Shown piece after piece: positions 1 through 64,000 of a DNA stretch of 64,000 nucleotides (the first letter of the stretch is position 1; each line of letters begins with the position of its first letter). Made by a program: the position numbers and the translations under genes. The stretch lies in assembly GCA_947650365.1 (NCBI GenBank), contig OX393550.1:48841594-48905593 (forward strand), given 5' to 3'. Below the pieces are notes generated by a model. It made no database searches and had not been told where the DNA came from. It saw nothing but the letters and a program-made list of their open reading frames with translations. The stretch is from Chamaelirium japonicum. Lineage: Eukaryota > Streptophyta > Magnoliopsida > Liliales > Melanthiaceae.

Positions 1-2468
1 ACTCGTGTCCTCACACCCATGAGCAGAATGGTGTTGCTGAGCGCAAGCATCGCCATATTCTTGCGACTACTCGTGCTCTCCTTCTTTCTGGTTCTGTTCC
101 TCGGCGCTTCTGGGCTGAGGCTCTCCTCACCTCAGTCCAGCTCATTAACATCACTCCCTCGTCAGTTCTTCCGGACGACTTATCTCCTCATGAGCGTCTC
201 CTCTCTACCGCTCCTGACTACAGCCCTCTTCGCAGTTTTGGGTGTACCTGTTTTGTTCTTCTTCCTCTCCATGAGCGCACAAAGCTGTCTGCTCAGGCAG
301 CTAAGTGCATCCTTCTTGGGATCAGCACTGAGCACAAGGGATATCGCTGCTAAGACCCTGTAGCTCGTCGCCTGCATATCTCTCGACACGTCTCCTTTGT
401 CGAGGATACACCCTACTACTCTCCTGAAGCTCAGGATCTCACCTTTCTTGAGGTTTCTTCTTCTCCATCATCGCCACCTTTGCCTCCCTCGTCGGCCTCT
501 CTAGTTCCCCCGGCTCCGTCGACTCCTTCCCCACCACCTGCTCCCTCGGCACCGCTGGCTCCTTTGCCTGTTGTTTCCCCAGTGTCTCCGGGGGACTCCT
601 CCACAGCTTCCTCCTCTTTGCCCGTGCATCTCTCTCCTCCCCGGGTTGTCTCTCCATTTCCTCAGGTCTACTCTCGCCGGCCTACCCCTGTGTCTCCATC
701 TCCTTCCCTCTCCGTGGATGCCGGCTCCCCTGCTGTTGAGGTTACTCCTAGTTTTTTGCCTCCTGTGCCTGCTCCGTCACTGCCAGTCGTGGATCTAGGC
801 CCGCCTCGCTACCCTCAGCGCCAGCATCACCCGCCTGACCGTTTTAGCCACGACACTGGGCCTCCTGATCGTTTTAGTTTTGCCTCTGTCTGCAGTTACT
901 CGCCTCAGTTTACTGCCTTTCTTACTGCTGTGCACGCAGATCAGGAGCCCCGATCCTACTCTGAGGCCGTTCAGTTTCCTCAGTGGCGTCAGGCTATGGA
1001 TGAGGAGTTTCAGGCCTTTCAGCAGACTCAGACTTGGGATGTTGTCCCTCTGCCCTCTGGTGTTGAGCCTGTCAGCTGCAAGTGGATTTATAAGGTCAAG
1101 CACCGACCTGATGGATCCATTGAGCGTCACAAGGCTCGGGTGGTGGCTCGTGGCTTTACTCAAGAGTATGGTGTTGACTACGAGGAGACTTTTGCTCCGG
1201 TGGCTCAGATGACCACCGTTCGCACTCTTCTGGCAGTTGCAGCTGTTCGTCGCTGGACTCTTCTTCAGATGGACGTGAAAAATGCCTTTCTTCACGGTGA
1301 CCTGTCTGAGACTGTCTACATGGATCCTCCTCCTGGTCTTCGTGTTCCTTCTCAGCACATGTGTCGTCTTCGTCGGGCCATTTATGGGCTCAAGCAAGCT
1401 CCTCGAGCCTGGTTTGAGCGGTTCCGTCGTGCTGTCAGGGAACTTGGTTACTCCGAGAGCAGTCAGGACCACTCTCTGTTTGTCAGGTCGTCCCCGCAGG
1501 GCCGGGCGATTCTACTGTTATACGTAGACGACATGATCATCACTGGAGATGACTCTGCTGCGATTGCTAGTCTTCAGCAGCACTTGAGGAACCAATTTCA
1601 GATGAAGGATTTGGGTACGCTTCGCTACTTTCTTGGTCTTGAGGTAGCATACAGTGCAGATGGCATTCTGCTCTCTCAGCAGAAGTACCTTTCAGACATC
1701 CTTAGTCGTGCTGCCCTCACAGATAACCGCACAGTAGACACCCCTCTTGAGCTTCACTCGAAGCTACGTCCTACAGATGGAGTTCCTCTTTCTGATCCCA
1801 CTCGGTACAGGCAGATTGTGGGACAGCTCGTCTATCTCTGCATTACTCGGCCTGACATTGCTCGCGCTGTCAGCATTGTCAGTCAGTTTGTTGCAGCTCC
1901 ACACTCAGTTCATTACGGTGCTCTTCTTCGGATCCTCCGGTACCTCAGAGGGACAGTTACTCGCTCTTTGTTTCTGTCGTCGTCCTCCTCTCTCAGACTT
2001 CGAGCCTACTCAGATGCAGACTGGGCTGGAGATCCGACTACACGTCGCTCCACCACTGGTTACTGTTTGTTTCTCGGTGACTCTTTGATATCCTGGCGCA
2101 GCAAGAAGCAGAAAGTGGTGTCTCTCTCTAGCACTGAGGCTGAGTATAGGGCCATGGCCTCCACGACTAAGGAGATAGTTCACCTTCGACGTCTCCTCAG
2201 TGATCTCGGTGTTGCTTTCTCCGAGCCTACTCCACTTCACTGTGATAACCGGAGTGCTATTCAGATTGCTAGCAACCCGGTTTTTCATGAAAGGACAAAG
2301 CACATCGAGATTGACTGTCACTTCGTCCGACAGGAGTATGAGGCCATGACAATCTCTCTACCTTTCATTCCCTCAGCAGAGCAGATAGCAGACTTCTTCA
2401 CGAAGTCACATCCTACACCACGTTTTCGGTCTTTGATTGCCAAACTCTTGGTGCATGATCCACCCTGA
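1..2468 (+). pseudogene. copia polyprotein fragment (integrase C-part, RT, RNase H) with a nonsense codon
   Basis: The frame is open from base 3 (integrase core end, with the HEQNGVAER motif), is cut by a TAA at 351-353, and then runs on in the same frame to the stop at 2466-2468. The ATG at 480 lies in a proline/serine-rich linker and is not a natural start. The RVT_2 domain covers roughly codons 170-430 counted from 480. It includes the catalytic YVDD box at 1521-1532 and an intact KWIYKVKHRPDGSIERHKAR block. RNase H follows, with YSDADWAGD near 2011 and SSTEAEYRAM near 2130. The TAA falls where relatives usually carry a tyrosine codon, so it looks like a point mutation. RT and RNase H are otherwise intact, which suggests a fairly young but disabled copy unless the stop is read through. 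Confidence 0.9.
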
Positions 2469-2481
2469 GTTTGAGAGGGGG

Positions 2482-2679
2482 TGTTAAGATGTATTCGTGT
2501 ATATACATACACTTAGTGTATATATGAATCACATGTATTCACCTTATATTGCCAATTTGGCCTAATGAGAGACTCATTCCATTCTCTCCCCAAACCCTAG
2601 CTCTCCTTCTCTCTTTCTCTTCCTCTAGGGTTTGTCACATTTTGAAACTTCCATACTAAAAACTGCAAAATATCCAACA
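2482..2679 (+). repeat. 3' LTR of the copia element
   Basis: It starts TGTTAAGATG straight after a purine-rich tract and ends ATATCCAACA, so TGTT and AACA form the inverted termini. At 198 bp it is short, as in many copia families. It contains an AT-rich stretch near 2510 and a CT-rich segment with TCTAGGGTTT near 2625. The end is assigned from the terminal AACA; the matching 5' LTR is outside the window. Confidence 0.75.
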
Positions 2680-3977
2680 AGAGGATATTTTAGATGGTAG
2701 CTAGAGGCTCCATAAACCCTTTGGTGGCACTGTTTGTAATTGCTAGGAGGAAGTTTGCACCAGAGATTATTGATGGCAGAGTAAAGGTTGCTTTGTTCCA
2801 ATGGATCCTACAACTCTCAATAGATCATTAATGGCCCGTCCCACTTCAGAGACCTTTTTGACTATTAAACTTTTAAAAAATGGTTTGAATCTTGTGCTCC
2901 TCCGACAAATGACAGCAAGCAGCTCTTGTCACAAAGCTCTATTGACAGAGCTCAGATTCAATAGTGGAGACTAAATTCTCGATCATCCCACACAAGGAAT
3001 CTTTGAGGAGTCTCATGATGGTCCCAAGCTATGATAACTTGGCTGTAATACCATGAAACTTGAGAAGGTTGAACGTTGGACAAGCTGCATTAATTCGCTA
3101 ATTGGGAGAAAAGCTCTATGTGTACAGTTACATGGGTTATAGGCTTATAGCCCCTTTTTGTCATTAAATAATAGAAGAATATATCTGCACAAAAAGTTCA
3201 ATGCCGTACACGGAGTCTCCTTTAAAACCACCTGTGTTTAGGATTTGATTCTTTAGTAATCCGTTATGTATGACTGAGACATAAGAACTGAATTAAAATA
3301 TGTTAAATTATAAACTACAAGGGTGATTTGCATCCATATTTATTCAATTTACAATATGAGGGAATTACAGTATGCCCACATAAATTTAGTAAACAATCAC
3401 TTAAATTTTCTATCACATTTTTCGATCTAGAGTCCAACAAGGCATCACATATCCATAGGTCTTGAACATATGACAGAGCTGAGGGATATTCCCTCACAAA
3501 AAGGAAATGAGAAAGGAAAAAGATTTATATGTACAATTATTAGCGCAGAACCTTTATCTTTTCCAATGAATATAATATTCCAGTCATGTTTAGTTCTTTG
3601 CCCTGTAGACTGTCTGGTTGCTGAGAAAGTGTGGTAAAAGAAATAAATGGGGCTTGAAATCTGTAAAACATGGTATTTTCATCCTTGTTTCCATTTCCTC
3701 TCAAACTTTTGCAACAATCAACGTTGGCCTTACCGAATCCTCGCCTCTCAATACTGGTTTACTATTTCTCAGTAGAATATAGGAATGGGGAGCCTGGGCA
3801 TTCCTACATCTCTGTTCTTGGTCTTAATTTCTTGTATATTCATGGTTCACAGCTTATAGTTCCAATTTGCATCGTTAATCAAATTGGTGTGAACTTGTTC
3901 TGATCTGCCTGTTAACAAGCATTATTCAGTTCAATCAGTTTTACTGCCTGCTCATGATTACTTTTGTTCATGCTAAG
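2680..3977. other. non-coding stretch between copia LTR and DUF547 exons
   Basis: No convincing exon or repeat was found. It is AT-rich and ends in a plausible acceptor (TGCTAAG, with AG at 3976-3977), so at least its right part is probably intron of the DUF547 gene. None of its short open frames resembles the leucine-zipper N-terminus usually found in DUF547 proteins. Confidence 0.5.
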
Positions 3978-6645
3978 TTGCCGAATGCTGGGAGTTACTT
4001 GGCTCGTACTCTGAAAGACCATTTGTATCAGTGTCCAAGCAAATTATCTGAAGAAATGGTCAGATGCATGGCTGCCATCTATTGGTGGGTACGTAGTGAA
4101 GCATCTTTGAAGTCGGAGAAAGCTCGTTCACCACTCTTGTCAAGATCGTCTACCAATGTTGTCCTTCCTCGGCGAGGTGCTGGAGATGACCAGGAAGGGT
4201 CATGCAGATCAGTGATAGAAATATCTTCCATACTGATGGACGAAAGCCATTATTCAAGTGCATCTTACGCCATAAACAACTATAGGTTGGATTAGGGGAA
4301 GATTGAAGTGATTGTTGCTATGTTCCCTATTCTATGGGATGCAGAACATCTTTAATCCTATCTGTTGTTCGTTTCAGATTACTGGTGGAACAACTGGAAA
4401 GAGTAGATGCAAGGGTTTTGGAAAGCAGCGCCAAATTGGCATTTTGGATCAATGTGTACAATTCTCTGGTTATGCATGTAAACCTCGTATATTGCAAAGT
4501 GAATTACATGCCTGTATGTGTGAAAAGTATATAATCTATTGCTTTGTTTGCAGGCCTATTTAGTCTATGGGATTCCATACAGTTCTCTGAGAAGGATGGC
4601 TTTGTTCCACAAGGTAGGGAACTTCTTCATGGCTAGGTTTCATAGTGTTCACTTGTTGAATACTGCAATTCCCTATATCAAATATTGCCTCCTACCCTCT
4701 TCGTCTAGATTTTTTTTCAGTCTAGTGGAACAAAACACGATAGGTCTCGCTACCCGCCAATTGGCGTTTTAGGTTTCTTGGCATGCCCCTCTCTTGCCAA
4801 GTTGCCTTTAGGTTGATGGTCGGAAAATTATTGTTTTGTCAAAAAAATTTCCCTATAGTCAACTCATCTTGATGGGGTAAGACTTGGATGATGATGATCA
4901 CTTGTTCTTACCCCATCCCTATAGTCAACTCATCGAAGTCTTACCCCATCAACTCATCTTGATGGGGTAAGACTTGGATGATGATGATCACTTGTTCTTG
5001 TATCATGGGAACATGACCTCATTTTTCTCCTTCCCCGCTTAAACATGAGTGGTCTCTCAGGTGCTTGAATGATGGAACCAGCCTTATAAGTCATTTCATC
5101 ATACAAGAATGTTTGCTTTAACTACGATTGCTTTAAAAGTCTTTATACATAACAGATAAAATATGTTCCTTGTTTTTTATCAATCTCAATTGCTTATGTG
5201 ATTAAATAACCCTGTCTGTTGCTTATTTGCATGTGGAGAAGTTTATTTTTAGGGTTTTTTCACATATATATGCCTAACAAAAGTTTGTTATTGCAGAAAA
5301 CCCCTATCTTATACGAAATCTATGTGCACCCTTCACATATCTCGATTTTTGCAAAAAAACTCCATTGGTAAACTTTATGACCATTTTACCCTCAGCCTTC
5401 ACCATGCTCTTGTGCACAAAATCCGAGTAATCCATGGATAAAATGGTTGAAATAATAGCCAGTGGGTTTTGTTTTGCAAAAATCGAGATATGTGAAGGAT
5501 GCACAGAGAATTTTGAAAAACATAGGGAATTTTCTACAATATTGAACTTTTATAGGGGTATATATGTATAAACCCCTTATTTTTAACTACGATAGTGTAT
5601 TTAGTTTTATTTCCCGTTTTTCTACTGGTACTAGTTTCCTTACTGCCGCCCAAGCTGCTATGGCTGCACTAGTTTGGTCATTTGAGGTTTAGCCGAGTCT
5701 ATTAGTCATTTAATTGGTTTCTCTAATAGTGCAGGCTGCATATAAGATTGGAGGGTACATCATCACTGCCAACTCCATAGAGCACTTCATACTATGCTGT
5801 CGCACGCCTCGAATTGGCCGTGTATGGATCAAAACTTCTTTTCATGTAGTTACAGTAATTTCACTAGCACTAATCCCGCCCAATGCATGGACGGCTGTGA
5901 TACTGATAGATGCATTGAATCCCGCTTTCCATTGTGTTGAGAGAGAGAGATGAACATGTTCGATAAAAAAAAACCTCAGCTTTATAAGAATTTATAGATT
6001 TCACCTATTATTTATAGCCATCATGTTAAATGAGAACTGGCAGAATGTAATGTGGGACTAACCATGTAGTTCTCTCTCTCTCTTACATCAAATGTTTGCA
6101 GTGGTTTGAAACCATACTCTCGACTGCTATGAGGAAGAAATCAGGGGATGAGAAGCAGCTCCTCAGCTCGAAACTCGGTCTCTTCAACCCTCAACCGCTT
6201 GTTATCTTTGCTTTGTGCACCGGAGCTTCTTCTGATCCTATGGTATCCTTCACCCATTACAAAACTTTCATTGCTAAGTGCCATGGAATCCTTCAAAATC
6301 TTTTGTTCATTACAGCTGAGGGTCTATACTGCCAAGAATGTTATAGATGAGCTAGAGAAGGCCAAGAAGGAGTTCCTTCAAGCCAATGTGGTTGTCAAGA
6401 AATCGAGGAAAGTGTTCCTACCCAAGATTCTCGACAGGTATGCTAAAGAGGCCTCCCTCGACTGCGATGAGCTTCTCGCCTGGGTGTCCGACAACATAGA
6501 CAAGAAGTTGCACGAGGCGATCGAGAAATGCACAGATTCGAAGAATAAGAGGAAGGGGTCGCAGGCGCCTGAATGGTTGCCGTACAATACAAGGTTCCGC
6601 TACGTCTTCGGGAAAGACTTGGTGGAAAAACCCTGGTGGGTTTGA
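3978..6645 (+). CDS. DUF547 domain protein, C-terminal 341 residues (5' exons missing)
   Basis: Six exons join in frame: 3978-4285, 4378-4477, 4554-4613, 5735-5821, 6102-6242 and 6316-6645. Every intron is GT-AG and the total is 1026 nt including the TGA. The product contains the DUF547 core: AKLAFWINVYNSLVMHAYLVYG across the exon 2/3 join, IPYSSLRRMALF, AAYKIGGYIITANSIEHFIL, and FALCTGASSDPM. It ends FGKDLVEKPWWV, a C-terminus I recognise from plant family members. Full-length relatives are longer and begin with a coiled-coil region (a MIP1-type leucine zipper) that would lie upstream. That part is not in the window, so the gene is either interrupted by the copia insertion or truncated. The first exon start uses the AG at 3976-3977 and is the least certain boundary. 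The molecular function of DUF547 proteins is not firmly established. Confidence 0.88.
4860..4999. repeat. partial tandem duplication, period 90 bp, in a DUF547 intron
   Basis: About 50 bp at 4860-4909 recurs with essentially no change at 4950-4999; both start CAACTCATCTTGATGGGG. An inverted scrap (GTCTTACCCCATC) lies between them. The near-identity suggests a recent slippage or repair event. It lies between exons ending 4613 and starting 5735. Confidence 0.8.
5252..5576. mobile_element. Mutator-like MITE with 9-bp TSD, in a DUF547 intron
   Basis: The two ends are inverted repeats of roughly 115-120 bp. The left end starts GGGTTTTTTCACATATATAT and the right end, read in reverse complement, starts GGGGTTTATACATATATA. 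The strongest match is the inner block CTTCACATATCTCGATTTTTG, present on both arms. The element is flanked by the perfect 9-bp duplication TTATTTTTA at 5243-5251 and 5577-5585. Long terminal inverted repeats with a 9-bp duplication are the signature of MULE-derived MITEs. It has no coding capacity and is 325 bp long. Confidence 0.88.
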
Positions 6646-6994
6646 GTTTCTCTTGTAGCTATTGATGGAAACTTTTTGTCTAATCTAGAGATCGAACTAC
6701 TTCTCGAATTTAAAGAACTTTCAGGTTTTTTTTTTTTTTGGAGAATCAGGAACTTCAGCTCTTGCTCAGTGTATATACTCTTTTCGCCAATTTGAAAGCA
6801 GAGCTGTGGGCATGCTAATACATGTGGTTTCAAAGAGGTCCTACCTATATGCATATATTTTATTCTTATTTGGCTTACATAGTTTTGATTCATGAGAGAG
6901 AAACCGCCAACCGCCGCACTTGTGTCGCTTTGGTATACTACCTTTACCGTTCGACCCTGATGGAGACGCAAGTCCCAGGGAAATAGCATAGCCT
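6646..6994 (+). other. 3' UTR and downstream flank of the DUF547 gene
   Basis: Non-coding sequence after the stop, AT-rich with a T tract at 6726-6739. No unambiguous polyadenylation signal was identified. It ends at the 14-bp target duplication of the next element. Confidence 0.5.
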
Positions 6995-7008
6995 AACACG
7001 AATATCCT

Positions 7009-7670
7009 CGGATGCCGCTGCTGGCGGCTCCAGAGAGGCCAGGTCGTGGATTTGGTTGGCTCTTGGGGTAGGAGCGGGCCCTTTTCCTCATCCCTGTAGA
7101 TAGGGGCATCTCCTCTCGCCGGTGTTTTTGTTCTTGTCTAGCCGGAGTCGAGCGGTGCCCCCATAGCTCGTTTGACGGCTTATGCTCGGCGTCAGGGCCG
7201 GCTCTTCCACTGGGTGCAGCGGAGAGGTTGGATCTGGCCCCGATGTTGAGGATCTCCACCGGTGAGTTCCAATACACCTCTCCCCTAGTCGGTGGCGGCT
7301 CCTAGCGGCGACGGCGGTGGGGCAGCGTTGGCTACAACTCTGATTTTGTTTGGCTTGGCGACTGGATCGGGCGATGGTACACCGTTTTTTGTTTTGTTTT
7401 GTTAGTAATGTTGTAATCGGTTTGTTTTCTCTCCCCTTTGTTGTCGGGAGTTTCTTCCGCTGGTGTGCATGGTTGGTGGCCGCCAGAGGCGGCGTGTTGT
7501 TGTCTCTAAAGTTAGGGTCTGGTTGTTCGCCTTGTTGGCACATGGTTGTTTCTGTCGAATGACGGTTTCTTATGTTTTTACCGTCGGCAAGCGGTGCTTT
7601 CTTGCTTGTGCCAGGCCTTGGTGTCTCATGGAGGTCCGGTGACTCCCCCTTTGAAATACCAAAAAAAAAA
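7009..7670 (+). mobile_element. polyA-tailed retroposon (SINE/LINE-end type), copy 1
   Basis: It is flanked by AACACGAATATCCT at 6995-7008 and AACACAAATATCCT at 7671-7684, a 14-bp duplication with one mismatch. It ends ATACC followed by a 12-A tail, as expected of target-primed retrotransposition. The body is GC-rich and has no protein I recognise. A second diverged copy lies at about 52557-53173 and shares the internal blocks GGTTGGATYTGGCCCC and GCGGCTCCT and the ATACC-A(n) tail. It could be an unusually long SINE or the 5'-truncated 3' end of a LINE; I cannot decide from two copies. Confidence 0.82.
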
Positions 7671-7684
7671 AACACAAATATCCT

Positions 7685-8180
7685 GTTATGTAGGTTGGAT
7701 CGTTCAAATCCAAATTTCTTAATTGTTTTAGGTTAAATAGATTGAATTGTCCAAACGCAATTGAGAAAGTTTTGTAGGAAATGAATTCGTTGGAAAGGAA
7801 AATTGTATCTTATTGCTATTGTTTTATTGTTTGGGAGAGAAAGTAAGAATTTCAGTTTTCTTTTCCTTTCATGCGTTTTTTCCATATTTTTGGTAGGAAA
7901 GGTTTTATGACAATTTGACGTAAAAATTGATTTTGTATTTTCTTATGTGACCCACTCACTTTCTTGTCAATCAAACACCTATTTATATATGTTTTTTTCT
8001 CTCCAAAATCTATAACCTTATAAAAAGTCACTTTTGACATCCTATATTTTTTTATTCCAGTTTTACTCCCCACCTATCATCTTATTTTATCAATTCATGT
8101 TTTACCCCTTCTATCATCATCTTTTCATTTTTTTGTTCTACTTTCCATTGTACTCAACTATTAGTACAATTTGTACTTGT
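7685..8180. other. AT-rich intergenic stretch
   Basis: No gene, RNA or clear repeat boundary was found. It is rich in A and T runs; the short open frames look random. Confidence 0.45.
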
Positions 8181-8184
8181 TACT

Positions 8185-8276
8185 TCGCACCCTTTGGGCT
8201 AAGGTCCTCAGTTCGAATCTCGTGGGTCACAAATGCTGACGTTAACAGACGTGGCCACGTCGGCAAAAAAAAAAAA
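8185..8276 (+). mobile_element. possible tRNA-derived SINE scrap with A tail
   Basis: CAGTTCGAATCTC near 8209-8221 resembles a pol III B box (GGTTCGANTCC), and a 15-A tract follows at about 8265-8279. No convincing A box or target duplication was found, so this is only a suggestion. Confidence 0.3.
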
Positions 8277-8369
8277 AAACACAATTGCAATGATATGTTT
8301 CGCACCCTGACTGAGGGGTTAGTACCCGTGTAGTTGTACTGGTAGGTTGCAACTTGGCTACCAAACAAA

Positions 8370-8800
8370 ATTTCTATTTTCCATTCTACCCATCCTTGTG
8401 GTCTATTCCCATTTTAACCTTCTCCTACCCATCATTTTTTAATATTTCCATTCTATCCATCCTTGTGTTCTATACTTCTATTCCTATTCCACCCCCTACT
8501 CATCCTTTTTTATTCTCATTCTACCCCTATATCATCCTTCTGTTCTATTCCCTTTCTACCACTCCTACCCATCCTTTTTTTTTTTTTGCACCCATGGATT
8601 ATGAGTGAGTTTTGATATGTTTTTCTATTCTCATTCTACCTCCTATCCTACTGCTTTTGTCTTGTTCCGCTCATATGCATTTTGAGTGGGTTTTAATACA
8701 TTATACTATTTTTTCAATTTCAATTCTTACCTCCATCTTACTATTTTCATTCCTTTATGTTATTGTGCACTCCGAGTGGGTGTTGATACATGATATAATG
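8370..8800. repeat. pyrimidine-rich degenerate repeats
   Basis: The phrase CATTCTACC followed by CATCC recurs with variation many times. The phrase GAGTGGGTTTTGATAC or a close variant recurs three times (about 8604, 8685 and 8773), so there is an old tandem array with units of about 85-95 bp. No coding sequence was found. Confidence 0.5.
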
Positions 8801-8929
8801 TAGAATATCATATGATATTGATATCTTATATGAATATATAGTTATACTACCTTCATTATACTCTCTTTCTTTGTTTGGTTTAACACAACAAAGAGGAATT
8901 TTATCCTAGTTGAGTAGAAGGATCGCTCA

Positions 8930-9440
8930 ACGTGGAGGTGGAGCAAATTTGGGAACTTTGCAGTGAAGAGTTTCTACGATTCACTGGCACTGGAGGGTGA
9001 CCCTTTTCTGGCGTTGGCTCCAATTTGGAAGGCTAGAGTCCCACATCATATTCTCACTTTTGGCGGCCAAAGAGAAGATCCTCACAAAACTGAATTTGCT
9101 GAAGCGACGATGTTCGACCGTGGATAATTCGAGATGCACATTCTGCAGCGTGGATAACGAAACAACTTCTTATGTTAGGATTAAATGCTTTTTCGCCTAA
9201 GACATTTGGTCAAGTTTGATGGGGAGACTACATCTTAGAGGTTTTCCAAACTCTCTGAGATCGTTGTAGACTACGTGGAAAAGAAGGAGAGTGAACAAAA
9301 ATATTAGTCCGACTTGGCACATTCTGGCAATACAATTCTTTGGTCTATGGCTTGAGCGAAACAACAGGATCTTGAAAAAGAAGCTACGACCAGTGGCATT
9401 CTATCCATGGTGATAAGATTATTCAAAATGCGGGCCGACA
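8930..9440 (+). pseudogene. LINE reverse-transcriptase C-terminus (zf-RVT) remnant
   Basis: One frame reads WSKFGNFAVKSFYDSLALEG and then IWKARVPHHILTF. After a frameshift near 9050 another frame continues AAKEKILTKLNLLKRR and CTFCSVDNETTSYV. This is the order of the zinc-binding zf-RVT domain that closes plant LINE ORF2 proteins. A further downstream piece reads FFGLWLERNNRI, also typical. Several stops and shifts make it a dead fragment. No 5' end or target duplication was found. Confidence 0.75.
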
Positions 9441-9526
9441 TACTATTGAGAAAAGACTCCCTGGAGATCTCATCCTTTTGTAATTCTTTTCAATTTTTTG
9501 CTTATTAATAATAATTGGTAGGGGGC

Positions 9527-9634
<108 letters not shown>

Positions 9635-9665
9635 GATTGAGAGATTCACAAAAAAAAAATAGAAA

Positions 9666-10172
9666 CTTGTGACCCTAGGGTTTATGGTTTCTCTTGGGCT
9701 GTTTTCTCCTTTCCTATTGCAGCCACGTGGAAGAAGAGAAGAGAGAGATAAGAAGAAAGAAGGAAGAGGAAGAAGAAGGAAGGGGGTTTGGCTACGGATT
9801 CTCGGCACATCTTCCTCGGCTTCGATCTCGGTGTGCATTCTCGTCTCTCAGGAGATTCTGGTATTCTCTGATCTTTGTGCATGGATCTCTACTTCGTGTT
9901 TGTAACGTTTGAGAGGGATCATTGAGTGGTTTGCGGGGGTCTGACAAACAAAGACCCACTGTTTGTTTATTCCTTTTTATCATGATAATCCAACACATTG
10001 TAGCCAGCATATATCATTGTTCGTTTATGTGTGGTGGATCGATTCTCTTGTTTCTGCAGGGCTCTAAACCTCAATCCTAGTGTGATGCTTTCCGATTGCA
10101 CTCTGCGGATCGCCGGTGTGTGTGCGCGACTAGTGAGATCTTCGGGGTTTCGATCTTTGATTATTCCCAATA
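9666..10172 (+). repeat. 5' LTR (truncated) of the gag-only copia element
   Basis: It aligns with 11800-12373 over most of its length; both share TTTGAGAGGGATCATTGAG-type and CCCACTGTTTGTTTATT blocks. Compared with the 3' LTR it lacks the first ~200 bp and the segment between CCTATT and GCAGCCA. Its terminus reads CCCAATA where the 3' LTR reads CCCAACA, so the terminal CA is mutated. Confidence 0.85.
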
Positions 10173-10173
10173 G

Positions 10174-10186
10174 TGGTATCGGAGCC
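10174..10186 (+). other. primer-binding site of the copia element
   Basis: TGGTATCGGAGCC lies one base after the 5' LTR. It differs by one base from TGGTATCAGAGCC, the usual plant copia site complementary to initiator methionine tRNA. Confidence 0.85.
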
Positions 10187-10216
10187 ATGGTTTAAGGATC
10201 TGAGGTGGGTGGAGCC

Positions 10217-11192
10217 ATGACGGAGTGGAAGTTGAGAATCAAAAGGCTCAATGGCACAAAATTCGATTTTTGGAAGATGCAGATAAAGGACATCATATAT
10301 CAGAAGGACCTCTATTTGCCTCTAGGCGGTCTGGCTGAAAAGGATTGGGCAGCTCTCGACAGGAGGCGATGGGTCAGATTCGTCTTTCTTTATCTCCGAC
10401 GGTGGCCTTCAACATCTCCAAGGAGAAGACCACAGTGGACATGATGAAAACACTTTCCAGAATATGAGGATGGTCAATGGCGGGAGCATAGCAAAGCACG
10501 TTAACACCTTCAACGGGATTACGAGCCAATTGGAGTAGGGATTAATTTCGACAATAAGATTAGGGCCCTTCTAATCTTGTCAAGACTTCCAGATAGTTGG
10601 GATGGTGTCGCGATGGTTGTTAGCAATTATTTCGATACTGCGAATATGAGGTTTGAAGATGTGGTGGGAACCCTACTAAGTGAAGAAGCACGAGGAAGGG
10701 TTCGGGTGTTTTTGTGGAATCTTCTGGCTAAGTGATAGTTGTGATGCCGGATGCGAAAGCATGAAGAAGGTTGTATGTTGGAAGTGCAAAAAGTCCGGGC
10801 ATGCAAGAAGTATGTGCAAGTGGAAAAATGGAGCAAGTTTTGGAAAGGGCTCCGGGTCGATTAACTACAATAGAGATATCGAGGCTAACTGACATGAAAT
10901 TCAAGTATCGATCTTCGACGATGATGGAGTAGTAATTTTGGTGGTCTCTAAGTATGAAAGCCAGGATTGGATGCTTGATAGTGGTGTCACACACCACGTT
11001 TGTTCACACAGGGCATGGTTTAGCACCTATGCAAAGTGTGAAGGTGGCAGTATGACGATCAAGGATGGCTCCAGGATACTGATCAGGGGAGTCAAAATAT
11101 TCGCTTTGAGGAAGTTTGATGGCTCCATTCAAACCCTCATAGGCATTCGTCATTTTCCCGGTATGGGAGTAAATTTGATCTTGCTTTTCTAG
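10217..11192 (+). pseudogene. copia gag / protease remnant
   Basis: Gag starts MTEWKLRIKRLNGTKFDFWK at 10217 and is open to about codon 50. A frameshift near 10364 then moves the match (IRLSLSPTVAFNISKEKT) to another frame, and stops follow. A complete CCHC zinc knuckle (CWKCKKSGHARSMC) lies at about 10775-10816. From 10962 the frame WMLDSGVTHHVCSHRAWF matches the copia aspartic protease; the active-site D-S-G is present. Breaks between the pieces mean no functional polyprotein can be made. Confidence 0.85.
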
Positions 11193-11589
11193 ATTGGATT
11201 CTCTTAGGTATGGGATCACTAGTTCAGGTGGAATCCTGAAAGTCACGGATGACACTTCTTTAGTTTGGGAGGGAGTTTGTCGAGGAGGCTTGTATAAGTT
11301 GCAGCGAGGACAGTTCCAGGAGGGGTGGGCTCGGTAAAGAGTAAGTCTGCAAGTGGAGCTAGCTCGGATGCACAGACGACGAGAATAAGTGGGTTCCGAT
11401 CAAGTCCAACACCAAGTTAGGCTTGGTCGGTCATTGGCTATAAATGATCGGGCACCCAATTGGGTGCAGGCACCCGGTGCAGGGTGACCAAGGTGTGCGA
11501 TAAGGATGGAAAAGATTATCACAGGTTTCTCAGACGACGGTGATAGTGGCGACGATGGCAGTGTTGGTTTTTCAAGCCGAGGTGGAGAT

Positions 11590-11951
11590 TGTTGGGGTTT
11601 TCAGCTTGGAAAACTAGCAGGAGCAGCGAACTCGCCCGGGCAAAATTGAGGCTCGCCCGGAGGAGTCTAACAACAACCTAGCGGGCAGAACCCATAGCAA
11701 ACTAGCTCGGGCGAGCCAGATTTCGCCCGGGTGAATTGGACTGAAATAGTGCGGGCTCGACGCATGCGGTTCACAGTTTTGGCCGATTTTTTAGGGGTTT
11801 ATGATTTCTCTTGGGTTGTTTTCTCCTCTCCTATTTAAAGGTGGGTTAGGTGGCCCTAGGGTTACATTGAAGACATCGAGTGCGGCACGAGGAGAGAGCA
11901 AAAGTCGTCTTTTGGGGTTTCTTGCAGCCATGTGGAAGAAGAGAAGGAAGT

Positions 11952-12007
<56 letters not shown>

Positions 12008-12373
12008 AGAAGAAGAAGAAGAAGAAGAAGGAAGGGGGGCTATGGATTCTTGATGCGTCTTCCCGGCTTCGATCTCGGCTGGCGTTCTCATCTCTCGGGA
12101 GATTCCGATATTCTTTGATCTTTGTGCGGGGATCTCTACTTCGTGTTTGTAATGTCTGAGAGGGATCATTGAGTGGTTTGCGGGGTCCGACAAACGGAGA
12201 CCCACTGTTTGTTTATTCTCTTTGATCGTGATAATCCAATCCTAATTGATGGCATATATCGTTGTTCGTTGTTATGTGGTGGATCGATCCCCTTGTTTTT
12301 GCAGGGCTCTAAACCTCATTTCTAATGCGACTAGCGGGATCTTCGGGGTTTCGATCTCCGGTTATTCCCAACA
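11590..12373 (+). repeat. 3' LTR (784 bp) of the gag-only copia element
   Basis: It begins TGTTGGGGTTTTCAGC and ends GTTATTCCCAACA, with 7-bp perfect inverted termini. It contains a (GA)n(GAA)n tract at about 11956-12030 that is much shorter in the 5' LTR. TATTTAAAG near 11832 could be the TATA box. Confidence 0.88.
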
Positions 12374-13290
12374 ACTTCTAATAGATCATTGTGTAACAAT
12401 AAAATTATTGTTTCTGTACGGGACCACCATAGTGTTCAGTACTTCATCTATGAGTGCACCAGTACAAGATAAAGCAAGCATCGTAACTCGTTACCGGAGC
12501 GAGATAAATGTCCCAATTTTTAATAATCCTACAAGTGACATATCACACAAATGATATACCATACAAGTGATATATCATTCCTAAGAATTCATATACTCAG
12601 TATAAACGATCAAGTGTTTCTTTTTAATATTTTGTCTTCATTATGTTTTAGCAAATACCACAATGAGGCCTGCTGCTTGTTGTCATGAGTCCCTTTATTT
12701 ATCGAAACTAATTTTCTATGAATAAAACATGAAAGTGATTGTTTTTCCATTTTATTGACATAAGCAATTGTTGCACGTGGAACACATATATGTTCCCATC
12801 CGACTAGTAATAATTTTAAAAAGTATATTTAATTCAATAACAGTAAACAAGAAATATTTACCAGACTCATTCTGACGTGCACATGTCTCAATAGCGGTGA
12901 AAAGCGCTCACCACGTCAAAATTATTCCCCCCCACCCTATTCAAATTTCAAAACATATTGTACAACTTCTATTAAACCTGAAATTCTGAATGCAGGGTTT
13001 AAACCCGGCATCTCGAATGCCGGGTTTATTGTAAATGGGATTTTTTTTTTGATGTGGCGAACGCTTTTTTGTGCTGACCTACCATGTGGCTGTCTAAGCA
13101 CTAGTCTGCTAAATATTTATGATCAACCACTATTGAATTAAATATTATTTTAAAAAAATCTATTTTTATAAGAAGGTTAGGCAGCCAAACATAGCCTAGT
13201 TACTATAGCACTAGAGTAATCCGGATTTTTTTAAAATATAGAGTAGATAGGTATATAAGTTATTCTCTTATAGTTGCCATACCATGATAA
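12374..13290. other. intergenic stretch with one strong hairpin
   Basis: No gene or repeat boundary is visible apart from the palindrome at 13001-13027. It is AT-rich, with a C tract near 12927. It ends at the proposed 5' end of the first Helitron. Confidence 0.45.
13001..13027. other. perfect 11-bp stem, 5-nt loop hairpin
   Basis: AAACCCGGCAT at 13001-13011 and ATGCCGGGTTT at 13017-13027 pair perfectly around CTCGA. The preceding bases add a second overlapping palindrome (GGGTTTAAACCC). It could form a cruciform; no role is evident. Confidence 0.85.
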
Positions 13291-13330
13291 TCTTCTATAT
13301 AACAAGGGATGTCGGTTTTGTCCTGACTAT

Positions 13331-13944
13331 TGTGGGGGGAAATTTCCGAGCCGCCTTGATCGGGAACCCCGTCCCACATCCTTGATTGAATATGGACGGT
13401 TTGTAGAGTTAGAGAGATGGGAGAATAGATAGAGAGAGTGAAGAGTGATGACACAGGGATTGGTGACGGAGTTCGGTCTTACGATCTACGTCTCCGGACG
13501 AGAGGTGTCACCTGATCTTCCCTATAATTTGAGTAAATGAGGGGTGAGCGTTCTCTTGGCAGGCCAAGAGAAGCTTCGTACAGTGGGGTTGCACGGAGCA
13601 ACTAGAAGAGAACAAGAAGGGGAGAATTGAGCTCTAGCACTTGCTCGGGAATCCTCCTCCTCTGATTGAAATGACCAACCCCTTTTCTGAATGCCTTGGG
13701 GGTCCTTTTATAGCGTAGGCACGTGCTCGATATGGCAGTGATGACGTGGCGATAATGACGTGGCACTGGTTCTGGGCCTCCTTGCTGGGCCTTTATTGGG
13801 CCGTTGTTCGGGCCCAATAAGGGGGAGGGCTTGATCTGCGAGCCCCGTAGAGTGGGCCCATGAGACCGGGCGGGCTTACCCACTTGGGCCGTTGCGCGGG
13901 CCCATGCCGCTCTGATCCGGTCTGGTACAATTTTTGCACCCACA
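13331..13944 (-). repeat. 3' LTR of the gypsy-like element
   Basis: 614 bp. Read on the minus strand it starts TGTGGGTGCAAAAATTG and ends TTTCCCCCCACA. It matches 19816-20443 nearly base for base; the visible differences are scattered substitutions and a short GATGATGTGGCTAT-type expansion in the other copy. Confidence 0.93.
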
Positions 13945-13959
13945 GTTACCCCCTCCCAG
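13945..13959 (-). other. polypurine tract of the gypsy-like element
   Basis: On the minus strand CTGGGAGGGGGTAAC directly precedes the 3' LTR start TGTGGG, the expected position of the plus-strand primer. Confidence 0.75.
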
Positions 13960-13989
13960 TCGGGTCAGGACCCCCTGGGTCGGCTGGGA

Positions 13990-15020
13990 TTCCATGGTGC
14001 AAACGCCTTGTGGTGCGAGCCAAAAAGGTCTCGGTTTTGTATGTGGGTGTTCCCGAGAAATTAGTATGTTTCCCGACCAAGAGGACGCCGAGACCCCTTT
14101 TCCTTCTGCCGACGCCGAGACTCTTTTAGTGCGAGCCAAAAAGTCTCAGTTTTGCGAGGGGGCATTTCCGAAAACTTAGTACGTTTCCCGACCGAGAGGA
14201 CGCCGAGACCCCTCTTCCTTCTGCCGATGCCGAGACCCTTTTGGTGCGAGCCAAAAAGTCTCGGTTTTGCAAGGGGGCGTTTTCGAAGACTCGGTACGTT
14301 TCCCGACCGAGAGGACGCCGAGACCCATCTTCCTTCTGCCGACGCCGTGACCCTTTTGGTGCGAGCCAAAAAGTTTCGGTTTTGCGAGGGGGCATTTCCG
14401 AAAACTCAGTACGTTTCCCGACCGAGAGGACACCGAGACTCCTTTGCCTTCTACCGATGCCGAGACCCTTTTGGTGTGAGCCAAAAAGTCTCGGTTTTGC
14501 GAGGGGGCGTTTCTGAAGACTCAGTACGTTTCCCGACCGAGAGGACATCGAGACCCCTCTTCCTTCTGCTGATGCCGAGACCCTTTTGGTGCGAGCCAAA
14601 AAGTCTCGGTTTTGCGAGGGGGCGTTTCCGAAAACTCAGTACGTTTCCCGACCGAGAGGACGCCGAGACTCCTTTGCCTTCTGCCGATGCCGAGACCCTT
14701 TTGGTGCGAGCCAAAAAGTCTTGGTTTTGCGAGGAGGCGTTTCCGAAAACTCAGTACGTTTCCCGACCGAGAGGACACCGAGACTCCTTTGCCTTCTGCC
14801 GACGCCGAGACCCTTTTGGTGCGAGCCAAAAAGTCTCGGTTTTGCGAGGGGGCGTTTCCGAAGTCTCAGTACGTTTCTCGACCGAGAGGACGCCGAGACC
14901 CCTCTTCCTTCTGCCGACACCGAGACCCTTTTGGTGCGAGCCAAAAAGTCTCGATTTTGCGAGGGGGCATTTCCGAAAACTCAGTACGTTTTTCGGCCGA
15001 GAGGACGCCGAGACTCCCTT
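13990..15020 (-). repeat. tandem array 1, period 115 bp, about 9 copies
   Basis: GTGCGAGCCAAAAAGTCTCGG-type anchors recur at steps of exactly 115 bp (for example 14239, 14354, 14469, 14584, 14699 and 14814). Units are highly similar. The unit has few stop codons and 115 is not a multiple of three, so long spurious open frames (up to about 300 codons) run across it on both strands. Confidence 0.95.
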
Positions 15021-15039
15021 TTTTTTTGCCTTGTCTTGC

Positions 15040-16010
15040 TTCTGTTGGTGACGTCGATCTCCCCCCTCTTGGTTTTCTGATGAAACCAAGAGGTAGATTG
15101 TTGTTGATGCCGACGCACCCCCCCTCTCGGTTTTCTGACGAAACCGAGGGGGGCTGCTTGTTGATGCCGTCACACCCCCCTTACTTGGTTTTTGTGCAAA
15201 ACCGAGGGGGGGCTGCTTGTTGATGCCGACACACACCCTCTCTCGGTTTTCTGACGAAACTGAGACTTGTGCTGCTGATGGTGTGCCGTCACCCCCTCTC
15301 CACTCGGTTTTTGTGTGAAACCGATGAGGGGGGCTTCTTGTTGATGTCGACACACACCCCCTCTCGGTTTTCTGACGGAACCAAGGGGCGTGCTGCTGAT
15401 GGTGTGTCGTCATCCCCTCTCCACTCGGTTTTTGTGCAAAACCGAGGGGGGGCTGCTTATTGATACCGACATACACCCCCTCTCGGTTTTCTGACGAAAC
15501 AAAGGGGTGTGCTGCTAACGGTGTGCCGTCACCCCCTCCCCACTCGATTTTTGTGCGAAACCGAGAGGGGGCTGTTTGTTGATGCCGACACACACCCCCT
15601 CTCGATTTCTCTGACGAAACCGAGGGGTGTGCTGCTGACGGTGTGCCATCACCCCCTCCCCACTTGGTTTTTCTTTGAAACCAAGGGGGGGCTGCTTGTT
15701 GATGCCGACACACACCCCCTCTCGGTTTTCTGATGAAACCGAGGGGTGGTTGTAGCTGATGCCAACACCCCCTCCCCTCTCAGGTTTTTGCGAAACCGAG
15801 ATAGGGGGGATGCTTGTGGGGTGCTGTCACCCCCTCTCTATTTGATTTTTGTGCGAAACCGAGGGGGGGCTGCTTGTTAATGCCGACACACACCCCCTCT
15901 CGATTTTCTGACAAAACCGAGGGGTGTGCTGCTGATGGTGTACCGTCACCCCCTCCCCACTCGGTTTTTGTGCGAAACCGAGGGGGGGCTGCTTGTTGAT
16001 GCTGACACCC
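15040..16010 (-). repeat. tandem array 2, ~119-bp dimers of ~59-bp hairpin units
   Basis: About 16 half-units, 57-62 bp apart, each contain a short inverted repeat such as CTCGGTTTTCTGACGAAACCGAG. Half-units alternate between loop types TTTTCTGACG and TTTTTGTGCG, so the higher-order period is about 119 bp. C tracts and TGCTTGTTGATGCCGACA spacers separate them. Confidence 0.93.
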
Positions 16011-16740
16011 CATTATTGGGGCTGCTAGAAGAGGCCAAAAAGTGTCGGTATTGAAAATAGTATATTTTTTGAATTTTAGCCACATCTGAAACCGACACTT
16101 TTTCAGTCATATTCCTAAAACACTGGTACGCGGGGTTGTCGGCGAGGGATAACGATATACTTGAGAGGGCTTCTTAGAGATAATCTAGGATGACACCGCG
16201 AGATGGCCAGCCAGTCTTCACCCAATGTACTACCGCACCTGGTTACTGTATTCACCAGGTACTACGGTCATGTGAGGGTGTTGACTTGGCTAGGATCAAG
16301 GAAGCACCATTTTATCTCGTGTTTCGATAGATTTTTCACCCACCCTACTATTTACTTATCGCTTGTTCACCCATTGTAGGCCACTCTTTTCATGATAAAA
16401 ACTGTCAGGGGACCCGCTGTGTTGGGAAAACACCATCTAGGAACGAAGGAGAATGTTTGCGCTCCTCCTATGCCACATATTGAGGATTCGGACAGTGGCT
16501 TTGATGGCGATCTCAGGCCGTTAAGGCCTTTTACGGACGAAGATCATGAGGAACCCCCCGTCGGCTGCACCAGTGTGGAGACACGCTGATAGAGTTAGAC
16601 CGACCACCCCCTAACCGGTTTGGAACCGTCAGTCGTCGAGAAAAGGTGATAGCCAGTGACAGTCTGATGCTTGGACCTGAGTGACAAGACTAAGCTTGGA
16701 CTTTTGATCGAATGCCAATACGTCGGCGATGACGTTATGG
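16011..16740 (-). other. spacer between arrays 2 and 3
   Basis: Unique-looking sequence. An inverted repeat AAAAAGTGTCGGT (about 16038-16050) / ACCGACACTTTTT (about 16091-16103) echoes the AAAAAGTCTCGGT core of array 1. One 65-codon + strand frame (16392-16589) has no recognisable similarity. Confidence 0.6.
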
Positions 16741-17325
16741 ACTTCGTCTTTATATGCCAAGGGTAGGGCATTGGGTTTGTAGAGTGCTGAGGTATCGGTC
16801 GCCTCAGCTTATGTCTTCGAGTACCAAGGGCAGGGCCTTGGGCTTATAGATTATCGAGGCATTGGTCACCTCGGACTTTATCGTCGAGTGCCAAGGGCTG
16901 GGCCTTGTGCTTGTTGAGTGCCATGGCGTTGGTCGCCTCGGACTTTGTCTTCTAGTACCAAGGGCTGGGCCTTGGGCTTGTAGAGTGCCAAGGCATTGGT
17001 TGTCTCGGACTTTGTCTTCGAGTGCCAAGGGCTGGGCCTTGGGCTTGTAGAGTGCCGAGGCGTTGGTTACCTCGAACTTTGTCTTTAAGTGCCAAGGGTA
17101 GAGCCTTGGGCTTGTAGAGTGCCGAGGTGTTGGTCGCCTCGGACTTTGTCTTCGAGTGCCAAGGGCTGGGCCTTGGGCTTGTAGAGTGCCGAGGTATTGG
17201 TCGCCTCGGACTTTGTCTTCGAGTGCCAAGGGCTGGGCCTTGGGCTTGTAGAGTGCCGAGGCATTGGTCGCCTTGGACTTTATCTTTTGGGTGCCAAGGA
17301 TGTCTCCTTGAACTTGGTGCATGTC
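16741..17325 (-). repeat. tandem array 3, period 67 bp, about 8.7 copies
   Basis: CCAAGGG recurs at 16757, 16824, 16891, 16958, 17025, 17092, 17159 and 17226, a constant 67-bp step, then at 17294. Unit core: GGGCCTTGGGCTTGTAGAG. Copies in the right half are almost identical; the outer ones are diverged. Confidence 0.96.
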
Positions 17326-17387
17326 AAAGCGGCGATGCCTACCTTGGACTTATTCTCATCGCCTCGGATGAGTATAGTTGATATTTT

Positions 17388-18114
17388 AGCTTGACCTGAA
17401 TTGTCAGGAGCATTTTTATTGGACTTTCGCCTTGAAAGGGCGTAGCTAAATTACCTTCGAGCTTCCGACTTGAATGGGCAGAATCAAAGGTCTTTGGTTG
17501 ACCTAGGTTGCCAGGAGCTTTTTATCGGACTTTAGCCTCGAGAGGGCGTAGCCGAATTGCCTTCGAGCTTCTGACTTGAATAGGCGGAATCGAAGGTCTT
17601 TGGTTGACCTGGGTTGCCATGAGCCTTTTTATCAGACTTTTAGCCTCGAGAGGGCATAACCGAATTGCCTTCGAGCTTCCGACTTGGATGGGCGAAATCG
17701 AAGGTCTTTGATTGACCTGGGTTGCCAGGAGCCTTTTTATCGGACTTTAGCCTCGAGAGGGCGTAGCCGAATTGCCTTCGAGCTTCCGACTTTAATAGGT
17801 GGAATCTAAGGTCTTTGGTTGACCTGGGTTGCCAAGAGCCTTTTTATTGGACTTTAGCCTTGAGAGAGCGTAGCCGAATTGCCTTCGAGCTTTCGACTTG
17901 AATGGGCGGAATCGAAGGTCTTTGGTTGACCTGGGTTGTTAGGAGCCTTTTTATCGGACTTTCACCTTGAAAGGGCATAGCCGAATTGCCTTCGAGCTTC
18001 CAATTTGAACGGGCGGAATCGAAGGTCTTTGGTTGACCTGGGCTACCAGGAGCCTTTTTATCGGACTTTAGCCTCGAGAGGGCGTAACCGAATTACCTTC
18101 GAGCTTCCGACTTG
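17388..18114 (-). repeat. tandem array 4, period 107 bp, about 6.8 copies
   Basis: The anchor TTTTTATCGGACTTT recurs at about 106-108 bp steps (near 17413, 17519, 17626, 17734, 17841, 17948 and 18055). Unit core: GCCTTCGAGCTTCCGACTTG. The array begins directly where gag loses similarity, so gag's C-terminus has been cut or overrun by it. Confidence 0.95.
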
Positions 18115-19675
18115 TAGAGGTTGGGTGGCCATAGCTGCGATGGAACTCACAGTAGGCTATCGTATCTCCCGCCTGGTCAGAATTTGGAGGGAGAGGCTGT
18201 GGCCACTTGCAAAAGGGATCGTTCTGCAAATAGACGAAGATGTCTTCACTGGAGGTGTTCAGCTCAGTGAATACCCTTTGCTCCCTTGGAGTTCGCCTCT
18301 TCCCTGCTGGAAGGGACTTCGGATCTTCATTGTATCTTTTGGCTTGTACCTTTTGGTCGGATGCAACATTGGCAGACTTCTTGTAGTGTGCATCCCTTGG
18401 GGATTCGTCAGCCTTCCTGTGTCGCGAGTCGCGAGGTTCGCGTGGCTCGCGCAACTTTCTGGCTCGCTGGTTGTCCTTCACATCTATCTCCCGCTGCACG
18501 CGTTTGAACATTGCCTCAGAGGAGCTCGGAGGATGTCGGATAAAATCAGTATAGACATGGAGTTCTGGTCGGATGACATTCTGGAATGCCAACATAATAG
18601 CCTCCTCATTTTGGTAACGGCCAGTGAGCTCAGAATGCTCATTGCGAAACCTGGTTGTGAAGCTCCTCAGGGATTCATCGGAGCCCATCTTTAGCCGGTA
18701 AAGAGTATCCAGCTTATTTTCTGGCTTCAGGTTAAGCCGATAATGATCCATGAAGAGTTCCGCCAGTTCTTCGAAAGTAGCCACCGCACCGGTGGGCAAT
18801 GTGTGGTACCAATCGAGGGAAGGCCCCTCGAGGCTTCCCGCAAACATACGGCAAAGAACATGGTTCTCATACTCGTATGGCGTCAGGGCCTGCTTGTAGG
18901 CTAGGATATGGAGAGCTGGGTCTCCCTTGATGCAGTTGAACTTGGGCAGACTTGGTGTTCGCCAACCCACAGGAAAAGGGGTTGCGAGCACCTCGGGATG
19001 AAGAGGCCCCGCTGAGGCGATTAATAGCCTGCGATCTTGATGGCGGCGTCCTACATCGGTGGTTTGCCTTCGTCGGTTGAGTAGCTCATGTGCATCTGAC
19101 GTTCTTGCATGCGAGTGAAAGGGGTGTCCAGTGGACCCCGTTGATTCAGGCGACCTCTCTCGACGGTGGCTTGGAGCGCCATCGATGTTAAGACGATCCC
19201 ACACCGTTTGTTTAGGTGCTTGCGTGGATGCCTGACGCTTTTTGGCATAAACCCTCCTTGGTTCTTCGAGGTGATGACTCGCAGCTGGGCCAGTCTTCAA
19301 TGGGCCTTCAGTCGCAGCGGGAGAGTTGAGGATCATAACCCCCGCCCTCTCAGCTGCCTTCTTCAAGGAGTCTTTCTTTTGTTCGAGGGCCGCATTCTTC
19401 TTGAGGAGATTTAGCAGCTAGAAGTCAGCAACCGAGATCTCGTATGTAGCCTAAGGCTCGCTCCCTTGAATAGCGTGTTCTTTGCCAGATCGACGCCTCG
19501 GGGATGGTAGGTCTCGCCGATCGTTGTGCCCTTCTGGATGGCTGCCTTGCGGCCCCAGCCGCTCCCGAACATTTCTTCGGTTGGCTGCAACCGAGACTTC
19601 TTGTTCTTCTTCGATCAGCATATCGTTTGTTCGTTCAGCACCCGCCTTTGGTGGGTTGGTACTGGCCTTCACCAT
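18068..19675 (-). pseudogene. Ty3-gypsy gag with two in-frame stops
   Basis: The 432-codon frame 18068-19366 contains a retrotransposon gag domain (PSLPKFNCIKGDPALHILAY, FAGSLEGPSLDWYHTLP, FEELAELFMDHYRLN, LRSFTTRFRNE). Upstream in the same frame, TAG codons near 19422 and at 19451-19453 separate it from an N-terminal piece that starts MVKASTNPPKAG at 19675. A C-terminal YCEFHRSYGHPTSTS keeps part of the usual YCxFHxxxGHxTxxC motif but has lost the last cysteine. It lacks a protease and any pol continuation. Gag packages element RNA; with these stops the copy could supply it only in part. Confidence 0.88.
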
Positions 19676-19795
19676 CGAGCGTGTTGATGTCGGCGTGATG
19701 AAGGTGTTGAGGTTGATTTGGAGGAGGACTTGTGGCTCGTCACCACAAGTTGAATAGGAGTCGGTAGAGGTATGGGTAAGACCTCTATCGATATC

Positions 19796-19813
19796 CCACA
19801 GACGGCGCCAAAG
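19796..19813 (-). other. primer-binding site of the gypsy-like element
   Basis: On the minus strand ATCTTTGGCGCCGTCTGTGG follows the 5' LTR end CCCCCCACA. TGGCGCCGTCTGTGGG is a sequence I recognise at this position in many plant Ty3-gypsy and large non-autonomous elements. Confidence 0.8.
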
Positions 19814-19815
19814 AT

Positions 19816-20443
19816 TGTGGGGGGAAATTTTTGAGCCGCCTTGATCGAGAACCCCGCCCCACAGCCTTGATTGAATATAGACGGTTTGTAGAGTTAGAGA
19901 GATGGGAGAATAGATAGAGAGAGTGAAGAGTGATGACACAGGGATTGGTGACGGAGTTCGGTCTTACGACCTATGTCTCCGGGCGAGAGGTGCCACCTGA
20001 TCTTCACTATAATTTGAGTAAATGAGGGGTGAGCGTTCTCTTGACAGGCCAAGAGAAGCTTCGTACAGTGGGGTTGCACGGAGCAACTAGAAGAGAACAA
20101 GAAGGGGAGAATTGAGCTCTAGCACTTGCTCGAAAATTCTCCTCCTCTGATTGAAATGACCAACCCCTTTTCTGAATGCCTTGGGGGTCCTTTTATAGCG
20201 TAGGCACGTGCCCGATATGGCAGTGATGATGTGGCTATGATGATGTGGCTATGATGATGTGGCACTGGTTCTGGGCCTCCTTGCTGGGCCCTTATTGGGC
20301 CGTTGTTCGGACCCAATAAAGGGGAGGGTTTGATCTGCGAGCCCCGTAGAGTGGGCCCATGAGACCGGGCGGGCTTATCCACTTGGGCCGTTGCGCGGGC
20401 CCATGCCGCTCTGATCCGGTCTGGTACAATTTTTGCACCCACA
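19816..20443 (-). repeat. 5' LTR of the gypsy-like element
   Basis: 628 bp, TGTG...CACA termini, near-identical partner of 13331-13944. Compared with that copy it carries a small tandem expansion near 20225-20260. The TSD ACTAT follows at 20444-20448. Confidence 0.93.
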
Positions 20444-20448
20444 ACTAT

Positions 20449-21158
20449 ACAAAACGGAACAAAAAAGTTGACTAGGACAAGCTGACTAGACAAAAAAGAG
20501 AGAGAGAATCGGTTATAAAGATAGAAAGAGAAATTGCAAAAGAGGGGGTGTAGGATCAACATGTTTTTAGGAGGAGAGAGAGACGGCTACGGGAGGGTCT
20601 AGAGAGAGAATAAGATAGAGAGAATCCGATATAGAGAAGTTCAGGATGAAGAGACAGAGAGAGAGAGAGAGAGAATTAATAGGGGGATTCACCAGGTTTA
20701 TAGGAGAAGTCGGGCTGCATGCATGGATGGGGGATTCCGGGAGTGCAGGGACGACTGTGACTAGGTTCGGAGAGGAGAGAGAGATAAGATCGGACTAGAG
20801 AGAGAAGGTCAGGAAACAGTTAGAGAGAGAGATATGGAAGAGGAGTAAAGAGAGGGAGTCTCTCTCTATTTCCGTCATCTCACAAGTCATTCTCTCTCTT
20901 TAATTCATAATTCTCTCTTTAATTGCATATTTATTTTATTTTCTCTCTCTAAAATCCCAACCCGAGGCCTAGCCATGCATGCACGTCTTTAATTGCGTTA
21001 TTCATTATCTCTCTCTCTATTTAATTGCATTATTTCCTTTTGTCCCTCTCTCTTTAATTGCATTATTCATTCATTCTCTCTCTTTCTCTCTCTTTCCGAT
21101 CTCTCTCCCCGGCAATCTCTTTCACTCAACGGTTCTCTCTCTGTCTCTCTCTTCCCGA

Positions 21159-21193
<35 letters not shown>

Positions 21194-22129
21194 CCACGAT
21201 CTCTCTCTCTCTGTCTGTCTCTATCTCTATCTTTCTCTCTCTTTCCCTGAGGATACAAGATCACGGACGACTGTGATCAGGTTTTAACTGTTGGGATTTC
21301 ACGATGGTGCAACCTAGATAGAGATCAAAAGAGAGAGAGAAAGGGGGGGGGGGGGAATCGCCACTTTTTTTAGAAAAAAAGAACGAGAGAGATATAAGAT
21401 CACATGGGGTCGAGAGAGAATGATGGGTTGGCGATCAGGTTGTTAGCGAGAGAAATTAGGAAAGAAAAGATAGAAAGAGAGACGATCGGGTTGGTGCGGA
21501 TAACGAAGGAGTGAGAGGATCGCGAGGTCAGAGATGCGCTGAAGAGGGGGAGGATATTGTGAGATGGTTGAGGACGTTAGGGCTTCGTGCGGATGACTGC
21601 GATCAGGTCGGGTAGAGGTTGGGATTGAGAGAAAGGGGTGTAAGGGATGGTTGGGATTAGTTTGTGCATGGCTGGAGTCTGCCGGGGGGGGGGGGCATGT
21701 AGAGAGAGAGTGAGAGAGAGTCGGATTGGGGGGGAGGGGGTGAGGTGCATGGGGATAGGACGGGTAAGGAAAGAGAGATAAAAGATCTGGGTTGGCTGCG
21801 ATGAAAAGATCGAGTGGAGGTTTGGACGGGTAAGGAAAGAGAGAGAGAGAGGGTCGAACTTACTGAGAGAAAACATGAAAGAGAGAGATGGGAGGGGTGT
21901 AATAAAAGCCCATCGGCCCGAACCCGATCCGAAAGTCAACGGCTCAAACATATCATGGGCTGAGCTCGGGCCGCCCGCCACCTTGAGCCCGAAGCCCGGC
22001 CTGAAAGGAAGCCGTCCTGAAAGCCCGGCTTGGGGGATGTCTTGCCGTCGAAGGCGGCCCGCTATAGTGCCGATATGTGTTTTCCCGTTGAATGCGGTCC
22101 GCTGTTGTGTCGATAAGCACGGACATGCA
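20449..22129 (+). other. Helitron 1 interior, right of the gypsy insertion
   Basis: GA- and CT-rich non-coding sequence with short microsatellites (near 20660, 21060-21250, 21310 and 21690). The right end (21985-22133) carries GGCGGCCCGCTATAGTGCCG-type motifs that recur, inverted, beside the Helitron end at 59155. Open frames here are low-complexity artefacts. Confidence 0.7.
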
Positions 22130-22133
22130 CTAG

Positions 22134-22985
22134 TAACCATATAATCCACATTAGTGGACTCTAGTGGTTATGAGATTATGCTCAACGATTGCATGTCCTG
22201 GCTGTCATTAGACACATCATAATACAACAAATTCACTCCACTGTCTCCTCTATTTATCTTGGAGCAATCTTTTTTCAGCCCGAAGCGTTTGTCTCGACTG
22301 TTCGGCTCGAATGATGTGGCATCTAATCACAGGGTCCATTTGCTTCTCGGCTAGATCTGAGTGTGATTCATCGGTCGGGGGGTTGTATGCAACGAATGGT
22401 TGTGAACCGAACACATCATTTATGGTTGACTATTGGGATAGATGCTTCAAAACAAATAGTATTTTCTTTTATCTCGGAGTATTGGGGGAGAGAAATGCTA
22501 TTAAGCCCAAATGTTTTTTCGATTTTGCTCAGCCTGATTGACATAACACCACACGAGTGGTGGCTGAGTCTCACTAATGAGATTAAACCACCACTGGTGC
22601 ATTGCAACGGGCTTAGCGGAATCGGAAAAACCTTCGGACTGAATAGCATTTCTCAAATGATATATTGTCAACTTGTTTTGCGAACTTGACGAGTCCGTTT
22701 GACTGAGTGCAACTTGGACGGCTGTGATCGTGCCACGTCAAGTTGGCAGCCAAAGCATCTTCCTTTATCTCGTACGGTCAGTTGTACATTATCAAACAAG
22801 ATCAATAACTCCTGAAGTCAAACCATATAGACCATTTCGCACGTGCAGATGAAACGTCGTCGAGGGCGTGCTGGTAATTATCTTGCGTTCCATGGTGCCA
22901 TTCCGGACCCCTCACCTCCTCAAATGTCCTTTTGAATTCCCTCCGTTCACACGCCTGCACTAACGCGTGCGACGAGAGTGAGCGG
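22134..22985 (+). other. intergenic sequence; probable promoter region of the agenet gene
   Basis: No coding sequence was recognised. The right part directly precedes the proposed 5'-UTR exon and so is the likely promoter. No TATA box could be assigned with confidence. Confidence 0.4.
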
Positions 22986-23322
22986 AAAATAAAGTTTAGA
23001 AGAGCGAAGCAGCAGCCATCTCTTTCGCTTCCTGTTCGGTCGCTCGCTCGCTCGCTCGCCTGAAGCCGCACCGCCCGATCCGCCGGAGAATTATCGGAAT
23101 CCCTCTCTAGGAGGAGTTTTTCGGTCCGCCTGCCGCCTCTGGAGCCGATGTCGGGAAGTCGCAGGGCTAGGGTTTCGCCGCCGGAGGGGAGCCTCCCGAT
23201 GCGATTCGAGGCCCTCGGGAGATGAGCCTGCGAATCGCTGTGGGATTTGGGGTCCGGTCAGCCGAAGGCCACGATCTCGTCTCCGGATGGAGCGGAGTAG
23301 CAACCTAGGCGTTCTCTTTCTG
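22986..23322 (+). other. probable 5'-UTR exon of the agenet gene, with two overlapping uORFs
   Basis: A GC-rich leader with TCGC repeats (about 23038-23060) and CTAGGGTTTCGCCGCC-type plant 5'-UTR sequence ends at a strong donor, CTG|GTACGTGT, at 23322/23323. The next acceptor in the right place is at 31861-31863, just before the coding start. The transcript start is a guess. Two small open frames lie in it: 23148-23225 (25 codons) and 23222-23308 (28 codons). The stop of the first overlaps the start of the second as ATGA. Confidence 0.5.
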
Positions 23323-24099
23323 GTACGTGTCCTTTTCCTTCAACTGCCCCACCCCCCGGAACACTCCCCTCGACACTCTCCTCCGCTGATGATTTGTGTT
23401 CCCAAATGGTGGAGTTCTCGAGGAATTAAATTAGGGTTTTTGACGGTCCTGTTTTGAATTGTAACTGGTGAGAGACTGTTCACTTTATTCCCGCTTGGTT
23501 ATTCGATTTTAGAAGTTAGGGTTTTGTGACGAGAACGATGAAAATTTTGTTTGTTGATTTTGGACGAGTGTAGAGTTGATTACAGTGTAAGGTTGTGCTG
23601 AATCATACATGCCTTTTAGACCGGACCTGTTTCTTGTGATGAAGTAGGGTTGCCTAGAATTTGATCTCCCCCAATGGGCTTGAAGATATCTGTCCTCTGG
23701 TTGTAGGTATTTTTACTTTATTTGGCATTTACTCGATGTGAAGGAGTTACTCGTTTTATGTTTTACTTCTTTTAAATTGAATATCTCCAAGCAAGAAGTG
23801 ATTCAGCTGGTTTAGGTGCCGGGGTACACGTGCACGGACTTTTCCTTCGCTGGTTTGCTTTGTGTTATTTGTGTAGTATATAGACAATGTAGTTTTTCGT
23901 TGGAAGATTTGAAAAGGACTGTTTGTCAAGGTTCCTGAGCTTTTGCTCAAGTTGTACGATGATTCTGTTTCTCTGTGGCTCAATTTTAGATCATTCTATA
24001 GGAAAATTTACTTAATAGGTGAGTTCACAAGCAACTTATTGTTATTCAATATTTATAACAACTAATTAAAATTTTTTTTGTACTATGATCTTGGAAGCA

Positions 24100-24280
24100 C
24101 GGATACTCCATATGCCATCATGTATTCGTATCCAATATGTATCGGATACGGATACACATCGGATACACACTGATACGTATCGGATACGGTAAATAAGTAT
24201 CTAAAAAATAGTTTGGATACATCCCGGATACACGTGGATACGTTCATGATACGTATCATGTCGATTTTTATTCGCATCGG
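24100..24280. repeat. GTATCGGATAC-type palindromic repeat cluster
   Basis: GTATCGGATACGG and variants (GGATACAC, GATACGTATC) recur about ten times in 180 bp inside intron 1. It resembles the core of a degenerate DNA-transposon MITE; the termini are not clear. Confidence 0.6.
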
Positions 24281-25093
24281 GTCGGGTTTAAACAGAACCG
24301 GATATAGTAAAAGAGTGATTCCTAATTCTTAAACCCTCGACCCATCCCGTAGACCTACACGTGATCGCGAGTGAGGATGTTTTACATCCTTGTCGTCGCT
24401 GCTAGGGGTGAGACTTGGGCGGGTTGAAGGGTATGCTCATGCCCAACCCGACCTACATACACCTCAACTTGTTTTGCCCGTGGAACTTGGGGAACCCGCG
24501 GAAGTGCAACCTGTGCCGTTTGGATTGCTCGAGTTTCTCGGTTGCTTGGGTTGACCAATTTGCAAAAAAATGGGCGGGTTGCCTAATTATAAATACTTGT
24601 GAAATAAATATAGATGTTTGAAATAAACCTTGAATTAATTCATGCAGGTTGGATTTTGTTTTTTTCCTCAATGAGCCCTATTTGTTAGACTTATAGGTGT
24701 ACTATGACCGTATAGGTTTGGCTAGAGAAGGAAGCATGTTGTATTCAAATAGTTGTCAATTCAAACTAATAATCACAAATTCTTTTTTATTCTTTATTTT
24801 AGGTATTAGAGTAATTTTAATACTTATACATTTTTTTTCGTCAATAGGGACCTTATTTTAATTTAAAGCACAAAAGTGAACCATTTATTGTAGAAAAGAG
24901 GGCCATCATTCATTAGACATTTACCCGACATCTCTCCTGTAAATTAGGAGCTTATCCCTTACCTAATGCAGGGCAAACTAAAGGATAATTAATCTAGGTT
25001 TAATGATGCGGAATACGTGTAAGGATGCATCCTGAATCTATATGCAATCAAGCAATGAAGGTTGATTTTCTAGTCTTGAGCTTTTGCAACTAA

Positions 25094-25187
25094 CTAGTGC
25101 ATGCCCGTGCCGATTGGCACGAAATGGGCGCCTCTGGCGCAACCAACCCCCCTCCCCCAACCCCCAAGAGAGAGAGAGATCGTGGTT

Positions 25188-25221
<34 letters not shown>

Positions 25222-25229
25222 TCGTGGTT

Positions 25230-25263
<34 letters not shown>

Positions 25264-26625
25264 TCGTGGTTAAGAGAAAGAGAGAGAGAGAGACGAAGAG
25301 ATGAGAGAGAGAGAGATCGGGGTAAGAAAGAGAGAAAGAGAGACGGAGAGAGGGAGATTGGGGGAAGAGAGAGATCGGGGGTGTGAGAGAGAGATCGAGG
25401 GAAGAGAGAGACAGAGAGAAAAAGAGACAGAAAGAGAAAGATTGTAGGGAGAAGAGAGAGACGGTGAGAGAGATGTGATTGGATTCTAGAGAGAGTCGAT
25501 TAGAAGATAGAGGAGAGGGAATCGACTGGAATGAGGTCGGGTAGAGAGAGAGATGGATGGTTTTAATGGGGTATTGCATGGCTGGGATCTACAGATAAGG
25601 AAAGACAGAGAAAGTCGGGAAGCAGTTGAACTCAGGGGGATAGTCGGATGTGGGGGACTCGGAGATTGCGAGTTAGAGAGAAAGAGAAAAACACGTTCGG
25701 ATGACAGAGAAATTGCGAGAGCATTGTTGTCAAGGTGTGCACCTAGGGCGCCTAGGCGCTCGGAGACAGTTAGGTCCCAGTGCGCTTAAGCGAAAAACAC
25801 TAAGCGGTGGCCTAGGCGCACCTAGGCTAGTTTTAGGTATTGATTTTTATTTATTTTTTAAAGTAAAACCCAATCCGCCCCCATCTTTTTTGCTCATTTT
25901 GTTGTTGTGTACTTGTTTATACTATGTGTTCATTGTGTTGCATGCATTTGATTAGAATATGCTCAATTTTATGTTAGCAAGTGTTTGTATTCTATTTGTT
26001 CATTTTGTTGTTTACTTGTTTAGTTGTATATACTATGTATGTGTCATTCTATCGCATGCATTTGACTAAAATATATTCAATTTCATGTTAGTAAGGTGTT
26101 ATATTACTGCATATTACATACATACATGCAAATATAGACTATACATATATACCCGTGCCTACAGGATGTCTATGCACATTAGGCCACGCCTAGGCGTGCC
26201 TAAGCTCCTAGGCTCCCTCCGGGCACCTAGTCTCGCCTTGACGTCTTGACAACTATGCGCGCACGCGAGATAGAGGGGGAGTCGCCAGGTTTTTAGGGGT
26301 TCGGACTACATGGAAAGCTGGGCACACTGACGGCTGTGATGTTTTAAGGGGAGAAGAGAGAGAGAGGGAGCTAGGCATTCGAAGAGGAGAGAGAAATTCG
26401 GGGGAGAAGAAGAGATCACGAGGGGGAGAGAATCACGCGTGAGAGGTTCGTGCATGCCTGGGATTTCATGGTTCTCGGAAGAAGGGGATGGCTACGATAA
26501 CGTGCAGAGAGAGAGAGAAGACGGGGAAGAGAGAGAGAGGGTTTTTGTTTAGTCAGCTTGTCCTGGTCAGCTTTTGGTTCCGTTTTGTTTAGTCAGCAAA
26601 AAACTGACGTCTCTTGTTATATAGA
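25094..26625 (-). mobile_element. Helitron 2, complete, in intron 1 of the agenet gene
   Basis: On the minus strand the 5' end is TCTATATAACAAGAGACGTC with A before it. The 3' end is a 6-bp stem hairpin, CGTGCC-AATC-GGCACG, then GGCATGCACTAG and a T. These are textbook Helitron termini (TC, hairpin about 10 nt from CTAG, insertion between A and T). It is 1532 bp with no Rep/helicase coding. The interior holds GA microsatellites, including three near-identical copies of a GA tract joined by ATCGTGGTTAAGAGAAAG around 25180-25280, and a nested TIR element at 25725-26255. Confidence 0.9.
25725..26255. mobile_element. TIR element (hAT-like MITE) nested in Helitron 2
   Basis: TTGTTGTCAAGGTG at the left and CTTGACAACTA at the right are inverted. 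Subterminal CCTAGGCGC/GCGCCTAGG palindromes repeat on both sides, a pattern of hAT-type MITEs. The flanks GCGAGAGC and GCGCGCAC are only a poor 8-bp match, so the class is tentative. Confidence 0.65.
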
Positions 26626-29600
26626 TATGTATAATCACGCATGATGATAGAGATAAATGCAGAATTAAAACAGTAATAAATTATAAATAAAGTTGATGAT
26701 CATCAACAGAGCAATAAGTATAGGAGGAATGCATGAGTTAAATAAGATCTTCCCTTGAGAGTCTTCGGGTAACCAATAGACCTCAGTTTAGAAGACAACC
26801 CACACTTGGTACGCGTCGTATTTCGTGCTAGTCGTAGAGGATCCAACAATTTAGCTTTAGACTGATTAATGTAATTTCCCTTTCGATAATTTATTGCAGG
26901 ATTGGGGCGCAGATGCAGCATTTTGTTGAAAAATGGATGTGATGCTAGCGATGGATCAAAGGAAAGGCTAGAAGGTGGATTTCAAAAGTTATGGAAATCT
27001 AGACATCAAGGGGTATTTTGGTAATTTGGCTAAGATCCTTTTTTCCTATCAAAGTCAAATTTTGTGTGGTAGGTAGCTTAGGTTGTGATGGCTACGTGGT
27101 TCGAATTTGGGGTCAATCAGATCAACGGATTTTAAGATATCAAGCATGGATTAGATTTGAACTGTATTTCTAAATTTGATTCCGAGTCCAAATTAGAGTC
27201 CGTTTCGATGAAAAATAAATTGGGGCTTTTGTTGGAGATGGCTTTAGGATGATTGGATGAATGTATGGATCATGTTTGATTGTAGGTTTGTGAGATATAA
27301 TGTGCTTTTAGGTTCATCTTTTGGGTTTCTGCATGGAGGTTTATCAGATGGTCGATAGGATTTAGGAGATGACTTCAGTGAGGATAAATGTGATTAAATT
27401 CAAGTTTCAATGATGTTTTTGCTTTCACTATCAATTTAATCTAGAAATTACACAAGAAGATTGGAACGAACTCACCGGAGATTGAGATTAATACCGGACT
27501 ATACCAGCTCAAAGGCTCGCTCCCCGAAATCTCCGAATCCACTAAGAACTTGTCAAATCTTGTAAGAGCAAAAAAAAATCAAAATTTTTATTTCAAATAG
27601 CGTAAGATCTTTTCCAAACCCTAATACAAGGCTTTATGTATAGGAGAGGGAGAGGGAGAGGGAGATAAGAGAGGGAGAGAAAGAGATAAGAGAAAGGCGA
27701 GAACATCTCCTCGGGATGCACGCGTCCGTACGATATGTACAACGCCCGTACTGGTGAGAGAGGGGGACTGGTGCCCCTTCACTTCATTTCCTCTATAATC
27801 ATTCACAAATATTCCCATGTGTCCCTACCACGTAGCATCCACCCATGCACGACTTAAGTTGCCACATGGCGACCACCTAACTAATAACTTAAACCCAAAT
27901 AAAAGGCAATAACTAAGCCCACAAGTCATATCAGCCCATTGCTTTAAATAACCCAATAAATTATATAGGGCCCATCAAACGATGTCCAAATCTGGATCTG
28001 TCTGAAGCGAGTTGAGGCTCTGATCATCCTTTATGGTGCCTGACCCAGCTTGGCCCTCATTTAGTGCTCCTTATGCCTTTGAACCCCATCATTAACTTAA
28101 GGTAAGAGGAGCTGAACTCTCTTTCCCATGTGGAAAGTGCGTCTTGGACTCCTTTTTCCCATGGAATTCATCCATGAGATAAAGTAGTCCGACCCCCCTG
28201 CTCATGGTAGAGTTGCCCACCTCCTTATTGTAAACACTAAACAACCCAAATGACTGGCTGTTACGATTTGCCCTCAAAATGATTCCCTTCTAGAAGGGGA
28301 TTCCCAAGGCCTTTTAAGCTCCTATTTCATGCTTAATTTTCTTTTATATGCTAAAAATCTATGGAGTATATGCTAAAAAATTCAGAAAACCGTTGAAAAT
28401 TTGAAAAGGTACATAATGATATATGTTTTAATTTTTAGCTTCCTATATTTTAGTATTTGAGTCTCAGATAGGTTATAGAGCTAGGTTTGAGAATTCGGGT
28501 TTTGGTTCGGTCCGATAAAAAATAAATCCGTTCTGGTCGGATTTAGGTTCGTCCAATTCGGCTGCCTCGCCCGAAAAATATTAAAAAAGAAGAAAAGAAA
28601 ATAAGAAACTAGGACCTAATTTACCGATTCGGGCCTAAATCTGGCATTTTTGATATAAGCGTTGTGTGAGATGAATCACATAATAACTACTTGCTATATT
28701 TATATCATTCAAACTAATCGAACAATAATCTGAACTAAATCCAAATCAAACCTGATTTGGGGGGATAATGCGGGTTTAGATAGGCCAAAATCCGAACCGA
28801 CTTAGGTGAATTGATGCGGGTTCGGACAAACCCCGAAACCATGTTATAAAGCGCACAAATTTTTTTTTATAACTAGGAGAGGCTTGGAAGCTTGTAATTA
28901 CATGTTTTTATTTATTTACTTATGATTTATAGTGGTAAATAATAAATGATATTATTCATTTAGTTTACATGTTATGCCGAAGGCCCCAAGCTATATTTCT
29001 TTTACTTCATATCGGTAGTTGTTTTGTTATTTGATCTGTCTTAATTGGATCAACTCCGACATTAATGGAGCGATGGTACTCTCTTGTTAAAACAAGGAGT
29101 CCCACTAAAGGTGAGGTTGAGTGCCGGGGATTAGCATTGGTGGTCGCGTTTATCTAGCCTAGCAAAAGTAGACGACGAAGATGCGGAAATATTTGAGCGA
29201 CAATGTTTGGTTATGTGGCAGATTTTAGCGAAGTGCTTTTGGGAAAAGCATGGATATAGTGCTTCAATGTGTAGAGCTGTTCAGCCTCCTAAAAGTGATT
29301 TTCAAATGCGTTTCATAGAACTTCAGGCTCCTAAAAGCTCTTTTGGATCATCTAACAGTGCAACCTAATGTTCCCTAAGTGGCTTATGCAGGAGATTTAA
29401 GTCCTTGATCTCTAACTTCAGATTGGTTATCTCAGATCAGATGAAAGATCCTAAGCTTAGAGCGTGTCCTTGTGGTCGTGGGGAGATGAATCATTAAATC
29501 CAATGCTTATCACAAATATAAGCCTTGAATTCACTAAAAGGGGATTCGAAGGATGACAAAATAATCTTTTTCGTAGATCATCCTTAGAGGAATTGATGGT

Positions 29601-31863
29601 TATTAAGTAAAGTTCACATCCCCTCTTCGACAAAGAGCCTAAAGAGAAGCTCACAGAAGAAGAATTTAAGGAGGGACCCGTGGTGGAATTTGAAGAACAA
29701 CCCAAAAAAGAGTATGGGAAGAACAACTTTTTCTGGGGTCAAAAGAGTAGCATATAAGATTAGATGAGAATCTCTTCGTCATAGTCTCGAGCCAAGTAGG
29801 GATATACTAAGAAAAGGAACACGATTTTCTTATTAGTGGAAAGACCGGTTTGCTATCGTTTTAATAGTGGAATATTTTCCCCCAAGCCCCTTCGCTGATT
29901 TCGAGGATGAATCCATCAGGGTGCCCAAGGTAAAGCTTATGTAGGAACTTGTGGATGAGCACAAGATAAAGTCCAAGGTAGAGCCTGTGATGAAAGTAGT
30001 TGATGTGTACTCACTATCAAAGGATGACCCATGCTTGAAGAATTCCCAGAGCTTTGAGTCGACAACTAACGAAGTGTTGACCGTCTTTAATCTTTCAAGT
30101 TTGAACTCTCAAAAGATCACACAACCTTAAGAATCAAGCGTTATATGGCTCTATCAATCAAGAGTTTTAAGATCGCCCTCACACACTAGTTTTGGGATTC
30201 TTTGGACCCCAATGGTGTAAAGGTGAAAAGATTCATCCCACAATAATCGATCGACTCTTACAAAAGCAATAGCAAGGAGTTGCTTGATCAATTTTTTGGA
30301 GATCTGACTGAGGAAAAGTTCAACATCAACCTACATTTGTTGATCCAGAGTCGAGATTTTTATATGGATGTTGGAGATCTTCCAGCCTTGGGAGATAATC
30401 TTCTAGCCCTGAGAGATTAATGCAAGAGCCAATTTGGGTCAATTCAAATTAATGATCGTCGGATTTAGGCTTTTCTTTATTTTTGGTCTTCGAGATTTTT
30501 TTTGGTTTCTTTTGTTTTTTTCGTTAATACTGACTTTATTTTATTTTGTAGGAATTTACAACTAAAGCGCAACATTGAATGACCTTTTTTATAACAGTAG
30601 TTGGCTGGCATGTGATTAGTGGGCGCATGCTAATAATTTTCGAACAACTATACAAAACAATAATTAATTTTCAAAGGATTCGTTGACAATAATTTCTTGC
30701 TCAAATATTCTTGCTATGATATTCTCTCCATAATTATCTCCGAGAAAATTTCTCGGTATATAATATTTTCCTACTCTACAACTTACATTCTCTCTCTACA
30801 ACATTCTCCCTACGCCTTTGTCGTCCGTAGGCTACCGTTTTCCAGATGTTGTTTACCATCCGATGTCTGTTGTTCACCATTCATCGGCTGCCGTTTGTCG
30901 TTTTTTGTACCATATGCTATCTCTTCATTTTCTCTCTACATAATTTTCTCTCTATAATATTTTCTTTTTACATCTTTTTCTCTTGTTATACTATATATGT
31001 ATCGTATTCTCTCTACACCATTTTATAGATACTAGATATTTTGGAAGGTAGAGATCAAATCACTGTAATGTCATTTGTACTATGATGAGAACCTTCCTCA
31101 TCAAGCATTTAAAATCCCAAAGGTTTGGATTGAACCTAGTGATTTTCCAGTGACCAGCCAAGTCTAGGTCTATCATTTTTACTATGGCTTGACTCATCTC
31201 CATCAAGTGTAAGTACAAGGATGTGCTGTTGGTTCATTCTAGTGTTGTTTAATTGGCAATAAATAAGCAGGCCACACAATAGAGCTTTAAAATATGTTGT
31301 TAACACCTAAGAGAACAGATGCCTTTTGTTACAATACGATATGAGTGTTGTTGGTTTTCTAGTGTTGTTTAGTTGAGGTCAATAGATAAGCAGATCACAC
31401 AATAGAGATTTAAAGCATGTTGTTAATGCCTAGGAGAACAGATGGACAATCCCTTTTGTTACAATAAAATATGAGGAACAAGTGTCATACAATGATCCAT
31501 TGATGGGGGCAAACAGCCCAACATGTAGATTCATAGTAGACTATACTCATTTGAAATTAGCACATTTTGGTGGAAACATAAACTGTATACATCATAGAAG
31601 TTGTACAATTTCTCTTTTCATTTTAAAGTTTTTTGTGGTAGACATTATTCACTGATCTTGTTGCATGGTATGCACTCTTTTTTTTTTTTTGCAAGGTTAA
31701 TGCTTGATAACCATTGTTGTATCTTTTGCAACATCATTCATTGCGTTCATTTTTATAGCCTGTTAGGAGTAAAATTGCGCTAGAACAATCATATTTAAAT
31801 GGTTTACTGGTTTCTGGTATTAATATTGCCAGGGTTATTTATTATTTTTAACTTTCATATCAG
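26626..31863 (+). other. remainder of intron 1 of the agenet gene
   Basis: About 5.2 kb without a recognised gene. 27430-28300 looks like old LTR or promoter-like sequence on the minus strand (CTATACATAAAG TATA-like motif near 27640), but no ends were found. 28480-28850 contains GGTTCGG/CCGAACC-type scattered motifs of a decayed MITE. 29440-30110 has short broken frames that may be an old retroelement, which I could not identify. The acceptor is CTTTCATATCAG at 31852-31863. Confidence 0.45.
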
Positions 31864-31917
31864 GGAGTTGTCATGTATCCTGTATTTACGTTTTCCAATC
31901 TTAGCAGGGATTCACCC

Positions 31918-51833
<19,916 letters not shown>

Positions 51834-52545
51834 GGGGAGGGCGCTCGGGGCTATAGTTCGGCGATGTCCGGGAGCCATTCATCCATCTAGGGTTTTGTAT
51901 ATAAAATCAAGTTTTAGCGGGATCGAACCAAGAAGCTTTATTCCAATGTGATCAGATGTAAAATGTAATAGGGTTCAAATTAATCTTTCTTTTTAGTTTG
52001 AGCACCATGGCATTTCTTCTCATTTATGCTTTCTCTTTTTTCTTTTCCTAGCATTGACTGAGTACTATTCCATTGCCTTTTTAAATCCCGATCTATCTTG
52101 TTAGGAGCTCCCATTATGCAGGATCCAACTGATCGTCATAGCAAGCATGCGGCGGTCATTGACCTCCTACTGTGGTGGATCGCCCGGTACTTTTTTCTTT
52201 ACTATCACCGTCTTTTTTCAGTTCCGGTCATTTGCCATTACCCCTTGCTGATATTTTTCTCTGCGCGCTTTCCTCCTCTCTTTGCTTCAGGTGGTTCTAT
52301 TGTATTCCCTTCACCAAGTCCTTGCTTAATGGGTGCGGTGGCACTGTTGCTGTACCCTAACGGAACCGGTTCTACTTAGAGGCTCAATACTTTACCTATG
52401 AAGGTGATATTTGATAATGCCCTTGTTGTGCGAGTAGCATAGTTGGTCACCTTTTTGTGATGGGTTGGTGATGCCACTGAAACTGATTCATCAGGTTGAG
52501 TCGAGTACCAAACTGGACATTTTGGTGGTGAAACCATGGTTTTCA
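51834..52545 (+). other. 3' UTR and downstream flank of the agenet gene
   Basis: Follows the TGA in the same exon. CTTCAG|GTGG near 52290 and TTAG|GAGC near 52103 could be splice acceptors of extra 3'-UTR exons, but nothing confirms this. No coding sequence was recognised. Confidence 0.4.
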
Positions 52546-52556
52546 GTTAGGGATTT

Positions 52557-53173
52557 GGGTTGTCTCAGCACCGGGGATGAGATCTAGCCCCTCTTTCTTC
52601 CCTTTGTAAGTAGGGCGTCCCCGACAGGTGGCGTTTTGTGCTCAGAGATTCAGGGTCGTTCGGCGGTTGGCGTTCCTCTATCGGCGTCGGCGTCGGCGTC
52701 GATGTTCTTGCCGATTTTAGATGGTTGGTTGGATTTGGCCCCGGTGTGAAGTTTTCGGCCGGTGGTTGTCCAGAACTTATCCTCTAGCCGGTGAGCGGCT
52801 CCTGGCAATGCGACGGCAGCGGCTCGTCGGCACGGAGGTGGATCCGTTGGCGACTCCTACTTCTTAGTTGATTTGCTGGTTCTGGTGATGATCGCCTCTT
52901 TTTGGTTCTGGTTTTCTTTTTTTGTGGTTTCTTTTGCTGTGTTTTTTTTGGATCTGGGGTTCTCGCCGGGTGTGGTGGGATGGTTTGCTGGGATGCGGCT
53001 GTTTGTCTATCGGTGTTGGTGGCCTGATTGGTTGTATGTGGTTGTTTGTCTCCGGTTGTTTGTCTACCGGTGTTGGTTTCCGACCAGATGTGCTCGTCTC
53101 TATTAGTGTTGGCATGTGGCACCTCCATCGGGGTCTTTTTGTGACCTCCACCTTGGCAATACCAAAAAAAAAG
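52557..53173 (+). mobile_element. polyA-tailed retroposon, copy 2
   Basis: Shares order and sequence blocks with 7009-7670: TAGTAGGG-like start region, GGTTGGATTTGGCCCCGGTG, CTAGCCGGTGAGCGGCTCCT, and the tail ATACC then A(n). A possible duplication AGTTAGGGATTT (52545-52556) / AGTTAGGGTTT (53174-53184) flanks it, with a one-base indel. The two copies differ a lot, so the family is old. The GGCGTC triplet repeat near 52683-52700 is private to this copy. Confidence 0.7.
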
Positions 53174-53469
53174 AGTTAGGGTTTATGTTTCTTGTTTTCG
53201 TGGTGTTACGTTAAGGCAAGTATGTATTTCATTTTCGCCTGTAGTTGTCAATGCTACACTTCACATGGAGTTCATGTGTGACCGGAGAAGATAATAACTC
53301 CCCTAGGGTTCATCCTATGGCTCATAGAAAAATGGTCCCACCACTTAGGAGATACCAGCGCTCTATTTCACGTGAAGTTGGCAACCAAAAGTTGGCTAGA
53401 TAGCATTGCTCGATACGTTACACTGAACAACCAAGAATGTCCAAAAGCATTCTTGGTGTCTCCAAATTA

Positions 53470-53705
53470 GGATAAATTACGTAACTCCTGTAGTTTAACA
53501 AATTATAACTTTCACCCTCTCTTGTTTAAAATCCTACAAATGCCCCCCAACCCCCAAATAATCTGAAAAACTCACATTCAGTCCCATCACGGGTCCCATC
53601 CAGGGATGGTTGTGCAAGGGAAACATTTGTAGGGTTTTAACTTTAACACATGAGAAGGTAAGTGATAATCGATCAAACTATGGGGGGTTTATGTGTAATT
53701 TAGCC
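53470..53705. mobile_element. long-TIR MITE (TAAATTAC family), member a
   Basis: Left ~80 bp (GGATAAATTACGTAACTCCT, then CCTACAAATG) and right ~88 bp (CATTTGTAGGG, then GTGTAATTTAGCC) are imperfect inverted repeats. No open frame. A target duplication could not be fixed. Confidence 0.68.
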
Positions 53706-53984
53706 TTTATTTTATTGACTTTGATCAAAGTACAACTCTTGGCAAGCAAAACACATGTGTTATCATCAAAATTAATGATCCACTCAAAATTTTCACAACC
53801 TAGATTTGAATGGGCCAAAAGGTGAATTACTAGGAGACATCTAACCAGTGCTTTATGGGGTCCCAACATGCTTTTGGATCAACATATCTCTATTGTCATG
53901 ATCAAACTTGTGGAAAAACCCGAGATGCGGATCCACCGGTACTTAATAGATCCATAAGGGACTTAAAAATATAATTTTTTCTAG

Positions 53985-54230
53985 ATGGATTTGGATAATA
54001 TTGGCCTGTCTCTAACTTATAACTCAGTTGGTAAGACATATGCAAGGGTTCAAATTAGTGCTATGGCATGTTTCTTCCAGTTCTATAGTTGCGGGCGCCC
54101 CTCTCGTTTTAGCGACGACTCTTTCCTAACTATGCGGTTATGGCGAGTTTTGATCCTTGGTGTATATTGTACCGGTGCACTATCAGGTGATGTACTAACC
54201 ATTTTGTTAGTCCTTAGAAGAAAAAAAAAG
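53985..54230 (+). mobile_element. tRNA-derived SINE candidate
   Basis: TAACTCAGTTGGTAAGAC near 54017-54034 fits a pol III A box, and AGGGTTCAAATTAG near 54046-54059 fits a B box about 30 bp later. An A-rich tail (AGAAGAAAAAAAAAG) ends near 54230, directly beside the next MITE. Both flanks are ambiguous, so boundaries are approximate. It is not a tRNA gene: no cloverleaf can be drawn. Confidence 0.55.
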
Positions 54231-54480
54231 ATAAATTGCACTTTACTCCCATGAAGGTTTGCCCAAATCATTTAACCCCCATTTATTTAATAAACTACAC
54301 TTCGCCCCGTCGGTTCAGCTTTCATTAGATAGAAATGATCCCAAAAAGAAATTTAGTAGTTGATGAAAGGGGGTATAGTGCCACCATTGAAAACGATAGG
54401 GCCTGATTTGGAACCAGAAAAACATAAAGGGGGGGTAAGTGATTTTGGGATAAAGTTCAGGGGGCAAAGTATTATTTATC
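54230..54480. mobile_element. long-TIR MITE (TAAATTAC family), member b
   Basis: GATAAATTGCACTTTACTCC at the left and GGGGGCAAAGTATTATTTATC at the right are inverted, extending about 60 bp with mismatches. The theme (AAATT, CACTTTA, CCCCC) matches members at 53470, 61378 and part of 44437-44530. Confidence 0.68.
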
Positions 54481-54549
54481 CAAAAAGAAGGAAAACCTTA
54501 TGATTTGCTATCGTGTTAATAAGAGGAAAATATGACTAATGAATGACTA

Positions 54550-55808
54550 ATTATGTAATTAGGTTTTTCCCAAAATGAGCACCAACTTTGTCATATTGTC
54601 CAAACTGAGCCCACTCCAAAAGTTTACGTTTTTAGTCACCTAATTTTCATAGGACCAAAATGAGCACCAACTTTTTTAATTCCAATTTATTTCAACATGT
54701 CATCCCCTGTGAACAACTATATAAAGTATTTTGACGGTGGATCTGCTGACTCTGCTCCCGTCCGTCCCAATGTTGTGTCCCCATGGTCGTTTCTCAGCCC
54801 AAGAGTTTGTTTCTGATAGGTTTTCTTTAGTTGGGAGCAAAGAATATAGGAGAGGAGAGGAATAACAAATTATTCATGAAAAACGAGGATTTCATGAACT
54901 AAGATTTTTTTCATAAAAAGACAAAAAAAACTAACTGAGATCCATCAAACTCCATGGGAACTAGCTTCAGAGTGTTCATTAGGATCACGAGCTTCTCATA
55001 TTCGTCAAGGTAAGACGGCTACTCCAATTCCTCCCCACTTCAATATATCGGATGTATTCGGTATAAGTTGTCCCTGTCGCAATTTGGGGTCATTTGGTTG
55101 CGGTGCTAATGATATGCGTACACTGCTTGCACATGTGACATGTGCAATTAAAATTCTGTGTTTAGGTGAATTTTATTTGCACAGTTTTATATGCAAAAGC
55201 TGTATAAATTTGGCAAGTGTGCATTTATTTACACACATCACGTCCCATTAACCAAACAACTCTAAACTGTTTGCATATGTGTTTTCAGAGTCACAGGTTA
55301 AAAACACAGGAACCAAATGACCCCAAAATATTGCGGCGGCCGCAAAAATGATGGCGTCACAAGTTGCTCCTATCGCAAACCTGTATTTTTTTCCTTAAAT
55401 GATGGTGACACAAGTTATGGTAGCTGAAAAATCTTGCATTGGTCGCAAACCTGTATTTTTTTCTTCATCTTTTGAATGGTGACGATGGTAGCGGTGGTGG
55501 CCGACAGTGACGACGGACACCAATGGAGGGTGGCTGTGGGGAGGTGTGATTGTGGCATATGGGGGCGACAATGGTGATCGCGGTGGTTGACGTGGCGATC
55601 ATGGTGGTAGATGGTGGCCACAAGTCTATCGCTAGATTTGGATCGTTTTGCACTTTAGGGATAAAATGAATCCAAAAAATCAAAATGTATGTGTGTGACT
55701 GATTTCTCACATGACTATGATTAGAAAAGTAACAATTTTTGCAACGGTCCCAACTTCGACAATATGACAAAGTAGGTGGTCAATTTGGGAAAAATCTTGT
55801 ATGTAATT
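54550..55808. mobile_element. 1.26-kb TIR element with a nested MITE
   Basis: About 50 bp at 54550-54600 (TTTTTCCCAAAATGAGCACC, TTTGTCATATTGTC) recurs inverted at 55758-55808 at roughly 80 % identity. The interior is non-coding and has GGTGGTGG-type patches near 55480-55620. It encloses the MITE at 55083-55327. The transposon class is not determined. Confidence 0.5.
55083..55327. mobile_element. MITE with 17-bp perfect TIR
   Basis: TTTGGGGTCATTTGGTT at 55083-55099 and its exact complement at 55311-55327. 245 bp, AT-rich, non-coding. The GGGGTCATTTGGTT-type terminus resembles PIF/Harbinger or hAT MITEs; the flanking duplication is unclear. Confidence 0.8.
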
Positions 55809-55950
55809 GCTACTAGTGCATGGCCGTGTTGATTGACATGAAGCGGGCGCCTTCGGTTACTCCCCCAACCCACACACACCCACCCACCCACCCAATGCAC
55901 CTATCGCGGGGACACACACACACCCAAACCGCCCAATGCACCCGCTGCAG

Positions 55951-56061
<111 letters not shown>

Positions 56062-56322
56062 ATGGGGAGAGATCGTGGGAACGGTTCACCAACCCCTTTT
56101 CCTATATAAGGGCCAGGAAGCTAAACTCAAGTTCACGATTAGGTTGGTGAACTTGAGTTTTCCAAACGATACGTGTACGCGTTTTTTTTTTACTTTTTGT
56201 CTTTTTAATATTCATCCCACTTTAATGCTTGTCTCCTCTTACTTGCTTTATGTCTTTTCAGTGGACACTTGTCACAATATAAATCCTATTTCATCATTTG
56301 TTTGTGAACTCAAGTTCACCAA

Positions 56323-56651
56323 ACTAATGAAAGTTACAAATCGCCTTTTACCTAACCTAGAGGTTTCAGAATTTGATGAAACTTGGTGGAGATGCTTTCT
56401 ATGGCAAGTTGATCATTCTCACCAAAAATCATCAAATTCTATAACCTCTAGGGGTATCAAATATGTTATTCAACTTAACGGTTAAAATGAACGGTCGATA
56501 AAACTTCTAACATTTGATGCCTCTAGAGGTTATAGAATTTGATGATTTTTGGTGAGGATGATCAACTTGCCATAGAGAGCATCCCCACCAAGTTTCATCA
56601 AATTCTGAAACCTCTAGGTTAGGTAAAAGATAATTTATAACTTTCATTAGT
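56323..56651. mobile_element. foldback element, 140-bp arms, 49-bp spacer
   Basis: Left arm 56323-56462 and right arm 56512-56651 are inverted repeats with about ten mismatches. Shared blocks include CCTAACCTAGAGGTTTCAGA and ATCATCAAATTCTATAACCT. A smaller palindrome, AAACTCAAGTTCAC/GTGAACTTGAGTTT, lies at 56123-56160 just to the left, and a GTGAACTCAAGTTCAC copy lies at about 56304-56319. Non-coding; an RNA through it would fold into a long hairpin. Confidence 0.9.
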
Positions 56652-56662
56652 AAGAGTATACC

Positions 56663-57988
<1,326 letters not shown>

Positions 57989-58163
57989 CAAATGTGATGG
58001 CATCCGTCTTCTCCACGAGGAACTCAGAGTAGAGTTGGGTCTGAGTCAGCAGCACGTCCAACTTACTGAACCGAACATCAGGGTTCGAAAGCTCTTCAGG
58101 TGGTTCCTACTTGATCTCCTCCTTCACTCGGACCTTCACTAACCAATCCTCCTCTTCCGCCAT
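57989..58163 (-). pseudogene. DDM1-like chromatin-remodeler exon fragment with a stop
   Basis: On the minus strand the frame from the ATG at 58163 reads MAEEEDWLVKVRVKEEIK. It hits TAG at 58107-58109 and continues EPPEELSNPDVRFSKLD, LLTQTQLYSEFLVEKTDAIT. FxKLDxLLTQTQLYSEFLxEKM is a highly conserved N-terminal block of DDM1/HELLS-type SWI2/SNF2 ATPases, which keep DNA methylation on transposons. Only this one exon is seen; no helicase motifs (GKT, DEAH) occur nearby. The preceding MAxEEExLxKxRxxEE pattern also fits the family. It is a retained or captured gene scrap, not a working gene. Confidence 0.8.
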
Positions 58164-59092
58164 GGCTTCCGAAAATGAGGGAGGTGTCGTCGTTTTTTAC
58201 CTTGAAGTCGAGCGACAGGCAATAGATTTTAACTTTTTCCACGCTATTGGATCAAGTACCAAACCTAGATGAAAGAACAATTTTGTAAACCACAATCATT
58301 TTAACGGTAGAAGGAAAAAAATAATTTTGGGCTTAAAAGAATAATAATTAAAGGCAAGTCTGAAAAATATTGCAACAATGGATATTGGGCACTCCGCGAT
58401 TCCGTCGGGTCTCCTTGACGTCGTCGGTGGCGACTGCGAGGCCGGAGATAAGAACTCTCATCTCACTACCGGCGGAAGAGAGAGGAGGATCAATGATCAC
58501 GTTAACGTCGCGAAGGATCGGGATGATACTAGATGTACAAAAAATTGAAGGAGGATATTAAGGAAACCATTTAGAGTTGAAAATTGAAAAAAAAAATTCT
58601 TTTTTTTCAATTTTCTTACTCTGATCATGTACAGAACAAAGGGGGCTGTTTTGAGAAGATGAATAGTAAAAAAAAAGGGCCAGGCGGGTCAAGTATTCTG
58701 ATTCCAGTAAGTCGGAGATCCAGCTTACGATTATGCCTTGATCTTAACCCTTGATTCGATCAATGAATTAGATCCTTCAATCCTTTGTTAGGGTTTTCTG
58801 AAGCCAGTCATAGAGTGTTGCCCCCTTTGAAGATCTCCTTTGCAGCAGTAGAAGGAATCTTGGCATGCAAGTGGCTCTTCTTGAGGTTTCGAGAACGCGT
58901 GCAGATCGGGATCTTGTGAATGAGTTTTGCATCTGGGCGCGAGGAGGTAGAACAGAGATGATGGAAATGTGACGATCAATTGACAAAATACATGATTTCC
59001 CCATGCTATAACAACACATAAAAATAAATAAAAAAGTCAACCTGATAAAATATAATAAAATGAGGGTTTTCCATTAGAGGTGTGTGTGTGAG

Positions 59093-59136
<44 letters not shown>

Positions 59137-59154
59137 CTATGTGCTATTAAGAAA
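58164..59154. other. non-coding stretch with GA microsatellite
   Basis: No gene was recognised. A GA tract lies at about 59088-59136. A minus-strand frame near 58380-58510 reads MRVLISGLAVATDDVKETRR but has no identity I can support. Confidence 0.4.
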
Positions 59155-59741
59155 CTAGTGTATGCCCGTGCCTGTCGGCACTGCAGCGGGCCGCCTTCGG
59201 CGGCAACACACCTGTTGACAAAGCAGCGGGCCGCCTTCGGCGGCAATACACCTGTCGGCACTGTAGATAGTCGACTTCGACATTAAGACACCCAATGGGT
59301 ATCACCACCCCTGGCCACGCACCCTTTCGGTGGCAACACCGGCCTACAGCAGCCCCGGCCACCCCGATGGACCGATGACCCCAACACCACCGACAGCAAC
59401 CACTGTTGGGACATTTACTACCACTTAGCAGCCGCCTTCAGCGTAACACCCAGCTCTTACTGCCCCGCCCCACCCCACCCCGGTAGACTGACAACCCTAA
59501 CAAAACTATACTCACCTCCTTTCATATGAGCTTTGTTTTAAAATGTTGTATGATCCCATTCAAATGTGGGGGCTAGCTTTAGATCTAAGATTAATCTAAA
59601 CATCATTTTCAAGATTACATAGAGTTCCATTTAACTCCAATTTTATTATTTTTTCTCTCTCTTTTTAACTTCCAAAAAACTTCAAAATGGAATGACAATA
59701 AAATCCATATCTCCTTAGGCGGTACAACACCGAGGCTTTCG

Positions 59742-59804
59742 TGTTGATGAAATAGAGCTTGTAGACCGCCGTGCATCCTTCTCCATCAGCTCTATTTCAT
59801 CAAG
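59742..59804. repeat. short inverted repeat near a GGTACAACAC direct repeat
   Basis: TTGATGAAATAGAGCT and AGCTCTATTTCATCAA are exact inverted copies separated by about 30 bp. CGGTACAACACC occurs on both outer sides. Confidence 0.75.
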
Positions 59805-59869
59805 TTGCTAATACGGTACAACACCCGAGTTCCTCTCCTCTAGATAAATTTTCTTTTATTATCACGTTT

Positions 59870-60110
59870 AAAACCTCACCCCAAAACCCGCTCTTCGCGA
59901 TCCGATACCCTCTCCGGAAAATGGGTTCTCCCCCCTGCTCGCCTCCTTCCGAGACCTCCCCTTGCCGGAGCAGGTCACCGTCGCCGCGCTTCTGCTTCTT
60001 CTCGGTGAGGCGCTCCTTCTCCTGCACCCCTGGGCGGGTCCCAGTCTTCAAGGAGGGGCAACACCCGAACCCAATTCCAAGTCGCGGGGACTCGGGGAGC
60101 GATCGGTTTT
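59870..60110 (+). other. leucine-rich open segment, possible captured exon
   Basis: One frame reads FSPLLASFRDLPLPEQVTVA and then LLLLLGEALLLLHPWAGP, a hydrophobic stretch that could be a membrane segment. The segment is GC-rich, unlike its flanks. It sits on the opposite strand to Helitron 4 and has no splice partners I can see. I do not recognise the protein. Confidence 0.35.
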
Positions 60111-60384
60111 TTTTTTTTTTTTTTTGAGAAATCCCTTGCGGGGACTCAGGGAGCGATCAGTTGGTAGCCGTCGGTAATTGGTTCAAGATTGGTTGGTAAT
60201 GCCCGTGCCCAAGGACACGCAAAAGATTTCGAAGACGGGGACAATATTTCGAGGAAGGTTGTTAATATTTCAAATGTGCCAATAAAATATTTCGAATGTC
60301 TCAATGTCATGGCTGCCTTCTGCAGCAAAGCCCACTTTGGCTACCAGAGTGCTATGCCGCACTTGCTCATGGTCCAATCATGGC

Positions 60385-60833
60385 TAGGGGTGGCAATCCT
60401 TAACCTGACCGCCAACCCAACCCGAAGTTAGCCAGTTTGGGTTTGGCCTAAACGGGTTTTGGTCATAAACGGGTCGACACGACTGACCCGTTTATTTAAT
60501 GGGTCGGGTTCGGGTTTGTACTAATAACCAGATTGACCCGACTTGACCTGTTTACCAAATGGGTTGTGTCAACCTGACTCGACCCAACCTGATCAAACCC
60601 AGCCCAATCCGACCTGACTTGACCCAGCCCGACCAGTTTACATGGGTTCTGTTGACCCAACCCGACCCGACCAATTTAGTAAACGGGTCAGGTCGGGTCA
60701 GCCTGTTTATTAGATGGGTCGGGCTTGTGTTTAAGTTTTTGACCCGTTTATCAAACGGGTCGGGTTCAGGTTGGGTATTTTACCCTTATACCTATGTCTC
60801 AACCCGACCCGACCCGACCCATTGCCACCCCTT
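60385..60833. mobile_element. hAT-type MITE with 8-bp TSD
   Basis: Termini TAGGGGTGGCAA and TTGCCACCCCTT are inverted. ATCATGGC (60377-60384) and ATCGTGGC (60834-60841) form an 8-bp duplication with one mismatch, as for hAT elements. The interior is dominated by GGGTCGGGTT and AACCCGACCC words on both strands. Confidence 0.87.
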
Positions 60834-61377
60834 ATCGTGGCCTACCATGTTCTCCAAAAGAAAAGGCATAATGGGTAGCAAAAATGCTCTTTCTTTTGGA
60901 CTATGTGGCAGACCACGACTGGGTTACAACCAAGTGTAGCAAATCAATTAGGTTGAGAAAATGCTCTCCCACATATCGTGGAGTGCATTTTTATTGCCAG
61001 ATTGATTTCCTATATTTGTAGTAAATCAATCGAGTATAAGGTTAAGAGGCACATTTGCGGTATTTTTGCTCCCAATAATAGTGTGACATATTGTCCATTA
61101 AAATGGGTATAACTGGTTAAGGGTGATCTGGTAACATATGTAGGCACAATTGGAAAAATTTTGATTGTGAGCCCACTGCGAGATAATGTGAATGAGTTCG
61201 ATCATTCTAGACGTCCATCAACCTACAATTGGAAACGGTACCTGGGATGATGCGTGCCATATTTCACTAACGGCATCCAACAACTGAGCACGATTCATTA
61301 GTCGTGTGTGCTTGCCACTGGGTCTCACCGTGAATCACACTAAAACCAACGGCCCTTTTTAACCTCGTTGGAAAAAA

Positions 61378-61672
61378 ATTGTACTCCCCTTTTTATGTCA
61401 AAAATTTATTTACACCCCCACATTTAAAAATTTTGACTTTACCCCCAAGTCCGTCACTTGATCGATTGCGATCGGTTAAAAGTAGGGGTGTAATTCAAAT
61501 TTCGACAAAAATGTTGGGATGTTATTCAATTAAAAAATAAAAACCCACTTTGAAGTTTGAACGGGTTGCTCACAGTCAGGTGACCGATTGGGGGGTAAAA
61601 CCAAAATTTATAAAAATCGGGTGTAACTCAAATTTCAATTCAAAAGTGGGGGTGTGAGTAAAAAACCATTTC
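61378..61672. mobile_element. long-TIR MITE (TAAATTAC family), member c
   Basis: TTTATTTACACCCCCACATT, TTTTGACTTTACCCCC at the left and GGGGGGTAAAACC, GTGGGGGTGTGAGTAAA at the right are inverted over about 80-90 bp. Non-coding. Boundaries are approximate. Confidence 0.65.
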
Positions 61673-61789
61673 TTACCCATGGAGTCACGGGATCTTCCGT
61701 GACCTCTGTAAACATAATACAGAGGAACAGGGCTTCACACCACCGTCCGCCTCCACGACCCCGACCCGCCGCCGCCGTCAGGATGGCCG

Positions 61790-61920
61790 GATCGTAGCGG
61801 GGGGAGGGGTTGCGGCTTGAGTGGAGGCGCGGGGCTTGGCCGGCGTCGGAACGGGTGTGTTGCGTCCGGAGTGAAGGAAGGAAGAGGAGGCGGGGTCTGT
61901 GTTGCAGTACCGGAGAGTGG

Positions 61921-61966
<46 letters not shown>

Positions 61967-62231
61967 TGTTTTTTTTTTCGATTCGTGGGTTTCAGTGATC
62001 GTCCCAGCCGGGAGAGCGCTTATCCGGGTCAAGCACTTCCTCTTCCCTCCCACCGTTGAGGCAGTAGAGCACAGATCAAAATTGGGCCGTGTCGTGGCCG
62101 GGGACTTGATCAGGGCCGGACCTCGGCTTGAGTGGAGGTGCGTGGCTCGGCCGGCGTCGGGACGGGTTCAGGTGTGTTACGGCCAGTGCGGAGGAAGGAA
62201 GAGGAGGGGGCTGTGCTGCAGTGCCGGAGAG
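61790..62231 (+). repeat. diverged 125-bp direct duplication
   Basis: 61790-61918 and 62108-62231 share CGGCTTGAGTGGAGGYGCG, GGCCGGCGTCGG and GGAAGGAAGAGGAGG in the same order. A (CT)n tract (61921-61963) lies between them. It looks like an old tandem duplication of a GC-rich, 5'-UTR-like segment. Confidence 0.75.
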
Positions 62232-62697
62232 GTGAGATAGACCCCTCATTCCTTCTCTTCTTTCAGCCGATCTGAGACGGAGGGCTGGGACGTGCTCTGT
62301 TTTTTTTTTCTAGGAAAGAAGATCGTCAAAAGAGAGAGAGAGAGAGAGAACCTGGCAGTGTAAGGCGATGGCGAGCCGGAGAAGAGAGGGAGATGAACCG
62401 GGGGTTGGGGGGCTAGCGTGCAGCGTGGGGGTTGGGATAACATGCAGCGATAGTGCAGCGTGGGGGGAGAACGTGTAGCAAGAGGTTGTTAGCGTGGTGA
62501 GAGTTTTGAGGGATTTGAGGGTTTCGGTTTTGATAGTTTGTGGGGGGCTTTTTATCCGTTTGATTTGAGAAGTAATTGAGTGTGTTTGACACATACAATC
62601 AGATCGGATGGACAACTTGTCTCCAAAAGTTGTCTCGTATGATTTTGAGGATGGCAATGTTGTAAATAATCCGAACTGCCCTAACATGTTATATAGA

Positions 62698-63379
62698 TTA
62701 GGGTTTAACTGGAAAAAAAAATTGAAGAATGGCAGGTAAGAATAAAACGATGAGGGAGATCAAGACAGAGAAAGTGCACACCTGAGAGGAGAGAGAGAGA
62801 GAGAGTTAGGGGGGGGGGGGGGGGGGTGTGGGGGGTCGGAGGTTAGAGAGAGAAGGGACGTTAGGTTTTATGCTTGCGACCCTCTCTCCCCAATCTCACG
62901 ATGCGTAGTTGCTCGCAACCCTCCTCATTCCATTAACCCGAACACAGTTGTCCGTTTACCTTGAAATCTCTCTCAATCCCACCCATCATAGCCGTCCCTA
63001 TTCCAACTGAACCCCTCACGGGCAGGTTTGGGGTGTTTTTAAAGGGGTTAGGAATCGACGTCCACCATTTTAGAAATAGGGCTGCTCTCCTGATCATCCA
63101 ATATCTATCTCTTTCTTTAAATGAGTTGTGCAACAATAGAGTGGTTTAGAGTCCCCTCTCAAAGAAGTCCACGATAATAACCATCCCTCCTAAATTCTCT
63201 CTCTTCCCCATGATTTCTCTTTCTCTCTCTTCCTCACGATTTCTCTCTCTTTCTAAACCGAACACACACCTCTCTCTACACTGTCTCTCTCTCTCTTTCT
63301 AAACCGATCGCACACCTCTCTTTCTCCGAGGGGTTTCATGCCTAAGGCGTCCTTGCTAATCGGCACGGGCATTCACTAG
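62698..63379 (+). mobile_element. Helitron 3' end (element 5), 5' part not found
   Basis: CGGCACGGGCATTCACTAG ends at 63379 with T after it, the same terminus as the other Helitrons but on the + strand. The hairpin is imperfect. GA, CT and G(n) tracts (about 62811-62827) fill the interior. The left limit given is only the neighbour's edge. Confidence 0.5.
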
Positions 63380-63751
63380 TAGATAGATATAGAGGTTTTT
63401 ACCGAAATGGCCACCAACTCTCAACTATTGTTGAGAATGGACCCCGTCAAGAAATCTGAATGAAAATGGCCACCAGCACGTGGGAAATAGGTCGCACGGT
63501 GACACTAAACAGGTAAAAAGACATATTGACCCTTACCACTGTAAAATTTTTTAGTCCCTCTTCTCCCGGGGTTGACCTGCAGTCATCATCACCATCTTCA
63601 CCACCTCCATCTCCTCTCACAGAGAGAGTCAAAGAGTGAGAGAGTGAGCAGAGAGAGTGAGAGAGTGAAAGAGTGGGTGAGCAGAGAGAAAGAGAGAGTG
63701 AAAGAAAGAGTGAGAGAGAAACAAAGAGTGAGAGAAAAACAGAGAGTGAAG

Positions 63752-63784
<33 letters not shown>

Positions 63785-64000
63785 GAAGAGAGGAGGGGTG
63801 CAACCCACGTTCCAGCAGCCCTCCTCCTCAAGCTCCGGCGACCATCCGACACCGGCCCGCCATTCTCCTCCACCTCCTCTCACGGTGGCAGTCAAGCCTA
63901 AGCCCGAGCCGACCTTCCCTAGCTCCGGCGGTCCACAACCGAGCCGGCGCCCAACCCCTGCTGCCGCGCTGCCGTCGCCGACAAACCCGAGCTCCGGTGA
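63380..64000. other. GA-rich then GC-rich window end
   Basis: AATGGCCACCA occurs near 63403 and again near 63467, like the TIR theme at 54580. A GAGAGAGTGA-type microsatellite spans about 63620-63790. The last ~170 bp are GC-rich with a proline-rich open frame (SPPPPLTVAVKPKPEPTF) that may start a gene or element beyond the window. Confidence 0.4.

Follow-up and report, generated by a model that had tools for sequence, protein, structure and literature searches.

A gag-bearing LTR retrotransposon family with four serial tandem arrays and no detected pol in Chamaelirium japonicum

Introduction

A 2009 study by Macas is said to have located tandem arrays downstream of pol, ahead of the 3′ LTR, in elements of the Tat lineage, and TR-GAG elements were reportedly defined by Chaparro in 2015 as LTR elements with gag only, presumably mobilised in trans. 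In the accessible text of a survey of Retand elements, the clusters carry zero to three arrays with units of 8–100 bp, keep most of pol and nearly all possess Transposase_28 (PMC11963269). The available parts of two further reports describe five interleaved minisatellite families in one soybean Gmr9/GmOgre element (PMC3305785) and, in Lathyrus sativus, gag-bearing Ogre copies without pol that adjoin FabTR-54 and FabTR-57 arrays (PMC7004042). TR-GAG elements are also named in PMC10552921.

Here we describe a full-length LTR element on the minus strand at positions 13331–20443 of a 64,000-nt stretch of Chamaelirium japonicum contig OX393550.1 (the window), together with its sister copies. Like Retand and Ogre elements, it has arrays ahead of the 3′ LTR, family-specific units, variable unit numbers and a 5-bp duplication, and its LTRs, of 614 and 628 bp, are near the Retand survey average of 635 bp; unlike the clusters in the accessible part of that survey, it has four arrays with units of up to 119 bp, and neither pol nor Transposase_28 was found in the pieces searched (PMC11963269). 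As in GmOgre, several distinct minisatellites with variable unit numbers are found downstream of the coding region, whereas the GmOgre repeats are interleaved in a typical element with gag-pol and those of the window element form four blocks (PMC3305785, as far as its accessible text goes). The L. sativus Ogre likewise has gag near tandem arrays with pol deleted; however, that case was inferred from read statistics, and the accessible part of the report describes no four-array order or cargo slot (PMC7004042). The window element has LTRs and gag and no detected pol, as TR-GAG elements do, whereas the TR-GAG definition, as given in the accessible part of PMC10552921, includes neither arrays nor host cargo.

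The first-pass annotation, made from the letters of the window, had considered arrays in series unusual. The published cases contradict this, and since plant Tat, Ogre and Retand elements with several arrays, or pol-less array-bearing relatives, have been described, the puzzle is mostly explained. Although array-bearing pol-less Tat elements are already known, this family matters for the questions that can be approached within a single genome. These include how Gag stays under selection in an element that would take its enzymes from elsewhere, the pace of 3′ array change among dated insertions, and whether host gene segments tend to land in a 3′ region rich in repeats. Young copies, genes resembling the donors and a probable helper are available, and tests could proceed largely by sequence comparison.

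Structure of the element

The structural marks of an LTR retrotransposon are present (TG...CA LTR ends, duplication, primer site and purine tract), arranged as follows.

13326–13330: target-site duplication ACTAT, left
13331–13944, minus strand: 3′ LTR (element sense)
13945–13957, minus strand: polypurine tract (GGGAGGGGGTAAC, element strand), read from the sequence
14006–15022, minus strand: 115-bp array, 8.8 units, mean unit divergence 10.1% (Tandem Repeats Finder)
15045–16011, minus strand: 119-bp array built from ~60-bp hairpin units in pairs (15 hairpins)
16020–16754, minus strand: spacer without detected domain, 89–94% identity to six other copies
16755–17299, minus strand: 67-bp array, 8.1 units, mean unit divergence 15.6% (Tandem Repeats Finder)
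17300–17390, minus strand: 91-bp linker, 91–96% identity to six other copies
17391–18114, minus strand: 107-bp array, 6.8 units, mean unit divergence 11.9% (Tandem Repeats Finder)
18068–19366, minus strand: gag ORF (Pfam Retrotrans_gag), 3′ end overlapping the 107-bp array
19367–19793, minus strand: leader, primer site to gag
19794–19810, minus strand: primer binding site (TGGCGCCGTCTGTGGGA, element strand), separated from the LTR by 5 bp
19816–20443, minus strand: 5′ LTR (element sense)
20444–20448: target-site duplication ACTAT, right

The coordinates of the complete element originally annotated, with its ACTAT duplications, primer site, purine tract and gag, hold on the minus strand. However, calling its LTRs near-identical was too strong: 591 of 614 aligned positions are identical, with 23 differences, of which 21 are transitions (K2P 0.039), and 14 gap columns. 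No further copy of the LTR or of gag occurs in the window, and a literature search with the primer-site sequence gave no match.

The four arrays total about 3.25 kb within a 4.1-kb tail, whose remainder includes the 0.73-kb spacer and the 91-bp linker; their number was thus given correctly at first, but their extent, put at about 4 kb, was not. Tandem Repeats Finder (TRF) delimits the 119-bp array as six units at 15101–15817, with related hairpin units reaching about 15045–16011, and each 119-bp unit consists of a pair of hairpin units of ~60 bp. Assembly of tandem arrays is error-prone, and the exact unit counts could be wrong. Unit variants alternate within the arrays. In 12 pairwise comparisons of the consensus units, no convincing alignment was found and the best score was matched by 10 of 300 shuffled pairs, supporting the view that the four arrays are mutually unrelated.

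Gag and the absence of pol

The gag ORF encodes a gypsy-type Gag (Pfam Retrotrans_gag, PF03732, E 8.7e-8). A Pfam search with 20 of the 83 listed open pieces of at least 45 aa found no pol domain; the 20 comprise all pieces from the spacer at 16118–16689 and a minority of the array pieces. With no PR-RT-RH-INT order found in these pieces, the window element is a non-autonomous derivative rather than an autonomous member, in agreement with the initial reading of a gypsy-type element with gag and without pol. The antisense Transposase_28 ORF that Retand elements have in their array region was not found in the same 20 pieces or in 19 pieces of the cargo region in ten sister copies, which could reflect decay or loss. 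A search of a phage collection with gag gave no match.

Selection on gag was assessed in the nine copies with a near-full gag, excluding the partial gags of L011, L012, L015 and L022. The frame is open across 416–417 codons in five of the nine, and dN/dS between the window copy and the eight others is 0.14–0.19. Among those eight, the constraint is weaker (0.22–0.76), which counts against the explanation favoured below.

Sister copies in the genome

A genome search with the LTR (3495 candidates, best 40 scored) returned 41 matches, from which stretches were fetched for 13 groups; L018, L020 and L026, which consist largely of nested or adjacent DNA, were excluded as copies in their own right. 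Because the genome searches score the best candidates only, all counts are lower bounds. In 12 of the 12 copies that have both gag sequence and the 107-bp array, the two are at most 267 bp apart, leaving no space for pol there; nine of 12 sister copies have 239–267 bp extra ahead of the 107-bp array, read in L013 as the gag end and a short tail. The idea that the arrays had replaced pol gains no support; they occupy the usual place of 3′-region arrays in Tat elements, and pol is simply missing.

The order 107-linker-67-spacer-119 is kept in those 12 copies, with the last array after the 119-bp array. The exception is L010, which lacks gag, the 107-bp array, the 67-bp array and the spacer, showing that the order is not universal. 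According to TRF, the 107-bp array ranges from 4.3 to 12.9 units across eight copies, and the 67-bp array has 4.4 units in L012 and L028, 21.5 in L013 and about 24 in L011, there over two adjacent rows. Both points raised by the first-pass annotation, a common array order and unit numbers that vary between insertions, are thus borne out.

The 5-bp duplications are perfect in five of eight other copies compared. The LTRs of L013, L014 and L015 differ at only 3, 2 and 3 positions in 612–615, indicating recent insertion of pol-less copies. Gag remnants are only 50 bp in L015 and 61 bp in L022. Since L015 has such a short remnant yet LTRs only three mismatches apart, its own Gag is dispensable in cis, a point against the explanation favoured below.

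A likely helper

The genome was searched with the window gag (best 40 scored of 3641 candidates), and 16 of these 40 gag places run directly into a protease region, for which a separate search listed 40 places of 676 candidates. A retroviral-type protease was read in two copies (Pfam Asp_protease_2, E 0.0025, motif ILIDTGCSVDIMF), with matches that fall below the Pfam cut-offs. The six listed gag places (window included) that have a listed 115-bp array at a distance of up to 12 kb include none of the 16 gag-plus-protease places, a comparison that used 40 array places from among the matches listed.

The primer-site/LTR junction pattern occurs 1052 times in the genome and its reversed control 0 times. 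Among the first 100 of the 1052 positions, a junction lies 1671–1699 bp from five of the eight protease places on contig C1, which is the window spacing given strand bookkeeping, and the other three are without an exact junction; two of six gag places on C1 have a junction at 431 bp, exactly as in the window. In a genome search with RVT_1, none was seen by eye at these places among the best 150 of 20098 candidates. The pol-bearing partner with the same LTR and primer site that had been envisaged is matched in gag, protease and the primer-site/LTR junction. From these sequence features, we consider the gag-plus-protease relatives with the window's junction to be the likely helper, read as far as protease.

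Origin of the family and the role of the arrays

The evidence makes it likely that the element belongs to a large non-autonomous Ty3/gypsy family that borrows its enzymes from a pol-bearing relative, and whose arrays are passengers in a hypervariable 3′ region. Judged by layout and gag type, it most probably belongs to the Tat lineage (Retand-like), which is defined by an additional RNase H (aRH) in pol; the long array-bearing region before the 3′ LTR is present as in Tat, where it is common, not exclusive. The RNA would be transcribed from the LTR and packaged in Gag particles, and reverse transcription and integration would be carried out by enzymes of a relative that is closely similar in Gag and shares its primer site and LTR end; sister copies that have lost most of gag would borrow Gag too. 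The arrays would be inherited by the family, with unit number shifting by slippage or unit-to-unit template switching in reverse transcription, or by unequal recombination, and would be no substitute for pol. The same copy-choice process would account for the mosaic composition of the copies, and perhaps for the host gene pieces that sister copies carry between the last two arrays.

A structural role in the RNA had been suggested; that the arrays serve it through hairpins acting as packaging, dimerisation or pausing signals is unlikely. The 119-bp unit does fold better than shuffles (z −4.0 in the element sense), the 67-bp unit does so weakly (z −2.8 and −2.2), and the hairpin core of the 119-bp array is present in all 14 copies examined (175 units), the array order being kept in 12. 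However, the 119-bp fold is equally strong on the opposite strand (z −4.3), folding of the 115- and 107-bp units is no better than that of shuffles (z −0.06 and −1.5, element sense), and none of eight base pairs across the 175 hairpins has an excess of double changes over the expectation under independence (Fisher p 0.77–1), the hairpin variants being mostly C-to-T or G-to-A. The proposal that the arrays grew during the last reverse transcription of the window copy, with which the variable unit numbers between copies and the alternating unit variants are compatible, is very unlikely: the same arrays occur in many other copies, and TRF units differ by 10.1, 15.6 and 11.9% as against 3.7% (23 of 614) between the element's own LTRs, although cytosine decay could inflate both.

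We regard it as highly improbable that the window copy was once autonomous and lost pol by decay after its insertion. While gag-plus-protease relatives with the same primer junction do exist, the 12 other copies with gag and the 107-bp array are also without pol in between, and the three pol-less copies with 2–3 LTR mismatches indicate that the pol-less form itself multiplies, refuting post-insertion loss for the family. Assembly error, to which tandem arrays are prone and which could have confined the arrays to one copy, has next to no probability, given the same units and order at independent places on many contigs with differing unit numbers.

Host gene segments between the last two arrays

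A new aspect of the family is a cargo slot between the 119-bp and the last array, in which 10 of 14 copies carry 1–2.6 kb of cargo, mostly different from copy to copy. Among these cargoes, three are segments of host genes (GT47, calmodulin-like and NPF transporter), and all three lie in the element sense. Host gene segments inside LTR elements are known from maize Bs1 and from 425 maize elements with gene fragments, according to the accessible text of two reports; compared with these, the present family is pol-less and takes several different cargoes at a single site bordered by two arrays (PMC13317346, PMC2774510). We tentatively suggest, at somewhat less than an even chance, that this slot is fixed, with different host segments repeatedly taken up in sense and afterwards amplified as part of the element. 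Frequent template switching, and with it frequent uptake, may be a consequence of the repetitive 3′ region.

No intron crossing was found in the NPF or calmodulin-like segment against the donors as read, which makes these segments compatible with capture from RNA or DNA. Capture of the L028 calmodulin-like cargo through poly(A) was considered, as its terminal A run resembled an mRNA tail, and rejected: at this position the donor-like C3 gene reads AAAAAAACAAG, and the match extends past it to the end of GTC, showing that the A run is genomic and leaving the mRNA route unsupported. A complete calmodulin-like coding sequence was also ruled out, the first 18 donor codons being missing. Across 174 codons, cargo and donor differ by 7 synonymous changes and by 11 changes in codons with another residue, a comparison that gives no sign of maintenance as a working protein.

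The GT47 cargo has a 213-bp match of 88% to a GT47 gene on C6. A putative GT47 exon, matched over 176 bp at 93% in three locations, was discarded because it resembles a dispersed repeat with similar flanks (two places read). The calmodulin-like cargo recurs together with its element-side junction in 19 of 40 listed matches, at 94–100% identity.

Structure and age of the window element

The element at window 13331-20443 is a full LTR element on the minus strand, with the following features:

Both flanks of 13331-20443, ACTAT duplication
19816-20443, minus strand, 5′ LTR (LTR alignment)
19794-19810, minus strand, primer-site complement
18068-19366, minus strand, gag ORF
13331-13944, minus strand, 3′ LTR (LTR alignment)

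In element sense, gag is followed by the 107-bp and 67-bp arrays, with a 91-bp linker between them, and then, beyond a 0.73-kb spacer, by the 119-bp and 115-bp arrays; a purine tract and the 3′ LTR close the series. The earlier description of a complete gag-bearing element lacking pol is borne out by these marks and by a Pfam search of 20 of its 83 listed open pieces, which returned no pol or Transposase_28 domain. The LTRs had also been called near-identical, a wording that is too strong, as 23 of 614 aligned positions differ (21 transitions), with 14 gap columns and a K2P distance of 0.039. At the commonly used plant substitution rate of 1.3e-8, this corresponds to an insertion age of ~1.5 million years, probably an overestimate given cytosine decay. 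Part of the spacer, window 16037-16103, has inverted ends of 13 bases, AAAAAGTGTCGGT and ACCGACACTTTTT, and may be what is left of a small DNA transposon or a further hairpin.

Sister copies

The genome searched comprises 1.52 Gb, with the window on contig C2. Stretches L009-L028, fetched on the basis of LTR matches, yield 13 further copies in which part of the tail is present. Twelve keep the order 107-linker-67-spacer-119 beside gag sequence, interrupted in three by nested DNA; the exception, L010, has neither gag nor the 107 array, the 67 array or the spacer. In all 12, gag sequence lies at most 267 bp from the 107 array. Eight of them have nearly all of gag and L011 and L012 a part of it; L015 and L022 keep only 50 and 61 bp, respectively. 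Across nine copies scanned, the 107-bp array has 4.3 (L012) to 12.9 (L028) units and the 67-bp array 4.4 (L012, L028) to 21.5 (L013), or ~24 in L011 across two adjacent rows; the latter array is broken up in L009. The unit length of the last array varies by copy (115, 143, 162 or 88 bp in these nine). Of the questions raised by the first-pass annotation, whether copies share the array order and whether unit numbers differ between insertions are answered in the affirmative, L010 showing that the order is not universal.

The LTRs of L013, L014 and L015 differ by only 3, 2 and 3 mismatches, respectively, so the pol-less form has inserted in recent times, even in L015, where next to no gag is left; judged from this copy, with its ~50 bp of gag, copies without gag also seem to move. 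Opposite-orientation LTR copies lie a few to ~200 bases apart at L015:1-67, L016:8690-8741 and L028:66-1500, as if insertions cluster. A Transposase_21 (tnp2) element sits between parts of the 67-bp array at L017:5494-7125. Another copy contains a nested element (L025:7048-9999 and L026:207-7647) that has gag, RT, integrase and two RNase H-type domains, together with plant mobile domain ORFs in antisense; similar extra ORFs are reported for Ogre elements in PMC6317226, the source of the Tat features used for comparison.

Origin of the arrays

The consensus units of the four arrays gave no convincing alignment to one another in 12 comparisons, in agreement with their description as unrelated. 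Mean unit divergence in the window copy (115-bp, 10.1%; 67-bp, 15.6%; 107-bp, 11.9%) exceeds the divergence of its LTRs, so the arrays most likely predate its insertion, which argues against the suggested expansion during its reverse transcription. A structural role of the RNA had been suggested as well. The 119-bp unit consists of two hairpins of ~60 bp, and only this array and, weakly, the 67-bp array fold better than shuffles, on both strands; paired changes were not in excess among the 175 hairpins taken from 14 copies, and this role is not supported.

The observation of four arrays is sound, and the puzzle is mostly accounted for by known biology. Some half of recent Retand clusters are described as having arrays, for the most part located between pol and the 3′ LTR, with 0-3 arrays per cluster and units of 8-100 bp (Vicient 2025, PMC11963269), and soybean GmOgre has five minisatellite families (Mogil 2012, PMC3305785). 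Elements that retain gag and arrays after loss of pol explain two satellite patterns in PMC7004042, which cites a proposal that abnormal strand transfer creates arrays.

Gag, possible mosaicism and a candidate helper

The 3′ end of the window gag is cut by the 107 array; L013 retains a further stretch with the run CRKLKHHIEDLIQEGRLDGYL, which we take to resemble the tail of Tat Gag. Gag is uninterrupted in five of nine copies compared. The window gag differs from the eight others by dS 0.68-0.78 (dN/dS 0.14-0.19), and those among themselves by dS 0.09-0.27 (dN/dS 0.22-0.76). Because the window LTRs, linker and spacer match their counterparts in six copies at 89-96% identity but gag only at 80-85% (leader, 84-94%), the window copy is either a mosaic or a member of a subfamily with a different gag.

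Window-type gag occurs at 91-100% in 40 scored places, window included (the best 40 of 3641 candidates). Among the protease places listed, 16 of these lead straight into a region whose sequence, read in two copies, is that of a retroviral-type protease (Pfam E 0.0025, under the family cut-off), a reading that fits both its motif, ILIDTGCSVDIMF, and its place behind gag. A listed 115-bp array lies no more than 12 kb from six of the 40, the window among them, and the two sets do not overlap among the matches listed. For a pattern that bridges primer site and LTR end, the genome has 1052 occurrences (reversed control, 0). Among the first 100 of these junctions, all on contig C1, one lies 1671-1699 bp from five of eight protease places on that contig, and 431 bp, as in the window, from two of six gag places (one of the six lies beyond the listed part). 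The gag-protease relatives with the common primer junction are thus the likely helper, read as far as the protease.

A possible cargo slot between the 119-bp and last arrays

We consider this slot the part worth following. Among the 14 copies with both arrays (window, L009-L017, L021, L024, L025, L028), 10 hold 1.05-2.57 kb between them, the window, L009, L011 and L017 being without cargo. Flanks of a few hundred bases are common to eight inserts; L024 has nothing in common with the others, and L010 resembles L021 but otherwise has little in common with them. The centres are mostly unlike, that of L013 recurring in L015. A search of 19 pieces named a host gene above the Pfam cut-off in three of the 10 inserts:

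L016:5867-6805, element sense, Exostosin_GT47 (E 5.7e-12)
L028:8683-9258, element sense, EF hands, calmodulin-like (E 5.3e-31)
L025:1794-2330, element sense, PTR2/NPF transporter (E 9.8e-34)

Chance alone would place all three in element sense once in four. Donor-like genes were found for the calmodulin-like cargo at C3:86807000-86808500 (654 bp at 96.5%, ungapped, starting at codon 19 and reaching into the 3′ flank), for the NPF cargo at C1:132502200-132504200 (669 bp, 95.7%, no gaps, one open stretch plus 3′ flank) and for the GT47 cargo at C6:37761400-37764000 (213 bp at 88%, an internal gene part being absent from the element). Two of the three cargoes end in donor 3′ flank, and none shows intron loss or a poly(A) tail proving an RNA route. 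Since 19 of 40 listed matches, L028 included, keep the whole calmodulin-like insert with its element-side junction at 94-100%, this cargo multiplies along with the element; nine more hold a shorter form.

The non-autonomous family would provide packaged RNA, and the window copy also Gag, with enzymes borrowed from a gag- and pol-bearing relative with the same primer site. We infer that mosaics and changed unit numbers would result from copy choice among packaged RNAs together with array slippage, and that host gene pieces could enter via a switch to packaged cellular RNA. PMC13317346 reviews the capture of genes by LTR elements, and PMC2774510 gives counts for maize; among titles and abstract starts of the open-licence literature, no fixed cargo slot was found for an array-bearing family that lacks pol.

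Other features in the window

Outside the element, window 480-2468 holds an ORF of 662 aa that encodes a reverse transcriptase of copia type (RVT_2), and two 140-base inverted arms, 94% complementary and separated by 49 bases, lie at window 56323-56651.
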